Notes under the pieces: generated by a model
Told to the model about the DNA's origin: nothing
Database searches by the model: none
Seen by the model: the letters and a program-made list of their open reading frames with translations, nothing else
DNA from: Tumebacillus sp. BK434
Lineage (GTDB): Bacteria > Bacillota > Bacilli > Tumebacillales > Tumebacillaceae
DNA: 64,000 nt
Direction of reading: 5' to 3'
NCBI RefSeq assembly: GCF_004340785.1
Contig: NZ_SLXS01000005.1
Location: 124,001 to 188,000 of the forward strand
Shown here: piece after piece, positions 1 to 64,000 of the stretch
How the letters are laid out: every line of letters starts with the position of its first letter
Position numbering within the stretch: the stretch's first letter is position 1
Position numbers and translations under genes: made by a program

Positions 1-723
1 GTCGAACTTGTAGGCGCGCGGGTCGGACTCGGAGCCGTACTCGGCGATCGTCGAGAAGTCGATCGAGCCGGTCAGATCGGCGATGTCCTGCGACTTTGGA
101 TCGGACGGCGAGAAGGTGCCGATGCCGACGCGCTCATCTTCGGAGAGCACGATCCGCTCGACCTGCACATCCTCGATGCGGCCGCCGTACTCGCCGGTCA
201 GGCGCATCCGGCAGGACGGGCAGAGGTTGCCTTCGATGCGGACGCCAAATTCCTGCTCGAAGTCGGCGCGCAGCTCGTTTGGAATCAGATGCAAAGGCTC
301 TTCGTGCATCGGGCAGCCTTTGATCGCGTACAATGCGCCTTCTTCGGTGCGGGAATAGCGCTCCAGCCCCTTTTTCAGCATCGTCACGATCGTCGACTTC
401 CCGCCGGAGACCGGCCCCATCAGGAGCAGGATCCGCTTGCGCACATCCAGACGCCGTGCCGCCGAGTGGAAGTACTCCTCAACGAGACGTTCGAGCGACG
501 CGTCCAAACCGTAGATTTCGCCCGAAAAAAAGTGGTATTTTTTTCGTCCGTTTTCGTCTGTCGTGATCCCCTCAGATGCGATCATGTTGTAGATGCGGGA
601 ATGAGCCGTCTGTGCAACGCTCGGCTGCTTTTTCACGAGATCCAGGTATTCAACGAACGTCCCGTCCCATCGCAATTGCTCCTCTTGAGCCCGATACGCG
701 TTCAACCGGTTCAGCAGGTCCAT
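1..723 (-). CDS. prkA: Serine protein kinase PrkA, N-terminal part (cut by window edge)
   Basis: The first 241 residues are visible; the gene runs off the left edge. It starts at the ATG at 723, behind AAGGAGGAGG. The sequence has the PrkA AAA-like domain: a helical lead with GTFVEYL near residue 21, then VRKRILLLMGPVSGGKST with the Walker A GPVSGGKS at residues 103-110, then YAIKGCPMHEEPLHLIP near 132-148. A CPSCRMR stretch follows. PrkA is an ATP-dependent Ser/Thr protein kinase (or AAA protease in newer work) tied to sporulation in Bacillus. The C-terminal kinase-like half lies outside the window. Identification rests on the long, near-diagnostic match around the Walker A. Confidence 0.95.
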   Translation of the reverse strand, partial: MDLLNRLNAYRAQEEQLRWDGTFVEYLDLVKKQPSVAQTAHSRIYNMIASEGITTDENGRKKYHFFSGEIYGLDASLERLVEEYFHSAARRLDVRKRILLLMGPVSGGKSTIVTMLKKGLERYSRTEEGALYAIKGCPMHEEPLHLIPNELRADFEQEFGVRIEGNLCPSCRMRLTGEYGGRIEDVQVERIVLSEDERVGIGTFSPSDPKSQDIADLTGSIDFSTIAEYGSESDPRAYKFD

Positions 724-815
724 GTGCACTTCCTCCTCCTTTTTTAGTCGGGCCCGTTGCCCAACTGTTCCGCTGGGTCCCTGTGGTTTTCAATAGGATA
801 TTCGGACAAATGCTT

Positions 816-843
816 GCCCTATGAGTGTAGGAGGCAAATATTC
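816..843 (-). promoter_or_regulatory. Candidate sigma-E-type promoter of prkA
   Basis: On the minus strand GAATATT (-35) is followed after 13 bases by CATAGGGC (-10), about 93 bases upstream of the prkA start. The sigma-E consensus in Bacillus has an ATATT-type -35 and a CATA-type -10 with 13-15 bases between. B. subtilis prkA is expressed by mother-cell sigma-E. The match is good at -35 and only CATA at -10, so this is a candidate. Confidence 0.4.
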
Positions 844-976
844 TGAATATTAGATGAATAAAACTGCCAGTACTGTGGCGTTCGTAATCTATATCTATGC
901 AAGCCCGTTTGATCTGTTGCGTCCTTGGGAAAATTGAAATGAGGCGGTATCTCTGCTATGATGTTAGGAGTGGTTA

Positions 977-995
977 TTAGTACTTACTTCTAAGT
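977..995. promoter_or_regulatory. Imperfect inverted repeat just upstream of TetR gene
   Basis: ACTTACTTCTAAGT contains 5-base arms ACTTA/TAAGT, and the overlapping TTAGTAC-TTA-CTTCTAA has TTAG/CTAA ends. It lies 14-32 bases before the proposed TetR start, a normal place for autoregulation. The left half TTAGTAC equals a FapR half-site but the right half differs at two positions, so I do not call FapR here. Confidence 0.3.
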
Positions 996-1008
996 GGGTG
1001 AAATGTTC

Positions 1009-1578
1009 ATGCGCAAAAGCAAGATGAGCCTGATCTTCCAGGCAGCCATCGATGTGTTCTCCGAAAAAGGGTTTGACAAAGCGACGATGGATGATATCGC
1101 GGCGCGCGCGAACGTCGCAAAAGGCACGATCTACTATCATTTTAAAAGCAAGGAAGAACTCTTCCTCTTCCTCGTCGAGGAAGGCGTCGAACTGCTCCGT
1201 GACGGCGTGGAGTCGAAGCTTTTGCCCGAGATGTCCCCGACGGAAAAATTGGAGTTAATCGTGCGTGAACAGATCAACTTCTTTGGACAATACCGCGATT
1301 TCTGCGTGATCCTGCTGCGTGAAACCTGGGGTGGCGAAGAACGTCAGCTGGAGTTCCGGAAGATGATCCGCTCGTATATGTATCTGATTGAACAAGTGAT
1401 TCAACAAGGGATCGATGCCGGTGAATTTCACCCGGTCAATGCGGAAAATGCCGGTGCTGGCATCTTCGGCATGATCGCGATCTCCGCTTTGCACATTTTG
1501 CTCGGCCAAAGACCGTACGAAGAAGAAGCGTTGTTCCAAGATATGAAGCGCATGACCTTCACGGGAGTTGTGAAATGA
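1009..1578 (+). CDS. TetR/AcrR family transcriptional regulator
   Basis: About 189 residues. The N-terminus is a standard TetR DNA-binding domain: an AAIDVFSEKGFDKATMDDIA helix pair, then recognition helix ANVAKGTIYYHFKSKEELF. The C-terminal ligand/dimer domain is not diagnostic. An in-frame GTG at 994 and ATG at 1003 also exist. I prefer ATG 1009 because GGGTG lies about 8 bases before it and the length fits the family. The gene converges on a YhgE-type membrane protein whose operon carries a TetR-like operator at 4375-4388, as in the yhgD-yhgE neighbourhood of B. subtilis. It may therefore control that operon; this is inference from position. Confidence 0.85.
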   Translation: MRKSKMSLIFQAAIDVFSEKGFDKATMDDIAARANVAKGTIYYHFKSKEELFLFLVEEGVELLRDGVESKLLPEMSPTEKLELIVREQINFFGQYRDFCVILLRETWGGEERQLEFRKMIRSYMYLIEQVIQQGIDAGEFHPVNAENAGAGIFGMIAISALHILLGQRPYEEEALFQDMKRMTFTGVVK

Positions 1579-1580
1579 AA

Positions 1581-1613
1581 AACGCCTCTGCACAGGATGA
1601 GTGCAGAGGCGTT
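1581..1613. terminator. Intrinsic terminator between TetR and yhgE-like genes
   Basis: A perfect 13-base stem (AACGCCTCTGCAC/GTGCAGAGGCGTT) with a 7-base loop is followed by TTGTTGTTTTT on the plus strand. It ends the TetR gene. Confidence 0.9.
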
Positions 1614-1645
1614 TTGTTGTTTTTGCGTTTCTTCGTTTTCGCGCC

Positions 1646-3721
1646 TTAACCTGCCAGCTGGTCTTTATCGTGCAGGTCGCGCACGCGCAAGGTGCGGCGC
1701 GTGGTCAGGATGTGCACGAGCAGGACGCTGATCAGGATGCCGCCGAGGATCGACAGGTCGCGGATGACCTGTGTCTGATCGCCGGTCGAGATGATCGAAC
1801 GCAGGCCCTCCACGCCGTAGGTCATCGGCAGGAAGTGGTGCAGAGTCTGGAAGAACTGCGGCACCAGCTCGATCGGGAACGTGCCGCCACTCGAGGTCAG
1901 CTGCAGGATCAGGAGCAGGATGGCGAAGAAGCGCCCCGCTCCGGAGCCCAGCCGTGCGATCAGCAAGCCGATGATCGCGATCGAGGTCAGCGAGATCAGG
2001 ATGTTGAACAGGTAAAACTCGGTGAGGTGCAGCACCTTCAGCCCGAGCACTTGCGTCAGGAAGAAGGAGACGATCACCGCCTGCACGACGCCGATCACGG
2101 CGAGCGTGGAATACTTTCCGAGCACCAGCGATGGCGTGGAGACCGGGGACAGCGTCCAGCGGTACTCCTGCATCGAGAGGATGAAATACAGCATCAGCGC
2201 CCCGACCCACAACGACAGCGGGATAAAATAGGAAGCGAAGCCCATGCCGTAGGTCGCCACCTCATGCACCGGCTGCCACTGCGTTTCCAGCGGGTCGGCC
2301 ATGATCGCCGCCTTTTGGTCCGGATTCTTGATCGTCGACTCGGACGTGGCGCGGGTCAGCTCATCGGCCAGCGTCTTGTTGCCGTCAGCCAATTCCTTTG
2401 CGCCATCGGCGAGTTTGGTGCTGCCGCTGACCAATTGGCTCGACCCGGCCGCCACCTTCCCGCTGCCCGCCGCCAACTCCGCCGAAGAGGAAGCCAGCGT
2501 GGCCGAGCCCGTTTTCAGCGCGCCAAGGCCGGTGTTCAGTTGGCCGGCGCCTTGGGACAGATCATTGCCTCCTGCGGCAAGTCCCTGTGCGCCGTCGCGC
2601 AGCGCCTGTTGACCGGCTGCGATCTGCTGCAGAGCGCCGACCGCTTGCTGCAGACCGGCTTTGGAGCTTTCCACGCCGCCGGCGCTGTCGCCCAGCCCGT
2701 TGGCGACGGCTGCGACTTTGCCCAGCGCCACTTGATAGGCCGGGTCTTGCTCCATGCCGTACTGCTTGCCGAGGTAAGCGAGCGACTGCTGCACCGTCCA
2801 TTGCCGCGGATCGGCCGATGACGGCTGTCCGGCCGCAGTGCCGAGCGTGCCCTGCATCTGGGCCAGGCCTGCTTGCAACTGTTCGGTCTTCGGCAAGGAA
2901 GCTTGCAGACCGGCTTGCACTTGATTGACACCGGCAGACGCTTTGTCGAGGCCGGCAATCAACTGTCCGGAGCCGTCCGCCAGCTTCTTCGCACCCTCGG
3001 CAACCGCTGCGGAACCGCTGTAGGCATCGTTGATCCCTGCGGCGATTTTGTTCGCACCGTCGGCCAGCTTGGCGTTGCCGTCAGCGACTTGGTGCGTGCC
3101 GGAATCGACTTCTTTTGTGCCGTTTGCCAAGTCGCGGTTGCCGGTGGCGAGGTCGGCCGCTCCGCTTGCAAGCTTGTTCGCTCCGTCGGCCGCCTTGCTG
3201 ATGCCGTTACCCGCATCGCCGATCACGTCGAAGATGCCTTTGAAATACTCTTCGCTGAACTTGTTGCCCAGCGTCTCACGCAGCTCCGACTCGAGGCGCG
3301 AGGTGATCGTCGAGGCGATGTAGTTCTTGCCTTCGTTCGGGGTGAACTGCAGCTTGGCGCGATGCGGATCGTCCCCTTCGACCGAACGCACGTCATCGGA
3401 GAACGTCGGCGGAATCGTCATCGTCAGATAATAGCGATCCCCCTCCAGCCCTGCCTGCGCAGTCTTGGCATCGACCACTTCGAAGCCGAATTTCCTGTCC
3501 TTGAGCAGCTCATCGACCAAGTCCTGCCCATATTCGCCGCGGTCTTGGTTGACGATCGCGACCGGGAACTGGTCGAGCTGCTTGTACGGGTCCCAAAACG
3601 CGTACAGATACAGCCCGCTGTACAACAGCGGGATGATCATTCCGACGACCACCGCCGCCCGCCCAATGCGCGAGCGCAAGAGACGTCGAAACTCTGTGCG
3701 GAAGATCCAAAACACATTCAC
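1646..3721 (-). CDS. YhgE/Pip-type membrane protein, ABC-2 permease family
   Basis: About 691 residues from GTG 3721. That start overlaps the stop of the upstream ATPase by 4 bases and sits behind GGAGG; longer in-frame starts run into the ATPase gene. There is one N-terminal membrane helix (near residues 20-45), a long outside region of about 450 residues, and five or six helices at the C-terminus. The outside region is rich in heptad-like repeats of the form LADGAxxLAxG, typical of YhgE/Pip proteins, some of which are phage receptors. The pairing with an ABC ATPase suggests export or a membrane-remodelling role, but the substrate is not known. Confidence 0.88.
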   Translation of the reverse strand: MNVFWIFRTEFRRLLRSRIGRAAVVVGMIIPLLYSGLYLYAFWDPYKQLDQFPVAIVNQDRGEYGQDLVDELLKDRKFGFEVVDAKTAQAGLEGDRYYLTMTIPPTFSDDVRSVEGDDPHRAKLQFTPNEGKNYIASTITSRLESELRETLGNKFSEEYFKGIFDVIGDAGNGISKAADGANKLASGAADLATGNRDLANGTKEVDSGTHQVADGNAKLADGANKIAAGINDAYSGSAAVAEGAKKLADGSGQLIAGLDKASAGVNQVQAGLQASLPKTEQLQAGLAQMQGTLGTAAGQPSSADPRQWTVQQSLAYLGKQYGMEQDPAYQVALGKVAAVANGLGDSAGGVESSKAGLQQAVGALQQIAAGQQALRDGAQGLAAGGNDLSQGAGQLNTGLGALKTGSATLASSSAELAAGSGKVAAGSSQLVSGSTKLADGAKELADGNKTLADELTRATSESTIKNPDQKAAIMADPLETQWQPVHEVATYGMGFASYFIPLSLWVGALMLYFILSMQEYRWTLSPVSTPSLVLGKYSTLAVIGVVQAVIVSFFLTQVLGLKVLHLTEFYLFNILISLTSIAIIGLLIARLGSGAGRFFAILLLILQLTSSGGTFPIELVPQFFQTLHHFLPMTYGVEGLRSIISTGDQTQVIRDLSILGGILISVLLVHILTTRRTLRVRDLHDKDQLAG

Positions 3722-4344
3722 GGCCTCCACACCTCCCCTTCCGGCAATGCCGCCACCAGATCGCAGCGGTCTGCCACCTGTTGCAGCACCGTCGTCAACA
3801 GCACCGTGCTGCCTGCATCGCTTAGTTTGCGCAGATCTGCATATGCGATGTCCCATTCTTCATTGGTCAAGCCCCGTTCCGGCTCATCGATCAGCACGAG
3901 CGCCGGCTTGTGCACCAGCGCTGTGGCAAGCCCCGTCCGGAACTGCTCCAGATGCGGCAGGTCTTTGACCCTGTACTTGCGCACCGCTTCCAGCTGATAG
4001 TCGCCGAGCAGCTCCTGCACCCGGTCTTTCGCCTGACTCACATGATGCAGCCGGGCCTGAAACAGCAAGTGCTCCTCCACCGTCAGCGTGTCAAACAGCG
4101 GCGACAGATCGGTGATCGGTCCCAGCCCAATCCGCTTCTTGTCAGGCTTCTTGCCGTCGATCTGCACCTCGCCTTTTGTCGGGAGCAGATGCCCGGAAGC
4201 CATCAGCAGCACGCTCGACTTCCCCGTGCGCGACGGGCCGTAGACCGCACCGATCTCCCCGTTGGCCAACCGGAAACTCAGATTCCGGTAGATCTGATGC
4301 CGGCCGTAGCTCAGCTCCACGCCTTGAAACAAAACGCCAGACAT
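3718..4344 (-). CDS. ABC transporter ATP-binding protein with degenerate motifs
   Basis: 208 residues from the ATG at 4344, which follows GAGGAGG by 9 bases. The fold is that of an ABC ATPase: Walker A GPSRTGKS at 36-43 and Walker B LVLIDE at 149-154. The other catalytic elements look lost. The Q-loop position reads LGPIT, the signature position reads LPHLE instead of LSGGQ, the D-loop reads GLT, and the H-loop position reads LTTVLQ without His. It overlaps the downstream YhgE-like gene by 4 bases, so the two are translationally coupled. It probably partners that protein; ATP binding without efficient hydrolysis is a plausible inference. Confidence 0.85.
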   Translation of the reverse strand: MSGVLFQGVELSYGRHQIYRNLSFRLANGEIGAVYGPSRTGKSSVLLMASGHLLPTKGEVQIDGKKPDKKRIGLGPITDLSPLFDTLTVEEHLLFQARLHHVSQAKDRVQELLGDYQLEAVRKYRVKDLPHLEQFRTGLATALVHKPALVLIDEPERGLTNEEWDIAYADLRKLSDAGSTVLLTTVLQQVADRCDLVAALPEGEVWRP

Positions 4345-4374
4345 CGCGTTCGCCTCCTCACTCTGTATCATAAA

Positions 4375-4388
4375 ACTGACTGGTCAGT
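4375..4388. promoter_or_regulatory. TetR-type operator upstream of the ATPase/YhgE operon
   Basis: ACTGAC-TG-GTCAGT is a 6-base inverted repeat, 31 bases before the ATPase start. It lies between TTTATA and TATGAT elements on the minus strand that could form the promoter. The TGACTGGTCA core is common in TetR-family operators of Bacillota. The TetR gene at 1009-1578 is the obvious candidate binder. Confidence 0.6.
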
Positions 4389-4447
4389 ATAAAAACCAAA
4401 TGATGAACAGAATTATACGCCGCGAACTGACACTGTGTCAACAAGCA

Positions 4448-4473
4448 AATAAGCCCCGTTGCCGGGGCTTATT
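4448..4473 (-). terminator. Terminator of the XRE-TPR regulator gene
   Basis: Arms AATAAGCCCCG and CGGGGCTTATT form a perfect 11-base stem with a TTGC loop, directly after the stop of the minus-strand gene. The following bases on the minus strand (TGCTTGTTG) are only moderately T-rich. Confidence 0.75.
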
Positions 4474-4497
4474 CCAAGACCTAGTATGCGAAGGAAC

Positions 4498-5790
4498 CTA
4501 CAGGACGATGCCTCGTTCCTTCAAGTTGCTTTCCATCGCGCGCTTCATCTGCTCCAGCGAGTGAATCGCCTTTTGCAGATCGCCTTGATCTTTGTAGATG
4601 TCGCCGAGCAGCGAGTACGATTTGGCGATTTCACGCGGCAGGTCTGCGATCTCGAACACGCCGACCGACTTTTCCATGAACTCGACAGCCGTTTCGAACT
4701 GGCCCTGCTCCTTTTTGATGATCGCGTAAGTGCGATAGACGTATCCGCGCTCCACTTCCGAGTCGCCGAGCAGTTGCAACGCCTCTTCGCAATGCTTGGA
4801 AGCTTCGTCGAAGGACTGGTTGGTCAGGTAGATGCGCGCCATTTCGCCGTGCGTGTGCGCCACTTTGTCCTTGTAGCCGTACTCCTGATACTCAGCGAGG
4901 CACTCGGCCAGGGTCTGCAGGGCGAGGTTGAGGTCCCCGCCTTCGCCTTTGGCGATGCCGTAGTTCTCTTTCACTTCGATCGCCAGCCTGATGTTTTTCA
5001 AGCCGCGGTACAGGGAGATCGCATGCTGCGAATACTCGCTGGCCCGGTCGAAGTCGCCGATCTCTTTGAATTTCTGGCCGAGGCGGCGGAACAGGTCGGC
5101 GATCGTGTTGAAGTTCGCCGTCTCTTCCAGTTGCTCATGCGCGCGCTTGTAAGCGTTCAGCGCATCGCTTTTCTCGCCGAGGTAGCCGTACACTTCGCCG
5201 AGCTCGCTCAAGATCGCCGAGGCGAGGAACGGATCTCTCTCTTCCAGCTTCTCGATCAGATCGAGCGCCTTTTGCCAGTGATAGATCGCCAGCGGGTAGT
5301 TGTGGCGCTTCTTTTCCACGAGGCCGAGCTTCTTCAGCGCGAGGATTTGCATGTACAGGTCCTTGCGGGTCGCGGCGGATGACAGCACGCGGTCGAAGCC
5401 GTCCATCGCCTCTTCAAAGAGGCCCATCTCGAGTTGGCATTCGGCGAGGTCGAATTGGATCTCCGCCGAGTGCAGCTGCGGAATGGAGTCTTCCATCAGT
5501 TCGGACAGCACAGGGACGGCTTGCTCAAACTCCCCGGCCTCCATCATGGCCCGTGCCACTTTGTATGTAGCGATCTGCTCGATTTGCATCTGCATATCGG
5601 TCAGGAAGTATTCGATCGGCGTCTCCAGCTTTTCAGCGATCGCCTGCAGCAGTTTATGCGACGGGTTGGCTTTGTCCGCCTCGATCTGGGAAATCATCGA
5701 CGGCGTGACCATACCGGAGCCGAGGTCACTCTGCGTCAAGCCTTTCTGAATGCGCAATTCTTTGATCTTCTGTCCTAATGTTGCCGGCAT
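4498..5790 (-). CDS. XRE-family regulator with TPR domain (RRNPP-like)
   Basis: 430 residues from ATG 5790, nine bases after GGAG; a GTG two codons earlier is the alternative. Residues 5-60 are a Cro/C1 helix-turn-helix (LGQKIKELRIQKGLTQSDLG, then TPSMISQIEADKANPS). The remaining 350 residues are tandem TPRs, for example LASAILSELGEVYGYLGEKS and SYSLLGDIYKDQGDLQKAI. Such HTH-TPR proteins (PlcR, NprR and relatives) are often peptide-responsive quorum regulators. No exported peptide gene lies next to this gene, so the ligand is unknown. The upstream region has AT-rich dyads (GAATTAA/TTAATTC near 5861-5905) that could serve autoregulation. Confidence 0.85.
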   Translation of the reverse strand: MPATLGQKIKELRIQKGLTQSDLGSGMVTPSMISQIEADKANPSHKLLQAIAEKLETPIEYFLTDMQMQIEQIATYKVARAMMEAGEFEQAVPVLSELMEDSIPQLHSAEIQFDLAECQLEMGLFEEAMDGFDRVLSSAATRKDLYMQILALKKLGLVEKKRHNYPLAIYHWQKALDLIEKLEERDPFLASAILSELGEVYGYLGEKSDALNAYKRAHEQLEETANFNTIADLFRRLGQKFKEIGDFDRASEYSQHAISLYRGLKNIRLAIEVKENYGIAKGEGGDLNLALQTLAECLAEYQEYGYKDKVAHTHGEMARIYLTNQSFDEASKHCEEALQLLGDSEVERGYVYRTYAIIKKEQGQFETAVEFMEKSVGVFEIADLPREIAKSYSLLGDIYKDQGDLQKAIHSLEQMKRAMESNLKERGIVL

Positions 5791-5983
5791 ACACACATTC
5801 TCCTCTCATTCGAGCCTACAGTCCTGCGTTATTTGCAATGAGCGTTAACTTTGGGGTGAATTAATTTGCGCCTTTACCCGAACATTATTAACGGAGTTAA
5901 TTCATTCTATACATTTCTGCTCCCGAATAGACCAAATTTTTTAAGCAAGCACCTCTCCCATTCACAATGCAGTCAAGAGAAAA

Positions 5984-6003
5984 GACTGTGCGCGGGCACA
6001 GTC
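5984..6003 (-). terminator. Terminator of the trmL-HAD operon
   Basis: GACTGTGC/GCACAGTC, 8 base pairs with a 4-base loop, followed on the minus strand by TTTTCTCTT. It lies just after the HAD hydrolase stop at 6019. Confidence 0.8.
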
Positions 6004-6018
6004 CATCGCAGTCCTGCT

Positions 6019-6738
6019 CTATCGCAATGCCGGGAGTTCTGCACGTACGTACTCCAGCAGGTCTTGCAGCGTTCCTTGCTGGTCAAACGGCAAGCGCTGT
6101 TCCGGCGCCGCCTCCCCGTTTTGCACCCAATAGGTCTGCATTCCTACCGTTCCCGCAATCAGATCTTCGTACGCATCATTCCCGATCATCATACATGATT
6201 CGGAAGACACGCCCAATTTCTGTACGATCTCGCGGTAATAATTTGGATTGGGTTTGCAAAAATGGCTGTCTTCGTAGGTCGTGACCAACGCAAACGGCAG
6301 ATCGTCGATCCCAGCCCAGCGCATTCGATGCAACGTCGCCTGGCGCGGGAACAGCGGATTGGTCGCCAGCACCAGCTGATAGCCTTTGTCGAGGGCGGCC
6401 AGCAGGATCTCGCGGGCGAGCGGGGTCGGTTCGGACAGGTGGGACAACTCGCCGAACTGCTTGGCGTAAAACGCGTCGATGATCGGGAAGAACGCCGCCT
6501 CATCGACAGGCAGACTTTGCAGGAAGTCCGCTTTAAAGACCTGCTCGTTGGAGAGCAGAGCGTCGTCGCTTTTCACCATCGCCTTAGTCGAAGCCCAGAC
6601 TTGGGCGACGAACTGTTCCGGCGGCAGCAGGTGGGCGACGCTTGAGGCGAGGTGCTTGAAATACCCTTTGGTAAAGCGGTCGTTATCCATCGGCAGCAGC
6701 GTGCCGTCCAAATCAAACAAAAGCGTGGTCAGACCCAT
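6019..6738 (-). CDS. HAD-superfamily hydrolase
   Basis: 239 residues. HAD motif I is FDLDGTLLP at residues 8-16 (nucleophile Asp and acid/base Asp). Motif II is a Thr/Ser in VLATNPLF, the motif III Lys is in FCKPNPNYY, and motif IV is IGNDAYEDL. The cap between motifs I and II is helical, so it is subfamily I. It lies 32 bases downstream of trmL in the same direction and shares its terminator. Specific substrate cannot be told from sequence; phosphoglycolate-like or nucleotide phosphatase activity is possible. Confidence 0.88.
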   Translation of the reverse strand: MGLTTLLFDLDGTLLPMDNDRFTKGYFKHLASSVAHLLPPEQFVAQVWASTKAMVKSDDALLSNEQVFKADFLQSLPVDEAAFFPIIDAFYAKQFGELSHLSEPTPLAREILLAALDKGYQLVLATNPLFPRQATLHRMRWAGIDDLPFALVTTYEDSHFCKPNPNYYREIVQKLGVSSESCMMIGNDAYEDLIAGTVGMQTYWVQNGEAAPEQRLPFDQQGTLQDLLEYVRAELPALR

Positions 6739-6770
6739 CAGGCTTCCCCTTTCTGTCTCTCGCTGTCTGT

Positions 6771-7229
6771 TTACTTCAAATCCGGAAACCCTTGCTGGCG
6801 GAGCGCTTCAAACACGACTACAGCCACTGCGTTCGACAGGTTGAGCGAGCGCGCGTCCGGCAGGATCGGAATGCGGATGCACGTCTCCCGGTTCGCTTCG
6901 ATCAGCTCATCGGGCAGCCCTCGTGTCTCTCGTCCGAAGACAAAAAAGTCGTCCGGGCCATACTCGATGTCGGTGTACGACTTGTCCGCTTTGGTCGTGG
7001 CAAAAAAGAAACGGCCCTGCGGGTACTTCGCGCGCAGGTCTGCAAAACTGTCATGGTAATGCAAATCGAGCAGGTGCCAATAGTCCAATCCGGCCCGCTT
7101 TAACTGCTTATCGTCAACAGAGAAGCCAAGCGGCTTCACGAGATGCAGCGTGATGCCTGTGCATGAGCAGGTCCGGGAGATATTCCCAGTGTTCGCTGGA
7201 ATTTCCGGTTCGACGAGTACAATGTGCAT
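6771..7229 (-). CDS. trmL: tRNA (cytidine/uridine-34-2'-O)-methyltransferase TrmL
   Basis: 152 residues, full length for the TrmL/YibK family of small SPOUT methyltransferases. It transfers a methyl group from S-adenosylmethionine to the 2'-O of the wobble base of tRNA-Leu. The family motifs are clear: VLVEPEIPANTGNISRTC at the start, then LVKPLGF, the knot segments FFVFGRETRGLP and IPILPDARSLNLSNAVAVVV near the C-terminus. It is the first gene of a two-gene unit with the HAD hydrolase. Confidence 0.95.
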   Translation of the reverse strand: MHIVLVEPEIPANTGNISRTCSCTGITLHLVKPLGFSVDDKQLKRAGLDYWHLLDLHYHDSFADLRAKYPQGRFFFATTKADKSYTDIEYGPDDFFVFGRETRGLPDELIEANRETCIRIPILPDARSLNLSNAVAVVVFEALRQQGFPDLK

Positions 7230-7295
7230 GGAAGTGGGAACCCCCTTTTTTAAATCGCAGGGTTAAAGCCGTTCTAAGATACTAGCATACAAAAA

Positions 7296-7329
7296 GGAAC
7301 AGCCAATCGCAACTGCGAAGGCTGTTTCC
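7296..7329 (-). terminator. Terminator of the HD-GYP gene
   Basis: GGAACAGCC/GGCTGTTTCC with an inner TCGCA/TGCGA stem forms a long hairpin just after the stop at 7337. Minus strand continues with TTTTTGTATG. Confidence 0.85.
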
Positions 7330-7336
7330 ATTGAAT

Positions 7337-8134
7337 TTAGGATATATTCTTATATTTTTGTAATTGTAAGGATTCGTACTCCAGCACTTTCGCTTCCTCC
7401 TGCACGCGCGTCAGTTCGGTGACCGGAATGCGTAGAAACGCATCCGCACACAGTGAACAAAACTGAGTGCCGATATGCTTCATGATCTCTTCGCGCGCGT
7501 ATTCGATCGACTGCGCCTTGCGGTACGGCCGGTCTGAGGTGATCGCGTCGAACGTGTCGGCGATGGCGAAGATGCGGGCGAGCAGCGGAATGTTCTCCCC
7601 TTGCAGCTGTACCGGATAGCCGCGCCCGTCGATGCGCTCATGATGGTAGAGCACCACGTCGTGCCCTTCTTTGAGAAAATCGATGTCTTTGACCATCAAA
7701 TGTCCCATGTGCGGGTGTTCTTTCATCACCGCCCACTCCTCGTCGGTCAAAGCGGACGGTTTTTTCAAAATCGAGTCGGGCACGGCGATCTTGCCAATGT
7801 CGTGCAGCAAGGCGCCCCATTCGAGCTGCTGCAGGCGGCGTGCATCCAGCCCGACGCGTTCGCCGATCATCACCGAATAGCGCACCACGCGCTGGCAGTG
7901 TCCGTTCGTTTCATCATCTTTGGCGGCGACCGCATTGGCCAGCGCATTCAATGAAGACTGGTAGGAACGCAACAGCTTTTGATTCTTGTCGCGCAGCACT
8001 TGCAGCACCACGCCAAACCCTAATCCGATCCCGGCATATATCGCAATATCTATGATTGATGATTCATGAATAAGTCCGTAGCCGAGTCCGAGTAAAAATC
8101 CAATCAATCCGTATGCATAGTGAATGATAGCCAT
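7337..8134 (-). CDS. Membrane-anchored HD-GYP domain protein
   Basis: 265 residues from ATG 8134, six bases after GGAGGGG. Two short membrane helices (residues about 5-24 and 27-47) are followed by a coiled-coil stretch and an HD-GYP domain. The HD pair is at residues 111-112 in LLHDIGKIAVPD, and HHERIDGRGYP is at 164-174, so both the metal ligands and the GYP loop are intact. HD-GYP proteins hydrolyse cyclic di-GMP or related cyclic dinucleotides. There is no receiver or PAS domain, so its input, if any, would come through the membrane helices. It stands alone between two terminator-bounded units. Confidence 0.9.
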   Translation of the reverse strand: MAIIHYAYGLIGFLLGLGYGLIHESSIIDIAIYAGIGLGFGVVLQVLRDKNQKLLRSYQSSLNALANAVAAKDDETNGHCQRVVRYSVMIGERVGLDARRLQQLEWGALLHDIGKIAVPDSILKKPSALTDEEWAVMKEHPHMGHLMVKDIDFLKEGHDVVLYHHERIDGRGYPVQLQGENIPLLARIFAIADTFDAITSDRPYRKAQSIEYAREEIMKHIGTQFCSLCADAFLRIPVTELTRVQEEAKVLEYESLQLQKYKNIS

Positions 8135-8267
8135 AGGAACCCCTCCTTCCACTTTGAATTTTGACTGAATTTTTTATCGGTTTATTATTTCGATGGCTGA
8201 AGGAAGACTCCTGCTCTCTTTCGAGGAAAGCTGACAAAAATTTCACATTTCCAAACCGATTGCATCG

Positions 8268-9218
8268 TCAAAAATTGTCCGGGATGTGGTAAAACACGTA
8301 CTTGGTGCGCGCCGTATAGGCATAGCTGTCCCGATAATCCCAAAAGCGGCGATGCGAGGCGATGGTGTGCGCGTTGACCAGCGGCCGGCCGTACGCGTCA
8401 AAATCGACGACGACCGTGTTGTGCTGCCAGCGGTCGTCCCCATCCCAGTCGTAGCAGATCACATCGCCTACTTTTAACTGGCGCGGGTCGGCGACTTCCC
8501 GGGCGTGCAGCAGGCGCGTCAAAGCGAGCTTGAACGAATGGGCGACCGTCCACGAGTAGCTCCAGTTCCGTCCCCGGTACCACCAGCCGTTCGAGCGGGA
8601 GGACGCCTGAATCATCGGCATACCCCCGGCGTGCACGACCTGCGAGATGTAGTTGGTGCAGTCATTGCCTTCCATCTTTGCATACGCCGGGTTGAACCCG
8701 TTCCACCACAGCTCCGCATATTTAAACGCCCGCACCCGGTCATAGCGGCCGCGCAGCAAACGGCCGGGCGCTTCCTCCTCCGGGGCTTTGGGCGCCGCTC
8801 CGCCTTGTGGCGCCTCGCGCAGCAGCTTCGGCTCCGAATTGATGGTGTCGCGGGCCACCTTCCACGAGCCGCCCTCGTGCAGCAGGGTCATGCGGTGCAC
8901 ACTGCGCCGTGCTTCGTGGCCGATCTCCTCGCCCTGTTCATAGAAAAAACGCACATTTTCGATCAGATCGACCGTCGCCGTCTCACCGTCCGGGTTCCAT
9001 TTGCTCTGCAGCACCTGCAGATGGGTCTTCGCTTTCCGATACTTGATGTCGCGGGCCGGGACCGCCTGGCGCAGCGCACGCACCTCCTGAAAGGAATGGC
9101 AGTCGGCCGGCGTGCCCGACACAAAGTGCAGCAGCGTCCCTTCCTCGCCTTGTAGCCAGACCCGGTTTTTCTCCCGAAAAAACTCTTCGACTGCCTTCAG
9201 CCAACCTTGACGATCCAT
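8268..9218 (-). CDS. Amidase-domain protein (Amidase_6 / DUF type)
   Basis: 316 residues from ATG 9218 behind AGGAGG. The C-terminal 150 residues match the putative amidase domain seen in many Bacillota: YAELWWNGFNPAYAKMEGNDCTNYISQVVHAGG, in which Cys is the likely nucleophile, then GWWYRGRNWSYSWTVAH and a late His in WQHNTVVVDFD. This is an NlpC/P60-like Cys-His arrangement. The first 150 residues resemble an NTF2-like or SH3-like substrate domain. No signal peptide is visible. It is probably a peptidoglycan or spore-wall amidase; the substrate is not shown by sequence. Confidence 0.8.
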   Translation of the reverse strand: MDRQGWLKAVEEFFREKNRVWLQGEEGTLLHFVSGTPADCHSFQEVRALRQAVPARDIKYRKAKTHLQVLQSKWNPDGETATVDLIENVRFFYEQGEEIGHEARRSVHRMTLLHEGGSWKVARDTINSEPKLLREAPQGGAAPKAPEEEAPGRLLRGRYDRVRAFKYAELWWNGFNPAYAKMEGNDCTNYISQVVHAGGMPMIQASSRSNGWWYRGRNWSYSWTVAHSFKLALTRLLHAREVADPRQLKVGDVICYDWDGDDRWQHNTVVVDFDAYGRPLVNAHTIASHRRFWDYRDSYAYTARTKYVFYHIPDNF

Positions 9219-9333
9219 CGGGCAGACCTCCTGTCTGAATTGTATTCCTGCTCGGATGAGACAATAGCGAGTGGAAGCGTTCAACAACTACTGATATGCG
9301 CCGCAGCTTGCCCTCCTTCCGAAAAAAATATCT

Positions 9334-9393
9334 TTGAACAATTTCGCACTCATGGTATACTATAAAATGAAACAGGGTTTCATCTACTGAAAC
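9334..9393 (+). promoter_or_regulatory. Promoter and operator of the IclR-type gene
   Basis: TTGAAC (9334-9339) and TATACT (9356-9361) are separated by 16 bases. Immediately downstream is ATGAAAC-AGG-GTTTCAT (9367-9383), a perfect 7-base inverted repeat, and another TGAAAC at 9388-9393. IclR-family regulators bind TGAAA/TTTCA palindromes of this size, so autorepression is likely. Confidence 0.65.
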
Positions 9394-9418
9394 ACTCCAA
9401 GCGAAGGAGGTGGGGAGC

Positions 9419-10165
9419 ATGGCGGCAGAAGGTGAAAAAGGCACGGTCCGCGCGGTGGAACGGGCGCTCGATATCCTGCTCTGCTTTTCCGGCTCGGACA
9501 CAGAGCTTGGACTGTCTGACATCGCCAAGCGAATCGGGCTGCACAAAAGCACCGTGCACCGCTTGCTGGCATCGCTTGAGAGCAAGGGGTTTGTCCGGCG
9601 CCACCCCACCACCGAGAAGTACCGCCTCGGCTGGAGCGTGCTGGAACTGGTTTCGAACATCAACCGGTCGGATGATCTGTCATCGATCGTCCGCCCTGAG
9701 ATGACCAGGCTTCGCGATCTGCTCGGCGAGACGATTTCGCTCTACGTCCGGGCAGGCATGGAGCGCATTCGCATCCAGGCGGTGGAGAGCACCCAGCCCG
9801 TGCGGCGTGTGGCCGACATCGGCAAACGCCTGCCGCTGAATGTCGGCGCCTCGGGAAAAGTCCTGCTCGCCTATGCGGAGGAGCCGCTGGAGGAGATTTT
9901 GTACGATCCGAGCTGGCCCGCTGATCTCAACCGCGAAGAGTTCGCCAAGGCGATTCAAACGGTGCGTGATCAGGGCTATGCGGTGTCGATCGAAGAGCGG
10001 GAGTTGGGAGCGGCTGCTGTTGCAGCGCCGATCTTCTCCCGCGCAGGCCAGATCGTGGCAGCTCTGTCTGTCTCCGGCCCTGTCGACCGCTTCACTTCGG
10101 ACGCGGTGGTCCTTTTCGCCGATGAAGTGCGCAAGTCGGCCGAACTGCTCAGCAAGTTCGTGTAA
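9419..10165 (+). CDS. IclR family transcriptional regulator
   Basis: 248 residues from ATG 9419, eight bases after AAGGAGG. The N-terminal winged helix is clear (VERALDILLCFSG, then LSDIAKRIGLHKSTVHRLLASL). The C-terminal effector domain is also typical (LNVGASGKVLLAYAEEPLEEIL and IEERELGAAAVAAPIFSRAGQIVAALSVSGP). IclR proteins control catabolic or anaplerotic genes in response to small organic acids. It lies 111 bases upstream of the aconitase gene in the same direction and may read through into it or control it. No classic catabolic cluster is adjacent, so its target is unknown apart from its own promoter. Confidence 0.92.
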   Translation: MAAEGEKGTVRAVERALDILLCFSGSDTELGLSDIAKRIGLHKSTVHRLLASLESKGFVRRHPTTEKYRLGWSVLELVSNINRSDDLSSIVRPEMTRLRDLLGETISLYVRAGMERIRIQAVESTQPVRRVADIGKRLPLNVGASGKVLLAYAEEPLEEILYDPSWPADLNREEFAKAIQTVRDQGYAVSIEERELGAAAVAAPIFSRAGQIVAALSVSGPVDRFTSDAVVLFADEVRKSAELLSKFV

Positions 10166-10206
10166 AAGTATCGCGATGATCACATTTATCATGTTTGTTT
10201 TTCCTG

Positions 10207-10234
10207 TTGGTCTAGGCTCCCTTTAGGGTACGCT
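10207..10234 (+). promoter_or_regulatory. Candidate promoter of the aconitase gene
   Basis: TTGGTC and TACGCT with a 16-base spacer lie 43 bases before the aconitase start. Just upstream ATGAT-N7-ATCAT (10171-10187) is a short inverted repeat that could be an operator. Both are weak matches. Confidence 0.3.
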
Positions 10235-10276
10235 AGATGGCAGAGACTCATATGAGGTTTATGGGAGGTTTTTGGA

Positions 10277-12217
10277 ATGGCAAAGAACCTGGTTCAAAAG
10301 ATTCTGGAAGCACACCTCGTCTCCGAAAAAGGCGAGTGGACTCCGGGCAAAGAAATTGCAATCCGCATCGACCAAACACTGACGCAAGACGCTACCGGCA
10401 CCATGGCGTACCTGCAATTCGAAGCGATGGGCGTTCCGCAAGTCAAGACCGAACTGTCCGTCTCCTACGTGGACCACAACACCCTGCAGTCCGGCTTTGA
10501 AAACGCGGACGACCACCGTTTCCTGCAAACGGTTGCTGCGAAGCATGGCATCCACTTCTCCCGTCCGGGCAACGGTATCTGCCACCAGGTGCACCTGGAG
10601 CGTTTCGCGAAGCCGGGCAAGACCCTGCTCGGTTCTGACTCCCACACCCCGACTGCGGGCGGCATGGGCTCCATCGCCATCGGCGCAGGCGGTCTCGATA
10701 TCGCAGTTGCCATGGCTGGCGGCGCTTTCTACCTGAACACGCCGAAAGTTGTGAAAGTTGAACTGAAAGGCAAGCTGCAGCCGTGGGTAGCAGCGAAAGA
10801 CATCATCCTCGAAGTGCTGCGCATCATGACCGTTAAAGGCGGCGTTGGCAAAATCGTTGAGTACACCGGCGAAGGCGTTGCATCGCTGACCGTTCCGGAG
10901 CGCGCTACCATCACCAACATGGGCGCGGAGCTGGGTGCTACCACCTCCATCTTCCCGTCTGATGAAAACACCCGCGTCTACCTGGAAGCACAAGGCCGCG
11001 GCGCTGACTACACCGCTCTGGCTGCTGACCCGGATGCGACCTACGATGAAGAGATCATCATCGACCTGAACACGCTGGCACCGAACATCGCACAACCGCA
11101 CTCCCCGGACAACGTGGCTCCGGTTCCGGAACTGTCCGGCCAAAAGATTCCGGTCAACCAAGTAGCGGTCGGTTCCTGCACCAACTCCTCCTACGTTGAC
11201 CTGATGCGTCTCGCGGCGGTTCTCAAGGGCAAGACCGTACACCCGAACGTATCCCTGGTTGTGTCCCCGGGCTCCAAGCAAGTGTTCGAAATGATCGCTC
11301 GCAACGGCGCACTGGCTGACATCCTCGCTTCCGGCGCTCGTATCCTCGAGTCCGCTTGCGGTCCGTGCATCGGCATGGGTCAGGCACCGTCCTCCGGCGC
11401 AGTATCCGTACGTTCCTTCAACCGCAACTTCGAAGGCCGTTCCGGCACCGCCGATGCAAAAGTATACCTGGCATCTGTTGAAACCTGTGCAGCAGCAGCT
11501 GTGACCGGTTACATCGCAGACCCGCGTGAACTGGGCGACCTGCCGTCCGTGGAAATGCCGAATCAATACCTGATCGACGACCGCCTCGTGCTGGCTCCGT
11601 CCGAGCAGCCGGACAGCGTCGATGTTGTCCGCGGCCCGAACATCAAGCCGCTGCCGGTCAACACCGAGCTGGCTGAAGCGCTGACCGCTCCGGTCTCCCT
11701 GAAAGTCGGCGACAACATCACCACCGACCACATCATGCCGGCCGGCGCGAAAGTGCTGCCGCTGCGCTCCAACATCCCGGCGATCTCCGAGCACGTATAC
11801 GTGCGCGTTGACCCGAACTTCCCGTCCCGCGCGAAGGAACTGGGCAAATCGGTGATCGTTGGCGGCCACAACTACGGCCAAGGCTCTTCCCGTGAACATG
11901 CTGCGCTCGCTCCGATGTACCTCGGCGTGAAAGCGGTCATCGTGAAGTCCTACGCTCGTATCCACCGTGCGAACCTGATCAACTTCGGTCTGCTCCCGCT
12001 CACCTTCGTGAACGAAGCTGACTACGATGCGATCGAACAAGGCGACGAAATCGCAATCGACAACCTGCGCGACCAGATCCTCGCAGGCAACGAACTGACT
12101 GCGAAAAACGTCACCAAAGGCACCGAATTCAAGGTAACCCATGACCTGACCGGACGTCAGATTGACATCATCCTGGCAGGCGGCCTGCTCAACTACACCA
12201 AATCGCAAGCGGTTTAA
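10277..12217 (+). CDS. Aconitate hydratase, Aquifex type
   Basis: 646 residues, the length of the short Aquifex-type aconitases rather than the roughly 900-residue AcnA of B. subtilis. It converts citrate to isocitrate through cis-aconitate in the TCA cycle, using a 4Fe-4S cluster. Key motifs are LLGSDSHTPTAGGMGSIAIGAGG, the first cluster Cys in VAVGSCTNSS, the Cys pair in SACGPCIGMG, and the swivel-domain active-site loop GGHNYGQGSSREHAA. A strong ribosome site (GGGAGG) precedes ATG 10277. Codon choice is markedly biased, with few codon types per residue, as expected for high expression. It precedes an isocitrate-dehydrogenase-family gene, making a TCA pair. Confidence 0.95.
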   Translation: MAKNLVQKILEAHLVSEKGEWTPGKEIAIRIDQTLTQDATGTMAYLQFEAMGVPQVKTELSVSYVDHNTLQSGFENADDHRFLQTVAAKHGIHFSRPGNGICHQVHLERFAKPGKTLLGSDSHTPTAGGMGSIAIGAGGLDIAVAMAGGAFYLNTPKVVKVELKGKLQPWVAAKDIILEVLRIMTVKGGVGKIVEYTGEGVASLTVPERATITNMGAELGATTSIFPSDENTRVYLEAQGRGADYTALAADPDATYDEEIIIDLNTLAPNIAQPHSPDNVAPVPELSGQKIPVNQVAVGSCTNSSYVDLMRLAAVLKGKTVHPNVSLVVSPGSKQVFEMIARNGALADILASGARILESACGPCIGMGQAPSSGAVSVRSFNRNFEGRSGTADAKVYLASVETCAAAAVTGYIADPRELGDLPSVEMPNQYLIDDRLVLAPSEQPDSVDVVRGPNIKPLPVNTELAEALTAPVSLKVGDNITTDHIMPAGAKVLPLRSNIPAISEHVYVRVDPNFPSRAKELGKSVIVGGHNYGQGSSREHAALAPMYLGVKAVIVKSYARIHRANLINFGLLPLTFVNEADYDAIEQGDEIAIDNLRDQILAGNELTAKNVTKGTEFKVTHDLTGRQIDIILAGGLLNYTKSQAV

Positions 12218-12243
12218 TGAACGGCTGACGATTTGCTCACACT

Positions 12244-12269
12244 AAGGGGGAGCGACAAGCTTCCCCCTT
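12244..12269 (+). terminator. Hairpin between aconitase and dehydrogenase genes
   Basis: AAGGGGGA/TCCCCCTT forms an 8-base stem followed by TTTCG. It may terminate or attenuate transcription between the two TCA genes. Confidence 0.65.
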
Positions 12270-12327
12270 TTCGTTGCAAAATTGCTCCCTTCGACCGATT
12301 GCTTATCAGACATATGAGGTGAACACC

Positions 12328-13404
12328 ATGGAAAAATTCACAGTTGTAGTAATGGAAGGCGACCAGACCGGTCAAGAACTGCTCGAGGAAGGCCTGCGCG
12401 TCCTCGACCCGGCGCTGATCGGCGTCAATCTGGAATTGGCGCGTTTCGACCTGTCGCTTGAGAACCGCCGCGCGACCAAGAACCAAGTCGTGCATGACGC
12501 AGCGGCTGCGATGAAAGAAAGCGGCTTCGGCTACAAAGCAGCGACGATCACGCCGGAGATCCCGGGCGACGTCGGTTCCCCGAACGCGATCCTGCGCAAA
12601 GGCATCGACGGCACCGTCATCGTCCGCACCGGCCGCCGCATCCCGGGCATCACGCCGGTCGCAGGCGTCTACGCTCCGATCTCCGTCGTCCGCATGGCGG
12701 TAGACGATGCATACGGCGCAAAAGAATGGCGCGAAGGCGAAGGCGTCGACGAGATCGCGTACCGCACCGAGAAGATCTCCCGCAAGATCTGCCGCGGTGT
12801 GGCGCAATACACGTTCGAACAAGCCCGCAAGACTAACGCGAAAGTATTCGGCGGCCCGAAATTCACCGTTTCTCCGGTCTACGAAGGCATGCTGAAAGAA
12901 GAGATGGACCTCGCTTCCAAGAGCTACGCTGACGTTAAATACGAGCCGCAGCTGATCGACGCGACCTACGCGCTCTTGATGAACACCTCCGGCGAGCCGC
13001 TCGTCATCCCGGCGCTGAACCGCGACGGCGACTGCCTGTCCGACCTCGTGCTGCAGATGTTCGGCTCGATCGCAGGTTCCGAGTCGATCCTGCTGGCGTT
13101 TGACGAGCAGCAAAACCCGAAAACCGTGATGGCAGAAGCGCCGCACGGCACCGCACCGGGCCTGTTTGGTAAAAATGTGGCCAACCCGATGGCGATGATC
13201 CTCGCAGCAGCGTCCCTGCTGACCTTCTTCAATACCAAAGAAGCGGATCTCGCATCCCGTGCGATCTACGAATCGACCCTCGAAGCGGTCGTGGAAGGCG
13301 TCCGCACCGCCGACCTCGGCGGCACCGCATCGACCACCGAATTCACCGACGAAGTCATCCGCCGCATGAAAACCAAACTCGAAGTATGGAAGACCCTCGC
13401 GTAA
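12328..13404 (+). CDS. Isocitrate/isopropylmalate-family dehydrogenase, probably isocitrate dehydrogenase
   Basis: 358 residues from ATG 12328, seven bases after GAGGTG. It belongs to the beta-decarboxylating dehydrogenase family. The substrate loop reads SPNAILRKGIDGTVIVRTGRR, with the Ser-x-Asn-x-x-Leu-Arg pattern of isocitrate enzymes rather than the Leu-rich loop of isopropylmalate dehydrogenases. The nucleotide-binding end has EAPHGTAPGLFGKNVANPMAMILAAASLL. Placement directly behind aconitase supports isocitrate oxidation to 2-oxoglutarate. The NAD versus NADP preference cannot be fixed by eye. Length is shorter than the roughly 420-residue Bacillus Icd. Confidence 0.85.
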   Translation: MEKFTVVVMEGDQTGQELLEEGLRVLDPALIGVNLELARFDLSLENRRATKNQVVHDAAAAMKESGFGYKAATITPEIPGDVGSPNAILRKGIDGTVIVRTGRRIPGITPVAGVYAPISVVRMAVDDAYGAKEWREGEGVDEIAYRTEKISRKICRGVAQYTFEQARKTNAKVFGGPKFTVSPVYEGMLKEEMDLASKSYADVKYEPQLIDATYALLMNTSGEPLVIPALNRDGDCLSDLVLQMFGSIAGSESILLAFDEQQNPKTVMAEAPHGTAPGLFGKNVANPMAMILAAASLLTFFNTKEADLASRAIYESTLEAVVEGVRTADLGGTASTTEFTDEVIRRMKTKLEVWKTLA

Positions 13405-13415
13405 GCACACGCAAC

Positions 13416-13450
13416 AAAAGACCACCCGGCGCACTGCCGGGTGGTCTTTT
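13416..13450 (+). terminator. Terminator after the dehydrogenase gene
   Basis: AAAAGACCACCCGGC and GCCGGGTGGTCTTTT form a perfect 15-base stem with a 5-base loop and a T tail. Confidence 0.95.
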
Positions 13451-13519
13451 GTGTATGCGCAATGCTTGGCACCTTGTCATATGCTGTAGATACAGACAGT
13501 ACGACGGAGGTGAGATCGA

Positions 13520-14890
13520 ATGGCGGACAACAAAAACGCCGATTGGCTGAAGCAGCTCTTCAACGAAGTGATGCGGCCCCCCAAGTGGATGAAAGAAGGC
13601 AAACGCCCGGGAGGAGCCAAAAAGCCATCCGGGGATGGAAAAAAGACTGAGGCTGACGTTTCGCACAAGCCGCAGAAACGTCAGCCCCCTGCCTGGTGGT
13701 CCTGGTCCCAATCGGACGGGGTACCCAAGGTGCGGCGCCGCAAGCGGGGGCGTTCCCAGCGCCTCCCGCAGCAAGTCCGAACATCCAAACCGGCCGTGAA
13801 AAAAGAGCGCATCTCCAACTCCCAAGGACGCCTGTCGCAAAGCGACCTTGGGAGCGCTCTTCCCGGCTCGGCAAGCGGCCTGCAGGCGCAGATCCGCCGC
13901 CATGGGTTCCATCCGTCTGTCTGCAAGTCGTTCGGGATCACACCGACCAAGGTCGAACCATTCGGGCCGGTGCTCCGCCTGCGCACCCAGCAAGGGCTGG
14001 TGGCCCTCAAGAAAAGCTACCTCCCGCCCGCACACATCCAATTCCTGCACCAGGCCTTTTTGTATTTGGAGCAAAAAAAATTTACCCGCTTCTCCCCGTT
14101 TGTGCTGACGCCGGACGGCAAACCTTACGCCACCGTCGGCGGTGACACCTACTATGCCACCCGCTGGATCCGCGGTCAGGAAGTCGATTTCCGCTCCATG
14201 CCGCAACTGGCATTGACGGCCAGAACCCTGGCCGATTTCCACGCTGCGTCGCGCGGCTTCGAGCCCAGCGGCTATGCCCCGCCGCCGATCTTCGACATGG
14301 TCGACCGGTTCAAAGACCGCCGTGACGAGCTCACCGAATGGAAGCGCCGGGCGTCGATCAAATCGCGCCCCGACGACATCGACAAAATCTACCTCAAACA
14401 TGCCGACCACTACATCTCCCAAGCGGATCAAGCCTTGACCTTGCTGCGTCGCCCGCAGGTGCGGTCACATCTCCTGTTCGAAGAAGACGACCCGCCCTTG
14501 CTGCACCTCGACCTCACGCCGTACAACATGATCTACACGCCGAACCACCAAGTCGCACTGATCGACCTCGACTTTGCGGCGTTCGGCCCGCGCACGCTCG
14601 ATCTGGCGCACTTCATGCGCCGCGGCCTGCAGCGCCAAGACTGGGACGATGCCGTATCCCGTCACGTCCTTGTCAACTACAATGCGGCGTCGCCGCTGCA
14701 GCCTGCCGAATACCAGATCCTGAGCGGCCTGCTGCGCTTCCCGCATCGATTTTGGCGAATCGGCTATCAGCATTACGACCTCGGCCATGACCCCAACCAC
14801 CTCGGCTACTTCCAGCTTGCCGAAGCGGAAGAGAAAAAGCGCCTCGCCTTCCTCGACAAGTTCGATAAACAAATAACCCGGCCTTTCTAA
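13520..14890 (+). CDS. CotS-family spore coat protein (kinase fold)
   Basis: 456 residues from ATG 13520 behind GGAGGTG. Residues about 120-456 have the CotS/YsxE aminoglycoside-phosphotransferase-like fold. The catalytic loop is LLHLDLTPYNMIY (His-x-Asp with downstream Asn) and the metal loop is VALIDLDFAAFGPRTLDLAHFMRRGL, so kinase residues are present. The N-terminal 115 residues are unusual: Lys/Arg/Pro-rich and low complexity (KRPGGAKKPSGDGKK, VRRRKRGRSQR), much longer than in CotS. The gene stands alone. CotS proteins are assembled in the mother cell onto the inner coat; here the basic tail could bind spore polymers, which is speculation. Confidence 0.88.
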   Translation: MADNKNADWLKQLFNEVMRPPKWMKEGKRPGGAKKPSGDGKKTEADVSHKPQKRQPPAWWSWSQSDGVPKVRRRKRGRSQRLPQQVRTSKPAVKKERISNSQGRLSQSDLGSALPGSASGLQAQIRRHGFHPSVCKSFGITPTKVEPFGPVLRLRTQQGLVALKKSYLPPAHIQFLHQAFLYLEQKKFTRFSPFVLTPDGKPYATVGGDTYYATRWIRGQEVDFRSMPQLALTARTLADFHAASRGFEPSGYAPPPIFDMVDRFKDRRDELTEWKRRASIKSRPDDIDKIYLKHADHYISQADQALTLLRRPQVRSHLLFEEDDPPLLHLDLTPYNMIYTPNHQVALIDLDFAAFGPRTLDLAHFMRRGLQRQDWDDAVSRHVLVNYNAASPLQPAEYQILSGLLRFPHRFWRIGYQHYDLGHDPNHLGYFQLAEAEEKKRLAFLDKFDKQITRPF

Positions 14891-14927
14891 TCATGGAACT
14901 GAAAGGCCCGGTCCTCCGCTCTTGCCA

Positions 14928-15383
14928 TCAGCGATCTTTCCCAAACGTCTCTTCCGAATACACCGCAATGCCATGGCGTCTCAACAACGCCGACGTCACA
15001 CCGTCCCCTGGCATTTTCGCACCGGAGAAGCTGCCGTCATATATCACAGACGACCCGCACGACGGGCTCCGCTCTTTCAATATCGCTTCCTGTGCACCGA
15101 CCAGTTGAGCCATCTTCAACGCCTGTTCCGCGCCCTTCACAAACTCCGCCGTCACATCCTCGCCCTGATCGGTCACCACCTTCGCCTTGCCGTCCAACAC
15201 GTCTTCCCCTGTCCCGCCTACGATCTGCGCGGGAGGGCGCGGCGTGGACAAGCCGCCCAGTTGTTCCGGACAGACAAAAACAGCTTCTCCCTTTTCGACC
15301 ATCTCTTGAAACTCGCGAATCAGATTGTCATCCCCGTCATACCGGCACTGACAGCCCACCAAACATGCGCTGATCACCTTCAT
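14928..15383 (-). CDS. DUF523 family protein
   Basis: 151 residues from ATG 15383, the usual length of the family; two in-frame ATGs upstream are less well placed. DUF523 hallmarks are the N-terminal VISACLVGCQCRYDG, the central VCPEQLGGLSTPRPPAQI, and LKERSPSCGSSVIYDGSFSG near the C-terminus. Four or more conserved Cys suggest metal or Fe-S binding, in keeping with its relation to TudS-type thiouracil desulfidases. The exact substrate is not known. It lies 108 bases after queG in the same direction. Confidence 0.88.
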   Translation of the reverse strand: MKVISACLVGCQCRYDGDDNLIREFQEMVEKGEAVFVCPEQLGGLSTPRPPAQIVGGTGEDVLDGKAKVVTDQGEDVTAEFVKGAEQALKMAQLVGAQEAILKERSPSCGSSVIYDGSFSGAKMPGDGVTSALLRRHGIAVYSEETFGKDR

Positions 15384-15491
15384 CTTCCTGCTCATCCTCT
15401 CTCGCTCCCAAGCCATACTCTCCTGCAGATTCATCAATCAAAATCCTTCGCCCAAGGCGACTCTCTAAAACCCTGCCTGCAGCATAACCGA

Positions 15492-16637
15492 TCACGCCTC
15501 GGGCGCTTCTTCCACCGCCCAAGCCATCTCCTGCCTGATCTCCTCATCCGGCTCCCGCGCATATGCTGCCGCGACCAGAGCCCGCGTGCCTTCCGGGTCG
15601 ATCTTCTGCAGCGCCCAGGCAATCGTCCCGCGGATCTCCCGGCGCTCGTCCTGCTCCAGCATCTCGAGCAGTTTCGGCAGCGCCGCCTGCTCCCGCATGT
15701 TGCCGAGCGCGATGATCGCATTGCGCTGCATCACCTTCGCCCCGCGCCATGCGGCTGCCGACTCGCCAAACTCCCGGCGAAACTGCTTGTTCGACAGCGT
15801 CAACAGCCGCATCAGATCGGGAAACGCATACTCCGGCTCCGGATCAAACTCGATCGCCGTCCCAAACGCCACTTCCCGATTCTTCGGACAGACCACCTGA
15901 CACGTGTCACAGCCCCACAAACGCCGCCCCAGCTTCGCCCGGTACTCCAGCGGGATCAGCCCTTTCATCTGCGTAATGTACGACAGACACTTGCTCGAAT
16001 CGGTCTGAAAAGGATTGACCAGCGCCTTCGTCGGACATGCCTTCAAACACAGATCCGGACAATCCTCACACTGCGGCAGCAGACTCGGTTCGCTCGGTTC
16101 AATGTCAACATCGCAAACCAATTGCCCGAGAAATACCCACGACCCGTGCTTCTCCGTGATCAGTGAACAGTTCTTGCCAACCCAACCGATCCCCGCCCGC
16201 TGCGCCACCGCCCGGTCGACCAAGGGACCTGTATCCACCGAGTTGTGCACCGCGATCGGCCGCCCGGCCTCCTGCTCCAAGCGGGCCGCCAACAGCTCCA
16301 GCTTCGCCTTCAGCACCTTGTGGTAGTCCATCCCCCACGCATACACCGACATCTGCCCGCGCAGACCTTCCGGCTTCTTCTGCCCGGCATACTTTTCTGT
16401 GCGATACGCCATCGCGATCGCCACAATCGACTTCGCCTCCGGGAAAAACGCCTTCGGATCGACCCGCTCTTCCAGCACATCATGCTCGAAGCCCGACTCA
16501 TGCCCCGACTCCCGGTACATCACCAGATGCTCATGCACATCGTGAAACGGTTCGGCCGTCGTCACACCGATCCCGTCGATGCCGAGCTCCTCGCCGAGGC
16601 GCAAGATCGTCGCCCTGTCGATCTCATACTTCCTCAT
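15492..16637 (-). CDS. queG: Epoxyqueuosine reductase QueG
   Basis: 381 residues from ATG 16637, 16 bases after the rnhA stop; the longer frame reads back through rnhA. QueG uses cobalamin and two 4Fe-4S clusters to reduce epoxyqueuosine to queuosine in tRNA. The cluster Cys are in CEDCPDLCLKACPTKAL and CDTCQVVCPKN. Upstream, SVDTGPLVDRAVAQRAGIGWVGKNC is the conserved substrate/cobalamin region. The C-terminal 110 residues are HEAT-like repeats that hold tRNA. The enzyme needs B12, which gives the organism a reason to own the cobalamin uptake system at 42-50 kb. Confidence 0.95.
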   Translation of the reverse strand: MRKYEIDRATILRLGEELGIDGIGVTTAEPFHDVHEHLVMYRESGHESGFEHDVLEERVDPKAFFPEAKSIVAIAMAYRTEKYAGQKKPEGLRGQMSVYAWGMDYHKVLKAKLELLAARLEQEAGRPIAVHNSVDTGPLVDRAVAQRAGIGWVGKNCSLITEKHGSWVFLGQLVCDVDIEPSEPSLLPQCEDCPDLCLKACPTKALVNPFQTDSSKCLSYITQMKGLIPLEYRAKLGRRLWGCDTCQVVCPKNREVAFGTAIEFDPEPEYAFPDLMRLLTLSNKQFRREFGESAAAWRGAKVMQRNAIIALGNMREQAALPKLLEMLEQDERREIRGTIAWALQKIDPEGTRALVAAAYAREPDEEIRQEMAWAVEEAPEA

Positions 16638-16653
16638 CGCCGCTTCACCATCC

Positions 16654-17088
16654 TCACTTCGGAACGGCTGCCCGCGCCAATTCATCACAGCGCTCATTCC
16701 ACTTGTCACCGCTGTGCCCTTTCACCTTAAAAAACGTCACCTTGTGCGTCCGGTACAGCAGCAGCAGCTCTTCCCACAGATCGCGGTTCGCCACCGGCTG
16801 CTTCTGCGAGTTCAGCCAGCCGTTCTTCTCCCAATTCACATACCAGCGCGACTTGAAGCAATTGATCAGATACGCGCTGTCACTATACACATCCACCTTG
16901 CACGGATACTTCAACAGTTTCAGCGCCTCAATCACCGCCAGCAGCTCCATGCGCTGATTCGTCGTCTCCTGCTCGCCGCCGGAGATCTCCTTGTGATGAC
17001 TACCTGCCATCAGCACCGCGCCATACCCGCCCGGCCCCGGATTGCCCGAGCAGGCGCCGTCCGTGTAGATCACAACTTCCTTCATCAT
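16654..17088 (-). CDS. rnhA: Ribonuclease HI
   Basis: 144 residues. It degrades the RNA strand of RNA-DNA hybrids using two metal ions. All catalytic residues are present: D10 (IYTDGACSGNPGPGGYG), E48 (QRMELLAVIEAL), D70 (VYSDSAYLI), H125 and D135 (KVKGHSGDKWNERCDELA). The start overlaps the upstream TetR stop by 4 bases (ATGA). It sits in a run TetR-rnhA-queG. Confidence 0.96.
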   Translation of the reverse strand: MMKEVVIYTDGACSGNPGPGGYGAVLMAGSHHKEISGGEQETTNQRMELLAVIEALKLLKYPCKVDVYSDSAYLINCFKSRWYVNWEKNGWLNSQKQPVANRDLWEELLLLYRTHKVTFFKVKGHSGDKWNERCDELARAAVPK

Positions 17089-17693
17089 CCGCTTCCTCTT
17101 TCGCTCTCAGTAGTATTCGCCCCGAGCCCGCGCAATATATACTGCTGCGTCTCGCGAATCTGCTCTTCAAACGTCACCTCTTCCGGATCAAACAGATCGA
17201 GCACAAACTGCGGCACCATCTTGGGGTACAACAGCGTCCCCATCATCTGCAGCATCGCCGCTTTCAGCGACTGGAAGGAAAACAACCCATGCTCCCGTCC
17301 CTCGGCCAACGTGTCGCGCAGCCGCTGCCAGAACGGCAGCGGGTACTGCCCGAGCAAATGATGGCGGTCCGACTTTAACATGATCTCCTGCATCAGGATC
17401 TTTTGCACATCGCTCTCCTGCTGCGACCATAGCATAAATCCTTCCACATAGCGGCGCAACCGCTCGACCGGGTCTGCAATCCCCTCGATCTCCGCATACA
17501 ACTCCTGCCCTGGAAACGCCGAATCGAGCACGGCGAACAACAGCTTTTCTTTGCCGCCGAAATGATAAGAGACAAGAGCCACATTGGCCCCTGCCTCCTC
17601 GCATATTTGCCGCACCGAAGTCGCCTCAAAGCCTTTGTCTGCAAAAAGGCGCTTCGCCGCATCAAGAATCCGTGTTTTCACATCTTCACTCAT
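17085..17693 (-). CDS. TetR/AcrR family regulator of the ABC-2 unit
   Basis: 202 residues. The N-terminal helix-turn-helix is RILDAAKRLFADKGFEATSVRQICEEAGANVALVSYHFGGKEKLL, very typical of the family and close to the CerR/YhgD branch with a C-terminal DUF1956-like dimer domain. Its ATG lies 8 bases inside the end of the upstream membrane protein gene, so the two are co-translated. A palindrome in front of that gene (18888-18897) is the likely operator, giving autoregulation of the pair. Confidence 0.92.
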   Translation of the reverse strand: MSEDVKTRILDAAKRLFADKGFEATSVRQICEEAGANVALVSYHFGGKEKLLFAVLDSAFPGQELYAEIEGIADPVERLRRYVEGFMLWSQQESDVQKILMQEIMLKSDRHHLLGQYPLPFWQRLRDTLAEGREHGLFSFQSLKAAMLQMMGTLLYPKMVPQFVLDLFDPEEVTFEEQIRETQQYILRGLGANTTESERGSG

Positions 17694-18852
17694 GTGCTCC
17701 CACTACCTTCTGTCCGTTCTGAATCTGCACCGCTTGATCCCGATGAATCAGCACACCGATCAACGTGACGCCATACGCCGCCAACGTGATCCAGAGCAGC
17801 CCGGCGACAGCGCCGCCCGTTCCTGTGCCGCCAAACAGCAAGTTCATGTTGCCAAGCACCGCATACGTTGCGGGCAAGAAATCGCCCACCTTGTGAAACG
17901 TTTCAGACAGCAGTTCCCGCGGCAGCATCGTGCCCGAAGTGGCCAACTGCAAGGACAGCGCGATGATGTTAAACAGCATCCCGGCCTGACCAAACAGGAA
18001 CAAAAACATCTGCGCGAACGCCAGAAACGAAAACAGCGTCAAGATCAGAAAACCGCTCAGTTCCAGGAACCCGGCCATCGGCTCAACATCAAACAGGAAC
18101 AAGATCCCCGTCGCCGCGAGCCCGATCCCCACCGCTGCCCCCGCATTGATGATCTGACGGGCCACAAAACGCTTCCAGCGGTTGGTGCGGCTCGCAATGA
18201 TCGTGGCCGAAGCGGTCAATTGCATCGACAACAGCATGCTGCCGACGTACGACGCCAGCACCACCATCATCGGCACCATCTGATAGGAGAAATTCGTGAT
18301 CGGATTGAGCGCCGTATATGTGCCTTCCACACGGTCGGTCACGCCCGCCGCAATCCCCTGCGCCTGTTCAGCAGGCAGGCGAAGCTGACTGAGCGCCGTC
18401 ACAATTCCATTTTGCGTAACCTCACGATTAACATTCTTCGTCACTTCCCCCAACACCTGCTGCCCCACAGTCTTTACCATCGCCGGGTTGGACTCGTTGA
18501 CCAGCACTTCGATCTTCGCCTTCTCGCCCTGCTGTTGCAGCTGCGCCGAAAAATCGGCCGGGATATAGATCACCGCCTGCAGTTCGCGCGCGTTGAGCCG
18601 GTCTTTTGCCTCCGTCAGACTCTTCGCCGTTTCCATCTCAAACGGCAGGCTGGACACCAGATTGTCAGCGATCTTCGCTCCGGTGCCGTGGTCGTCACTG
18701 ACCACGCCGATGTGCAGCTGGTCCATCCGGCTCGTCACACCGTCATAACCGTTCATCCAGACCACCGCAAACACCAACTGGAAAAACAGCATCGTGATCA
18801 ACCCGACGATCGTCGTCTTCTGCTTAAAAAACTGTCGCAATGTCTCGCTCAT
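17686..18852 (-). CDS. ABC-2 type / YhgE-like membrane protein
   Basis: 388 residues from ATG 18852 behind GGTGAGGG; a longer frame to 18927 has no good ribosome site and crosses the operator. One membrane helix near residues 15-35 (TIVGLITMLFFQLVFAVVWM) is followed by an outside domain of about 170 residues. Five C-terminal helices start at YQMVPMMVVLASYVGSMLLS. This is the layout of ABC-2 permeases related to YhgE and to drug or lipid exporters. No ATPase is adjacent. With its TetR partner it probably forms a self-regulated stress or efflux unit. Confidence 0.8.
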   Translation of the reverse strand: MSETLRQFFKQKTTIVGLITMLFFQLVFAVVWMNGYDGVTSRMDQLHIGVVSDDHGTGAKIADNLVSSLPFEMETAKSLTEAKDRLNARELQAVIYIPADFSAQLQQQGEKAKIEVLVNESNPAMVKTVGQQVLGEVTKNVNREVTQNGIVTALSQLRLPAEQAQGIAAGVTDRVEGTYTALNPITNFSYQMVPMMVVLASYVGSMLLSMQLTASATIIASRTNRWKRFVARQIINAGAAVGIGLAATGILFLFDVEPMAGFLELSGFLILTLFSFLAFAQMFLFLFGQAGMLFNIIALSLQLATSGTMLPRELLSETFHKVGDFLPATYAVLGNMNLLFGGTGTGGAVAGLLWITLAAYGVTLIGVLIHRDQAVQIQNGQKVVGAHE

Positions 18853-18887
18853 GTTTCCCTCACCCCATCTTAAACGTCCGTATAAAT

Positions 18888-18897
18888 CAAACGTTTG
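18888..18897. promoter_or_regulatory. Palindromic operator upstream of the ABC-2/TetR unit
   Basis: CAAACGTTTG is a perfect 10-base palindrome in a longer AT-rich near-dyad, 36 bases before the start at 18852. Position and form suit a TetR-family site for the regulator at 17085-17693. Confidence 0.55.
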
Positions 18898-19004
18898 TTT
18901 AAATATCTTGTTTCTAAGTATATGCAATATTTCCCTGCTGTCAACAAGAAAACTCCGATTTGGGGCATCCTACATGAGACCTATCTCGGAGGAGGAAAGA
19001 GATC

Positions 19005-20204
19005 ATGCTGAAAGCAGACAAGCTCAAAGGCCTGCCCCCCTACATATTTGCCCGCCTCGATGAGCGGGTGTACAAACTGCGCGAGTCGGGCGTCCGCGAC
19101 ATCGTCGATTTTGGCAAAGCCGACCCGGACCACTCCACACCGGAAGCGGTGGTCAAACGCCTGCAGGAGACGGCAGCCGACCCGGAAAATCACCACTACC
19201 CGGCCTTTAAAGGCTCGCTGTTTTTCCGCGAACATGTCGCCCGCTGGTACCAGGAGCGCTTCGGCGTCACCGTCGACCCGGAGACAGAAGTGATCGCGCT
19301 GCTCGGCTCCAAAGAAGGGCTGTTTCACATCTCGCTCGCCTACATCTCCCAAGGCGACATCGGCCTCGTGCCCGACCCGTCGTTCCCGGCGTACAACGAC
19401 GGTGTCTTTTTCGCGGGCGGCGAGGTGCTGCGCCTGCCGCTGACCCGGGCAAACGGCTACCTGCCCGACCTCGACAGCCTGGACGAGGCGACCCGCAAGC
19501 GGGCGAAAATCCTGTTCCTCAACTACCCGAACAACCCGACCGGCGTGTTTGCACCACCCGAATTTATGGAACGTGCCATCCGTTTCTGCCGGGAGCATGA
19601 GATCCTGCTCTGTTACGACCACGCCTACAGCGAAGTGTATTATGACGAACACAACAAGCCGAAAAGTCTGCTCGAATACCCCGGCGGCCAAGACGTCGGC
19701 GTCGAATTCTTCACTTTCTCGAAAACATTCAACATGGCTGGCTGGCGCTTGGGCGCCGCGGTCGGCAACAAAGAAGTGATCAATTCCCTGCTCGTCGTGC
19801 AAAGCCATATCAACTCCGGCATCTTTGCGCCGATCCAGTTCGCCGGCGTCACCGCCTTGACCGAAGTGACGCATTCGAACTTCCCGCAGGAACAGCGTGC
19901 AGAATACAAACGCCGTTTCGACTACGCCTTGGGCAGATTTAAAGCAATCGGCTGGGACGTGCATCCGCCCGAAGGCACCGTCTATCTTTGGGTGCCGACG
20001 CCAGAGCATCTCAACGGCGAAGAGTTCGCCAACCTGTTGCTCGACGAGTACCATGTCGTCGTCGCACCAGGCACCGCATTTGGCGAAACGGGCGACCGCT
20101 ACGTGCGGCTGTCGCTGACCACCGAGTACGAAAACGTGGTCAAAGGCATCGACCGCATCTGCGACGCTTTACAGAAACAAGTCGAGCCTCCAGCGCTTCC
20201 CTGA
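19005..20204 (+). CDS. Class I/II PLP-dependent aminotransferase
   Basis: 399 residues from ATG 19005 behind GGAGGAGG. Fold type I aminotransferase: LNYPNNPTGVFAPPEF, the conserved Asp/Tyr in LLCYDHAYSEVYYD, and the Schiff-base Lys in FFTFSKTFNMAGWRLGAAVGN. The C-terminal Arg that binds the substrate carboxylate is in DRYVRLSL. The sequence is closest in style to LL-diaminopimelate or PatA/aspartate-type aminotransferases of Bacillota. The neighbours give no pathway, so the substrate is left open. Confidence 0.88.
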   Translation: MLKADKLKGLPPYIFARLDERVYKLRESGVRDIVDFGKADPDHSTPEAVVKRLQETAADPENHHYPAFKGSLFFREHVARWYQERFGVTVDPETEVIALLGSKEGLFHISLAYISQGDIGLVPDPSFPAYNDGVFFAGGEVLRLPLTRANGYLPDLDSLDEATRKRAKILFLNYPNNPTGVFAPPEFMERAIRFCREHEILLCYDHAYSEVYYDEHNKPKSLLEYPGGQDVGVEFFTFSKTFNMAGWRLGAAVGNKEVINSLLVVQSHINSGIFAPIQFAGVTALTEVTHSNFPQEQRAEYKRRFDYALGRFKAIGWDVHPPEGTVYLWVPTPEHLNGEEFANLLLDEYHVVVAPGTAFGETGDRYVRLSLTTEYENVVKGIDRICDALQKQVEPPALP

Positions 20205-20274
20205 CATGAAACCCTTCTTGCAGACAGATGCTAAGTCCAGAGCATAAACGCCTGCTGTGAGGAGGTATTGGGTT

Positions 20275-20943
20275 ATGAATTCCTGGCGCAAAGGCTTGTC
20301 TTCCCTGTTTCTGCTGACCTTCGTCGCCACGGGCCTGTGGGGCTGCGGCCATCAAGCGCTTCCCGACCGGTTAGACGATGATCGCGGCGGACGAATTCAA
20401 TCCGGTCCTGAGAACCCGCGTGTGCCGGACCGGCTGATGAAAGATGCCTCAAGCAATGGCATCACAGCTGCGAACACAGTCGCGCAAAAGATCAACAACA
20501 TGCCGGGCGTGCAAAACACGACCGTCCTCGTCTATGGCGATGATGCGTTTGTCGGACTGACCAACATCAGCACCGAAACACCGAAACAGGATGCTCAGAT
20601 CAAGCAGGACTCCTGGGTCGGCGAAAGTCCGTGGGGCACCACGGAGCGTCCAAAATCTGCTGCCGGGATGACGGTGGAACAGCTGCAGGCGGAAGGCATC
20701 CGCAGCAATGCAGCCACCCTCGAAGGTCCCCGCACTACCGTTTCCGGGGACCTCTCCGACACTTTGAAAGCGGAGATCATCGCCCGGGTGAAGCAGCAGC
20801 TGCCAAACGTAAAAAACGTCCACGTCACCGGCAACCTGCAAGTCACGCAGCAGCTCAGCGGATACAAGTATTTCATCTCGCGCGGCGGTGACATGCGGCC
20901 GTTCATGAACGATTTCCTCGGCGTCGTGGGCAACTCGTTTTAA
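20275..20943 (+). CDS. YhcN/YlaJ family sporulation lipoprotein
   Basis: 222 residues from ATG 20275 behind GAGGAGG. A signal peptide ends in the lipobox TGLWGC, so the mature protein is lipid anchored at Cys25. The mature part has the YhcN/YlaJ pattern: AQKINNMPGVQNTTVLVYGDDAFVGL and a repeat-like LPNVKNVHVTGN, comparable to spore inner-membrane lipoproteins affecting germination or cortex. A middle stretch (about 110-150) is an insertion relative to the shortest family members. It is monocistronic and ends at a strong hairpin. Confidence 0.85.
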   Translation: MNSWRKGLSSLFLLTFVATGLWGCGHQALPDRLDDDRGGRIQSGPENPRVPDRLMKDASSNGITAANTVAQKINNMPGVQNTTVLVYGDDAFVGLTNISTETPKQDAQIKQDSWVGESPWGTTERPKSAAGMTVEQLQAEGIRSNAATLEGPRTTVSGDLSDTLKAEIIARVKQQLPNVKNVHVTGNLQVTQQLSGYKYFISRGGDMRPFMNDFLGVVGNSF

Positions 20944-20946
20944 ACG

Positions 20947-20985
20947 CCAAGAGAGACACACCTCCGGAAGGTGTGTCTCTCTTGG
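20947..20985. terminator. Convergent terminator hairpin
   Basis: A perfect 16-base stem (CCAAGAGAGACACACC and its complement) with a 7-base loop separates the lipoprotein gene from the minus-strand holin cassette. The stem can serve both strands. Confidence 0.85.
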
Positions 20986-20990
20986 TGTGC

Positions 20991-21326
20991 TTATTTCGTT
21001 TCCGCCCATGCCTTCTCAATCACCGCACGGATCTCCGGATAGGTCACCTGCAATCCCTGCCGGTCGCTTCGCTCCAGCACATATTTCACCGCTTCATTCA
21101 GCTTGGCCGGGCCGTCATAGTGCGTAAACACGCGCTCAGCGTAATGAAACGCCTCTTGCCCGATCAGGCTCAGCCATTCGCGCTGGCGGACGGACGTCTT
21201 GGCGCGATAGTAGCGGGCCGCTTTTAATTTCCACCGATGCAGTACCACGAGAAAGACGAACAGACCCAGTTCCATCCCCACAAGCAGGATGTCTCGTACA
21301 GCGATGTGTACGCCTGTTGATTCCAC
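20991..21326 (-). CDS. LLH-family holin-like protein
   Basis: 111 residues from GTG 21326, ten bases after AAGGGGGGAG. A single N-terminal membrane helix (LLVGMELGLFVFLVVLHRW) is followed by a cytoplasmic amphipathic part. That part has the LLH-holin pattern FHYAERVFTHYDGPAKLNEAVKYVLERSDRQGLQVTYPEIRAVIEKAW. Such proteins are found next to endolysins in phages and in host genomes. Here it is 7 bases behind an N-acetylmuramoyl-L-alanine amidase gene. Placement outside any phage structural cluster suggests a domesticated lysis or spore-lysis cassette. Confidence 0.75.
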   Translation of the reverse strand: MESTGVHIAVRDILLVGMELGLFVFLVVLHRWKLKAARYYRAKTSVRQREWLSLIGQEAFHYAERVFTHYDGPAKLNEAVKYVLERSDRQGLQVTYPEIRAVIEKAWAETK

Positions 21327-21333
21327 TCCATCT

Positions 21334-22110
21334 TCACTCCCCCCTTGTCAAGCTTACTGTGTGCGTTTCATTGTCCCAGTTGATCGCGCAGCCGAGCAGC
21401 TCCGCCAGCTCGCGCACCGGAACATACGTCTTGCCTTCGATCAATCGACCATGCTGTACAAGCGAAGCCCCGTTGACTTTCACCGTCACAAGGGGTTCGC
21501 GGCGCAGCGCAGTCGAAGCGTTCGCAGTCGGCGCGATGTAGCGGTAGTCAAATATCTTACACAGCGCTTCGGCCGCCGCTTCCGCCTGCTGCTGCAAGAA
21601 GCGGTCATCATCCATCCGCGCCTCTTCCAGGCTGTTCGTGATGAACCCGCCTTCGACCAACAGCGCGTCCATCATCGTGTCGCGCAGCACTTGAAAATCG
21701 CCGAGGTACACACCGCGGTGCTTCTGTCCGGTCGCCGCTGAGATGTGGTGGCAGAGCAGGTCTGCTTTGTGATAAGCGCTCTTGTCCTTTTGCGACGGGT
21801 GGATCCACACCGACACGCCGTGCACGTTTTCGTCCGCGCTGGCATCGTAGTGCCACGAGACGTAGAGGTCGGCCGAGTTGGTGTTGGCGAGCATCGCCCG
21901 CGCCTTCAGATCGACCGTCGAGGTCACGCCCGGCACCCGTTCCGTGTCTTTGTCGCGAGTCATCAGCACCTGAATTCCGGCCCGCACCAGCGCGTCGCGC
22001 AAGTACAGACAGACCTTGAGATTGACATCTTTCTCTTTCAGCCGCTGGCCGACAGCGCCGGGGTCGCGGCCGCCGTGGCCCGGGTCGAGCACAATTCTTG
22101 GCATCTTCAT
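21334..22110 (-). CDS. N-acetylmuramoyl-L-alanine amidase with C-terminal stalk domain
   Basis: 258 residues. Residues 4-185 are an Amidase_3 catalytic domain with all expected residues: zinc ligands H12 (LDPGHGGRDPG), E26 (KEKDVNL) and H87 (SWHYDA), and catalytic E153 (LLVEGGFITNS). The C-terminal 55 residues (VKVNGASLVQHGRLIEGKTYVPVRELAELLG) are a copper-amine-oxidase-N-like stalk domain found in wall-binding proteins. It cleaves the bond between muramic acid and the peptide. There is no signal peptide, as in CwlC or phage endolysins, so release may need the neighbouring holin-like protein or mother-cell lysis. Confidence 0.92.
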   Translation of the reverse strand: MKMPRIVLDPGHGGRDPGAVGQRLKEKDVNLKVCLYLRDALVRAGIQVLMTRDKDTERVPGVTSTVDLKARAMLANTNSADLYVSWHYDASADENVHGVSVWIHPSQKDKSAYHKADLLCHHISAATGQKHRGVYLGDFQVLRDTMMDALLVEGGFITNSLEEARMDDDRFLQQQAEAAAEALCKIFDYRYIAPTANASTALRREPLVTVKVNGASLVQHGRLIEGKTYVPVRELAELLGCAINWDNETHTVSLTRGE

Positions 22111-22140
22111 TCCTCCTTCACCCTTTCCTATGCAGCGTCC

Positions 22141-22713
22141 CTAGGAGATCGGGGACAGCCTCGGCAACACTTTCAGAATGCCCCGCGCCGCGCCTTGCGC
22201 CTGCGCCTGCAAAAAGTCGGGATTCTTGCACAGCTCCAGCTCATGCGGGCTGGACAAGAAGGCGCCGCGGATCATCAAAGCCGGGGTTTGGACCAGGGAC
22301 AGCACTTTGTCGCTGTCTTGAAAGACGCCGAGCATGATCTGCCCGGTCACGTCGACGATCGCCTCGCCAAGCGCTTCAAAGTCGATCATGCGGCTTTCGT
22401 CGGCCGTCTCGCCGATCCACAGCGACACCCCGCTGACTTCAGCATCTTCCAGATAGTCGCAGTGCCAGGACACGAACAGGTCGGCTTCCATCGCTGCCGC
22501 CAGCTCCGCGCGCCGCACCGCCGAGACGTCAGTGTCTGCCGTGCGGGTGAGCAGCACGTCTACGCCGTACGCTTCCAACAGCGCCTGCAAGCGCAGGCAG
22601 ACTGCCAGATTGATCGTCTTCTCTTCTGCTCCCTCTGCGGTAAAACCGCTCTCCGAACCGCCGTGGCCGGGATCGAGGACTACATGCCATTGTTGTTTCG
22701 TTTCGAACGTCAT
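22141..22713 (-). CDS. Amidase_3-fold protein lacking the catalytic glutamate
   Basis: 190 residues from ATG 22713, ten bases after AAGGAG. It is a divergent copy of its downstream neighbour, without the stalk domain. The zinc ligands remain: H17 (LDPGHGGSESG), E31 (EEKTINL) and H84 (SWHCD). The stretch matching LLVEGGFITNS reads LMIRGAFLSSP, so Arg149 replaces the catalytic Glu. It could bind muropeptides without cutting, or be decaying. The reading frame is intact with a good ribosome site, which argues for a kept function. Confidence 0.82.
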   Translation of the reverse strand: MTFETKQQWHVVLDPGHGGSESGFTAEGAEEKTINLAVCLRLQALLEAYGVDVLLTRTADTDVSAVRRAELAAAMEADLFVSWHCDYLEDAEVSGVSLWIGETADESRMIDFEALGEAIVDVTGQIMLGVFQDSDKVLSLVQTPALMIRGAFLSSPHELELCKNPDFLQAQAQGAARGILKVLPRLSPIS

Positions 22714-22828
22714 TGCCGGAATTGCTCCTTTCAAATAAAAAAGACGCCATGACAAGCGAATGCTGTCTGCTGACTGCACGCGCTGACAAAGCGTCCTCCG
22801 GGTCTCGGTCGGACCATGTACGTAAGCT

Positions 22829-23041
22829 TTATTTTTTCTCGCGATAATAAGTGGTCGCTTCCATCACACAGGAGAGAATCTGTCCATGATGCGTCTTGAC
22901 GGTGCGGGTGTCGAACTCGCCCAGCTTGATCTCATCAAGAATGCGTCCCCGGTCGACAAGGACCAGCTTCGGACCGTCATCCACTCGCACAGACTGATAG
23001 ACTGCTGCTGATTGCATTTCTTGCTGCAGTGCTTTCTTCAT
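22829..23041 (-). CDS. Small hypothetical protein
   Basis: 70 residues from ATG 23041, eight bases after GAGGTG. No signal peptide or membrane helix. The sequence is charged with alternating beta-like stretches (KLVLVDRGRILDEIKLGEF) and a central RTVKTHHGQILSCVMEATTYY. I do not recognise a family. It has its own ribosome site and is separated from neighbours by about 100 bases on each side. Confidence 0.6.
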   Translation of the reverse strand: MKKALQQEMQSAAVYQSVRVDDGPKLVLVDRGRILDEIKLGEFDTRTVKTHHGQILSCVMEATTYYREKK

Positions 23042-23140
23042 GCATTAACACCTCTTTTGAGTACGACCTTGCACATTAAGAATAGCACATATGTTCGCAT
23101 TTTCGCAAGTCCTATTGTTGTAAAATACGAACACCTGATC

Positions 23141-23743
23141 TCATTCCCGAATCAGGATCTCCAGCTGAATCTTCTCCCCGCCCCAGTCGATCTTCTTGAT
23201 GCGATAGGAATATTTTTCGCTTGGGCGCTCCGAAAAAGCCACCCCCAGCGTGTGTTGCTCCGACTCCACATGCACCCACGGCGGCCACGGCATCCCCTCC
23301 AGCACGGCGAACAGGGTTTTCAGCGGAATCGAATAGCCGCCGACTTTGGCGTCTTCCGCAACCAGGGTCAGATCGCCGTCCTTCTGCACCTGCGGGCGCA
23401 TCCACATCGCCAGGTCCATCTGGCGGCCGAAAAAGCTCAGCGACGTGTCGGTGCGCACCAGCCCTTTTTCCAAGGAGAGCTCCGCTTTGCTGATCGGCGT
23501 CTCTTTTTTCGCGAGCTGCATGGCGAGGAACTGGTTGATTGCATCGACCGTCACGTTCGCTTCGACCGGCACGCCGGCTGCTTGCGTCTCTGTCGGGGCA
23601 GGCAGGCCGGTGCTTGGCCCAGACGAGGTGATGTCAAACCACAGATAGAGCAGCAGGGCGAGCAGAATCAGCAGGAATCCTGCCAGCAAGAAAAATGAAA
23701 AGCGCCATGGATTGCGCAGAAAACTCGATTTGATCGTCGACAA
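23141..23743 (-). CDS. ypmS: YpmS family membrane-anchored protein
   Basis: 200 residues from a TTG at 23743, eight bases after AGGAGG. One membrane helix (residues 14-36) is followed by an outside domain matching DUF2140/YpmS: VTVDAINQFLAMQLAKKE, then LVRTDTSLSFFGRQMDLAMWM and a C-terminal KIDWGGEKIQLEI. YpmS is conserved in Bacillota, function not established. It diverges from the UPF0295 gene. Confidence 0.85.
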   Translation of the reverse strand: MSTIKSSFLRNPWRFSFFLLAGFLLILLALLLYLWFDITSSGPSTGLPAPTETQAAGVPVEANVTVDAINQFLAMQLAKKETPISKAELSLEKGLVRTDTSLSFFGRQMDLAMWMRPQVQKDGDLTLVAEDAKVGGYSIPLKTLFAVLEGMPWPPWVHVESEQHTLGVAFSERPSEKYSYRIKKIDWGGEKIQLEILIRE

Positions 23744-23853
23744 GGCGGACTCCTCCTCTCAGCGCTCCCTTTCACAGTTCCTTCATTGGACAAAGCACCT
23801 GCAAGTAGGGTAGCATGGGTAGTAGACTCTGCATAAAAATGAGGGATTTTCAA

Positions 23854-24174
23854 ATGAAGCTGAACCGTTTGCGCAACTGGGCGCTGGGCTTGATTTTTCT
23901 TGCGTTTATCGTCATGTACATCGGCGTCTTTGTGCCGGTGCTGATGCCGTACCTCCTGATCATCGGCATCATCATGATCTTGATCTCCGTGTTTATCTAT
24001 TTCCGCGTCGGCGCGATGTCGATGCAGATTCCTACTTTAGAATGCCCGCATTGCCACAAAAAGACCAAAGTGCTGGGCGTGGAAGACGGCTGCATGTATT
24101 GCCAGGGCCTGATTCAGGTCGAAATGGCCGAAGACGGCGGGCTGTACCTCGTGCCGCGCAGCAAAACAACCTGA
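23854..24174 (+). CDS. UPF0295 (YgzB) family membrane protein
   Basis: 106 residues from ATG 23854 behind GAGGGA; an ATG at 23839 is possible. Two membrane helices (about residues 8-29 and 33-54) precede a zinc-ribbon-like domain, LECPHCHKKTKVLGVEDGCMYCQ, with two Cys pairs. This is the layout of YgzB proteins, whose function is unknown. It ends in a terminator shared with nth. Confidence 0.88.
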   Translation: MKLNRLRNWALGLIFLAFIVMYIGVFVPVLMPYLLIIGIIMILISVFIYFRVGAMSMQIPTLECPHCHKKTKVLGVEDGCMYCQGLIQVEMAEDGGLYLVPRSKTT

Positions 24175-24190
24175 TCATGGTGAGTATATG

Positions 24191-24226
24191 AAAAAAGACC
24201 CTGTCTATTCGACGCGGGTCTTTTTT
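24191..24226. terminator. Shared terminator of ygzB-like gene and nth
   Basis: AAAAAAGACCC/GGGTCTTTTTT is an 11-base stem serving both strands. It contains the nth stop codon region at 24205-24207. Confidence 0.9.
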
Positions 24227-24879
24227 CTTGCTTTAAACTCCCGGCAAAACGGGGTCAGTGCGCAGGCTTCGCATTTCGGTTTGCGCGCCTCACAGACTCG
24301 CCGTCCGTGCCAGATCAGCCAATGGTGGGCGTCTGTCCACTTGGCCTTGGGAATCCGTTTGGTCAGCTGCGTTTCGATCACGACCGGATCATCGCTCTTC
24401 GCAAGCCCGATCCGGTTCGAGACGCGTTGCACGTGCGTATCGACCGCCATCGCCGGAATCCCGAACGCGTTCGACAGCACGACATTGGCCGTCTTGCGCC
24501 CGACGCCGGGCAGTTCGACCAGGTCTTCCATCTTCGCCGGTACCTGCCCGCCGTGCTTGCTGAGCAGCAGGTGGCAGGTGGCGAGGATGTTTTTCGCCTT
24601 GTTTTTGTACAGGCCGATCTCTTTGATCTCCTGCTCCAGCTCCGTCTGAGTGAGTTGCAGGAACGCCTCCGGACCGGGGTATTTCTGAAACAGTCCCGCT
24701 GTGATCTGATTGACTTTTTTATCGGTCGCCTGCGCGGAGAGGATCGTCGCGATCAGCAGTTCGAACGGATTGCGAAAATCCAACTCGCAATGCGCCTCCG
24801 GATACATCTCATACAGCGTGTCGAGAATCTTCGTCACCGGCACGCGCGGCAAGGTCACCTTCTGCTCCGTCCCGCTCAT
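24205..24879 (-). CDS. nth: Endonuclease III
   Basis: 224 residues. A DNA glycosylase/AP lyase that removes oxidised pyrimidines. The helix-hairpin-helix is LPGVGRKTANVVL with catalytic Lys129, and the catalytic Asp is D147 in AMAVDTHVQRV. The 4Fe-4S cluster Cys are 196, 203, 206 and 212 with the canonical C-x6-C-x2-C-x5-C spacing. The start overlaps the upstream 5'-nucleotidase stop by 4 bases. Confidence 0.96.
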   Translation of the reverse strand: MSGTEQKVTLPRVPVTKILDTLYEMYPEAHCELDFRNPFELLIATILSAQATDKKVNQITAGLFQKYPGPEAFLQLTQTELEQEIKEIGLYKNKAKNILATCHLLLSKHGGQVPAKMEDLVELPGVGRKTANVVLSNAFGIPAMAVDTHVQRVSNRIGLAKSDDPVVIETQLTKRIPKAKWTDAHHWLIWHGRRVCEARKPKCEACALTPFCREFKARKKTRVE

Positions 24880-26306
24880 CGCATTGTCTCCCGGTACTGA
24901 TAGCGCAGTGCCTCATCCGACTCGCCGGCTCTCTGTAGTTCCTGCCCGAGCAGCTCCCGCAAAAAGGGCAGTTCAAAGCGGGTCGAATGCCCTTGTTTAA
25001 ACTCCTCGTACACCGGCGAGAAGTACAGATAATCGACGGCGCAGACCTCGTAGATCGCCTCGGGATCGAGCGGCTGTCCGGCGAGCTTTGCGCCGACCTC
25101 ATACGTATCGTCCTCGTTCACGTTCACCAGCACCGTAAGTCCCGAGACTTGAATCCCGCCGACATAATGCCCGCGGAAGCCGTATCCTTTGCCGACGCGT
25201 TCAACATAGGCCGGATCGAGCCCTTTGTGCAGCACCGAGAGGATCTGCGCGCCCGTCAGCTCGATCACCACCGGGATGCTCGGCCCCGGAAAGCAGGTCA
25301 GCAGGTCAGCGCGGGTGACCGGCCCTGCGATCAGGCCATGCGAGATCAGCCCGGCGTTGATCATGGCGATCGGCGCGCCCGTCAAACGGCGCATGCCGTC
25401 GGTCAGCACGTTCGCCAGGGGAGAATCCCCGGCCAGCGCATGCTCCAGCGGCCGGTCAAGCTCAGCGACGACCTGCGTCAGCTGCTCCGCCGCATGCTCC
25501 TGCCAGTGGGCGAGCAGATGCAAGAGATCGGCATCGGGCGGCGTGCTGTCATCGCGCGGCACCGCGCCGCCTTCATAGGAGACGATCTTACCTGCCGCTT
25601 CATCCCATTCCACCGCCAGATGCCCGTAATGCGAGCCGTAGCAGCCGGCTTGGCAGATGAGCGTGTTGCCGACCCGCTCCGGTTCCCGCAGCACGTGGTG
25701 CGTATGCCCGCCGAAGATGATGTCGATCTCCGGGAGCTCCTCCGCGATCTGGCGGTCGCTGTTCAGCCCCAGATGGGACATCAGCACGATCAGATCGACC
25801 TCCTGGCGCTTGATCTCCGGGAGCAGCCGTGCGAACGTCTCTCGGGGATGCTCAGCGTGGACGCCAAACATTTTGTAAAAATCAGAAAAGGCCACCGTCA
25901 GCCCCAGCACCGCCACCCGCACACCGCCGCGCTCGATGATCACATACGGCTCAAACTCCGCGATCGGCTCTCTTGTCTCCATGTCGAACAGGTTGGCGAC
26001 CAGCACCGGCACTTCCGCCATGTTGACCAGGTCGGGCCAACTGCCCTTGGGCAAGGTCAGCCCTTCGTTGTTGCCAAACGTCCACGCATCGTATTCCATC
26101 TGCTTGAGCAGCGCGGCGTTGGTGCGCCCAAACGTGCCTTCCGTCTCCATCCGCTTGCGGTCGGCATGATCGCCGATCTCCAAGGTAAACACCGTTTCGC
26201 CTGCCGCCAAAGCGGTTTCGCGGCGGCGGCGCAGTTGGGTCGCGACTTGCAGATACTCTTCAAAATGGCTGTGTACATCGTTCGTATGAAAAAAGTGGAT
26301 TTTCAT
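24876..26306 (-). CDS. Bifunctional metallophosphatase/5'-nucleotidase (YunD-like)
   Basis: 476 residues from ATG 26306 behind GGGAG. The N-terminal calcineurin-like domain starts at FFHTNDVHSHFEE and has EIGDHAD, FGNNEGLT (the YunD-type variant of GNHE), LMSHLGLNSD and FGGHTHH metal-ligand motifs. The C-terminal 5'-nucleotidase domain (about 270-470) includes NAGLISHGLIAGPVTRADLLTCFPGP. There is no signal peptide, unlike exported 5'-nucleotidases, so it probably acts in the cytoplasm on nucleotides or related phosphomonoesters. It forms an operon with nth. Confidence 0.9.
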   Translation of the reverse strand: MKIHFFHTNDVHSHFEEYLQVATQLRRRRETALAAGETVFTLEIGDHADRKRMETEGTFGRTNAALLKQMEYDAWTFGNNEGLTLPKGSWPDLVNMAEVPVLVANLFDMETREPIAEFEPYVIIERGGVRVAVLGLTVAFSDFYKMFGVHAEHPRETFARLLPEIKRQEVDLIVLMSHLGLNSDRQIAEELPEIDIIFGGHTHHVLREPERVGNTLICQAGCYGSHYGHLAVEWDEAAGKIVSYEGGAVPRDDSTPPDADLLHLLAHWQEHAAEQLTQVVAELDRPLEHALAGDSPLANVLTDGMRRLTGAPIAMINAGLISHGLIAGPVTRADLLTCFPGPSIPVVIELTGAQILSVLHKGLDPAYVERVGKGYGFRGHYVGGIQVSGLTVLVNVNEDDTYEVGAKLAGQPLDPEAIYEVCAVDYLYFSPVYEEFKQGHSTRFELPFLRELLGQELQRAGESDEALRYQYRETMR

Positions 26307-26352
26307 CGCTCCCACTCCCGTTTCCCCACTGTTTTCCTTATTTTATCATAAA

Positions 26353-26378
26353 AAAGACCACGCAAACGCGCGGTCTTT
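26353..26378 (-). terminator. Terminator of the small acidic protein gene
   Basis: AAAGACC/GGTCTTT with inner CGC/GCG pairs; the minus strand continues with TTTTTTATGAT. It separates the 26377-26556 gene from the 5'-nucleotidase. Confidence 0.8.
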
Positions 26379-26556
26379 AGTCATCCGAACCGTTGTCGTT
26401 TTCATCGAACGACAAGCGGCAGACCATCGTCGTATCGCCTTGCTCCCGCTCCTGCCGGGTGGCCGGGCGCTGGAACTCGTCATCCTCCAGACCGGGCGCC
26501 ACCGTCGGCTCCTGCTTGCGGTGGTAGAGCTGCTCCTGATGCTCGTTCTGCTTCAT
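26377..26556 (-). CDS. Small acidic hypothetical protein
   Basis: 59 residues from ATG 26556, eight bases after GGAGGTGAT. It is hydrophilic and looks disordered, rich in Glu, Gln and Asp (KQNEHQEQLYHRKQ, then RQEREQGD) and ends DENDNGSDD. No family recognised. The strong ribosome site and a dedicated terminator support a real gene; small acidic proteins of this kind are common in spore formers. Confidence 0.6.
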   Translation of the reverse strand: MKQNEHQEQLYHRKQEPTVAPGLEDDEFQRPATRQEREQGDTTMVCRLSFDENDNGSDD

Positions 26557-26663
26557 CAACCATCACCTCCGTCACCTGTAGTATCTCTAAAAAATGTTGT
26601 TTTACCAGTTGGCATCAAGGGTAAGATAGAGTCGTCCAATGTTCAAGGAGGTTAGGTTGTGCC

Positions 26664-27146
26664 GTGCCCTTCATCATCATGTTTCTCGTCTCTTGGACCG
26701 CTTTCTTCCTGTTTGCCGACCGCTCCCGCTGGCGCAGCTTGCTTCCAGCTTGCATGCTCGCCAGCTTAATGAGCCTGACGTCCGACGTGCTGGTCACCCA
26801 TTACCCGATCTGGAGCTATTATGACCTGTCGCATCACAAGATTCCGGTGTGGCTGAAGCTGCTCGACGACTTTGGCATCTATCCGGTGACGACCTACTTG
26901 TTTTTGCAAAATTATCCGCTGGCGGCTTCTCGGCTCAAAAGGGTTCGGTATTTCATATATTGGACATCCTTCACGATCACGCTTGAGCTGCTGTTTTGCC
27001 TGATGGACTGGATGGTGCATAGTCAAAGCTGGTCGCTCCCGCTGTCGTACGCTGCCGACTGGATGATCTTCTTTGTCCTGCTGCGCTTCTTCCTGCTGGT
27101 CAACCGAACGATTAAGATTTTCTCAGGTAAAACCCTTGAACGATAG
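26664..27146 (+). CDS. CBO0543-family membrane protein
   Basis: 160 residues from GTG 26664, twelve bases after AAGGAGG, a rather long spacing but the only in-frame start nearby. Four or five membrane helices are visible, with HKIPVWLKLLDDFGIYPVTTYLFLQNYP between helices. This pattern matches the CBO0543 family of spore-former membrane proteins with no known function. It ends at a strong hairpin. Confidence 0.75.
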   Translation: MPFIIMFLVSWTAFFLFADRSRWRSLLPACMLASLMSLTSDVLVTHYPIWSYYDLSHHKIPVWLKLLDDFGIYPVTTYLFLQNYPLAASRLKRVRYFIYWTSFTITLELLFCLMDWMVHSQSWSLPLSYAADWMIFFVLLRFFLLVNRTIKIFSGKTLER

Positions 27147-27171
27147 CGCAAAAAAGAAAAAGTGAAAAATG

Positions 27172-27201
27172 AAAAACTCCTTGCGTCCAGCAGGAGTTTT
27201 T
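27172..27201. terminator. Terminator between CBO0543-type gene and the peptide gene
   Basis: AAAAACTCCT/AGGAGTTTTT, 10 base pairs with a 10-base loop and T-rich tails on both strands. It ends both the plus-strand gene and the minus-strand TPR-peptide operon. Confidence 0.88.
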
Positions 27202-27241
27202 CTGTCCCCCATATCCCATTTTCCTCCGTTAGGAATCTGAA

Positions 27242-27517
27242 TTATCCGACAACTACTGCGATCATTGGCTCCGGCGGCTCGGTCTGTCCGACAACAGGCG
27301 CGCCCATCGGCTCCGGCGGTTCATTTTGTTCCAGCAGCGCCGGAGACATCGGTTCCGGCCGCTCGATGGCCTCCGGATTATAAGTAAACTCAGCCTTGAC
27401 AGCTGAGACTCCATGATTTCCCCCAAGTGTTGCGTCTGTTGCTCCCCCAGCCAAGAGTCCCCCACTCATGAGAAGAAGACTTGCGAATGTGATTCCCATC
27501 CAAACTTTGATTTTCAT
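27242..27517 (-). CDS. Exported peptide precursor with three 14-residue repeats
   Basis: 91 residues from ATG 27517 behind AGGAGG. Residues 1-24 are a signal peptide (KIKVWMGITFASLLLMSGG). The C-terminal 40 residues hold three tandem units: ERPEPMSPALLEQN (52-65), EPPEPMGAPVVGQT (66-79) and EPPEPMIAVVVG (80-91). Each is followed by or ends in a hydrophobic tail that could be released as a short peptide. The gene lies 15 bases after a TPR protein gene in the same transcript. This is the arrangement of Rap-Phr and similar quorum cassettes. No database family is recognised; the signalling role is inference. Confidence 0.7.
   Translation of the reverse strand: MKIKVWMGITFASLLLMSGGLLAGGATDATLGGNHGVSAVKAEFTYNPEAIERPEPMSPALLEQNEPPEPMGAPVVGQTEPPEPMIAVVVG
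27245..27364 (-). repeat. Three tandem 42-bp repeats inside the peptide gene
   Basis: The block CATYGGYTCCGGC recurs at 27263, 27305 and 27347, exactly 42 bases apart, and encodes the EPPEPM units. The copies differ at some bases but keep the protein motif, so the repeat is under protein-level selection or recent in origin. Confidence 0.9.
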
Positions 27518-27532
27518 AGGAACTACCTCCTC

Positions 27533-28630
27533 TTAACCAATTAGTTGGACTGCATTCTGGCTGTACTGCTTTGCAAGTTCTTCGAGACCGACTCTTTCGC
27601 AATCGTTGGCGATCTTTTGCAACAGCGAGACGACTTTGTGCTGCGTGTCATCGCTGCCGGCCAGGAACGTGGCACGAGAAGCGCAAACTTCCAGTTCATC
27701 GTAACGCCCAAGCGCAAACAGGATTTGCGCCCAAGACTCCAGGCAGACCACCTCTTTGTCCTGCAGACGGTACTGATGGCAGATCGCGATGGCTTGCGTG
27801 ATGTAGTTCATCGCCGCATACCAGTCATTTTCCGAGATCAGGTATTTTGCGATCGAATGCAGCGTGGTCGCCTGGCCGGAGAAGTCTTGAATGCGCTTCT
27901 TCATCTCCAGCGACATCCGCCATGCGGCGATCGCTTCCTCCATGCGTCCCAGATCCCGCATCAGTTCCGCGTAATTGTGCCACGTGCGCGCAAGGTGCAG
28001 GTAGTCCTTGTGCTTTTCAAAACCGCCTCTAGCCCGCGTCAAGTACTCATACGCTTCATCGAAACGCTTCTGCTCCTTGTAGCAGATGCCAAGAAGCATT
28101 TCCATCAGCGCAACGTCATGCTCTTCGCCGTAATCTGCAAACCATTGCAGAGCGCGGCCGGCATATTCGACAGCCGAGTCGTAACGGCCGAGATATTCAT
28201 AGACGAGCGCGATGTTTTGCCAGAGAATGGCGAGGTCCCGGCCTTGCGGACGGTTCGAGCTCTGCCCCTGCTGTTCGACCGAGAGCAGGAAGGAAAGCGC
28301 CTCGTTGTACATCCCCACTTTAATGTACATGCGGCCCTTCATGCGCAGCGCGGTCAACACCAGATCCTGCTCGGCTTCCCCTTCCGCTTGCGAAACCCAA
28401 TGAAACCACGAAAGCGCCAGCCAATGTTGGCGTAACTTTTCAAGAAGCTTGCCGATGCGAAGTGCCAAGGAATAGTCAGCGTGAAGCCGTACGATCGATT
28501 CCCAAGCGGTCAGTTGATCGCCGATCAGTTCCAAAACTGTATCAGAGTCGTTCTCAACCAACAGCTCCAGCTTGTTAAGTTCTTGCACTAACTCTTGCGC
28601 AGTACGGATTGTAATCATGGACTCCAACAC
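27533..28630 (-). CDS. TPR-repeat protein, Rap-like
   Basis: 365 residues from GTG 28630, seven bases after AAGGAG; a TTG next to it or ATG 28618 are alternatives. There is no DNA-binding domain. The first 60 residues are helical (TAQELVQELNKLELL) and the rest are TPRs, such as LWQNIALVYEYLGRYDSAVEY and TWHNYAELMRDLGRMEEAIAAW. Length and layout resemble Rap proteins, which bind response-regulator partners and are inhibited by exported pentapeptides. The downstream exported repeat peptide fits that model. The partner is unknown. A near-consensus promoter sits at 28720-28748. Confidence 0.8.
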   Translation of the reverse strand: MLESMITIRTAQELVQELNKLELLVENDSDTVLELIGDQLTAWESIVRLHADYSLALRIGKLLEKLRQHWLALSWFHWVSQAEGEAEQDLVLTALRMKGRMYIKVGMYNEALSFLLSVEQQGQSSNRPQGRDLAILWQNIALVYEYLGRYDSAVEYAGRALQWFADYGEEHDVALMEMLLGICYKEQKRFDEAYEYLTRARGGFEKHKDYLHLARTWHNYAELMRDLGRMEEAIAAWRMSLEMKKRIQDFSGQATTLHSIAKYLISENDWYAAMNYITQAIAICHQYRLQDKEVVCLESWAQILFALGRYDELEVCASRATFLAGSDDTQHKVVSLLQKIANDCERVGLEELAKQYSQNAVQLIG

Positions 28631-28719
28631 TCTCAGCTCCTTCCGACTTCATCTTGTACTCGGCGTTTTGCGTCCTGCTGTCTGTTCGCCTTTTTGTTTG
28701 GTCTTGCGTGTTTAGAACT

Positions 28720-28748
28720 ATAATATGTGTTTGTAACTACTTTATCAA
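28720..28748 (-). promoter_or_regulatory. Sigma-A-type promoter of the TPR-peptide operon
   Basis: On the minus strand TTGATA and TATTAT are separated by exactly 17 bases in a strongly AT-rich stretch, about 90 bases upstream of the TPR gene. This is one of the best sigma-A matches in the window. Confidence 0.75.
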
Positions 28749-28851
28749 GAGATTCCTGACAACTTATTATAATCTGACTAAACTTCCTATTATTCTCGTT
28801 TATTCGACAAAAAACTCGAAGCTGAATGATTTGATATTCATTAGAAAGAAA

Positions 28852-28884
28852 GACGCTTGTATACCGTTACGGTAGACAGGCGTC
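28852..28884 (-). terminator. Terminator of the UPF0637 gene
   Basis: A hairpin with GACGC...GCGTC ends and a TACCG/CGGTA core, two mismatches, followed on the minus strand by TTTCTTTCT. Confidence 0.8.
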
Positions 28885-28895
28885 AAATTCCTCTG

Positions 28896-29528
28896 TTAAT
28901 TTGTGGAGAATGCCAATCGATACAGGGGCAGCAATGTTTCAAACGTCGTTTTCGCCTGCTCCATAAATTCTGCGGGGCTCATCTCGACCGCTGCTTGGCG
29001 GGGTATTTTGATGCCGATCATCACTTCCCCGTTCTTCTGCTTGGCGAGGCGCTGGGCGATGTTTTTAAAATCGGCCTGCTTCATCTCGCTTTGCACCATG
29101 CCGTTCGGATTCATATGATCCGGGTACCACAGGTAATGCGAGGGGATCGTCGCTTTGATGTCTTTGAGATGTTTGATCATCTGCTTGGCAAAGACGCCTT
29201 TCATCGGCGACTCGTAGATCAGGCCGAACTGAATGAACGCGTGCGTCTCCCAAGCGCCTATCTGAAAGTGCGGGTACATCTTGTAGCCGCGCTTGTTTTT
29301 GCTCCATGCCACCCAGGAGTCGCTCGGCGGGTTGGTTTTGCGGCGGGCATGTTTGGCGACGTGCGCAAACATCTCTTCCCCGGTCAGCTCGCTTAAGATC
29401 GGCACAAAGTCATCGCCAAGCTCCGTCAGCTTTACACGCAGGTTGGCGATCAGCGCAGCCATGCGCTCTTCGAGTCCCTCTACATTGAATACGTCAAAAT
29501 CTGCTTCGGTAAATCCGGTAAAGTTCAA
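28896..29528 (-). CDS. UPF0637 (DUF1054, YktB) family protein
   Basis: 210 residues from a TTG at 29528, nine bases after GAGGAG; this gives an N-terminus of NFTGFTEADFDVFNVEGLEE, which matches the family start. Conserved blocks include HVAKHARRKTNPPSDSWVAW, GYKMYPHFQIG and YESPMKGVFAKQMIKHL. The fold is known but the function is not. It lies 14 bases after the dehydrogenase gene and is probably co-transcribed. Confidence 0.9.
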   Translation of the reverse strand: MNFTGFTEADFDVFNVEGLEERMAALIANLRVKLTELGDDFVPILSELTGEEMFAHVAKHARRKTNPPSDSWVAWSKNKRGYKMYPHFQIGAWETHAFIQFGLIYESPMKGVFAKQMIKHLKDIKATIPSHYLWYPDHMNPNGMVQSEMKQADFKNIAQRLAKQKNGEVMIGIKIPRQAAVEMSPAEFMEQAKTTFETLLPLYRLAFSTN

Positions 29529-29542
29529 ATCGGCTTCGCTCC

Positions 29543-30493
29543 TCAATACCCTTTTTTCACGTCGATCACGTTTTGCATCATGCCGGGGGCTCCCGCATAG
29601 ATCGCCAGGTTGTGCAGGAAGATCGCTTGCGCACGCTCCATGTATTTGGGCGAACGCGAGGAGATGTGCGGTGTGAGGACGACGTTGTCCAACTCCCAGA
29701 ACGGATGATCTTCCGGCAACGGCTCCTGTTGAAACACATCGAGCCCGGCGCCGCGGATTTTCTTTTCCTGCAAGGCGGTCAACAGCGCCGCTTCGTCGAC
29801 CACGTTGCCGCGGGCGATGTTGATCAGCACGGCGCTTTCTTTCATCAAGCCGATCTCGCGCGCGCCGAGCAAGCCGTTCGTCTCGGCGGTCATCGGCACG
29901 ATCACCACCACGTAGTCGGAACGGGTCAGCACTTCATCGAGCCCGCTTCGATCAAACAGCTCGTCGAACTCAGGCAGGCTGCGCTTCGCAGTCGCGACGC
30001 CAAGCGTCGTCATGCCGAACAGCTTGGCCCGTTCGGCGATCTTGCTGCCGATCGCGCCTGCGCCGATCACGCCCAGCGTCTGGCCATCCAGCTCATCGAT
30101 GCGGATCGTGCGGTCCCAGTCGTGCGCTCGCTGCTTGTGGAACATCTCGACAAAGCGACGGGAGAACATCAGGATCAGGCCAAGCGTATATTCGCTCATC
30201 GGGCCGACATGAATGCCCCGCGCGTTGGTGACCAGAATGTTTTGCTGCTCGATCTGCCCGAACGGCATCAGTTCCAGACCGGCCGACAGCACATGAATCC
30301 ATTTCAGTTGCGGGCACCCCGCCACGATCTCCGCCGTCAAATCTTCTCCATATGTAATCAGAATCTCTGCCTCAGGCAGTTCCGGCAACGCTTCGGCGAT
30401 GCTCGGGAACACGCGAACGTCCAGCTCCGAGGCGATCTCTTTCATCTTGGCAACATGCCGGCTGCTGACCGGACAGGTGGTGACGAGTACCAT
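29543..30493 (-). CDS. D-isomer-specific 2-hydroxyacid dehydrogenase
   Basis: 316 residues from ATG 30493 behind AAGGGG; the frame is open for another 320 codons upstream but that part is antisense to the next gene. The NAD-binding site is TLGVIGAGAIGSKIAERAKLFGM. The catalytic Arg is in NIARGNVVDEAALLTAL, Glu in DVFQQEPLPEDHPFW, and His in VVLTPHISSRSPKYMERA. It belongs to the glyoxylate/hydroxypyruvate-reductase-like group. The substrate is not fixed by context. Confidence 0.92.
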   Translation of the reverse strand: MVLVTTCPVSSRHVAKMKEIASELDVRVFPSIAEALPELPEAEILITYGEDLTAEIVAGCPQLKWIHVLSAGLELMPFGQIEQQNILVTNARGIHVGPMSEYTLGLILMFSRRFVEMFHKQRAHDWDRTIRIDELDGQTLGVIGAGAIGSKIAERAKLFGMTTLGVATAKRSLPEFDELFDRSGLDEVLTRSDYVVVIVPMTAETNGLLGAREIGLMKESAVLINIARGNVVDEAALLTALQEKKIRGAGLDVFQQEPLPEDHPFWELDNVVLTPHISSRSPKYMERAQAIFLHNLAIYAGAPGMMQNVIDVKKGY

Positions 30494-30610
30494 GCTTTCA
30501 GCCCCTTCGCTTTTCTCTTTCTCCATTATGGAAAAAGTCGCGCGGGTACGCAAGCATCGGCAGGTGTTGTAAAATAGAGGAAGCTTACTAGAGAAGGGTG
30601 AGGTGGCAGC

Positions 30611-31492
30611 ATGAAGGTGTTTCTGACCGGGGCAAGCGGATTTGTCGGCCGGGAGATCGGAAAACGGCTGCTCGAAGCGGGCCATGAGGTGCGGGCGCTG
30701 GTGCACAGCAACAGCTCCCTGCCCTCTGGCATGCAGGCGGTGCAAGGGGACATTTTGAACCGGGAGAGTCTGGTCGCCGCTATGCAAGGCTGTGACGCGG
30801 TGGTGCATCTGGTGGGTATCATTCGCGAGGCACCGCGAAAGGGCGTGACCTTTCAGCGGATGCATGTGGAAGGAACACAGAACGTGGTCGATGCGGCGAT
30901 CGAAGCCGGGGCGCAGCGCTTTCTGCAGATGAGCGCGCTCGGGGCGCGGGCAGGCGCAGCCAGCCCGTACCACAAAAGCAAATGGGCGGCAGAAGAATAT
31001 GTGCGCAATAGCGGTCTGGACTGGACGGTGTTCCGCCCCTCGGTGATCTATGGCCCGGGCGACGGCTTTGTGACGCTGCTCGCAGGCGTTCTGAAACAAG
31101 CGCCCGCCTTTCCGATCTTCGGACATGGGCGCTTTCCCCTCTCGCCGGTGGCGCGGCATGATGTGGCGGAAGGATTCGTGCGGGCGCTGGAGCGTCCGGA
31201 GACGGCAGGTCAGGCCTATGAGGTCGGAGGACCGGAGCAGATCCCTTATCGCGACGTGATCCAAGGCATCGGCCGCGCGCTCGGCAAACGGCGGGTGCTC
31301 ACGTTCTCCGTGCCGGTCGCGCTGGTGCGGCCTGTGGTTTCGCTGCTCGAAGGGTTCTCGTTCTTCCCGATCACCTCTTCCATGCTGACCATGCTGCTCG
31401 AAGGCAACGCCTGCGACGCCGGCCGCTTCGCCGCCGATTTCGACCTGCAGCTGACCCGCTTTCAAAGCGGGATCGGCTACGTTCGCGACTGA
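30611..31492 (+). CDS. NAD(P)-binding protein, NDUFA9-like atypical SDR
   Basis: 293 residues from ATG 30611 behind GAGGTGG. An extended/atypical short-chain dehydrogenase with the N-terminal FLTGASGFVGREIGKRLLEAGHEV nucleotide site and the family segment CDAVVHLVGIIREAPRKGVTFQRMHVEGTQNVVDAA. Active-site-like YHKSKWAAEEYV is present. The group is annotated as complex I NDUFA9-type proteins, but in bacteria it is a general NAD(P)-dependent epimerase or quinone-linked protein. Its stop TGA abuts the stop of the convergent gene in a shared TGATCA, with no terminator between. Confidence 0.85.
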   Translation: MKVFLTGASGFVGREIGKRLLEAGHEVRALVHSNSSLPSGMQAVQGDILNRESLVAAMQGCDAVVHLVGIIREAPRKGVTFQRMHVEGTQNVVDAAIEAGAQRFLQMSALGARAGAASPYHKSKWAAEEYVRNSGLDWTVFRPSVIYGPGDGFVTLLAGVLKQAPAFPIFGHGRFPLSPVARHDVAEGFVRALERPETAGQAYEVGGPEQIPYRDVIQGIGRALGKRRVLTFSVPVALVRPVVSLLEGFSFFPITSSMLTMLLEGNACDAGRFAADFDLQLTRFQSGIGYVRD

Positions 31493-32023
31493 TCATTTGC
31501 CGGTCGGGACCAGCGTCGCCAGCTCGCGGTAGATCTCGAGAATCTCTTCATATTTCATCCGCACGAGGCCGCTTGATGACGGGGCGACAAAATCGATCAC
31601 GCCGGTCACAGCCGGCTCTGGCTGCACGCCCCACGGGATGCTGCGGTGGCCGTTGTACTCTTCATAGACGCCTTTGCCGACAAAACAGGCGACGTGCGGC
31701 TTGTAGGCTTCGATCAGTTGGCGCAGGCGAACGCGTCCTTCCGCATATTCAGCCCGGGTGATCTCATCGGCGCGGCGGGTCGGACGGGAGACGATGTTCG
31801 TAAAGCCATAGCCGATCTCCAGCAGTTCGCGGTCTTCCGTCGGCTTGATCAGCCGCGGGGTCAGGCCGGAATCGTGCAGCAGGCGCCAGAAGCGGTTGCC
31901 CCGACCGGCATAATTATGTCCGATCTCACCTGAGGTGAGCGACGGGTTGTATCCGATAAACAAAATGCGCAGCCCCTGCGTAATCGAGTCAGGGATGCCC
32001 TGTTGATGCTCATGGTCTGTCAT
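31493..32023 (-). CDS. Mismatch-specific uracil/thymine DNA glycosylase (MUG type)
   Basis: 176 residues from ATG 32023 behind GGAGG. The Mug/TDG family motifs are visible: LRILFIGYNPSLTSGEIGHNYAGRGNRFWRLLHDSGLTP (the GxNPS active-site block) and GFTNIVSRPTRRADEI. The motif near the C-terminus, DFVAPSSSGLVR, matches the intercalation/recognition loop. It removes uracil or thymine mispaired with guanine. Confidence 0.92.
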   Translation of the reverse strand: MTDHEHQQGIPDSITQGLRILFIGYNPSLTSGEIGHNYAGRGNRFWRLLHDSGLTPRLIKPTEDRELLEIGYGFTNIVSRPTRRADEITRAEYAEGRVRLRQLIEAYKPHVACFVGKGVYEEYNGHRSIPWGVQPEPAVTGVIDFVAPSSSGLVRMKYEEILEIYRELATLVPTGK

Positions 32024-32087
32024 ACATGTACCTCCCTCATTTACACATACTAGGTTCATCTGCCAGCCATAAAGGAGGAGCTTTGGG

Positions 32088-32423
32088 ATGAACCGTGCAG
32101 AAACTGTGTTCCAAAACCCGGCTTTCGGGGATGAAAGCGTCGGCAAAGTGAACAACTTCACCGGCACCGCTTTGACCACCAACACCTATTATTTCAAACC
32201 GGGGCAAATTCTCGATTATCAAAATCGCTTTGTCAGCGACCAAGTGTATGTCGTGCTTTCCGGCGAAGGACAATGCACGCTGGACAACGGGCAACAGGAA
32301 ACGATCAACATCGCGACCGGCTCAGTCGTATTTGTACCGACCGGCGTACAGTTTAAGATGACCAACTCGGGCAGTGAACAATTGATCTGTACCGAAGTCT
32401 GCCATCCGAACCATCAACGCTAA
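32088..32423 (+). CDS. Cupin-domain protein
   Basis: 111 residues from ATG 32088 behind AAAGGAGGAG. A single small cupin: FKPGQILDYQNRFVSDQVYVVLSGEGQCTL (motif 1, with unusual Asn/Arg/Asp in place of the metal His) and GSVVFVPTGVQFKMTNSGSE (motif 2). The usual HxH and H metal ligands are mostly absent, so it may bind a small molecule without a metal. No context for a substrate. It ends at a strong terminator. Confidence 0.82.
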   Translation: MNRAETVFQNPAFGDESVGKVNNFTGTALTTNTYYFKPGQILDYQNRFVSDQVYVVLSGEGQCTLDNGQQETINIATGSVVFVPTGVQFKMTNSGSEQLICTEVCHPNHQR

Positions 32424-32450
32424 AAAGTGTCTATCTCTAATGTACAATAG

Positions 32451-32484
32451 AAAACCCGACATTCCTTTCTGGAAGTCGGGTTTT
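32451..32484. terminator. Terminator after the cupin gene
   Basis: AAAACCCGAC/GTCGGGTTTT, 10 base pairs, with CCTTTTTTTTTTG downstream on the plus strand. Also placed to end the minus-strand gene at 32543. Confidence 0.9.
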
Positions 32485-32542
32485 CCTTTTTTTTTTGTAA
32501 TTCCCATTTAATCGCTGGGATTTGAATCGCCTAATAGTTGGC

Positions 32543-32908
32543 CTATGCAATCGTCAAATACTTCGCGAGCAGGTTGGGCAGTTCCAGGGTCAGCTTGGAG
32601 TTGGCAACCACTTCGTCACACCCTGCCTCTTCCGCCGCCCGGCGCGCATCGACGTTTACGTGGGGGCCATAGGCGAGGACCGGAACACCTGTCGCCTTTG
32701 CTTTGGCCACCGACTCCTGCCAGCCGTCGGTGACGGCAGTCAGATCGAGAATCAAAAGCGATGGGTGAATGTCAAGCTTCTCAACGATTTCCTCTTTCGA
32801 ATTGACCAGAATCACATGACCGCCAAGCTGGCTCGCCACCTCACCGATCCGAACGGAAAACATCAGATTGTTGACCCAAGCCAATATCGTCTTTACAGCT
32901 GCTTCCAT
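32543..32908 (-). CDS. Receiver-like (CheY-fold) protein
   Basis: 121 residues from ATG 32908 behind AAGGAG; the longer frame lacks a ribosome site. The sequence shows an alternating beta/alpha pattern: HVILVNSKEEIVEKL, then SLLILDLTAVTDGWQESVAKAKATGVPVLAYGPHVNVDARRAAEEAGCDEVVAN. LILDLT places Asp where the receiver phospho-acceptor would be, and VLAYGPH resembles the Thr/Ser and Lys strand but lacks the Lys. It is probably a degenerate receiver or related domain. It lies downstream of bioB with no obvious link to biotin. Confidence 0.65.
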   Translation of the reverse strand: MEAAVKTILAWVNNLMFSVRIGEVASQLGGHVILVNSKEEIVEKLDIHPSLLILDLTAVTDGWQESVAKAKATGVPVLAYGPHVNVDARRAAEEAGCDEVVANSKLTLELPNLLAKYLTIA

Positions 32909-33030
32909 GTACACTCTCCTTTCTCCCCAACATAATAGGAACGTTCTCTTAAGGTACGTATTATATAGCCTATCGAATTTTGACGTTCCCCGCAAGTGCC
33001 ACAGGCATTCTTTTTATTCTTTAGACGAAT

Positions 33031-34026
33031 TTACAGCGCGCATTCTTCGATTTCAAAGCCGAGATCTTCGATCATCTTCCAGTCGGAAGTCGGCTCCTGT
33101 CCTTGCGTGGTCAGGTAGTCGCCGACGAAGATCGAGTTGGCCGCGTAGAGGCCCAGCGCCTGCAGCGAGCGCAGGTTGATCTCGCGCCCGCCGGACAGCC
33201 GAATCTCTTTGGCCGGGTTGACGAAGCGGAACATGGCGACCGCCTTCAGGCAATGGCGCGGGTTGAGGTGCTGCACCCCTTCCAGCGGCGTGCCGTCGAT
33301 CGCGTTCAGGAAGTTGACCGGGATCGAGTCGGCGTCAAGGGCGCGCAGGGAGTAAGCGATCGCGACCAGTTCCTGATGCGACTCGCCCATGCCGATGATC
33401 GCGCCGGAGCAGGGAGACATGCCGGACGCTTTGGCATTTTGCACGGTGTCCACTCGATCCTCATACGTGTGGGTCGAGCAGATCTTGTCATAATTCTCTT
33501 TGGACGTGTTCAGGTTGTGGTTGTAACGGTGCACGCCGGACGCAGCCAGTTTTTGCGCATGCTGCTCCGTCAGAAATCCGAGGCAGGCGCAGATTTTCAA
33601 GGAGGTGTTCTCGCGGATCTCCTTGACCGCTTCCACCACGCCGTCGAGCTCGGCGTCGGTCGGACGGCGGCCGGACATGACGATGCAGTAGGTGCCCGCT
33701 TTGCGGTTGATCGCTTCCTGTGCGCCGGCGAGGATCGAGTCTTTGTTCAGCAAGGTGTATTTTTCAACGGGCGCATCGGACACGATCGACTGCGAGCAGT
33801 AGCCGCAGTCTTCCGGGCACAGGCCTGATTTCGCGTTGATAATCATGTTCAGCTTCACTTTGTTGCCGTAGTAGTGCTTGCGAATCTGATACGCCGCGTG
33901 CAAGATGTCGAGCAGGTCGGCGTCGGGCGCTTCGAGGATCGCCAACGCTTCTTCTCGGGACAGCTCGTAACCTTGCAGGATTTTGTCGGCCAGTTCGCGG
34001 TAGTTGACGGTAAGCTGTGTGCTCAT
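33031..34026 (-). CDS. bioB: Biotin synthase
   Basis: 331 residues from ATG 34026, nine bases after AGGAGG. Radical-SAM enzyme that inserts sulphur into dethiobiotin. The 4Fe-4S Cys are C70, C74 and C77 in SGLCPEDCGYCSQS. Further conserved parts are YCIVMSGRRPTD, KICACLGFLTEQHAQKLAASGVHRYNHNLNTS and the [2Fe-2S]-ligand region near EIRLSGGREINLRSLQ. Last gene of bioWAFDB, so the operon is complete from pimeloyl-CoA to biotin. Confidence 0.97.
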   Translation of the reverse strand: MSTQLTVNYRELADKILQGYELSREEALAILEAPDADLLDILHAAYQIRKHYYGNKVKLNMIINAKSGLCPEDCGYCSQSIVSDAPVEKYTLLNKDSILAGAQEAINRKAGTYCIVMSGRRPTDAELDGVVEAVKEIRENTSLKICACLGFLTEQHAQKLAASGVHRYNHNLNTSKENYDKICSTHTYEDRVDTVQNAKASGMSPCSGAIIGMGESHQELVAIAYSLRALDADSIPVNFLNAIDGTPLEGVQHLNPRHCLKAVAMFRFVNPAKEIRLSGGREINLRSLQALGLYAANSIFVGDYLTTQGQEPTSDWKMIEDLGFEIEECAL

Positions 34027-34039
34027 CAGAGAGTACCTC

Positions 34040-34720
34040 CTAAAGGGTGATGGAATCGGCAAGAAAGTCGGTCGCCGCCCGGACGGTTTCCAGGCTCGGC
34101 GTGTCGCCAAGCCAGGGAATGCTGCCGAGCACAGGGACGCCTGCGTATTCTTCGATGTAGGCAGGGTTGTGCGCTTCGGCGATGTCATGGCCGCGCCGCC
34201 CTGCCCCGGAGAGGATGACGCCGCAGATGTTCAGGCCATAGCTTTCTGCGTACCGCACGGTCAGCACGGTGTGGTTGACAGTTCCAAGCCCGGCGCGGGC
34301 GACGATCAACAGCGGCAGCCCGAGGTCGGCTGCCAGCTCGGCGACCGTCGTGTCGGCGGTGAGCGGAACGGCCAGACCGCCAGCCCCTTCGCAGAGCAGA
34401 TGCCGGTGCAGCTGTGCCGCCTCCCGATGATGGGCGAGCAGATCGCGCCGGGTCAGCTGTGCTCCGGCCCGCTCGGCGGCGAGGCGCGGGGCCAGCGGTT
34501 CAAAAAAAGCGTGCAGGCAGATCCGATCGACCGGGTCGGGCAGCTCGCCGAGCGCTTGCAGCCTTTTGGCGTCGCCCGTCGGGTCGTGCAGAAGCTCGCC
34601 GGACTGCAGCGGCTTCCAGCAGCCGACATCCAGCCCGCGCCGCCGCAGCGCATAGGCGAGCCCGCCGGTGATCAGAGTTTTTCCGACCCCGGTGTCGGTC
34701 GAGGTGATAAAGACTGACAT
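34040..34720 (-). CDS. bioD: Dethiobiotin synthetase
   Basis: 226 residues from ATG 34720 behind AAGGAG. It closes the ureido ring of 7,8-diaminopelargonate with CO2 and ATP. The P-loop is [20 protein letters not shown] at the N-terminus, the substrate/Mg motif is CWKPLQSG, and CEGAGGLAVPL is the second conserved block. Its first 49 bases lie inside the end of bioF, an unusually long overlap. Confidence 0.95.
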   Translation of the reverse strand: MSVFITSTDTGVGKTLITGGLAYALRRRGLDVGCWKPLQSGELLHDPTGDAKRLQALGELPDPVDRICLHAFFEPLAPRLAAERAGAQLTRRDLLAHHREAAQLHRHLLCEGAGGLAVPLTADTTVAELAADLGLPLLIVARAGLGTVNHTVLTVRYAESYGLNICGVILSGAGRRGHDIAEAHNPAYIEEYAGVPVLGSIPWLGDTPSLETVRAATDFLADSITL

Positions 34721-35892
34721 GACAGCAACTCCTTCCTTTCTTCTGCGCGCGCCTGGTGAAACGCCGACAGGATCGCCGCGCAGTCCGCTTCGGTGTGGCG
34801 GGCAGTCAAAGTCAGCCGGATGCGCGACGTTCCGGCCGGCACGGTCGGCGGGCGGATCGCCGGTGCGAAAATGCCCGCCGCCTCCAGCCGCCGGGCGAAC
34901 CGTACCGCCGCTTCCGCTTCCCCGATCACCACACCAAGGATCGGCGTTTCCCCCGGCAGAACGCGAAAGCCCGCTTGGCGGAGTGCGCTGCGCAGACGAT
35001 CGGCAAGCTGCCGGACGTGCTGTCGGCGCTCCGGCTCCTGCCGCACCAGCTGCAGCGCCTGAAGAGCTGCCCCGATCACTGCAGGACTTTGCGCCGTCGA
35101 GAAGATGAACGGACGCGCCCGGTTCAGCAAAAAGTCAATCAGGCTGCGGCTGCCAGCCAGATAACCCCCTTCCGCACCCAGCGCTTTCGACAGAGTGCCC
35201 ATCTGCACGGCGACCCGCCCGCGCAGGCCGAAATGGTCGACCGTGCCAGCGCCATTTGCGCCGAGCACCCCGGTGGCGTGTGCGTCGTCGACCAGCACCT
35301 CCGCGCCATACGCTTCCGCCAAATCGCAGATGCCAGGCAGTGGCGCGATGTCACCCTCCATCGAAAACACGCCGTCGGTGGCGATCAACACGCGGCGGTG
35401 CTTGTTTCGCGCCACGGCCAATTTTCGTTCCAGATCGTCGAGGTCGCCGTGCTCATAGATCTGCACCTCGGCGCGGGACAGGCGCGCACCGTCGATCAGC
35501 GAGGCATGGTTGAGGCGGTCGCTGAGAATCAGATCGCCCGCGCCGGTCAGTGCTGACAGCGCGGCGAGGTTGGCCATGTAGCCTGTGTTGAACAACAGCG
35601 CTGCTTCCGTGCCTTTGAACGCGGCGAGCTCCGCTTCCAGCCGCTCGTGCAGCGCGGTGTTGCCGGTCGTCAGCCGCGAGCCGGAGCTCCCGGTGCCGTA
35701 CTCCCGCACCGCGTCGATCGCCGCCTGCGCCAGACGAGGGTCGTCGGCGAGCCCGAGATAATTGTTCGAGGCGCACATGAGCAGCGTCCGCCCCTCGACG
35801 GTCACCGTGCGCGAAGCAGCCGAGTCCATCCGGCGCAGGCGGCGCTGCAGGCCTTGTGCCTGCAGTTGCTCCAACTCCTGCTTAAAGTCCAT
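34672..35892 (-). CDS. bioF: 8-amino-7-oxononanoate synthase
   Basis: 406 residues. PLP enzyme joining pimeloyl-CoA and L-alanine. Motifs: [37 protein letters not shown], the aromatic-stacking His in [23 protein letters not shown], and the PLP Lys in [15 protein letters not shown]. It starts 11 bases inside bioA and its C-terminus runs 49 bases into bioD; the last 20 residues ([18 protein letters not shown]) are not typical of the family and seem to be the product of that overlap. Confidence 0.95.
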
Positions 35893-37291
35893 GCGGCAGC
35901 AGCTCCGCGCGCACTTTGACTCCCGCTTCCGTCACCTCGAGGATCGCTTGCAGCAAAATGTCGATCATCTCGTCAAGTTCCTCGAGCGTCGATGCGAGCG
36001 GCGGCATAAACACGACGACATTGCCGAGCGGACGGAGGATCATGCCCAGTTCGCAGGCGCGGCGGGAGACGACCAGGCCGATTTTGTCCGACCAGTCGTA
36101 TTCGGCTTTCGTCGCTTTGTCTTTGACCAGCTCGATGCCGGCCATCAACCCGCGCTGGCGGATGTCGCCAACATGCATACGCTCGCGCAGCGGCGCGAGA
36201 CGGGCGGCGAGATGTTCGGACTTGCGGGCGACATCCTCCACCAAGCCGCGCTCGCGGAACAGCTCGAGGTTGGCCAGCGCCACCGCACAGCCGAGCTGGT
36301 TGCCGGTGTAGGAATGGCCGTGGAAAAACGTTTTCTTCTCCTCGTAGCCGCCGAGAAACGCGTCGTAGATCTCATCGGTGGCCAGCGTCGCCGCAACGGG
36401 CAGATAGCCGCCGGTCAGCCCTTTGGCGACACACATCAGGTCGGGCGTGACCCCGTCATGCTCACAGGCGAACATCTTGCCGGTGCGGCCGAATCCGGTC
36501 GCCACTTCGTCGCAGATCATCAGCACCTCATACGCGGTGCACAGCTCGCGCAGCCGCTTGAGAAATCCCTCCGGCATGGTGATGATCCCGCTTGCCCCCT
36601 GCACGACCGGCTCGATGAGAAAGGCGGCGATCTCCGGCCCTTTTTCCTGCAGCAGCCGTTCTACCTGATCGAGGCAGGCGAAGGCGCAGTGCGGCAGCTC
36701 TTGACCGAGCGGACAGCGGTAACAGTAGGGATAGTCGACGCGGTACGAGGGGAAGAGCAGGCTGGCGTACGCTTTGTGGTAGATGTCGATCGCCCCGACC
36801 GACACCGCGCCGATCGTATCCCCGTGGTAGGCGTTGTTCATCGTGAGGAACGAGCGCTTTTCCGGCTTGCCTTTGTGCTGCCAATATTGAAACGCCATCT
36901 TGATCGCGATCTCGACCGACGTGGCGCCGGAGTCGGAGTAAAACACTTTCGCCAAGCCCGGCGGCGCGATCCCCACCAACTGCTCCGCCAGTTCGATCGC
37001 CGGCACGTTGGCCATACCGAGCAAGGTGGAGTGAGCGATCTTGCCAAGCTGTTCGGTGATCGCCGCATTTAGTTCCGGCACGTTGTGCCCGTGGACGTTG
37101 AGCCAGACTGACGATACGCCGTCATAGTACTCGCGCCCGGTCACGTCGCGCAGCTTAACGCCTTGCGCCGACTCGATGATCAAAGGCTGGTCTTCGTTGT
37201 AGCCCTGCATTTGCGTAAACGGGTTCCAGAGATACTTTTTGCTCTTCTCGCTGAGCGCTTGATAACTGCCTGTCTGTTGGTGGCCGTTCAC
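35882..37291 (-). CDS. bioA: 7,8-diaminopelargonate aminotransferase
   Basis: 469 residues from GTG 37291, nine bases after AGGGG and overlapping the bioW stop (TAGTG); a GTG two codons earlier is the alternative. Class III PLP aminotransferase. Motifs: [23 protein letters not shown] at the start, [42 protein letters not shown] and the PLP Lys in [12 protein letters not shown]. The B. subtilis homologue takes its amino group from lysine; which donor is used here cannot be told. Confidence 0.95.
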
Positions 37292-38088
37292 TACCACACG
37301 CCCCTTTCTGCTGTCGCGTCTTCAATCAGCACCGGCACTGCCAGCACCGCTTCGTAATCCTGAACATTCCGAACACCGCGAACGAAAAAGACCCGTCCGC
37401 CGAGCGGGCTGCCCGGCTCTTTGAGCTGTGCAATCCGCACGTAGCCGATGGTTGCGGCTGCCACATAGCCGCCGACATAGCCGGGATCGTCCGACCAGCA
37501 GAGCTCGGCGACGGTGCCAGCCTGCGCTGCGACTTTGGTCGCCAGCGCCAGCGCTTCGGCGACCCGCACCTGATCGAGGCCAAGCGGCTCCACGCGCCGC
37601 TTCCAGCGGGCCAGCGCATCAGGCGCCCAGTCGTGCTGGGCCACGCGCACGCCACGCCCCGGATCACGCTCCAGGCGCGCGCCCGTGTCGGCGTCCATCA
37701 CGACAGCACCGCGCATCACGCCGCCGTCCGGCGCCGGGCCTTGCACGAGCAGCGCAACGCCTTTTTGCGCGGCAGACAGCGCCACTCCGGCCTGCACGAG
37801 CAGTTCGACCGCTGCGGCGTGACCTTCCGCAACGCTGTGCGCTACCCGCTGCGAAATCGGGAGCGCCTCCAACTGCCCGATGTCTGCCCGGGCGACTTTT
37901 TCCACCGTCAGATTGACAAAATCGGGCTGGCCCAGCTCATGCGTCATCGCCCGCCGGAGCAGCGTTTGCACCGCCGCCTCCAGTTCCTCCTTGCAGACCA
38001 GCCGTTCGCCGCCGGAGATATGCCGTCCGCCCGCTTCGTGCGCGCCGCCGTCTGCCGCCCGCATCCGCACGCTGTAGTAGTCGTCCAT
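37291..38088 (-). CDS. bioW: 6-carboxyhexanoate-CoA ligase (pimeloyl-CoA synthetase)
   Basis: 265 residues from ATG 38088 behind GAGGAGGAG. It activates pimelate with ATP and CoA. Recognised by the N-terminal [27 protein letters not shown], the central [18 protein letters not shown] and [29 protein letters not shown], all typical of the compact BioW fold, which has no classical adenylate-forming domain. It opens the operon right behind the BirA-type operator. There is no bioI after bioB, so the source of pimelate is not encoded in this operon. Confidence 0.93.
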
Positions 38089-38104
38089 CGGAATCTCCTC
38101 CTCG

Positions 38105-38138
38105 ATTGTCAACTTATATGTATTGGTAAGTTAACATT
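38105..38138. promoter_or_regulatory. BirA-type biotin operator
   Basis: ATTGTCAACTT - 12 bases - AAGTTAACATT, an 11-base inverted repeat with two mismatches, 17 bases before the bioW start. It matches the Bacillota BirA operator form (TTGTTAAC, spacer, GTTAACA). BirA loaded with biotinyl-AMP should repress bioWAFDB from here. Confidence 0.85.
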
Positions 38139-38198
38139 ACGAAAGAAATTGTACCACCCTCTACCAGATGCGGCAAGAACCTCCCCCATGACAAAAAA

Positions 38199-38230
38199 AA
38201 GACAACTTCGCAGAACTGCGAACTTGTCTT
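38199..38230 (-). terminator. Terminator of the mgtC-like gene
   Basis: AAGACAACTTCGCAG/CTGCGAACTTGTCTT, 15 bases with one mismatch and a 2-base loop, then a T-run (TTTTTTTTGTC) on the minus strand. Confidence 0.88.
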
Positions 38231-38235
38231 GTCTT

Positions 38236-38760
38236 TTAGTAGTCTTCCTCTTCTTCTTTCTCCGGGTTCGACTTCGAGTGCGTCGTTTTTTCAAACAGGC
38301 GCGGGAACAGGTGATGCGCATCAAGAATCACAAACGCCAGCACCGCCGACAGCAGACCGCTCATGTACATGCCCGCCCCGATCATCAGCCCGATCGCGGC
38401 TGCGACCCACAGGCCGGCTGCGGTGGTCAACCCGCGGACAAAGCCACGGCCGTCCTTGATGATCGTGCCGGCCCCGAGGAAGCCGACGCCTGCGACGACC
38501 TGCGCTGCGACCCGGCCCGGATCATAGGTGGCACCGGTGGTCGGGAAGCCGTATTCGGAAGCCAGTGCAAACATACACGACCCCAGACAGACCAGCGAAT
38601 AGGTGCGGAACCCCGCGCCGGTGTGGAACTTCCCGGTCTTTAAGTTCTTTTCGCGCTCCAGCCCCATGATCGCTCCGGCGATGAAAGCGATCAAGAGGCG
38701 AATCGCGACCACATCAATATTGGCAAATTCAGCGACAAGATCATTCCATATCCCAGACAA
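38236..38760 (-). CDS. MgtC/SapB family membrane protein
   Basis: 174 residues. The MgtC N-terminal membrane domain: IRLLIAFIAGAIMGLEREKN with the conserved Arg-Glu, GAGFRTYSLVCLGSCMFAL, then RVAAQVVAGVGFLGAGTIIKDGRGFVRGLTTAAGLWVAAAIGL. The C-terminal part is short and acidic (NPEKEEEEDY) in place of the ACT-like domain of Salmonella MgtC. It may act in magnesium stress or on ATP synthase, as known for MgtC, but that is family inference. It diverges from yvrJ. Confidence 0.92.
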   Translation of the reverse strand: MSGIWNDLVAEFANIDVVAIRLLIAFIAGAIMGLEREKNLKTGKFHTGAGFRTYSLVCLGSCMFALASEYGFPTTGATYDPGRVAAQVVAGVGFLGAGTIIKDGRGFVRGLTTAAGLWVAAAIGLMIGAGMYMSGLLSAVLAFVILDAHHLFPRLFEKTTHSKSNPEKEEEEDY

Positions 38761-38805
38761 TTGCGAAACCCCTCTTCACATGCTATTTCAAACGAATGAT
38801 AGTGA

Positions 38806-38860
38806 GTATGATGTTCCATCATACCACAAAATTTGTCCTGACGGTTGTACTAATCGTCAG
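38806..38860. promoter_or_regulatory. Two inverted repeats between mgtC-like gene and yvrJ
   Basis: GTATGATG-TTC-CATCATAC (38806-38824) is a perfect 8-base dyad. CTGACG-N11-CGTCAG (38838-38860) is a 6-base dyad. Both sit in the divergent promoter region and do not look like terminators (no T-run). They are candidate operators for yvrJ or mgtC. Confidence 0.45.
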
Positions 38861-38933
38861 AAAACTCCATCTAATAGGTAATCTCCGGGAGATCAAAGGT
38901 ATGAACATCCAACACAACAAGGAGGTTTTCCAC

Positions 38934-39071
38934 ATGGATTGGGTACAACTGGTCAGCAACTACGGGTTCCCCATCGTCGTCAGCCTCTTTCTCCTCACCA
39001 AGACTCAACAGAAGTTGGAAGAAGTCTCTACCTTGCTCGCCCGCATTGACGAAGCGCTCGACAATCGCTAA
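38934..39071 (+). CDS. yvrJ: YvrJ family small membrane protein
   Basis: 45 residues from ATG 38934 behind AAGGAGG. One membrane helix (VSNYGFPIVVSLFLLTKTQQKL) and a short coiled tail, the YvrJ pattern. In B. subtilis yvrJ is transcribed by the SigO-RsoA sigma factor, and those two genes lie convergent here. The region upstream is therefore a place to look for a SigO promoter. It ends at a strong terminator. Confidence 0.88.
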   Translation: MDWVQLVSNYGFPIVVSLFLLTKTQQKLEEVSTLLARIDEALDNR

Positions 39072-39115
39072 GGTTTGCCCCGCCATCGTGTTCAACTCCC
39101 CGAGAGAATGAAAAA

Positions 39116-39150
39116 GGTCGCCATCCTTCCTCCCCCAAGGATCAGCGGCC
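39116..39150 (+). terminator. Terminator of yvrJ
   Basis: GGTCGC-ATCCTT and AAGGAT-GCGGCC form a stem with small bulges, followed by TCCTTTTTTTT. Confidence 0.85.
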
Positions 39151-39185
39151 TCCTTTTTTTTGCGAGTTTTTGTACACAAAAAAAT

Positions 39186-39208
39186 CGACATACCCCCACT
39201 GTATGCCG
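39186..39208 (-). terminator. Terminator of the sigO-rsoA operon
   Basis: CGACATA/TATGCCG with a 9-base loop; the minus strand continues with ATTTTTTTGTG. It lies 13 bases after the rsoA stop. Confidence 0.75.
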
Positions 39209-39220
39209 ATCGAATCTCCC

Positions 39221-39472
39221 CTATGAATTTGTTTTCTGAAGTTCTTTCTCGACGAGGTCCATAAATCCATACGGCAGCTCCTCTCGGTACGAGCGTACGA
39301 GCGTGATCAGGCGCAGCGTCAGTTCCTGCTCCAGGTCTTTGGCATCAGATGCCGGCGCTTGGCGGACGTACTTTTGAATCAAGGGCCGAAACTTCTGAAT
39401 CACCTCGGCCAAGGCATCCCCATCGCCCGCTTTGGCCCGCTGGATGAGGGAGCGCAGCGTTTCTTGCGCCAT
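39221..39472 (-). CDS. rsoA: RsoA-like sigma-O co-factor
   Basis: 83 residues from ATG 39472, behind GAGGTG that lies at the end of sigO. The sequence resembles sigma-factor region 2: ALAEVIQKFRPLIQKYVRQAPASDAKDLEQELTLRLITLV. In B. subtilis RsoA (YvrHa) is a separate small protein that supplies region-2 function to SigO, so the two make one split sigma factor. Gene order, length and the 5-base spacing fit that pair. Confidence 0.85.
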   Translation of the reverse strand: MAQETLRSLIQRAKAGDGDALAEVIQKFRPLIQKYVRQAPASDAKDLEQELTLRLITLVRSYREELPYGFMDLVEKELQKTNS

Positions 39473-39477
39473 GCGGC

Positions 39478-40032
39478 TCACCTCGCTTCCAAAAGGCGTT
39501 TGATCTCGGCAAGCGCCTTCCGTTTGCATTTGTTGACCGCCTGCTGCGAGATCTCCAGCACCTCCGCCGCTTCCTGCTCGGTCAGGCATTCGACGAACAG
39601 CAACTGCAGGATCAGCTGCTGTCGCGGCGACAGCGACTGCAACGCCCGATGCAGCCCTTCATGCGGCGTGATGTCTTCCAGCGCATCGGTGCGCGCGATC
39701 ACCTTGTCCTCCACCGACTCGGCCGGGTCCTCGATCAGATCGAGCGCCTCCAGGCCTGTCCCTTCCTCATCGCCGACCGTCCGGTTCAGCCAGAGCGGTT
39801 CAATCTGCTGCTTGGTGCGCGTTTTGCGCAGCAGATGCTGTGCTTCATAGTGAATGTGCTTGCGGATAAATCCCAGGAAACGTATCTCGAAGTAGTGGTC
39901 CGCAAACCGCCGTTCCAACTCTTCGCGTGCACCCGCACCGTACAGGCGCTGGTTCTCCGGCTCTTCCAAAAAGCACTTCAGCAACGGATTGCTGGCCAAA
40001 GACTCGACGGGCAACTGTGCATGCTGAGCCAT
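39478..40032 (-). CDS. sigO: Sigma factor SigO (YvrI) family
   Basis: 184 residues from ATG 40032 behind AAGGAGG. The C-terminal 55 residues are sigma region 4: LQSLSPRQQLILQLLFVECLTEQEAAEVLEISQQAVNKCKRKAL, including the -35 recognition helix. The N-terminal 100 residues do not show a normal region 2, as expected for a SigO that relies on RsoA. B. subtilis SigO-RsoA responds to acid and envelope stress and transcribes oxdC and yvrJ. No oxalate decarboxylase is in this window. Confidence 0.87.
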   Translation of the reverse strand: MAQHAQLPVESLASNPLLKCFLEEPENQRLYGAGAREELERRFADHYFEIRFLGFIRKHIHYEAQHLLRKTRTKQQIEPLWLNRTVGDEEGTGLEALDLIEDPAESVEDKVIARTDALEDITPHEGLHRALQSLSPRQQLILQLLFVECLTEQEAAEVLEISQQAVNKCKRKALAEIKRLLEAR

Positions 40033-40124
40033 CCGAACTACCTCCTTTTTCTTCCATAAGCAACTACTAAGTAAATGTTAGATGACAGTTACAAAAACAA
40101 CCACCACCCTAACATTGCGGGATT

Positions 40125-40165
40125 TTTCCAAATTGCAAAACTATTATCGAAATGCAAGTTGGAAA
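40125..40165. promoter_or_regulatory. Long inverted repeat upstream of sigO
   Basis: TTTCCAAATTGCA - 15 bases - TGCAAGTTGGAAA, 12 of 13 bases complementary, about 93 bases upstream of the sigO start in an AT-rich 270-base gap. No T-run follows on either strand. It may bind a dimeric regulator of sigO. Confidence 0.55.
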
Positions 40166-40262
40166 TCCATTTAATTCTTCTTATTCACTAATGTATTCGC
40201 TTATACTATTTATTTTTCCTGCTGGAGGAAAATTTTTCTAACCCTAGTTCGATAGCTCTAGT

Positions 40263-40298
40263 GAAAGAACCCCTTCCGCTTCCGGAAGAGGTTCTTTC
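40263..40298 (-). terminator. Terminator of the ferritin-like gene
   Basis: GAAAGAACC/GGTTCTTTC with an inner CTTCC/GGAAG pairing, just after the stop at 40303. The T tail on the minus strand is weak. Confidence 0.65.
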
Positions 40299-40302
40299 GC
40301 AT

Positions 40303-40785
40303 TTACAACTCCGCCCGCAGATACGCAAACCGGGTCGCATGCTCATACTCGTCGGTGAACAGCTGGAACAGCACATCGCGCACCCATTGCAGTTGAGTCA
40401 TCAGGTACATGTCGCGGTAAAGCTCCACCGCTTCCAGTTCGTCTTCAAAAGCGCCGCGCAGCGCCGTCTGAAAGTCGGGGATCTCCGGACGCGGAGGATA
40501 GGCCACTTGCGGCTGTCGGCCGGTCAAGGTGTGGTAGAGATGGCTGAGCAGACGCTCGTGCTTCACCTCATCGTTGTAGGCATGGCGGATCTGCCGTTTT
40601 TGAAAGGGGGTCACGGCGCGGACTTCGAGGTCGCGGTACAAGAGCTGCGCCTCGCGCTCGTTGTAGATCGCCTTTAGCACCAGCTGCAAAAAGCGCTTCC
40701 GATCGGCAAACGGAGCCACTGACATCTCTTGCGGGTTCCTCACGAAATGGGCATATTCAACAGGCCAATACATGCCGTGATACAT
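40303..40785 (-). CDS. Ferritin-like domain protein
   Basis: 160 residues from ATG 40785, about ten bases after GGAGGAGG. Four-helix ferritin-like pattern with paired metal ligands: AIYNEREAQLLYRDLEVRA and AYNDEVKHERLLSHLYHTL, then FEDELEAVELYRDMYLM and FTDEYEHATRFAYLRAEL. Each pair has Glu and ExxH, so a di-iron site is plausible. Proteins of this group in spore formers are often coat or stress proteins; the function is not known. Confidence 0.85.
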   Translation of the reverse strand: MYHGMYWPVEYAHFVRNPQEMSVAPFADRKRFLQLVLKAIYNEREAQLLYRDLEVRAVTPFQKRQIRHAYNDEVKHERLLSHLYHTLTGRQPQVAYPPRPEIPDFQTALRGAFEDELEAVELYRDMYLMTQLQWVRDVLFQLFTDEYEHATRFAYLRAEL

Positions 40786-40878
40786 GAGCAGAGACCTCCT
40801 CCTTACAGATCTTTCTCTGCCCAAGATATTCGCCTGCCTACAGGCTGGTCACCCGCCCGATAAAAAATAGGCTCCTCC

Positions 40879-41688
40879 TCAGAGAAGCCGTTCCAGCATC
40901 ATGGCGATGCCGTCGTTGTCGTTCGTGTCGCAGATGACGTCAGCCATCGCTTTCAATTCCGGGTTAGCGTTGCCCATCGCTACACCGGTGCCCGCGTATT
41001 GGATCATCTCGAAGTCGTTGTCCTCATCGCCAAAGGCGATCACCTGCTCCCGTGCCACACCGAGGCTCTCGGCGATCAGCGAGAGGCCGGTCGCCTTGTT
41101 CACGCCCGCTTTCATCACTTCGATCACGTTCCACGGCGTGCCCCAATAGCGGTGCTCGACGACGTGGGCGTGATGTTCGCGCAGGTGTTTGCGCAGCTCG
41201 GGGATGCCCGCTTCCTGCGCCTGGATCAGCAGCGAGGTCGGATGATCCTGCAAAAGGTCGTGGATCACGCCGATGCCCAGCGGTTCGCGTCCGTCGGCGA
41301 GAATCTTCAGGAACTGATGGTCATGCTGCTGGAGGTAATAATCGTCTTTGACCTCCGCCATCACATTGTGGATGCCATAGCGTTCGCAGATGTCGATCAC
41401 GCAAAGCGCCGTCTCGCGGTCCAGCGGAAAATGATGGTGGCCCCACGCTTCATCGGTGACGTGGTGCACCAGCGCGCCGTTGAAGTTGACCATCGGAGTG
41501 ACGAGACCGAGTTCATGGTAGTAGTTAAGACTTGCCCGCGGTGGGCGTCCCGTTGCGATCACCACGTGGTGGCCGAGTTGTTTCGCCTCTGCCAGCATCC
41601 GTTTGGTGCGCGGCGAGATCACCTTTTGCTTCGTCAGAAGCGTCCCGTCCAGGTCGAGGGCAATCAGTTTTCGTGCAGCTTCGTTCAT
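40879..41688 (-). CDS. Cof-type HAD-IIB family hydrolase
   Basis: 269 residues from ATG 41688 behind GGAGGGG. Motif I is LIALDLDGTLLTKQKVISP, motif II is VIATGRPPRASL, the Lys of motif III is in GVNKATGLSLIAESLGV, and motif IV is VIAFGDEDNDFEMIQYAGTGVAMGNA. The Cof group dephosphorylates sugar phosphates, nucleotides or vitamin phosphates. It is a single gene with no informative neighbours. Confidence 0.93.
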   Translation of the reverse strand: MNEAARKLIALDLDGTLLTKQKVISPRTKRMLAEAKQLGHHVVIATGRPPRASLNYYHELGLVTPMVNFNGALVHHVTDEAWGHHHFPLDRETALCVIDICERYGIHNVMAEVKDDYYLQQHDHQFLKILADGREPLGIGVIHDLLQDHPTSLLIQAQEAGIPELRKHLREHHAHVVEHRYWGTPWNVIEVMKAGVNKATGLSLIAESLGVAREQVIAFGDEDNDFEMIQYAGTGVAMGNANPELKAMADVICDTNDNDGIAMMLERLL

Positions 41689-41870
41689 CGGTACCCCTCC
41701 TCTAGTCCTAAGTATAGAAAAACTTTTTCTCGTTTTCCACTAAGAAAAGTGACAGAATGCGCAGAGTCTTTCATATGAATGGAGTAGTCACCTAAATTTC
41801 GTGGATGAAAGTGTATCAATCTCCCAACTGCGGGACATACAGATAATATACGAGTTTGGAGGCGATATTG

Positions 41871-42485
41871 ATGGAAACTGTAGAACGTTGGACCACACGT
41901 TCTGACGCATGGACACCCGAGGACGATCTTAAACTCGCCGAGATCGTTCTGCGTCATATACGAGAAGGCAGTACCCAGTTGAACGCATTCGTAGAGTCGG
42001 CCAATCTGCTGGGCCGCACGCCGGCCGCTTGCGGCTACCGTTGGAACGGCGTCGTGCGCAAAACGTACGAAGACAAGATCAAAGAAGCGAAACTGGCCAA
42101 GAAAGAAAGGCTTTCCATCCGCCAGCAAGCCAAACAGCGCCGCGCCTACGGGCCCGACCTCGAAGATCCCTCGATCGACGGCATCATCCGCGCGCTGAAA
42201 AATCATGAGCGCGAATTTTTTAATCTGCAAGAGAAAGCGCGCAAGCTCGAAGAGCGCGTCGAAGAGCTGAAGGAGCAAGTCGATACCCTGACCGAAGAAA
42301 ACAGCCTGCTGCGCGGCGGCGAAACAACGCTGTCCCGCCCGGCGAACGAACTGCTCGGCGAAGATTCGAAAGCGCTGCTCGAGATCATGGACCGGGCAAA
42401 AAAGATTCTCGAACTGGAACAGCAAGGCTACAAACCGCGCTTTAAAATGGACGATCAAGGCAATCTTGAACGGGTGAGCGAGTAA
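41871..42485 (+). CDS. rsfA: RsfA-family prespore regulator
   Basis: 204 residues from ATG 41871 behind GGAGGCG. The N-terminal Myb/SANT-like domain reads ERWTTRSDAWTPEDDLKLAEIVLRHIREGSTQLNAF, then ALLGRTPAACGYRWNGVVRKTY with a slight change (ANLLGRTP). The C-terminal half has a long coiled coil (KLEERVEELKEQVDTLTEEN) and ends in ALLEIMDRAKKILEL. RsfA tunes sigma-F-dependent gene expression in the forespore of B. subtilis. Confidence 0.9.
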   Translation: METVERWTTRSDAWTPEDDLKLAEIVLRHIREGSTQLNAFVESANLLGRTPAACGYRWNGVVRKTYEDKIKEAKLAKKERLSIRQQAKQRRAYGPDLEDPSIDGIIRALKNHEREFFNLQEKARKLEERVEELKEQVDTLTEENSLLRGGETTLSRPANELLGEDSKALLEIMDRAKKILELEQQGYKPRFKMDDQGNLERVSE

Positions 42486-42505
42486 TCGCCCCGTCATCCA
42501 CGAAG

Positions 42506-42538
42506 AAAAGGGAGGGTCCTAGTTGGACGCTCCCTTTT
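42506..42538. terminator. Terminator between rsfA and the B12-uptake cluster
   Basis: AAAAGGGAG/CTCCCTTTT with inner TCC/GGA pairs and T-runs on both strands. It contains the stop of the minus-strand toroid gene. Confidence 0.88.
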
Positions 42539-44054
42539 TATATTCCGCGTCATAGTAACGCATGAACGCATAGCCCACTTCGGCGCGGGACGCATTCTTT
42601 TTCGGATCGAATGCCGGGTACCACAACCCCTGCTCCTTGGCGATCTGGATGTGCCCGTCATACCAGTTCTTTTGGTTCGGGCGGGCCAGCGCCTCGCTCT
42701 CCAACCCCAGCATCCGCACGAGGATCGCCATCACCTGCGCCCCGGTCACATTCCCGGCCGGATCGAAGGTGGTGTCGGACGTGCCGAAGATGAATTTGTT
42801 TTTGTACGCGACCGCAATGTACGGGTTCGACCAGCGGTCGCTTTTCACATCGCGGAATCTCGTGATCTTCGGGCCGACCTGATCCTGCAGGTGCTGGCCG
42901 TTGACCAGGATCGTCGAGAACTGCTCGCGGGAGACGTTGTCGTTCGGGCCGTACGTGCCGTTCGTGTGGCCGACGACCACGCCGAGGTTGACCAGCGCGA
43001 TGTTCTCCTCATAATACGGATGCGAGAACGGCAGATCGGCAAACAGCGGCTTCCACGCGCCCGATTTGCCGGCGTTTTGGTCGTGCAGTTGCTCGTAGAC
43101 CGACTCCCCCTTGAGGTAGTCGGACAGCGCCAGCGCGACGTTTTGCGTGGCGAGAATGTTGGAAGCGGTGCCTTTTGCGTAGGCAAAGGCGCCGTCGGCG
43201 TTGCGGAAGGCCAGCATGCTGGAGATGACATCGCCGGAGCCTTTTTTCCATGAGGTCGGATCGATGTCGTGCATCAGCAAGGCTTCGGTGACGATCGAGG
43301 AGCTGTCCGGGTTCTCCACGCCTTCGTTTTTGAAGCCGCCGAAGTCGCTTTGGATTTGTTTGAGGTAGCCCAGCGCTTTTTGGACGCTGGCGTGGCTTTG
43401 CTCCAAGCCCAGCGCTTTCATGGCGATCAGCGCCATCGCTGTCACGTCCGCATCGGAGCGCGGGTTGCCGTTCGACCAGTTGAAGCCACCGTCCGCATGC
43501 TGCTTGGACAACAGGTAGTCGGCCGCTTTTTGTTTGTTCGGGATCTCCACGCCCGCTGCGTACAGCGAAATAATGCCATACAGGTGCGGGTTGAGCAGGT
43601 CGTCGCCAAAGCCGTAGATCGTGTCGGCGAACTTGCCGTTGTCCTGCTGCGCAGACACCACCGCCTGCACGAGGTCCCGGCGGCCATAGGCGCGCGGGTT
43701 CTTCCCGGCGGCGAGCGCGCCGAGCAAGGTGCTTTCGAAGTCGGTGGTCGCGTCGGTGATGTTCAGGTTCTTCTTGAGGTCTGCTTCGCGCCACGTCACG
43801 CCGTTTTGTCCGGCCGCAGTGGTCCATCTGGCGCCGGTCGGCGACTCGCCGGCCGCATAGATCGTCAGCGCCGGCCAGTCCATGACGTAGCGGAAATTGT
43901 TCTGCGCGAGCTTGCCGCGCAGGTAGTTGAGGGCGCCGTCGCGGACGCCGGTCAGCTCCGCGGTGGTCGCCGCTTGGGCTGTGCTGACCGGAGCGGCGAA
44001 CAGAGCCACGGCGAGCGCACCGGCAAGCCATTTGCTAGTGTTGGATGTTTTCAT
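42519..44054 (-). CDS. Exported alpha/alpha-toroid protein with three SLH domains
   Basis: 511 residues from ATG 44054 behind GGAGGTG. A signal peptide ends near VSTAQA. Residues about 30-340 are a prenyltransferase/squalene-oxidase-like toroid with repeats such as QHADGGFNWSNG, QSDFGGFKNEG and NADGAFAYAKG, the fold that forms the alpha domain of animal transcobalamin and intrinsic factor. The C-terminus has three SLH modules (GVVVGHTNGTYGPNDNVSRE, KFIFGTSDTTFDPAGNVTGA, GLWYPAFDPKKNASRAE) for wall binding. It is the last gene of a riboswitch-led cluster and overlaps the S-component gene by 20 bases. I infer a cobalamin-binding surface protein. Confidence 0.85.
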   Translation of the reverse strand: MKTSNTSKWLAGALAVALFAAPVSTAQAATTAELTGVRDGALNYLRGKLAQNNFRYVMDWPALTIYAAGESPTGARWTTAAGQNGVTWREADLKKNLNITDATTDFESTLLGALAAGKNPRAYGRRDLVQAVVSAQQDNGKFADTIYGFGDDLLNPHLYGIISLYAAGVEIPNKQKAADYLLSKQHADGGFNWSNGNPRSDADVTAMALIAMKALGLEQSHASVQKALGYLKQIQSDFGGFKNEGVENPDSSSIVTEALLMHDIDPTSWKKGSGDVISSMLAFRNADGAFAYAKGTASNILATQNVALALSDYLKGESVYEQLHDQNAGKSGAWKPLFADLPFSHPYYEENIALVNLGVVVGHTNGTYGPNDNVSREQFSTILVNGQHLQDQVGPKITRFRDVKSDRWSNPYIAVAYKNKFIFGTSDTTFDPAGNVTGAQVMAILVRMLGLESEALARPNQKNWYDGHIQIAKEQGLWYPAFDPKKNASRAEVGYAFMRYYDAEYKKGASN

Positions 44055-44760
44055 CAGTCTGCACCTCCAGCGAGATCGTCGTAAGTTTTTTCCGAAACCG
44101 GTAGAGGATCGGGAGAAACGAGCGGGTCAGCAGCAGCGCGAACAGCACGTTGGCCGCCGCGTGCGACACGTCAAACCAAAACGAAGCGGCGTTTGCTGCG
44201 ACAAAGGTCGTAAAGTTGAGCGGGAAAAAAGTGGTCAGCCAGACCCAGGCGTTCATGATCCAGCCGAACAGGAAGCCCCAGACAGCGCCGAAGACGGCGA
44301 GTTCCAGCGGATGCACCTTCTCGCCCCGCCATCTGCCGTACAGCCCCGCCGTGGCCCCGACCAGCCCCCAGGCCATCATCTGCCACGGCGTCCACGGCCC
44401 TTGCCCGAAAAACATGTTCGAAACGAGCGCGACCGTCGCACCGACCATGAACCCGGCCCGCGGGCCAAACACAAAACCGGCGAGCAGGATCAAATAGGTC
44501 GTCGGCTTGAAATTGGGAAACGGAGCGAAGATGATTCGCCCGACGACCGCCAGCGCCGCCAGCGAGGCGATCAAGGCCATCTCTTTGGAGGAGACTTTCG
44601 CCCGCTCGAAGCGCAAGTAGAACAAGCCAAGGCCGAGGAAGAGCAGGACGAATGAGGTCACCGCCCAATTGAGGTCTTCCGTCGGCCAGAGCGCATAGGC
44701 CAAAAATGCAAGTCCGGCGGCGACGAGGATCAGGAGCCAGGATATGCCGTTACGCTTCAT
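44035..44760 (-). CDS. ECF transporter S component, probably for cobalamin
   Basis: 241 residues from ATG 44760 behind GGAGGG. Six or seven membrane helices, with an early pair (WLLILVAAGLAFLAYAL and SFVLLFLGLGLFYL) and the ECF-S core starting at KEMALIASLAALAVVGRIIFAPFPNFKPTTYLILLAGFVFGP. The size and the extra N-terminal helices resemble the S components linked with cobalamin riboswitches. S components bind the vitamin and dock on EcfT-EcfA. Substrate assignment rests on the riboswitch and the transcobalamin-like neighbours. Confidence 0.87.
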   Translation of the reverse strand: MKRNGISWLLILVAAGLAFLAYALWPTEDLNWAVTSFVLLFLGLGLFYLRFERAKVSSKEMALIASLAALAVVGRIIFAPFPNFKPTTYLILLAGFVFGPRAGFMVGATVALVSNMFFGQGPWTPWQMMAWGLVGATAGLYGRWRGEKVHPLELAVFGAVWGFLFGWIMNAWVWLTTFFPLNFTTFVAANAASFWFDVSHAAANVLFALLLTRSFLPILYRFRKKLTTISLEVQTDENIQH

Positions 44761-44838
44761 GAATCATCCCTCCACGCCATTCATCGGTCAACCTTCGGGC
44801 CGCAGCCAAAGACTTGAAAAAGACGCCTCGATTCCGCT

Positions 44839-46545
44839 TCATTGGCGTTCCTCTCCTTGCGTGAGGAATTTCACTCCGTCTTGCAAGGTGACGATGTTTT
44901 CGGCGACGCCGCGGAAGACGCGGCCGACTTGGGGGGCGTAGAACATGCCACGGGTCAGCATTTCCTGCGGGGGGCCTGCCGCCGCAACCGTGCCGTCGTC
45001 GATCAGCACGATCTGATCGGCGTACTCGGCCGCAAATTCCACGTCATGCGTGATCAGGACGACCGTCCCCCCTTGCTCGAGAAAGGAGCTGAGCCACGCG
45101 CCCAAGCTGTCTTTTTGCCCGGCATCAAGCCCGCGCGTCGGCTCGTCGAGCAGGAGCAGCTGCGGATGTTGCACGAGCACGGCGGCCAGCGCAGCACGCT
45201 GGCGCTCACCTCCGCTCAAGTCGCGGGGATTGCGATCCTTGTGCCCGAACAGGCCCAGCGAGCGCAGCACTGCACCGATCTCTTGCTCCGCCTCCTCCCC
45301 TGTTGTGGAGAGCCCGATCAGTTGGCGCGAGAACTGGCACTCCTGCCATAGCGTGTCGTGGAAGAGATAGTCGCTCGGGTTTTGCGAGAGGTAGCCAACC
45401 TCCCCGGCCAGATCGGCCGGGTCGAACTGTCGGCTGTCCCGCCCGTTGATCTCAATGCGGCCCGCTGTCGGCTTGATCAGCGCCGCAAACTGGCGGAACA
45501 ACGTGCTCTTCCCGGTGCCGTTCGCACCGAGGATGGCGGTGAGGCGCCGTTTGCCGATCTCGAGGTCAAGGCCTTTCAGCACGTCCTCCCCTTCGGGATA
45601 GGCAAAGCGCACGTTTTTCGCCACCAGCGCCGGCGTCTCGCTTTTGCTGCGGGGGCTGAACCAGTTCAGCAACCGCTTGCTGCCACGCGGCGCAACCGGC
45701 GGTGCGGGCTCCTGCAGCGCAAACGCTGACGTGACCAGCTGCCGCCCTTCCTTGACCGTCAACGGGCGATGCGGAGAGCCCGCCTCCACGAACAGCCGTG
45801 TCACTGGAGCCAGCAGTTCTGGGCGCACATCGGCCGCATGGCGGGCAAACCCGGCCGGGTCGCCGTCATACTCGATCTCCCCACCGTACATCGCCGTCAC
45901 GCGGTCGGCGAGATGCAGCACGCGGTCGAGCCGCTGTTCGACGAGGATGACGGTGATCCCGAGCTCTTCATTCAAGCGCTTGATCAGATCGAGGATCTCC
46001 TGCGCTGTGCCCGGGTCGAGCTGCGAAGTCGGCTCGTCAAGCAGCAGCACGTCCGGCTGCAGCGCCATCACCGATGCGATGGCAACTTTTTGCTTCTCGC
46101 CGCCGGACAGGTCGTCCGTCTTTTGGCGACGCAGCGCCGTCAGGTCGAAGAACGACATCACTTCCGCGACCCGGCGGCGCATCTCCGCCTGCGGCACGCG
46201 CAAATTTTCCAAACCGAACGCGATCTCGCGCTCCACTTCGGTCATCACGAGCTGCTTCTCCGGATCCTGAAAGGTCATGCCGATGTGCCGGGCGATGCCG
46301 CGCTCCGGGAACTCGGACAAGTTCTTGCCGCGAAACGCTGCTGCCCCGGCGATCTTGCCCCCGTAGAACTCCGGCACGAGACCGTTTAAGGCGCGGAGCA
46401 ACGTCGATTTGCCGCAGCCGGACGGGCCGGCCAGCACCACAAATTCGCCGCGCTGCACACCCCAGGTCAGGCGGTTCAGCGCAGGGCGGTCTGCATCGGG
46501 ATAGCAGTAGGTTAGATTGGTCAGTTGAATCTCTGCGGATGCCAT
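44839..46545 (-). CDS. ecfA: Fused energy-coupling-factor ATPase (EcfA-EcfA)
   Basis: 568 residues with two complete ABC domains in one chain. The first has GPSGCGKSTLLRALNGL and LSGGEKQKVAIASVMALQPDVLLLDEPTSQLDP. The second has GANGTGKSTLFRQFAALIKP and LSGGERQRAALAAVLVQHPQLLLLDEPTRGLD, and an H-loop VVLITHDVEF. It powers the ECF importer. The ATG at 46545 directly follows the EcfT stop (TAGATG). A 78-base gap to the S-component gene holds nothing I can identify. Confidence 0.95.
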   Translation of the reverse strand: MASAEIQLTNLTYCYPDADRPALNRLTWGVQRGEFVVLAGPSGCGKSTLLRALNGLVPEFYGGKIAGAAAFRGKNLSEFPERGIARHIGMTFQDPEKQLVMTEVEREIAFGLENLRVPQAEMRRRVAEVMSFFDLTALRRQKTDDLSGGEKQKVAIASVMALQPDVLLLDEPTSQLDPGTAQEILDLIKRLNEELGITVILVEQRLDRVLHLADRVTAMYGGEIEYDGDPAGFARHAADVRPELLAPVTRLFVEAGSPHRPLTVKEGRQLVTSAFALQEPAPPVAPRGSKRLLNWFSPRSKSETPALVAKNVRFAYPEGEDVLKGLDLEIGKRRLTAILGANGTGKSTLFRQFAALIKPTAGRIEINGRDSRQFDPADLAGEVGYLSQNPSDYLFHDTLWQECQFSRQLIGLSTTGEEAEQEIGAVLRSLGLFGHKDRNPRDLSGGERQRAALAAVLVQHPQLLLLDEPTRGLDAGQKDSLGAWLSSFLEQGGTVVLITHDVEFAAEYADQIVLIDDGTVAAAGPPQEMLTRGMFYAPQVGRVFRGVAENIVTLQDGVKFLTQGEERQ

Positions 46546-47421
46546 CTAGTTCGATCTCCTTTGTATCAGCAGGGGCACGGTGGCGAGCAGCGCGCCGAGC
46601 AGCAGCGCTCCGCCCCAGGTCAGGCTTCCTTCGGCGAGCAAAGGCGTCAGGCGCGGGTAGAATTCGTACGCCGCAGCGCCGAGGTCGGCGAGCAGGAGCA
46701 GGACGGCAAGCGCCGCCAGCATCACCGCCCACGTCAGCCAGTCGCTGCCGCCAAAGCGTTCCCGCGAGTACGAGCTGCGGTGACGAGACCCGAAGCCGCG
46801 CGCTTCCATCGCTTCGGCGACCTGCCACGACCCTTCCAGGGACGAGATCAGCAGGACGTTCAGCATCCGGCTGTGTTTTTGCAGGCGTTCGCGGGTGCTG
46901 CCTTCCTGAAAGCGCACACCGCGCGTCTGCATCACTTCGCCGACGCTTTTCGCCTGCTCAGACAGATATGGAATCAGCCGGGCGGTGAGCATCGCGACCA
47001 CCGCCGAGCGGCCGGCCCACTTTGCCATCAGACCGAGCGCGCGGTCGGGTGACAGCCAGACGATGTACAGGTTGCAGGCGGCCAACACGATGAACAGGCG
47101 CAAGGCCATGATCAGGCCGAACAGCACCGCCTCCAGCGTGATCCGGAGCGTTCCGAACAGGGGCAGGCGCGGCCCGTCATAGAGCACGGTCGCCCCGTTT
47201 TTCGAGATCAGCACGTTCAGGATCAGGATGATCAGCAAAAACGGCCAGGTGAACCGCATCATCCGCAACATCGATTTCGCTCCCCCGCCCGCCCGCAACG
47301 CGTACAGGGTCACAGCAAGCAGCGCGGCGAGGTACAGCGGATGCGGCGTGATCATCGCCAGCACGATCAGGAGCAGCGGATAGACGGCGAGCGTGGCGGC
47401 ATGAAAGCGCTCAAGCCTCAT
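46546..47421 (-). CDS. ecfT: ECF transporter transmembrane component EcfT
   Basis: 291 residues. Membrane helices flank a cytoplasmic coupling region that carries the two EcfT signature Ala-Arg-Gly-like motifs: GEVMQTRGVRF and AEAMEARGFGS. These helices contact the two ATPase domains. Its ATG overlaps the upstream lipoprotein stop by 4 bases, which links transporter and receptor translation. Confidence 0.93.
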   Translation of the reverse strand: MRLERFHAATLAVYPLLLIVLAMITPHPLYLAALLAVTLYALRAGGGAKSMLRMMRFTWPFLLIILILNVLISKNGATVLYDGPRLPLFGTLRITLEAVLFGLIMALRLFIVLAACNLYIVWLSPDRALGLMAKWAGRSAVVAMLTARLIPYLSEQAKSVGEVMQTRGVRFQEGSTRERLQKHSRMLNVLLISSLEGSWQVAEAMEARGFGSRHRSSYSRERFGGSDWLTWAVMLAALAVLLLLADLGAAAYEFYPRLTPLLAEGSLTWGGALLLGALLATVPLLIQRRSN

Positions 47422-48701
47422 GGTGCGACCGGAACTCCGACCGCCGCGCCGTTGCTCAGTACGACGCCGATCTTGCCGCGAAGTTTGCCTTTGGAACTGA
47501 CCAGCGTGTTCACCGCCGCGTCGAGGGCCGGTTCGTCCATGCCGATCAGCAGCCAGGTCGGCGTGGTGTCGCCATTGCCGGTGCCGGTCGCGGCGATCAG
47601 CGCCTGGCCGGTCTGGCCGGACTCATCTCCGGTGTAGTCGAGCATCTGCACCGCACCGTTCTCGATGTGGGCATAGATGCCCGTGCGGGTCGGCGCACTG
47701 AACAGATCCTGCACCGACGACTGGCCCTGCAGCTCCGGCCAAGTGCCAAGCACGATGACGTTGGTGGTGTTTTCGATCAGGTTCTGGTTGCCGTACGCAG
47801 CGGTGCGGACATTGCCCGCTCCGAAGCCGCGCAAGGCGGTGGCGAGACGGTTGGCATCGTCCGCATGGCTGCCGCTGTAGTAGATCACCGTGCCCGGCCG
47901 TGAGCCGTTGTAGCCGACCGTAAACGGGTGCGGGTACGCGCCGACGACGCTCGGCGTGTTCGACCCGGAGCCCGACCAGTCGTGGTAATCCCACCACACC
48001 GTATCTCCCGTTTGCGCGCTGTACGCATCCGCACCGACGCCTGCGACCGAACCGTTGACGTAATAGAACCAGTCGCGCTTCTTGCGGGTGAAGATCGACT
48101 TGTCCGTATAGCCTGATGCGACGCCATTGATGCTGTTCACAAAACCGCCGCCGTACTTGGTCTCCACTTCCAGATGTGCATGCATGACATCCATCACAGA
48201 GTTGCCTTTGTAGTAGTTGAGGTTCTGGCTGAAGACGGACGAGCCGCCAAAGTTGTGTGTGACCAACATGTTGAAGCTGCCCGCCGGCTGTGCTTTCGGC
48301 GGAGTGGACGGCTGGGCCGGCTTGGCGGTTCCCGCCCCGCTTCCCGTGCCGGCCGTACCGCCGGTGCCCGTCTTGCCGCCGCCGGACGGCGTCCCTGCAG
48401 CAGGCGCTGGCGGGTTCGCCCCCGGCTTCACGGACGGGGTGGCGGTGTTTGGCTGCTCCGGTTGTTTTTCTGCGCCCTGCGCGGTTGACGGCTCTTTGGC
48501 GTCGTCTTTCCGGTCGGCAGGCTGTTTCTCCTCGGCTTGGCCTGTTTGTTCCGCTTTCTTGGGGAGCATTTCCTGCTCCGGGAGCTGCACGACCTGTTCC
48601 GGCAGCTCGGATTCTGGTTGCTTCGATTCGTCTGCGCTGCCGCAAGCGGTAACCAAGAAGGCAAGCGCAAGAAAAAGTCCAAGGCGTGTAGTGAGCTTCA
48701 T
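47418..48701 (-). CDS. DUF4430 (transcobalamin beta-domain-like) lipoprotein
   Basis: 427 residues from ATG 48701 behind GGAGG. A lipobox LVTAC puts the lipid on Cys20. Residues 22-140 are a Pro/Lys/Gly-rich linker, long enough to span part of the wall. Residues about 143-242 are a DUF4430 domain: SVMDVMHAHLEVETKYGGGFVNSINGVASGYTDKS, then RDWFYYVNGSVAGVGADAYSAQTGDTVWWDYHDW. A C-terminal alpha/beta region of about 180 residues follows. DUF4430 is the C-terminal beta domain of transcobalamins. I infer that it hands cobalamin to the ECF S component. Confidence 0.88.
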   Translation of the reverse strand: MKLTTRLGLFLALAFLVTACGSADESKQPESELPEQVVQLPEQEMLPKKAEQTGQAEEKQPADRKDDAKEPSTAQGAEKQPEQPNTATPSVKPGANPPAPAAGTPSGGGKTGTGGTAGTGSGAGTAKPAQPSTPPKAQPAGSFNMLVTHNFGGSSVFSQNLNYYKGNSVMDVMHAHLEVETKYGGGFVNSINGVASGYTDKSIFTRKKRDWFYYVNGSVAGVGADAYSAQTGDTVWWDYHDWSGSGSNTPSVVGAYPHPFTVGYNGSRPGTVIYYSGSHADDANRLATALRGFGAGNVRTAAYGNQNLIENTTNVIVLGTWPELQGQSSVQDLFSAPTRTGIYAHIENGAVQMLDYTGDESGQTGQALIAATGTGNGDTTPTWLLIGMDEPALDAAVNTLVSSKGKLRGKIGVVLSNGAAVGVPVAP

Positions 48702-48782
48702 GGTGCCTGTTCCTCCTGTTCCGTTCGTACCGTTGTAAAAAGCGGGGAGGCTCAACATCTTGAGCCTCTCCCGTACAGCGTA

Positions 48783-50075
48783 CTATTTGCTTTGTTTGTT
48801 GATGACATTGACGATCGCCGTCGCCACTTCCGCGCGGGATGCGACGTCATGCGGACGGAAGGTGTTTTCCGCGTCTCCTGCCAGCAGCCCTTTATCGACC
48901 GCCGTCTTCACGTACGGCTGTGCCCAGCCGCTGATGCTGTTCCGGTCGTAGAACGGCAGCAGGTTCTTGGTGTTCGAGAGCTCGACGCCGGAGAAGTTGA
49001 CGAGGACGACCGCCAGCTCTTCGCGGGTCAGGCCGGAGTTCGGACGGAAGGTGCCCGCTTTGTCGCCGCTCATCAAGCCGCGCTCGACCACCGTTTCGAT
49101 AAACGTCTTGTAGCCGTTCGTCGCTTTGACATCGGAGAACGACTTCGTGCCGCCAAAGTTCAGGTCGCCTTCTGCCAGCGCAAGGATCTTTGCCAGCTCG
49201 GAGCGGAGCACGGCGCGCTTCGGCTCGTATTGACCGTTGCCGTTGCCGCTGACCACGCCTTTTTTCGCCAGGTCGAGAATCGAAGATTCCGCCCACTTGA
49301 AGCTGCCGAGATCGTCGAACAATGCGTTCGGGTTGCCGACGAGCAGGTTCAAGGTGCCGGTGCGCAACAACTGCGGCACGCCGGTCACGCTGTCCGTCTT
49401 GTCGATGTAGAGCTGCAGCAGACCGGCCTGATCCGCTTGCAGCGTCGCCGTGCCTTCTGCGTTGGTCTCGGTGAGCTTGCTGCCATTAGATGCAGTCCGC
49501 ACGTCCGCTTTGTCGATCTTGACGGTGGAGATGATCGGGTTCCACTCTGCGTCATAGGTGGTCTGCTCCGCCGTGACGTTTACGGTGAACGGAGTGCCGA
49601 CGGTCGGGGACTTGGTCGAGAAGCTGACTTCCGGGAACAGGGTCTGCGTGTAGTCATAATAGCCCCAGACCACTTCGTCGCCGTCTTTGAGTTCAAACGT
49701 TTCGGCAGCAACGCCCGGCGGCTTGCCGTTGACCCAGACCGACCAGCCGGAGTTGGCGTTGAGCTCTTTTTCGGCGAGCTTGCCAACCTTGGTGATATAA
49801 GAGCCAAATGAAAGCGTTTTCGCTTCGTAGGTTGTGCCGTCTTGAGCGAGCAGCTTCATCAACGCGCCCATCGCGGTCGGCTGTTGCATGGTGATCACTT
49901 CACCGACGTTGTTTTTAAAAGAGGACTGGCCCACATTCAAGAGAACTTCCTTGTGGTCGCCATTGAGGCCGGCCAGGCGGACTTTTACCGTCGCAGTATC
50001 GTCCGCCGCAAATACGGATGCTTGCGGGGCGAGCAAGACGGTCGCGAGCAACAGGCTCGCGATACGTTTTTTCAT
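48783..50075 (-). CDS. Exported DUF4430 protein with three SLH domains
   Basis: 430 residues from ATG 50075, nine bases after GGAG; an ATG two codons earlier is possible. A signal peptide ends near SVFAAD. Residues 27-142 are a DUF4430 domain (PTAMGALMKLLAQDG, NANSGWSVWVNGKPPGVAAETFELKDGDEVVWGYYDY). An Ig-like domain (about 150-235) follows, then three SLH modules (GVVSGNGNGQYEPKRAVLRSE, GLMSGDKAGTFRPNSGLTREE, GLLAGDAENTFRPHDVASRAE). It is the first gene after the cobalamin riboswitch. It is the wall-anchored partner of the toroid-SLH protein at the other end of the cluster. Confidence 0.9.
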   Translation of the reverse strand: MKKRIASLLLATVLLAPQASVFAADDTATVKVRLAGLNGDHKEVLLNVGQSSFKNNVGEVITMQQPTAMGALMKLLAQDGTTYEAKTLSFGSYITKVGKLAEKELNANSGWSVWVNGKPPGVAAETFELKDGDEVVWGYYDYTQTLFPEVSFSTKSPTVGTPFTVNVTAEQTTYDAEWNPIISTVKIDKADVRTASNGSKLTETNAEGTATLQADQAGLLQLYIDKTDSVTGVPQLLRTGTLNLLVGNPNALFDDLGSFKWAESSILDLAKKGVVSGNGNGQYEPKRAVLRSELAKILALAEGDLNFGGTKSFSDVKATNGYKTFIETVVERGLMSGDKAGTFRPNSGLTREELAVVLVNFSGVELSNTKNLLPFYDRNSISGWAQPYVKTAVDKGLLAGDAENTFRPHDVASRAEVATAIVNVINKQSK

Positions 50076-50109
50076 CTTCATAATCTCCTTTCGGGATCGA
50101 AAAAATAAA

Positions 50110-50136
50110 AACTCCCGCCCTTGGGGGCCGGGAGTT
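50110..50136 (-). terminator. Riboswitch expression-platform terminator
   Basis: AACTCCCG/CGGGAGTT with a C/G-rich loop, followed on the minus strand by TTTTTATTTTT. It lies between the cobalamin aptamer and the first gene, so B12 binding probably ends transcription here. Confidence 0.85.
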
Positions 50137-50230
50137 GACGGTGTCGTAGGAGCAGGGTATTTGGGCATCACAATCCATGCAAAAAATAGCCTGGTTCCTG
50201 TACCTTCCCGCCGAAAGCACCAAGGGACTT

Positions 50231-50376
50231 GTTAGAAGCAGGTTTCCTGGCTGACGGGTCTGCCGCGTGCTCACACCTTCTCATCCGTCACCCGGACAAT
50301 GGCATCTGTGAGTGCGTCGCCGTTTACAGTAGCGGGGGCTGCAGTGGATTTGCACCACTTTCCCTTCTCTTCTAAC
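50231..50376 (-). promoter_or_regulatory. Cobalamin riboswitch aptamer
   Basis: On the minus strand the closing helix P1 is GTTAGAAG (50369-50376) with CTTCTAAC (50231-50238). Inside are GGGAAAGTGGTGCAAATCCAC, CAGCCCCCGCTACTGTAA and the B12 box AGCCAGGAAACCTGC at 50238-50252. These are the conserved parts of the AdoCbl-type riboswitch. It controls the six-gene cluster 42519-50075 and is the main evidence that the ECF system carries cobalamin. Confidence 0.95.
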
Positions 50377-50385
50377 TACAGTGGT

Positions 50386-50414
50386 AGTTTATCATTTCGC
50401 CCGTTGCTAGACAA
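50386..50414 (-). promoter_or_regulatory. Candidate promoter of the riboswitch transcript
   Basis: TTGTCT and TAAACT with a 17-base spacer on the minus strand, directly upstream of the aptamer. The -35 overlaps the end of the preceding gene's terminator region. Confidence 0.5.
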
Positions 50415-50419
50415 GAGAA

Positions 50420-50443
50420 AAGACCAGCCCGCAGGCCGGTCTT
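50420..50443 (-). terminator. Terminator of the 50442-50810 gene
   Basis: AAGACC/GGTCTT with inner GCC/GGC pairs and a T-run (TTTTCTCTTG) on the minus strand. The stop codon lies in the stem, and the hairpin isolates the riboswitch transcript from upstream reading. Confidence 0.85.
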
Positions 50444-50810
50444 ACTGTTCCTCAAAGCGGTCTTTGCGCATCTCCGGCACAGCTCCGAGCGGCAGGAAGG
50501 CCGCGCGGGAGTTGATCAGAGAATGGTCGATCAGCGAATTGTAGTTGTGCACCATGTCGAGGACTTTTTTAAAATCTTCTTCGGTGTTGAACTCGCCGCG
50601 CAGATGGGTGTCAAACAGGGACAATGCGAACTTGCGGTCCGCTTTCGCCTTGTCGATCGCGCCTTGCATGCGAGCGGCCCGCTCGGTGTCGCCGAGCGCT
50701 TCCTGCCCTTGCTTCTCGATGGTAAACGCGCCGATGGCAAAGTTAGCCGCTGCGACCGCCGCCTGGATGACCATAAATTCGTTGGAACGGAAAAGTGCTT
50801 CGGTAAGCAT
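50442..50810 (-). CDS. Hypothetical protein, helical
   Basis: 122 residues from ATG 50810, six bases after GAGGTG. Mostly helical and soluble, with AAVAAANFAIGAFTIEKQGQEALGD and FNTEEDFKKVLDMVHNYNSLIDHSLINS. No family is recognised. It lies 69 bases after fabL in the same direction and may be part of its transcript. Confidence 0.65.
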   Translation of the reverse strand: MLTEALFRSNEFMVIQAAVAAANFAIGAFTIEKQGQEALGDTERAARMQGAIDKAKADRKFALSLFDTHLRGEFNTEEDFKKVLDMVHNYNSLIDHSLINSRAAFLPLGAVPEMRKDRFEEQ

Positions 50811-50879
50811 GAGAATCACCTCGTAGGTAGCTTTCTTGGTTTCAGTTTAGCCGAGTACGGGGTGCAGGTCAAATGTACC

Positions 50880-51638
50880 TCAGCCGATCAGCGAATAGCC
50901 GCCGTCGATGATCAGCGTTTGGCCGACGATCATTCGCGACTGCTCCGTGCAGAGGAAATGCACCGAGTTGGCGATGTCTTCCGGTGTGACCATGCGACCG
51001 GCCGGCGTGCGGGTGATCGCATCGCTGATCATCTCGTCGCGGTTGGGGAAATGGGTCAGGGCGTCGGTGTCGACCGCCGCGCCGGAGACGGCGTTGACGA
51101 TGATGTTTTTCGCCGCCAATTCTGCGCCAAGGTAACGGGTCAACGATTCCAGCGCCGCTTTCGACGTGCCGACCGCCGTGTAGTTTTTCAGAGCAAAACG
51201 CGAGCCGAGCGAAGAGATCGCCACGATCGAGCCGCCGCCGCGCGCTTCCATCAGCGGCACCGCTTGCTGGGCGAGGAACAGGAGGGCTTTGGCATTGATG
51301 TTCAGCGTCCAGTCCCAATGCTTTTCTTCCACTTCCATCGCCGGGAGCTGCACGCCCGATGCGGCGTTGGAGATCAGGATGTCGAGGCCGCCCATCGTCT
51401 CTTTGATCTCGTCGAAGAGCAGGTGGATCTTGTCGAGGTCGCCGACGTTTGCTTTGATGATGTGGCATTTGCGGCCCATGCTCTGGATCAGCGCCTGGGT
51501 CTCTTCGGCCGGCTTGCGGTTGCGGAAAAAGTTGATCACGATATCAGCGCCTTCGCTGGCCAGTTTCAGCGCGATCGCTTTGCCGATGCCGCGAGAACCG
51601 CCGGTGATGAGTGCTGTTTTGCCTGTGAGTGTGGACAT
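50880..51638 (-). CDS. fabL: Enoyl-[acyl-carrier-protein] reductase FabL
   Basis: 252 residues from ATG 51638 behind GGAGGG. Short-chain dehydrogenase with the Rossmann start ITGGSRGIGKAIALKLASEGADIVI. The NADPH-type pocket FFRNRKPAEET and the triad Tyr153-x6-Lys160 (NYTAVGTSKAALE) match FabL of B. subtilis, a triclosan-tolerant enoyl-ACP reductase. The C-terminal LCTEQSRMIVGQTLIIDGGYS also fits. A FabI is encoded at 63192, so two enoyl reductases are present. No FapR site is seen here. Confidence 0.9.
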   Translation of the reverse strand: MSTLTGKTALITGGSRGIGKAIALKLASEGADIVINFFRNRKPAEETQALIQSMGRKCHIIKANVGDLDKIHLLFDEIKETMGGLDILISNAASGVQLPAMEVEEKHWDWTLNINAKALLFLAQQAVPLMEARGGGSIVAISSLGSRFALKNYTAVGTSKAALESLTRYLGAELAAKNIIVNAVSGAAVDTDALTHFPNRDEMISDAITRTPAGRMVTPEDIANSVHFLCTEQSRMIVGQTLIIDGGYSLIG

Positions 51639-51696
51639 GATGAAGGAATCCCTCCGAGTTAGTAGTTGGTCATAAGAGCAAGTATATCATAAAAAA

Positions 51697-51727
51697 GCTG
51701 CTTCTTCGCAGAAAACGAAGAAGCAGC
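51697..51727 (-). terminator. Terminator of the sortase/surface-protein operon
   Basis: GCTGCTTCTTCG/CGAAGAAGCAGC, a perfect 12-base stem with a 7-base loop, then TTTTTTATG on the minus strand. Confidence 0.92.
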
Positions 51728-51735
51728 GATTCTCG

Positions 51736-54700
51736 TTACGCGTATTTGCGGTAGAGCAGCGCTCCGCCGGCCAGCAGGCACAAGGCCAGCCCGACCCACG
51801 GCAGCATCGGCGGCTCTTCACCCGTTTGCGGCAGCGTTCCTCCCGGTGCCGGTTGCGGCTTCGAACCTTCACCCGTGTTCGGTTTGCCCGGCTGCGAAGG
51901 TTGGCCGGTCGGTTGACCCGGTGACGGATTCTTCGCTTTGACCAGACCCGCGCCGATCGAAAGGTTGGTCTCCCCTTCGCCGAGCGTCACCGGAGCAGTC
52001 CAGCCGGTCGGTTTGGCGTTGGAGTCCGCATTCGGGTCCGAGCCCACGCCGTCCTTGGTCAGGCCGTAACCGGCCGGAACGATAAATTTCAAGCTGTATT
52101 CGCCTTTCGGAAGATCAAGGAACTCATAGAAGCCGTGCTGGCCCATGAACATCTTGGTCTTCGTTGTGGCGATCAGCTTGCCTGTTTTGTCATACAGTTC
52201 GACGGTCACACCGTCCATGCCTTGTTCAGACGGGTCATGAATGCCGTTGGCATTGGCGTCGAACCAGACAAAGCTTCTGATCTTGCCGAGTTTCAGTTTC
52301 GGCGGCTCTTCACCTTTATCCGGCGGCAGGCCGAGCTCGATCAGACCCGCATCGATCGAAGTCTTTGCTTCGCCGATGCCGAGCACGAACAGTCCGGTGC
52401 GGCCGGTGGCAGGATTCGCATCCGAGTCGAGGCTGCGCGATGCGCCCATGCCCGGTGTGGTAAATTCAACAGTTGCCGACGGCAGCACGAAGCGGACTTC
52501 ATAGCTGCCTGCCGCCAGCTTCTCGAATTGGTACCAGCCCGCTTTGCCGTTCATCGTGCGGGTGACGGTCGAAGCGATCAGCTGGTTTTTGTCGTTGTAC
52601 AGTTCGACGGTGACGCCGTTTTGGCCGACCTCATCCGCATCTTGCACGCCGTTTTTGTTGGCATCGATCCAGACGCGGTCGCCGATGCTGCCCTTCGGCA
52701 GCTCAGGCTCAACCACGACAGGCGGCGTGACCGGCGGCACGACCGGCGCTTTGTAGTAGCCGGCGTCGATGCCGGTGAGATGCTCGCTTTGCCCGAGGGC
52801 AAACACGTTGGTCTGGCCGTTCGCGTTGGCGTCAGAGTCCACGCTGCGGTCTGCGCCCTGCATGGTCTTCGTTGCCGGGAACGGCAAGATGAACTTCACG
52901 TAGTAGTTGCCGGCAGCCAGATTCTCGAAGGAATAGTAGCCGCTGGCGCCTGCGCGGTCAGCGGTGACCGTCGTGGCGATCAGGTTGTTCTGATCGTCAT
53001 ACAGCTCGACGGTGATCAGGTTGACACCGTTTTCGCCAGGATCTTGTATGCCGTTGTTATTCTTGTCTTCCCAGACGAAGTCGCCAATCGACGCGTCGCT
53101 CGGCACGTCGTTGATGCCTGCGTCGATCGCCATGTTCTCCTCGCCTTGCGCCAGAGTCACAGTGCGCGTCGACGGAGTGGTAAACGCTTTTGTCGGTGCC
53201 GGCAAGGTGAAGCGAACTTCATAGGTGCCCGGATTCAGCTTTTCGAACAGGTACACGCCGTCCTTGCCGCCAATCGTTGCGGTGGTCGTCGTGGTGAGCA
53301 GTGTGCCGCTGTTGTTGTAAAGGGAGACCAGCACCCCGTTCACGCCGTTTTCACCGGCATCCTGCACGCCGTCACCGTCAGCATCGAACCAAACGGTGTC
53401 GCCGAGCTTGGCCTTTTTCGGGACGAGCGGGAAATCGGCGTTCAGATGCTGTTCGCCGTCAGCCAGCGTGATCACGCCCGTTTTGTCAGGTTCATACGCA
53501 GCAGGCGGCACGACAGCTACCACATAGTCGCCCGGATCGAGATCCGGAAAGAGATATGCACCCGGGTTGCCATTGAAGTCATTCCCGGTCATCGTTTCCG
53601 AAATCTTCGTGCCATCCGCGTCGCGCAGCTCCAGTTTAATGCCGTTGATGCCGGTCTCCGCGCCATCCATCACACCGTTCTCGTTCTGGTCATACCAGAC
53701 GAAATCGCCGATGCTCGCCTTCGGTGAGGAGAGGATGGTAACGCCGACCTTCAGCGGTTCGGAAGCGAGGAGCGACTCGCCCGTCGCTTTGTTCATCTTG
53801 TACGCAAAGGAGTTCCACGCCACTTCCCCGCCGGTCGGTGCGCCGACCGGCGCTACCATCGGCCACTCGAGCGTCGTCATGTTCAGCGGGTCGATGATGA
53901 AATCGGGATCAAATTGGAATTTGATCGCGGTGACCGACGTGAGATCGGCCGGCGGCGTTGCCAGCCAGACCCCGGTGTCAACACCGTTCGAGTCCATCGT
54001 GATATTCGGCGTCGTGGAATAGGCCACCGTCACATAGTTGGGCACTGTGACCTCACCGGTCAACAGCGGGCCCCACTGGCTGCCGCGCGGAGTCGACACC
54101 CGCACCCCGGTGTCCCCGATGCGCGAGAACTTGTTGACGATCTTCAAGTTCTTCGTCGGCACGTTGCCCACGTTTTGAATCTCCAGACGATACATCGTTC
54201 GTCCGCCCGGCGTGGTTCTGCCGACAGTCGGGAACTTGCTCCAGTCGTTGTCGAGCTCGCCTTTGATCAGCAGCTCCGATTGCAGAGCGGTCGTTTCGTC
54301 GACGCTGACACTTGCCTGCGATTCTACTGTGTAGTAACCGCTCGACCCACAGGTTTTGCAGCCCATATTTTTGAATCCCGAGTCGTTCAAGTAATGCGGA
54401 GACCTGACCTGCATTTTGTTGATCAGGTCTCCTTTCGGCGCACCCGGTTTGACGATCGCGGTGAACTTGATAGTCACCTCTTCGCCTTTGGCGAGAATGT
54501 ACGGGTTCGAAGCATCCCAATACCAATTCAGCGTGGTGGTGCCATCCGGCTCAGCGGTCGGCGTAAAGTGCGGCGCAGGCACCCCGGCTGTCGTCACGCT
54601 CCAACTGCCCGGCTTGTATTCCAATTGGGCCGGGAGCAGGTCGACGATCGAGGGATTGTCGAGCGATTTACTCGTGAACTCCGTATTCGTCACTTTCAGC

Positions 54701-56220
54701 GTATACTCGATCTCGTCCAAGGGCCGAACATCCTTCTTGTTGCTGCTCTTTTCCATATTGAGCAACGGACGGTCATCGACGATGTAAACATACGTATTGT
54801 CGTTCATCGTTTTCGTATCGCCATTGAAACTATAGGTCAGCTTCGCAATGTTTTCGACGTTCGTGTTGATGTCTGGAACCACGAAAGTCTCCGGAATGTG
54901 ATAGACCAGATCAAAATTGGTGCTCTGGAAGGCGCTGATCGGTACAGTGGCGAAGCGGAACTGCACGCCAGCGACCCGGTCCGAGGCTGCGAGCGAGAGA
55001 TCTGCCACGTTCAGCGTGGTGGATGCCGTCCCGCTTACGTTTTGCCAAAGCTTCCAGACTCCAAGGTCTTCCTTGGTCGAGTAGTACACATCATAGTCCG
55101 GAATATCTTTGAAAATCGCCGTTCGCACCGTTTTCAATTGGAGGTCGATCGGTACGATTTGCGTCGACTGTGCCGACGTATGTGTCGGCGTCATGTCTTC
55201 AATGATGGCATTGGTGAGCGGTATGTTCGCCTTCGAGTTGAACTCGGAGATGTAGAATGTTACATCTTGACCCGGTGAACGTTCTCTCAGCTTTGGATCC
55301 ACCCACTTTTCAATCAAAACGCCATTGTCGACCGGCTGGGTTGCAAACCCATGCGTGACCTCACCGTTCACGCTGGTTCGGGGCTGCCCGAGCGGCGTGA
55401 ACGCTGCTTCAACCCGGTTGGTGACGGTGGAGTCGGGGAACGACGCCGGATAGTTGACGGTGACGTTCAGCAGGTACGTCCCTTTTTGAAGGTCCCCGAG
55501 ATTCCAGACCACCGTGTTTCCAACCAGCGTGCCGCCCTGAGTCGCGGATACGAAGGTCGCGTCATCCGGCAGCGTATCGGTCACGACCATGTTGGCGGAA
55601 TTCAAGCGACCATTTGATGTCGGGAAGTTATCCTTCAGTTCGATTTGATACTCGACGTTAGCCCCTTTGTACGGTTCCGGCACCGGGCGGTGTTTCGTCT
55701 TCTTAATCGTCCATCTGGCCTCGCCATTCGAAGTGACCGTCACATCGTCGGAGTCCAGCGTGACCGGAGTGCCGTTGACTTCTGCGTTGAACGTGGCCTT
55801 CGTCGTCGCTGTCGTGCCGTCCGGAGTCACATAGTTGTCAAAATATGCCCGGACAGTCAACTCACCGCTCGATCCGGCCGGCAAGGTGTTGCCTGCAAAA
55901 TTGAACGTCACAACTTTCGTAATGCTGTTGTACGAACTGGTAATCGCCGCACTGTGCGACTTAGACGCGAACGTCATGCCACTCGGCACAACAAACCGAA
56001 TCTTCGGATTGGTAAAATTCGCAATGTTGCTGGAGGCGCTGTATGAGATTTTGTAATCGAATACTTCGCCTGAATCAACGACAGATTTGGATGCGGTGAT
56101 GTTCAGATCCAAGCCATCCGTCTCCCCGGCGGCGATGATGCTGCCCGGAGCGACGATTTGGATGATGAGCATGAAGATCAGCATCCAGAGCGCCACCTGG
56201 CGCCGTGATTTCCTCTTCAC
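51736..56220 (-). CDS. LPXTG cell-wall-anchored surface protein with SdrD B-type repeats
   Basis: 1494 residues from GTG 56220 behind GAGGGG. Signal peptide 1-31 (MLIFMLIIQIVAPGSIIAAG). Residues about 35-830 are Ig-like/DUF11-type domains, with a GCKTCGSSG Cys pair. Five SdrD B-like domains follow at about 834-1427, each beginning like SIGDFVWYDQNENGVMDG; such domains bind Ca and stiffen stalks. A Pro/Gly/Lys linker then leads to LPQTG (1463-1467), a membrane helix and RKYA. The sortase gene lies 18 bases upstream and is the likely anchoring enzyme. Probable adhesin or sheath component; the ligand is unknown. Confidence 0.92.
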   Translation of the reverse strand: MKRKSRRQVALWMLIFMLIIQIVAPGSIIAAGETDGLDLNITASKSVVDSGEVFDYKISYSASSNIANFTNPKIRFVVPSGMTFASKSHSAAITSSYNSITKVVTFNFAGNTLPAGSSGELTVRAYFDNYVTPDGTTATTKATFNAEVNGTPVTLDSDDVTVTSNGEARWTIKKTKHRPVPEPYKGANVEYQIELKDNFPTSNGRLNSANMVVTDTLPDDATFVSATQGGTLVGNTVVWNLGDLQKGTYLLNVTVNYPASFPDSTVTNRVEAAFTPLGQPRTSVNGEVTHGFATQPVDNGVLIEKWVDPKLRERSPGQDVTFYISEFNSKANIPLTNAIIEDMTPTHTSAQSTQIVPIDLQLKTVRTAIFKDIPDYDVYYSTKEDLGVWKLWQNVSGTASTTLNVADLSLAASDRVAGVQFRFATVPISAFQSTNFDLVYHIPETFVVPDINTNVENIAKLTYSFNGDTKTMNDNTYVYIVDDRPLLNMEKSSNKKDVRPLDEIEYTLKVTNTEFTSKSLDNPSIVDLLPAQLEYKPGSWSVTTAGVPAPHFTPTAEPDGTTTLNWYWDASNPYILAKGEEVTIKFTAIVKPGAPKGDLINKMQVRSPHYLNDSGFKNMGCKTCGSSGYYTVESQASVSVDETTALQSELLIKGELDNDWSKFPTVGRTTPGGRTMYRLEIQNVGNVPTKNLKIVNKFSRIGDTGVRVSTPRGSQWGPLLTGEVTVPNYVTVAYSTTPNITMDSNGVDTGVWLATPPADLTSVTAIKFQFDPDFIIDPLNMTTLEWPMVAPVGAPTGGEVAWNSFAYKMNKATGESLLASEPLKVGVTILSSPKASIGDFVWYDQNENGVMDGAETGINGIKLELRDADGTKISETMTGNDFNGNPGAYLFPDLDPGDYVVAVVPPAAYEPDKTGVITLADGEQHLNADFPLVPKKAKLGDTVWFDADGDGVQDAGENGVNGVLVSLYNNSGTLLTTTTTATIGGKDGVYLFEKLNPGTYEVRFTLPAPTKAFTTPSTRTVTLAQGEENMAIDAGINDVPSDASIGDFVWEDKNNNGIQDPGENGVNLITVELYDDQNNLIATTVTADRAGASGYYSFENLAAGNYYVKFILPFPATKTMQGADRSVDSDANANGQTNVFALGQSEHLTGIDAGYYKAPVVPPVTPPVVVEPELPKGSIGDRVWIDANKNGVQDADEVGQNGVTVELYNDKNQLIASTVTRTMNGKAGWYQFEKLAAGSYEVRFVLPSATVEFTTPGMGASRSLDSDANPATGRTGLFVLGIGEAKTSIDAGLIELGLPPDKGEEPPKLKLGKIRSFVWFDANANGIHDPSEQGMDGVTVELYDKTGKLIATTKTKMFMGQHGFYEFLDLPKGEYSLKFIVPAGYGLTKDGVGSDPNADSNAKPTGWTAPVTLGEGETNLSIGAGLVKAKNPSPGQPTGQPSQPGKPNTGEGSKPQPAPGGTLPQTGEEPPMLPWVGLALCLLAGGALLYRKYA
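51940..53721 (-). repeat. Five tandem SdrD B-type domain repeats
   Basis: Repeat units of about 103-137 residues, starting near residues 834, 937, 1043, 1176 and 1313 of the surface protein. Each has a DxNxNGxxDxxExG-type Ca-binding loop and a YxFxxLxxGxYxVxF-type strand set. They differ enough in sequence to be old duplications, except for common cores. Confidence 0.85.
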
Positions 56221-56238
56221 AATGTCTACCCCTCACTT

Positions 56239-56865
56239 TTACCCCTTGAGCAGGGTCGCTTTAACAATTAACCGATGAGTCGGGTTGCGCATGGGATGGC
56301 ATGTGATCAAGGTCAATTCCGCTTCGTTCGAACTCGCGGTCAAGACGCTGAGATCATCAGGCTCCACAAGAAAGGAACGTTCGACCCCGTAGCTGAACGT
56401 GCCTTTCGACGATTCGATGACGATCTTGTCGCCTCGCTCCAACTCCCCCAGACGGTTAAAGTGCTTACCCGGCTTTAGGCTGCGATGTCCCGCCAGCACT
56501 AAATGATCCGTATCAGCAAGAGAACTCGTCGTTTCCAGCACCCCGATGCCAAGATCCAGCGGCTCCGGCCCCGCGCCCTGCAGCAATGGTTCACGCAGAC
56601 CGATCTTTTCGATCACGATCGCCCCCATCACAGGAATCCCGTCGATGTTCTTGTACTGGGGTGCAGATGCGGTCGGAGCATCGTTCGCTGCAGAAGGTTT
56701 CTCTTGTATCTGTTCCTGCGTCCAAACGGTCAGCAGCTCATCTTGTTTGCGCTGTTGGTTCCATTCATCGTACGCGGGCCATATCATCATTCCCGCTCCG
56801 ATCAACAGGACAAGCCACAAACTGATGTGCAACATGCGGTTCTGTATCCAAGACGCTCTCGACAT
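56239..56865 (-). CDS. Class D sortase
   Basis: 208 residues. One N-terminal membrane helix (HISLWLVLLIGAGMMIWPAY) and a sortase domain with H127 (DHLVLAGHRSL), catalytic C189 (LTLITCHPM) and R198 (PTHRLIVKATL). The sequence style matches class D/E sortases of Bacillota. It is the first gene of a two-gene operon with the LPQTG surface protein, so it is a dedicated sortase-substrate pair. Confidence 0.93.
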   Translation of the reverse strand: MSRASWIQNRMLHISLWLVLLIGAGMMIWPAYDEWNQQRKQDELLTVWTQEQIQEKPSAANDAPTASAPQYKNIDGIPVMGAIVIEKIGLREPLLQGAGPEPLDLGIGVLETTSSLADTDHLVLAGHRSLKPGKHFNRLGELERGDKIVIESSKGTFSYGVERSFLVEPDDLSVLTASSNEAELTLITCHPMRNPTHRLIVKATLLKG

Positions 56866-56914
56866 CGGGTCTACCTCCTTTCTTCCAATTTGAGTCTACT
56901 AACAAATAGATTGT

Positions 56915-56944
56915 ATCTTATTTTTCTATTGAAGAGTTGTACAA
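56915..56944 (-). promoter_or_regulatory. Candidate promoter of the sortase operon
   Basis: TTGTAC and TAAGAT with an 18-base spacer on the minus strand in an AT-rich gap, about 50 bases before the sortase start. The -35 lies in the palindrome GTTGTACAAC. Confidence 0.4.
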
Positions 56945-57014
56945 CTTTTTCTAGATTGTGAATTTATTTTTCAACTTTACATCCGATTAATCAGTGCATA
57001 ATTTAGACATTAAA

Positions 57015-57040
57015 AAGCCGACCCAAAAGAGGATCGGCTT
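57015..57040 (-). terminator. Terminator of the His-rich protein gene
   Basis: AAGCCGA/TCGGCTT with a GG/CC inner pair, then TTTTTAATG on the minus strand. Confidence 0.75.
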
Positions 57041-57125
57041 ACTTGCATCTGCATGTGAGCGTTTGATCTCCTGAACGGCGTTCAGAATGATTCCAAGAAC
57101 GGATCAGCTGCCAATGTCGCCAAAT

Positions 57126-57671
57126 TTACTTCAGCTTGGTCAATTCCTTCTGCAATTCCTTATCGGCCGCTTGCAGCAGTTTGACGATCTGCTGCTGGTT
57201 GGTCTGGAGCTTGGCGAACGTCGCTTTGATCTTCGCCTTATCTTTGGCGTCGGCTGCTGCGCGGAGCTCCTGTTTCAAATCGCGGTATTCCTGCTTCGAC
57301 TCTTTCAGCTGACCCATGATCGTGCGGAACGGTTCGAGGTCCGCTTTGACTTGCTCTTGCAGCTTCTTGTCTTTCGAAGCGTCCACCTTCTCGTGAATCG
57401 CTTTGCTATGCGCGCGCAGGTTGTCGAACTCGGCGCGAATCTGGTCATGGTTGGCATGCAGCTGCTTCAGGTCGATGCCTGCGTCGAGCAGCGCTTGTTT
57501 CTGCTCTTCGGTCAGGTGCTTGTGCTGGTGCATTTGCTTGTGATGGTCGTGTCCTTCGTGATGCGTTGCCGGGACGTCTTGGGTGCCCGCCGGGTCGGCC
57601 GCCTGTGCGGTGCCGGTCAGGATCAGCGCGGTGGCCGCTGCGGCTGCGAACATCGTTTTGAATTTGTGCAT
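57126..57671 (-). CDS. Exported histidine-rich coiled-coil protein
   Basis: 181 residues from ATG 57671 behind AAGGAG. A signal peptide ends near GTAQA. The mature N-terminus has a His cluster, HHEGHDHHKQMHQHKH, and the remainder is an almost continuous coiled coil (KADLEPFRTIMGQLKESKQ, then KDKAKIKATFAKLQTNQQQ). The pattern recalls periplasmic metal-binding CpxP/Spy/ZraP-type proteins. A metal-sequestering or wall-stress role is possible but not shown. Confidence 0.78.
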   Translation of the reverse strand: MHKFKTMFAAAAATALILTGTAQAADPAGTQDVPATHHEGHDHHKQMHQHKHLTEEQKQALLDAGIDLKQLHANHDQIRAEFDNLRAHSKAIHEKVDASKDKKLQEQVKADLEPFRTIMGQLKESKQEYRDLKQELRAAADAKDKAKIKATFAKLQTNQQQIVKLLQAADKELQKELTKLK

Positions 57672-57708
57672 GTTGTTCAACTCCTTTGTCAGGCTTACTA
57701 TACCCAAA

Positions 57709-57736
57709 AAAAGCCTGCCGCAATCGGCAGGCTTTT
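57709..57736 (-). terminator. Terminator of the general-stress-protein gene
   Basis: AAAAGCCTGCCG/CGGCAGGCTTTT, a perfect 12-base stem with a CAAT loop, T-run on the minus strand. Confidence 0.92.
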
Positions 57737-57751
57737 CCTACTGGCTCCTTC

Positions 57752-58192
57752 TTACACGAGTTGAACATACTCGCAGTCCGCTTTCAGCAGCTGCGCGATA
57801 TTGTCCATGCGCCCGCTGTCCCGGATGACGGCGAGCACGTTGCCGCGCTGAATCTGCTCGGTGCATTGATCGACGGTAGACTCGGGGATCCCGTAAGATT
57901 CGAGGCGGTCTTCGATGCCCACCTGGGTGCGCTGGTTTTGGTAGCCCGGCAACACGTTCAGCTGCGGCGCTTCGATCTCGCCCTGCACCGGGCCGTCGAT
58001 CACGCTTTGGATGTTTGGCGTGATCGTCGGGTAGAAGCCTTCCACGCCGTCGCCGTTTTCATCGCCTTTGTTTTGCAGGTACAGGACGGAGAAGTCGTTG
58101 ATGCCTGCACGGTGCAGCTTTTGCATCGTCTCGTGCGCGTTCTGATAGCTCGGGAACGCCGCGACGAGCACCTTTTTGTCGACGAATTCCAT
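57752..58192 (-). CDS. General stress protein, YflT/GSP17M-like
   Basis: 146 residues from ATG 58192 behind GAGGTG. Begins DKKVLVAAFPSYQNAHETMQKLHRAGINDFSVLYLQNK, typical of the heat-induced/general stress YflT domain, and ends with SYGIPESTVDQCTEQIQRGNVLAVIR, a second conserved block. The middle portion is divergent. Role unknown beyond stress association. Confidence 0.75.
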   Translation of the reverse strand: MEFVDKKVLVAAFPSYQNAHETMQKLHRAGINDFSVLYLQNKGDENGDGVEGFYPTITPNIQSVIDGPVQGEIEAPQLNVLPGYQNQRTQVGIEDRLESYGIPESTVDQCTEQIQRGNVLAVIRDSGRMDNIAQLLKADCEYVQLV

Positions 58193-58259
58193 GTCAGTGT
58201 CACCTCTTCCTCGCTTGTCAGAGCTAGTGTTTGTGAAGAGGCGGCCTCTCATGCATGGA

Positions 58260-58775
58260 TCAGTTCACCGCGTCCAGCCAGGCCTGCGTCCAGCGTTTGC
58301 GCGCCTCCGGATCGAACGGGCCTTCCTGCGCTTCGAACAGCGCGACGAGCTCGGCGGTCGCTTCGGCGATCTTGTGCAGGATTTCCTGCGGGTATTTCAT
58401 GGCGTGGGCGTGCTCGGTCAGCTCTTCTTCATCGACCACTTCCGAAACGCCGTCTTCGCTCACGATCAGGTCGACGTCATAATCGATAAAGCGATAGAGC
58501 TGGTGCTCGCTGTCATATTCGATCGGTGACGCGATGTTGCAATAGTACCCGGTGCCCGTCTCCTTGCAGAGGATGGCCACGTTGTACCACTTCTCAGGAT
58601 GCACCCAGTAGATGACCGGGAACGGCGAAGACCAGTCGGAGCCGTCCGCTTCGATCACCGGCGTGTCCGGGTCGATCCAGAGCACGCCCGGCTCGCCGGG
58701 CACTTCGTAGAGTTTGACCCATTTGCGGTGCTCGCGTCCATCGTGCTTGTAGCTTTGCATCCAAACTTGTTTCAT
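58260..58775 (-). CDS. DUF402 family protein (nucleoside tri/diphosphatase-like)
   Basis: 171 residues from ATG 58775 behind GGAGGGG. DUF402 hallmarks: KHDGREHRKWVKLYEVPGEPGVLWIDPDTPVIEADGSDWSS, and the acidic metal cluster in NIASPIEYDSEHQLYRFIDYDVDLIVSEDGV. Members such as S. aureus Ntdp hydrolyse nucleoside tri- and diphosphates. The conserved Asp and Glu are kept here. It diverges from the metallophosphoesterase gene. Confidence 0.88.
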   Translation of the reverse strand: MKQVWMQSYKHDGREHRKWVKLYEVPGEPGVLWIDPDTPVIEADGSDWSSPFPVIYWVHPEKWYNVAILCKETGTGYYCNIASPIEYDSEHQLYRFIDYDVDLIVSEDGVSEVVDEEELTEHAHAMKYPQEILHKIAEATAELVALFEAQEGPFDPEARKRWTQAWLDAVN

Positions 58776-58893
58776 CGGGCTTCCCCTCCAAGATTTGTGG
58801 GTCGATCTTTTGATAGACTCCATGCTAGAATCAATTCTTGTTGACATAACATGAACCAACCAAACTCATACATGCGAAGGAAGGTGACTCTCG

Positions 58894-59715
58894 ATGTTGT
58901 TCATGTTGATGATTGTGGCTGTGGCTGTGGCCATCGCTTTGTTGTTGTCGTATGCGCACTGGAACACGTTCCGCCCGGTCATCCGTGAAGTCGAGATGAC
59001 CTTGGAGAAGGACGGCGGGTTCGCGGAGCTGCGCATCGTCCAGCTGTCCGATCTGCATATGGAACGCCAGTCGATCTCTCCGGCCCGCCTGACGAAAGCG
59101 ATCGCCGACGCCGATCCGGACATGATCGTGATGACAGGCGATTATCTGGATAACTATAAGAATCTGGACAAATTTATGCTCTATCTTGACGCGATTGTCG
59201 CCATGCAGCCCAAGCACGGCATCTGGCTGGTCTGGGGCAACCATGACCACTACCTCGGCGACCGCATCGAAGACCTCGGCGCGATGATCCGTGCCAAAGG
59301 CGTCAACGTGCTGGAAAATGAGTCCTCGTCGATCCTGTTTGGCGACAAACGCCTGAACATCATCGGCATCGACGACTTCTGCCTCGGCAAGTCGGACATC
59401 CCGCGTTCGTTCCGCGGCGTGCAAGACGGGATCAACCTCGTCTTGTCGCATGACCCGAATATCGTGCTGGAGATGGAAGAGCACCCGTTTGACCTGATGC
59501 TCTCCGGACACTTGCACGGCGGCCAGTTCAAGATCCCGGGCGCATTCAAACTGTTCCCGATGGGCGAACTGCCGAAGTCGAACGTGATCTCAGGCGCGCA
59601 CAACGTCTTAGGCAAAAACATCTACATCTCCGACGGCATGGGCCAAGCCGGTTTGAACGTCCGCCTCGGCACCCGACCGGAGATCACCATTCACACTCTG
59701 CGCAGCGCTGCGTAG
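58894..59715 (+). CDS. Membrane-anchored metallophosphoesterase (YkuE-like)
   Basis: 273 residues from ATG 58894 behind AAGGAAGG. One N-terminal helix (MLMIVAVAVAIALLLSYAHW), then a calcineurin-like domain with QLSDLHMER, MTGDYLDNY, WGNHDHYL, LSHDPN and SGHLHGGQFKIPG metal-binding motifs. Family members such as YkuE act at the cell surface or on lipid-linked phosphates. The stop codon lies in the arm of the terminator. Confidence 0.92.
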   Translation: MLFMLMIVAVAVAIALLLSYAHWNTFRPVIREVEMTLEKDGGFAELRIVQLSDLHMERQSISPARLTKAIADADPDMIVMTGDYLDNYKNLDKFMLYLDAIVAMQPKHGIWLVWGNHDHYLGDRIEDLGAMIRAKGVNVLENESSSILFGDKRLNIIGIDDFCLGKSDIPRSFRGVQDGINLVLSHDPNIVLEMEEHPFDLMLSGHLHGGQFKIPGAFKLFPMGELPKSNVISGAHNVLGKNIYISDGMGQAGLNVRLGTRPEITIHTLRSAA

Positions 59716-59720
59716 AGTGT
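59693..59720 (+). terminator. Terminator overlapping the metallophosphoesterase stop
   Basis: ACACTCTGCGCAGCGCTGCGTAGAGTGT, a near-perfect hairpin followed by TTTTTC; the stop TAG at 59713-59715 is in the right arm. Confidence 0.9.
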
Positions 59721-59749
59721 TTTTTCATGCCTTTTGAACCCCACACCTT

Positions 59750-61183
59750 TTAAAACGCCAATGAGATGTACTTGGTCTCCAAAAATGGGTCGAGGCCGTA
59801 TTTGCCCCCTTCGCGGGCGAGACCGCTCTCTTTGAACCCGCCAAACGGGGCCTGGATCGCCGCAGATGGCGCCGGGTCGTTCATCCCGATGATGCCGTAG
59901 TCCAACCCTTCCTGCATCCGGGTGACGCGCCCGATGTCGCGGGTGAACACATAGGCGGCCAGCCCGTACGGCGTGTTGTTGGCGCGGGCGAGCGCCTCCT
60001 CTTCCGTCTGGAAGGTGAACAGCGGCGCGACCGGCCCAAACGTCTCTTCGGTCGCAATCTGCATCTCTTCTGTCGCGTGGTTCAGCACCGTCGCTTGGAA
60101 AAAGTAGCCTTTGTCGCCTTCCCGCCGTCCGCCGGTCAAAAGCGTCGCGCCTTTCTCCAAAGCGTCCTGCACATGGCGCTCCACTTTTGCCAAGGCGTGC
60201 TCGTCGATCAGCGGACCGATGTGCACGCCTTCGCGCATGCCGTGGCCGACGCGCAGCTCTCCGACCGCTGCGGCGAGCTTGTCGGCAAAGATCTCGGCGA
60301 TGCTCTCCTGCACATAGACGCGGTTGGTGCAGATGCAGGTCTGCCCCGCATTGCGGTATTTGGACGCGATCACCCCTTGGACAGCGAGGTCGATGTCCGC
60401 ATCTTCAAACACGACAAAAGGCGCATGACCGCCCAGCTCCAACGAGACGCGCTTGATCGTGTCGGCCGCCTGACGATAGAGCAGTTTGCCGACTTCGGTC
60501 GAGCCGGTGAATGTAACTTTGCGCACGCGCGGATCGGTGGTCAGCACCTCGCCCACTTCGGCCGGACGGCTCGTCGTGACCAGATTGATCACCCCCGGCG
60601 GCAACCCGGCTTCTGCGGCCAACTCGACCAGGCGGATCGCCGTCAGCGGCGTCTGCTCGGCCGGCTTGAGCACGACGGTGCAGCCGGCAGCCAGCGCCGG
60701 CGCGACTTTGCGCGTCACCATCGCCGCCGGGAAGTTCCACGGGGTGATCGCTGCGACGACTCCGACCGGCTGGCGCAGCACGGTGATCCGCTTGTTCGGC
60801 TCATTGGACGGTACGGTGTCGCCATAGATCCGCTTCGCCTCTTCCGCATACCAGAGCACGAAGTTGGCTGCAAAGCTCACCTCGCCCTTCGCTTCCGGAA
60901 ACGGCTTGCCCATCTCGCAGGTGAGCAGGGTGGCGATCTCGTCGCGGTTCTCGAGGATCAGCTCATACCAGCGGTAGAGCAGCTTGGAGCGGCGCGGCGC
61001 TGTCGCTTTCGACCAGTCCGGAAAAGCGGCGTGGGCCGCTTCCACCGCCTGCAAAGCATGGCCCTTGTCGCCGTCCGCCGCGTCGCCGACGATGTCTCCC
61101 GTCGCCGGGTCGAGGATCGGAAAGGTGTCAGCAGCCGAAAGCCAGCTGCCGTTGATGTACAATTTATTAGAAGGTGCAGTCAT
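59750..61183 (-). CDS. NAD(P)-dependent succinate-semialdehyde dehydrogenase family
   Basis: 477 residues from ATG 61183; the GTG at 61201 is an alternative. Aldehyde dehydrogenase with TPWNFPAAMVTRKVAPALAAGCTVVLKPAEQTP, VSLELGGHAPFVVFEDAD (catalytic Glu) and the catalytic Cys in YRNAGQTCICTNRVYV. The C-terminal APFGGFKESGLAREGGKYGLDPFLETKYI matches the succinate-semialdehyde (GabD) group. No gabT is near, so it may serve general aldehyde oxidation. It lies 18 bases after the 61202 gene. Confidence 0.9.
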   Translation of the reverse strand: MTAPSNKLYINGSWLSAADTFPILDPATGDIVGDAADGDKGHALQAVEAAHAAFPDWSKATAPRRSKLLYRWYELILENRDEIATLLTCEMGKPFPEAKGEVSFAANFVLWYAEEAKRIYGDTVPSNEPNKRITVLRQPVGVVAAITPWNFPAAMVTRKVAPALAAGCTVVLKPAEQTPLTAIRLVELAAEAGLPPGVINLVTTSRPAEVGEVLTTDPRVRKVTFTGSTEVGKLLYRQAADTIKRVSLELGGHAPFVVFEDADIDLAVQGVIASKYRNAGQTCICTNRVYVQESIAEIFADKLAAAVGELRVGHGMREGVHIGPLIDEHALAKVERHVQDALEKGATLLTGGRREGDKGYFFQATVLNHATEEMQIATEETFGPVAPLFTFQTEEEALARANNTPYGLAAYVFTRDIGRVTRMQEGLDYGIIGMNDPAPSAAIQAPFGGFKESGLAREGGKYGLDPFLETKYISLAF

Positions 61184-61201
61184 CAGGCTCACGCTCCTCA
61201 C

Positions 61202-61633
61202 TCATTGATGTTGCAGCATCAGCACGCGGTACCCTTGCTCCCACCAAGCGGTGAGCAGGGCCAGGCGGTCACGCTGCTGCTCTGTGCTGTTGATCGCTTG
61301 CACTTGCTCCTGCCGCTCCGCCAAGACGCGCAGGCAGTCTTCAGGTGACATCAAAAAGTCGAAAAAGTTCTCCGCACAGTGCGACAAGCGCAGCTCGGTG
61401 CCGTCGATGACCAGCTCCCGGCCCCGCTCGTAATCAAAAATGCCGCCGGCCGCGCAGAACTCGCTATCTTCCTCCGAAAGCAGGGCGTTTTCTTTCAAGG
61501 ATGGCAACAGGCGCGGATGCAGACTCTGCACCGCTTTTTTCCACTGCTCGCCGTCCGCCCCGTCGAGGGGCAGATGCTGTGCGCCGAAAGTCAACGGCTC
61601 ATCGCGGATGATCGGAACGACCGTGTAACGCAT
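61202..61633 (-). CDS. Hypothetical protein
   Basis: 143 residues from ATG 61633 behind AAAGGAG. Soluble, acidic, with RYTVVPIIRDEPLTFGAQHLP at the start and ENFFDFLMSPEDCLRVLAERQEQVQAINSTEQQRDRL near the end. No family recognised. It is the first gene of a likely operon with the aldehyde dehydrogenase. Confidence 0.7.
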   Translation of the reverse strand: MRYTVVPIIRDEPLTFGAQHLPLDGADGEQWKKAVQSLHPRLLPSLKENALLSEEDSEFCAAGGIFDYERGRELVIDGTELRLSHCAENFFDFLMSPEDCLRVLAERQEQVQAINSTEQQRDRLALLTAWWEQGYRVLMLQHQ

Positions 61634-61684
61634 CTTACCCTCTCCTTTGATCACAAATGCGAATTTTGCGTATGTAAAAAAACG

Positions 61685-61706
61685 AGCGCAGCCACAAGGC
61701 TACGCT
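61685..61706 (-). terminator. Terminator of the yidC gene
   Basis: AGCGCAGCC/GGCTACGCT with an ACAA loop; T-runs follow on both strands. Confidence 0.8.
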
Positions 61707-62437
61707 TTTTTTGTTTCGTCTTCTGAGGCGGGGACTCCTCCCTGCCCGCCCGAGAAAATGGCATCCGGGTCGAGGCGGAAGCGGGCCACCGCAAACTTGC
61801 TGCGCAAAAACGTGCGCTCCAGCATCCCCCAGACGGCGGTGGTGCTCATGTACAGCGAGATCGCCACCGGCGCTTTCCAGAGCACAAACAGCATGATCGG
61901 CAGCATCATCATCATCGGCGTCATCTTCTTCAGCATGGCGGCCTGCTCGATCCCTTCCGGCTGGATCAGCGGCACCAGCGCGCCGCCTGCGGTAAACAGC
62001 GCCGCCAGAATCGGCATGGCGTGCGTCGGGTCGCTCACGCCAAGCGCCGACGACCAGGGCACCAGAAACGAGGTGATGTCACTGCCGAAGTGGTAGAACA
62101 GCGCATAGACGGCTGCGAAGACCGGCATTTGCAAAATCGCCGTGCCGATCGCGCCAAACGGGTTAAACTTGTGCTCCAAGGCGAGCTTGGTCGTCTCTTC
62201 GCGCAGCTTCTCCGGCTTGTCGCCCAGCTTTTTGCGCAGTTCCATCATCGCTTTGGAAAACTTGCGGTTCTTCCAGGCGAAGCGGGCCTGGCGAACGGAA
62301 AACGGGAACAAAATCATACGTACCAACAACGTGAACAAAATGACAGCCAGACCCCAGTCATGGACAAAACTTTCGATCGTGGTCAGCACAGGGTGCAGCA
62401 CCCCGGCCAGAAATTGAATGACTCCCCAGTTGCTCAT
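61700..62437 (-). CDS. yidC: Membrane protein insertase YidC/Oxa1 family
   Basis: 245 residues from ATG 62437 behind GAGGGAG. Five membrane helices in the YidC2/SpoIIIJ layout, with the positively charged groove residue in LLVRMILFPFSVRQARF and a cytoplasmic helix pair (KKLGDKPEKLREETTKLALEHKFNPFG). It lacks the N-terminal lipobox of SpoIIIJ. It probably is a second, accessory insertase; the primary copy is usually near dnaA/rnpA and is outside the window. Confidence 0.93.
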   Translation of the reverse strand: MSNWGVIQFLAGVLHPVLTTIESFVHDWGLAVILFTLLVRMILFPFSVRQARFAWKNRKFSKAMMELRKKLGDKPEKLREETTKLALEHKFNPFGAIGTAILQMPVFAAVYALFYHFGSDITSFLVPWSSALGVSDPTHAMPILAALFTAGGALVPLIQPEGIEQAAMLKKMTPMMMMLPIMLFVLWKAPVAISLYMSTTAVWGMLERTFLRSKFAVARFRLDPDAIFSGGQGGVPASEDETKKA

Positions 62438-62482
62438 CTTTCTCCCTCTTCCCGTTTCTTATTCATCAGTTGCTCCATGTGG

Positions 62483-62995
62483 TTAGGAAGCTGCGAAGAT
62501 TGTGATGTGTTCAGGCTTGACCGGTGCGCCGATGCGGAAGATCGTCTCGCCGTTTTGCCATTCGATCAGCATTGCCTGTCCGCTGTCGGCGACGTGCATC
62601 CACCAGTAGACCGGATCGACCGTGTTAAAGGCGCTGTGGCCGACCGTGTTCACGTTCGACTCCCCGCGCACTTTTTCAAAATAAGACTCGTCGTCGTAGA
62701 TCATCTCGTAGTTGACCGCGTCCGGATTCTCCAGACGGGCCTGAATCGTATCGTACAGGTACGCGCGGACCGTTTCCTGGCTTTCCACCAGCAGGAAGCG
62801 CTTGCGCCCTGCATCGTTCAGCAGGTAGCCGATGCGCTGGCGGGGGCCGCCGCGATAGACGGTGAAGCCCTCGACTTCATAATCGGTCAGGTCGCAGGAG
62901 ACAATATCGCCAACCTTTAGATTTGCCAGGGTGCGTTTTTCCAACTCTTTCTTCTCAGCACCGAAGATCCCTTTGATCTTATCGAAAAATCCCAT
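62483..62995 (-). CDS. DUF4178 family protein
   Basis: 170 residues from ATG 62995 behind AAGGAG. The DUF4178 pattern is clear: LANLKVGDIVSCDLTDYEVEGFTVYRGG, RFLLVESQETVRAYLYDTIQARL, and the aromatic-rich DPVYWWMHVADSGQAMLIEWQNGETIFRIG. Function unknown; related proteins often sit in operons with phage-shock/stress proteins, which is not the case here. Confidence 0.78.
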   Translation of the reverse strand: MGFFDKIKGIFGAEKKELEKRTLANLKVGDIVSCDLTDYEVEGFTVYRGGPRQRIGYLLNDAGRKRFLLVESQETVRAYLYDTIQARLENPDAVNYEMIYDDESYFEKVRGESNVNTVGHSAFNTVDPVYWWMHVADSGQAMLIEWQNGETIFRIGAPVKPEHITIFAAS

Positions 62996-63143
62996 AGACT
63001 GACTCTCCTTGTCACAGCATTCTCACACAGGTCTGCAGGTAGTATACGGGCGAACGCGGCAAGAGTTTCACCTCATATTCGTTTCGCCTGCGAATAAAAT
63101 ATGGAAAAGGCGGGGCTTGTCCTTTGCGCGGAAATCAGTCAAT

Positions 63144-63161
63144 ATAGTACTAGGTACTAAA
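63144..63161. promoter_or_regulatory. FapR operator upstream of fabI
   Basis: On the minus strand TTAGTACCTAGTACTATA; on the plus strand the dyad is TAGTAC-TAG-GTACTA at 63145-63159. This matches the FapR consensus TTAGTACCTGNTACTAA closely. FapR senses malonyl-CoA and represses type II fatty acid synthesis genes, so fabI here is in that regulon. Confidence 0.9.
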
Positions 63162-63191
63162 AGTGCATTCTACTCACAAAGGAGATTGAAT

Positions 63192-63962
63192 ATGAACCAA
63201 CTGTTAGCCGGTAAGAAGTTCTTGATCATGGGCGTTGCCAATGACCGCTCCATCGCTTGGGCGATCGCGAAACAGCTGCACGAAGCGGGCGCGACTCTCG
63301 CGTTCAGCTACCAGGGAGATCGTTTGGAATCCCGCGTGCAGAAGCTTGTGGAATCGACGATGCCCGGTTCGCCGATGATTTCGGTCGACGTCACCCGCGA
63401 CGAAGAGATCACCGCTGCGTTTGGGCAACTCAAGGAACAATGGGGCACGATGGATGGGGTCGTTCACTCCTTGGCATACGCAAAAGCGGAAGACCTCGAA
63501 GGCACGTTTGTCGACACGTCCCGCGAAGGCTTCCATCTGGCGCATGACATCTCCGCTTATTCGCTGGTGACGATCGCACGTCAGGCGAAAGAGCTGATGA
63601 CAGAAGGCGGCTCGATCATCACGATGACCTACATCGGCGGCGAGCGCATCGTCGGCAACTACAACGTCATGGGCGTGGCGAAAGCAGCGCTGGAGCACAG
63701 CGTGCGCTACCTGGCCAACGACCTCGGCCCGGCGGGCATTCGCATCAACGCGATCTCCGCTGGCCCGATCAACACCTTGGCTGCTCGCGGCGTGAAGAAC
63801 TTCACGTCGATCCTCCCGCAAGTGGCGGAAAAATCCCCGCTGCGCCGCAACATCACCCAAGAAGAAGTCGGCAAGACCGCACTCTTCCTCGCCTCCGACC
63901 TGGCGAGCGGCATCACCGGCGAAACGATCCACGTCGACGCCGGCTACCACATCATGGCTTAA
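63192..63962 (+). CDS. fabI: Enoyl-[acyl-carrier-protein] reductase FabI
   Basis: 256 residues from ATG 63192 behind GGAG; an upstream in-frame extension crosses the FapR site and is not used. Motifs: LIMGVANDRSIAWAIAKQLHEAGATLAFSYQGD, VHSLAYAKAEDLEG, catalytic Y147 and Y157, and K164 (MTYIGGERIVGNYNVMGVAKAALE), the same numbering as S. aureus FabI. It reduces enoyl-ACP in the last step of fatty acid elongation and is the triclosan-sensitive type. Under FapR control, it is probably the main enzyme; FabL is at 50880. Confidence 0.96.
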   Translation: MNQLLAGKKFLIMGVANDRSIAWAIAKQLHEAGATLAFSYQGDRLESRVQKLVESTMPGSPMISVDVTRDEEITAAFGQLKEQWGTMDGVVHSLAYAKAEDLEGTFVDTSREGFHLAHDISAYSLVTIARQAKELMTEGGSIITMTYIGGERIVGNYNVMGVAKAALEHSVRYLANDLGPAGIRINAISAGPINTLAARGVKNFTSILPQVAEKSPLRRNITQEEVGKTALFLASDLASGITGETIHVDAGYHIMA

Positions 63963-64000
63963 CTCGCACCAGCCAAAGCGGTGTGCAGGACAACCCTGCA

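Follow-up and report, generated by a model that had tools for sequence, protein, structure and literature searches.

A cobalamin riboswitch-led operon of Tumebacillus sp. BK434 predicted to capture and import B12 through split toroid and DUF4430 surface proteins and a CbrT-like ECF transporter

Introduction

In the account given by Burroughs et al. (2007), operons encoding secreted SLBB proteins, often with toroids, together with CbiO- and CbiQ-like genes were predicted to scavenge B12, and the toroid-SLBB combination was proposed to have been transferred from bacteria to animals (PMC1796856). As described for the animal carriers, separately expressed domains of human transcobalamin (TC) assemble on cobalamin and the isolated TC beta domain binds it (PMC5599065), and both fragments of cut intrinsic factor still bind cobalamin (PMC6257451). 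On the side of import, the S component CbrT is described as transporting cobalamin and cobinamide (PMC5997447). Our literature search, which covered few subscription papers, found the 2007 prediction and the characterised CbrT pump, and no experiments on bacterial toroid/DUF4430 surface proteins.

Here, we analyzed an operon of this kind in Tumebacillus sp. BK434, which bears on the origin of the animal B12 carriers. We equated DUF4430 with the SLBB domain of the transcobalamin type; with the names so equated, a secreted DUF4430/SLBB protein stands in one operon with CbiO- and CbiQ-like genes, as in the operons of Burroughs et al. The original prediction had held that such a system was not described as a functional unit, which overlooked that B12-scavenging operons of this kind were predicted in 2007 (PMC1796856). 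B12 capture and ECF import had thus already been proposed, and the new part is the split form.

Results

Organization of the Operon and Its Leader

The operon lies in a window of 64,000 nucleotides (contig NZ_SLXS01000005.1, positions 124,001 to 188,000), and its features, in positions of the window, are as follows.

50221..50411, minus strand: cobalamin riboswitch aptamer (RF00174); P1, 50376-50369 paired with 50238-50231; B12 box, 50252-50238
50101..50137, minus strand: predicted intrinsic terminator (expression platform) between the aptamer and the first gene; RNAfold hairpin, then a U-rich run
48783..50081, minus strand: P0001, signal peptide (by eye), DUF4430, middle region (Ig-like by eye) and three SLH; putative wall-anchored beta half
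47418..48701, minus strand: P0002, lipoprotein (lipobox VTAC by eye), low-complexity linker, DUF4430 and a conserved unnamed C-terminal domain
47421..47972, minus strand: the unnamed domain of about 175 residues at the C terminus of P0002
46546..47421, minus strand: P0003, EcfT (CbiQ-like) transmembrane coupling protein (CbiQ family, 5.4e-14)
44839..46545, minus strand: P0004, fused EcfA-EcfA ATPase with two ABC ATPase domains
44035..44760, minus strand: P0005, CbrT-like S component (ECF S-component families, best 3.7e-13)
42519..44054, minus strand: P0006, signal peptide (by eye), alpha/alpha toroid (residues about 28-335) and SLH; putative wall-anchored alpha half

As originally predicted, six collinear genes with little or no gap stand behind the riboswitch, and their domains were confirmed. 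The genes P0001 and P0002 are 81 bp apart, P0002 and P0003 overlap by 4 bp, P0003 and P0004 adjoin with a gap of 0, P0004 and P0005 are 78 bp apart, and P0005 and P0006 overlap by 20 bp. The start codons of P0001 and P0002 are our choice, the listed ORFs starting further upstream. The gene queG, also placed in this window beforehand, was found at 15603-16601 (QueG).

The riboswitch, with its P1 and B12 box, was recovered at the predicted place: RF00174 matched 50411-50221 over the full model (1-189) with 89.6 bits (gathering score, 31.5; E = 8.1e-21), and was the sole Rfam match at the gathering threshold within the window. RNAfold formed the 8-bp P1 exactly, while the overall fold of the aptamer was not unusual (z = -1.2). 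The predicted terminator hairpin had a z of -1.5; it was absent from the list of a consensus terminator scanner, perhaps, we guess, owing to a one-base bulge. At low cobalamin in the cell the terminator would not form, and the operon would be expressed.

Recurrence of the Neighbourhood

The gene order P0001-P0006 recurs in other genomes. The best 80 of 587 related stretches were taken as named loci (some are MAG contigs, with phylum labels taken as given), and domains were called with HMMs iterated from the window's own proteins, not with Pfam unless Pfam is named. A search for riboswitch-led toroid/DUF4430/ECF neighbourhoods, proposed along with the original prediction, found them to be recurrent. 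After omission of the 22 of 80 loci with less than 8 kb upstream, DUF4430 and EcfA were each found in all 58 remaining named loci, EcfT in 57 and a toroid in 55, and 44 of the 58 encoded toroid and DUF4430 in one protein; with the short-upstream loci added, DUF4430 was present in 71/80 and a toroid in 64/80. RF00174 was detected upstream of the S component, on the same strand and within 15 kb, in 38 of 48 genomes by Infernal, one of the runs having used stricter filters that lose weak matches; a separate B12-box scan of the loci used a 16-mer pattern with up to three mismatches.

A class survey of a sample of 398 genomes gave 131 S-component matches (E up to 1e-5; the weakest may be other S components), from which 40 regions, hand-picked for spread, were compared, plus seven genomes of the organism's own order. 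The toroid was absent from 13 of the 40 class loci, DUF4430 being still present in 11 of those 13. Across 24 genomes, 48 of 50 DUF4430 domains had the S component no more than 12 kb away on the same contig, and the other two, in a single genome, lay on another contig beside a cobalamin riboswitch; these positions suggest a function for DUF4430 in these genomes. The one toroid (profile A2) and the two DUF4430 domains of the Tumebacillus genome are all in this operon. Chance clustering of the six genes was rejected, as the gene order, the neighbourhood counts and the genome-wide positions of DUF4430 speak against it.

The ECF Transporter and Its Likely Substrate

The operon encodes a complete ECF transporter set, namely EcfT, two EcfA ATPase domains and an S component. 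When the S-component profile was compared with the PDB, the CbrT entry 6fnp_A matched at 1.5e-27, followed by 4hzu_S (6.7e-7) and, more weakly, by the folate S component 5d3m_C (0.053) and the riboflavin uptake protein 3p5n_A (0.064). By this comparison, P0005 groups with CbrT, nearer to it than to the other S components whose structures are solved, and is predicted to transport cobalamin.

Since P0003 and P0004 bear the names of cobalt-transporter families, and the DUF4430 profile has its top PDB hit in a protein annotated as putatively metal-binding (9.2e-4), the locus could be read as a cobalt or metal importer, in which a CbiQ/CbiO-like ECF transporter works with metal-binding surface proteins. 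However, neither CbiM nor CbiN was found among the six proteins (P0005 matched CbiM only at E = 0.86), the S component is CbrT-like, and CbiM and CbiQ are encoded elsewhere in the genome, in a riboswitch-led locus of their own. On these grounds cobalt import was rejected, and we regard a metal importer of any kind as extremely improbable.

A different question is which corrinoid would be carried. The true ligand of the same operon might be a precursor or variant (cobinamide or other cobamides), the surface halves selecting among cobamides. The acceptance of cobinamide besides cobalamin described for CbrT (PMC5997447) is consistent with this, as are CobT and the corrinoid adenosyltransferase CobA in the genome, which could finish a salvaged precursor. 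The riboswitch and the transcobalamin-like parts, however, do not discriminate, and nothing favours a precursor over the vitamin; we consider this reading unlikely. A B12 biosynthesis gene cluster is also present in the genome; the host probably makes B12 as well, so that the operon would probably serve salvage beside synthesis.

The Toroid and the Fused Receptors

In Pfam, P0006 matched the Prenyltrans toroid (2.7e-6) and SLH (7.3e-18), with no match to Cobalamin_bind (PF01122). Fold comparisons of the toroid model gave prenyltransferases and squalene-hopene cyclases as the best matches; transcobalamin was not among the 50 structure matches listed, an absence that proves nothing. A direct match of P0006 to transcobalamin was rejected, as phmmer, a 69-row profile, Pfam and two fold comparisons led to prenyltransferases, squalene-hopene or related cyclases, or complement-type domains. 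Judged from the model, the toroid alone has a generic alpha/alpha-toroid fold, and its part in B12 binding is putative. Class II terpene cyclases carry a DxDD motif. At this position P0006 reads DADV, and an enzyme function of the toroid was rejected for this reason; 11 of 69 toroids have D at the final position of the motif, and DxDD occurs somewhere in 12 of 69. The toroid tree held P0006 in a 40-row clade with an SH-aLRT of only 84, membership being read by hand, and 20 of 60 stand-alone toroids fell outside that clade.

Toroid and beta domain are encoded by separate genes in the window, unlike in the animal carriers, and form one chain in many relatives. For one such natural fusion, from locus L161, the 15 PDB structures that best matched the predicted model (pLDDT 86.9) were all transcobalamin, haptocorrin or intrinsic factor, although the two domains of the model did not take up the closed arrangement of the holo form (rmsd 20.8-22.9 Å across those 15). 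The likeness to transcobalamin claimed for the toroid and DUF4430 proteins was seen in the best matches of the fused form, with another orientation of the domains, and not in the P0006 toroid model, with its generic fold. In 16 toroid-DUF4430 fusions, Cobalamin_bind gave one match (E = 2.6e-5), below the cut-off (23.8 vs 25 bits), and it gave none in the ten large fusions scanned. A profile of the 16 fusions matched cyclases first, and transcobalamin was not among the best 60 of 77 matches.

The DUF4430 Proteins and the Pairing of the Halves

DUF4430 was matched at 3.3e-12 in P0001 and at 6.5e-17 in P0002. The DUF4430 profile (70 rows) reached transcobalamins in the PDB at 0.0064 to 0.12, with an unrelated SUI1 protein (0.012) ranked between transcobalamin-2 and -1, and single-sequence PDB searches with P0001 and P0002 gave no transcobalamin; by sequence, the likeness of DUF4430 to transcobalamin is marginal. 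The domain order of P0001, DUF-(Ig-like)-SLH, is that of the C-terminal part of the fused receptors, e.g., that of L161, and P0001 resembles a fused receptor in reduced form.

The unnamed C-terminal domain of P0002 was found in 35 proteins of the compared loci, with DUF4430 in front in all of them. It had no match near the cut-off in Pfam (best 0.0084, taken as chance) and no convincing match in the PDB, a likeness to designed proteins (2mr6_A, 0.0032) being likewise taken as chance; it is a new domain to work on. In 28 of 35 loci the domain was accompanied by a toroid of the P0006 type, with seven loci having the domain without that toroid and ten the reverse; these counts are given without a p-value because Fisher's test ignores relatedness. 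In the trees, the toroid-SLH protein was present in 34/39 loci inside the P0002 lipoprotein clade vs 4/77 outside. Some loci of the P0006 clade (L019, L094, L100 and L112) are truncated by contig ends, and "no fused protein" is unsure for these.

The original prediction had made the two SLH proteins the working halves. These data instead suggest that the lipoprotein P0002 and the toroid-SLH protein P0006 are the likelier pair, P0001 having the order of a fused-receptor C-terminal part. One possible alternative is that the surface proteins act singly, DUF4430 as a single-domain B12 binder and the toroid-SLH protein as an enzyme or as a wall protein with a structural or unconnected role, with no closure on B12. 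Such a reading would suit the generic toroid fold, the cobalamin binding described for the lone human TC beta domain (PMC5599065), and the loci having DUF4430 and no toroid (3/58 named loci, from the best 80 of 587, and 11/40 class loci). Against it stand the 44 of those 58 named loci with both domains in one chain and the co-occurrence of P0006-type toroids with P0002-type lipoproteins; the enzyme option also has to contend with DADV in place of DxDD, even if the 11 toroids with D in the last column are kept in mind. We hold singly acting proteins to be rather improbable, and prefer a paired action of P0002 and P0006.

Discussion

Capture and import of B12 or related corrinoids by this operon is a well-supported prediction from the sequence comparisons. 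We think it likely that the operon is repressed by cobalamin and acts through separate halves, with P0002 and P0006 as the likeliest pair and a dedicated ECF pump. The DUF4430 (beta) and toroid (alpha) halves would hold the corrinoid between them in the manner of transcobalamin, as separate polypeptides, with P0002 on its lipid anchor and P0006 on the wall as the most probable two. A further beta half on the wall, P0001, may hold B12 weakly and enrich it. P0005 would then receive the corrinoid and, assisted by EcfT and EcfA-EcfA, release it into the cell. The earlier proposal of a unit for B12 capture and ECF import is upheld by the CbrT-like S component, the natural fusions and the fusion model matching the carriers, while the P0006 toroid taken alone has a generic fold.

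A more far-reaching hypothesis, which we offer tentatively and think somewhat less probable than not to be right in full, is that P0002, a lipid-anchored beta half with a docking domain of a new type, and P0006, an alpha half anchored by SLH, are kept apart on the wall and come together solely around B12; the closed pair would dock on the CbrT-type ECF pump, with the wall-bound P0001 feeding the two halves, and this split arrangement would be an old form of the system from which the fused bacterial receptors and the animal carriers derive. The division into two pieces and the fidelity with which it is inherited merit testing; the question is testable with six genes, and the halves can be purified one by one.

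The operon and its relatives share with those of Burroughs et al. the secreted SLBB proteins, alpha/alpha toroid fusions, a CbiO-like ATPase, a CbiQ-like protein and, often, a second extracellular SLBB protein (PMC1796856). Neither a CbrT-type S component nor a pair split into a lipoprotein and a stand-alone toroid is among the features described in that paper's account of these operons, and the term "S-layer" occurs 0 times in its text (PMC1796856). According to the same account, bacteria with such proteins are usually without key B12 biosynthesis enzymes (PMC1796856), whereas the Tumebacillus genome has a biosynthesis cluster. ECF-CbrT of Lactobacillus delbrueckii, an ECF pump for cobalamin and cobinamide, has the same kind of S component; in that species, as reported, CbrT works with a shared ECF module and lies in nrdJ-cbrS-cbrT-pduO (PMC5997447). 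Unlike this, the Tumebacillus operon encodes its own ECF module alongside the surface proteins. The B12-capturing surface lipoproteins of gut Bacteroides belong to the BtuG family. As described, these are surface-exposed and capture B12, as is predicted here, in Gram-negative bacteria, unlike here (PMC6143338). Animal transcobalamin, haptocorrin and intrinsic factor likewise consist of a toroid and a beta domain, and their halves are reported to be able to function as two chains, coming together on cobalamin (PMC5599065, PMC11107200, PMC6257451). In the animal carriers, as described, both domains form one soluble chain taken up by a receptor, whereas in Tumebacillus they would be distinct chains, anchored to the wall or by lipid, next to an ECF pump.

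Gene Content of the Operon and Its Leader

The original prediction placed six genes in one unit behind a cobalamin riboswitch, and all six were recovered on the minus strand with the proposed domain contents. The riboswitch and the encoded proteins are as follows (signal peptides, Ig-like region and lipobox identified by eye):

50411-50221, minus strand: cobalamin riboswitch aptamer RF00174 (89.6 bits, E 8.1e-21)
P0001, minus strand: DUF4430 (beta half) and three SLH domains; signal peptide, Ig-like region
P0002, minus strand: DUF4430 lipoprotein; lipobox
P0003, minus strand: CbiQ/EcfT
P0004, minus strand: two EcfA domains
P0005, minus strand: S component
P0006, minus strand: toroid (alpha half) and SLH; signal peptide

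The P1 stem proposed earlier was formed by RNAfold of the aptamer. Between the aptamer and the first gene, RNAfold gave a hairpin with a U-rich run behind it (z -1.5); the aptamer fold had a z of -1.2, and neither was significantly more stable than shuffles. This hairpin, which was absent from the list of the terminator scanner, is a predicted transcription-stopping platform and lies, as expected, where such a platform would be. By eye, a promoter-like element (TTGTCT-17 nt-TAAACT, window 50414-50386, minus strand; 8/12, under the scanner's threshold) would start transcription at about P1. The upstream gene is followed by a terminator-like hairpin, with an end at 50420. Also upstream of the cluster, at 51736-56220 on the minus strand, a secreted-looking protein of 1494 aa carries, by eye, GDxVWxDxNxNG-type repeats and an LPQTG sorting signal.

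Spread of the Locus

Eight of the 14 genomes of the order, including the one studied here, carry relatives of P0005 (E <= 1e-5), as do 131 of the 398 genomes sampled from the class. The riboswitch-led toroid/DUF4430/ECF neighbourhoods for which a genome search had been suggested do recur. Among the 58 named loci that extend 8 kb or more beyond the S component on its upstream side (from 80 named loci, the best 80 of 587), DUF4430 was present in 58, EcfA in 58, EcfT in 57 and a toroid in 55; toroid and DUF4430 shared one protein in 44, SLH occurred in 31 and the B12-box pattern in 43. The 40 regions chosen by hand across the class gave 38 with DUF4430, 33 with EcfA, 29 with EcfT, 27 with a toroid, 17 with a fused protein, 16 with SLH and 29 with a B12 box. 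Within the order, a toroid was found in 8/8 genomes and DUF4430 in 7/8, the one miss (L019) being a locus where the end of the contig leaves 1.3 kb of sequence ahead of the S component.

In 38 of 48 genomes, Infernal placed RF00174 upstream of the S component, on its strand and no more than 15 kb away. The remaining ten comprise G009, in which the cluster is split over contigs, G127, with riboswitches elsewhere only, and eight genomes without any. A whole-genome Pfam search for DUF4430 in 24 genomes gave 50 matches, 48 of them within 12 kb of an S component; the other two, both in G009, adjoin a riboswitch on another contig.

In the class sample, short S-component relatives at nine loci (L073-L078, L080-L082) lie near a single small DUF4430 gene (134-182 aa), and the profiles found neither toroid nor EcfT nearby. 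No EcfA was found nearby by profiles in L073, L074, L075, L078 and L082, which perhaps share a common ECF module.

Fused and Split Receptors

A frequent gene order in relatives is a large toroid-DUF4430 surface protein, a DUF4430 lipoprotein, EcfT, EcfA-EcfA and the S component. The fused protein was absent from the window and from the four other complete clusters of the family (L014-L018, which make five when the window's genus is counted). In a toroid tree of 149 rows, P0006 falls in a 40-row group (SH-aLRT 84) whose members are all toroids from proteins that lack DUF4430; another 20 stand-alone toroids fall elsewhere in the tree. A fused protein also occurs in 14 of these 40 loci and not in 26, some of which end at contig ends.

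In a DUF4430 tree of 116 proteins (one per locus, that nearest EcfT), P0002 falls in a 39-row group (support 99/89). Since the P0006-type toroid accompanies this group (34/39 loci, as compared with 4/77 others), and since its distribution on the tree requires 10 changes as compared with 32 in shuffles (0/500 as low), we read the lipid-anchored beta half and the stand-alone toroid, on the basis of these trees, as a probable inherited pair. The order DUF4430-(Ig-like)-SLH of P0001 recurs in fused receptors at their C-terminal end, for example in that of L161, and P0001 may therefore be a reduced fused receptor.

Stand-alone toroids lacking SLH end, by eye, in a copper-amine-oxidase-type stalk domain (L084, L086, L090, L091, L104, L094, L126) or a C-terminal membrane helix (L118, L131, L133, L142, from Actinomycetota-labelled MAGs); thus the anchor varies while the toroid is kept.

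P0002 also carries a domain without a name:

47421-47972, minus strand: unnamed domain of about 175 residues at the C terminus of P0002, behind DUF4430; in 35 proteins of related loci

All 35 carriers have DUF4430 in front of it. They include 33 members of the 39-row lipoprotein group, six members being without it, and two proteins outside (L144 and the second DUF4430 protein of L089). A P0006-type toroid is present in 28 of the 35 loci; among the named loci (the best 80 of 587), those of Paenibacillus and Bacillus lack the domain. Pfam gave nothing near the cut-off, and a PDB profile search gave stray matches only.

Structural Comparison with B12 Carriers

The predicted P0006 toroid, whose comparison with transcobalamin was originally suggested, is a confident model (pLDDT 92.3, pTM 0.93) with a generic fold. 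The best Foldseek matches were beta subunits of farnesyl- and geranylgeranyl-transferases, with squalene-hopene cyclase lower; VIA aligned the model to 3sqc_A with Z 25.1 (2.8 A, 266 residues).

For the toroid-DUF4430 part of the natural fusion of L161 (Paenibacillus eucommiae; pLDDT 86.9, pTM 0.78), the 15 best PDB matches were transcobalamin, haptocorrin and intrinsic factor only, from 8ixu (1.1e-9) to 2pmv_A (4.6e-7) over 406-444 columns. The rmsd of these matches was 20.8-22.9 A: each half of the model can be aligned to the carriers, while the orientation of the halves to each other differs. VIA, whose alignment covers the toroid part, ranked 2sqc_A first (Z 22.5, 3.1 A, 250 residues), ahead of the carriers 2pmv_A (Z 18.8, 3.0 A, 231) and 4kki (Z 18.7, 3.1 A, 243), and the likeness of the model to carriers therefore depends on the domain combination, not on the toroid. 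In transcobalamin a flexible linker connects the domains, which are believed to come together on cobalamin (PMC5599065), so that an open, ligand-free L161 model is neither a contradiction nor support.

Pfam's eukaryotic Cobalamin_bind matched one of 16 fusions, at 2.6e-5, just under its curated cut-off; this fusion (L096:14240-15448) is from a Marinisporobacter MAG. The DUF4430 profile matched transcobalamin-2 (0.0064) and transcobalamin-1 (0.017), both ranking below 3u7z_A, a putative metal-binding protein (9.2e-4); an unrelated SUI1 protein (0.012) came between the two transcobalamins.

The Pump and a Proposed Mechanism

A PDB search with a profile of 28 S components returned 6fnp_A at 1.5e-27, followed by 4hzu_S (6.7e-7), which we take to be an S component. 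The single sequence of P0005 already matched 6fnp_A at 1.2e-9. Since the profile matches chain A over its length, we infer that this chain is CbrT. The entry 6FNP is that of ECF-CbrT, and CbrT imports cobalamin and cobinamide (PMC5997447).

On the gene content, conservation, pump family and riboswitch observed here, we propose that the separate halves capture a corrinoid and deliver it to a CbrT-type ECF pump. The ligand of both the surface halves and the pump would be a corrinoid: P0002 would close on P0006 around it, P0001 may have a role in capture, and the captured corrinoid would be handed over to the pump. Closure of separate halves has precedents in the separately expressed domains of human transcobalamin (PMC5599065) and in the IF30 and IF20 fragments of intrinsic factor (PMC6257451).

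Comparison with Known Systems

According to a survey of B12 use from 2009, BtuFCD was the sole known prokaryotic B12 transporter (PMC2667541). The type of system found in the present operon was predicted in 2007, so the view that it had not been described as a functional unit fails as regards prediction, to judge from the accessible text of that paper (PMC1796856). A literature search covering few subscription papers found no experimental study of bacterial DUF4430/toroid surface proteins. As far as these searches go, the split SLH-anchored layout, the co-inheritance and the extra domain are new.

The host genome contains three cobalamin riboswitches, one heading the operon, one upstream of a CbiM/CbiQ locus and one upstream of a run of B12 biosynthesis genes, with the CobT and CobA genes on the opposite side of this third riboswitch. 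Ten proteins of the latter two loci were tested; nine exceeded curated cut-offs (CbiF, CbiL, CbiE/CbiT, CbiD, CbiH, CobT, CobA, CbiM and CbiQ), and CbiG fell under its own. B12-binding domains gave nine matches in the genome, seven above the cut-off, and the queG gene noted earlier was found in the window. B12 import thus probably sits beside B12 synthesis. Unlike the usual hosts of the systems in the accessible text of Burroughs et al. 2007 (PMC1796856), the present host probably synthesises B12 too.
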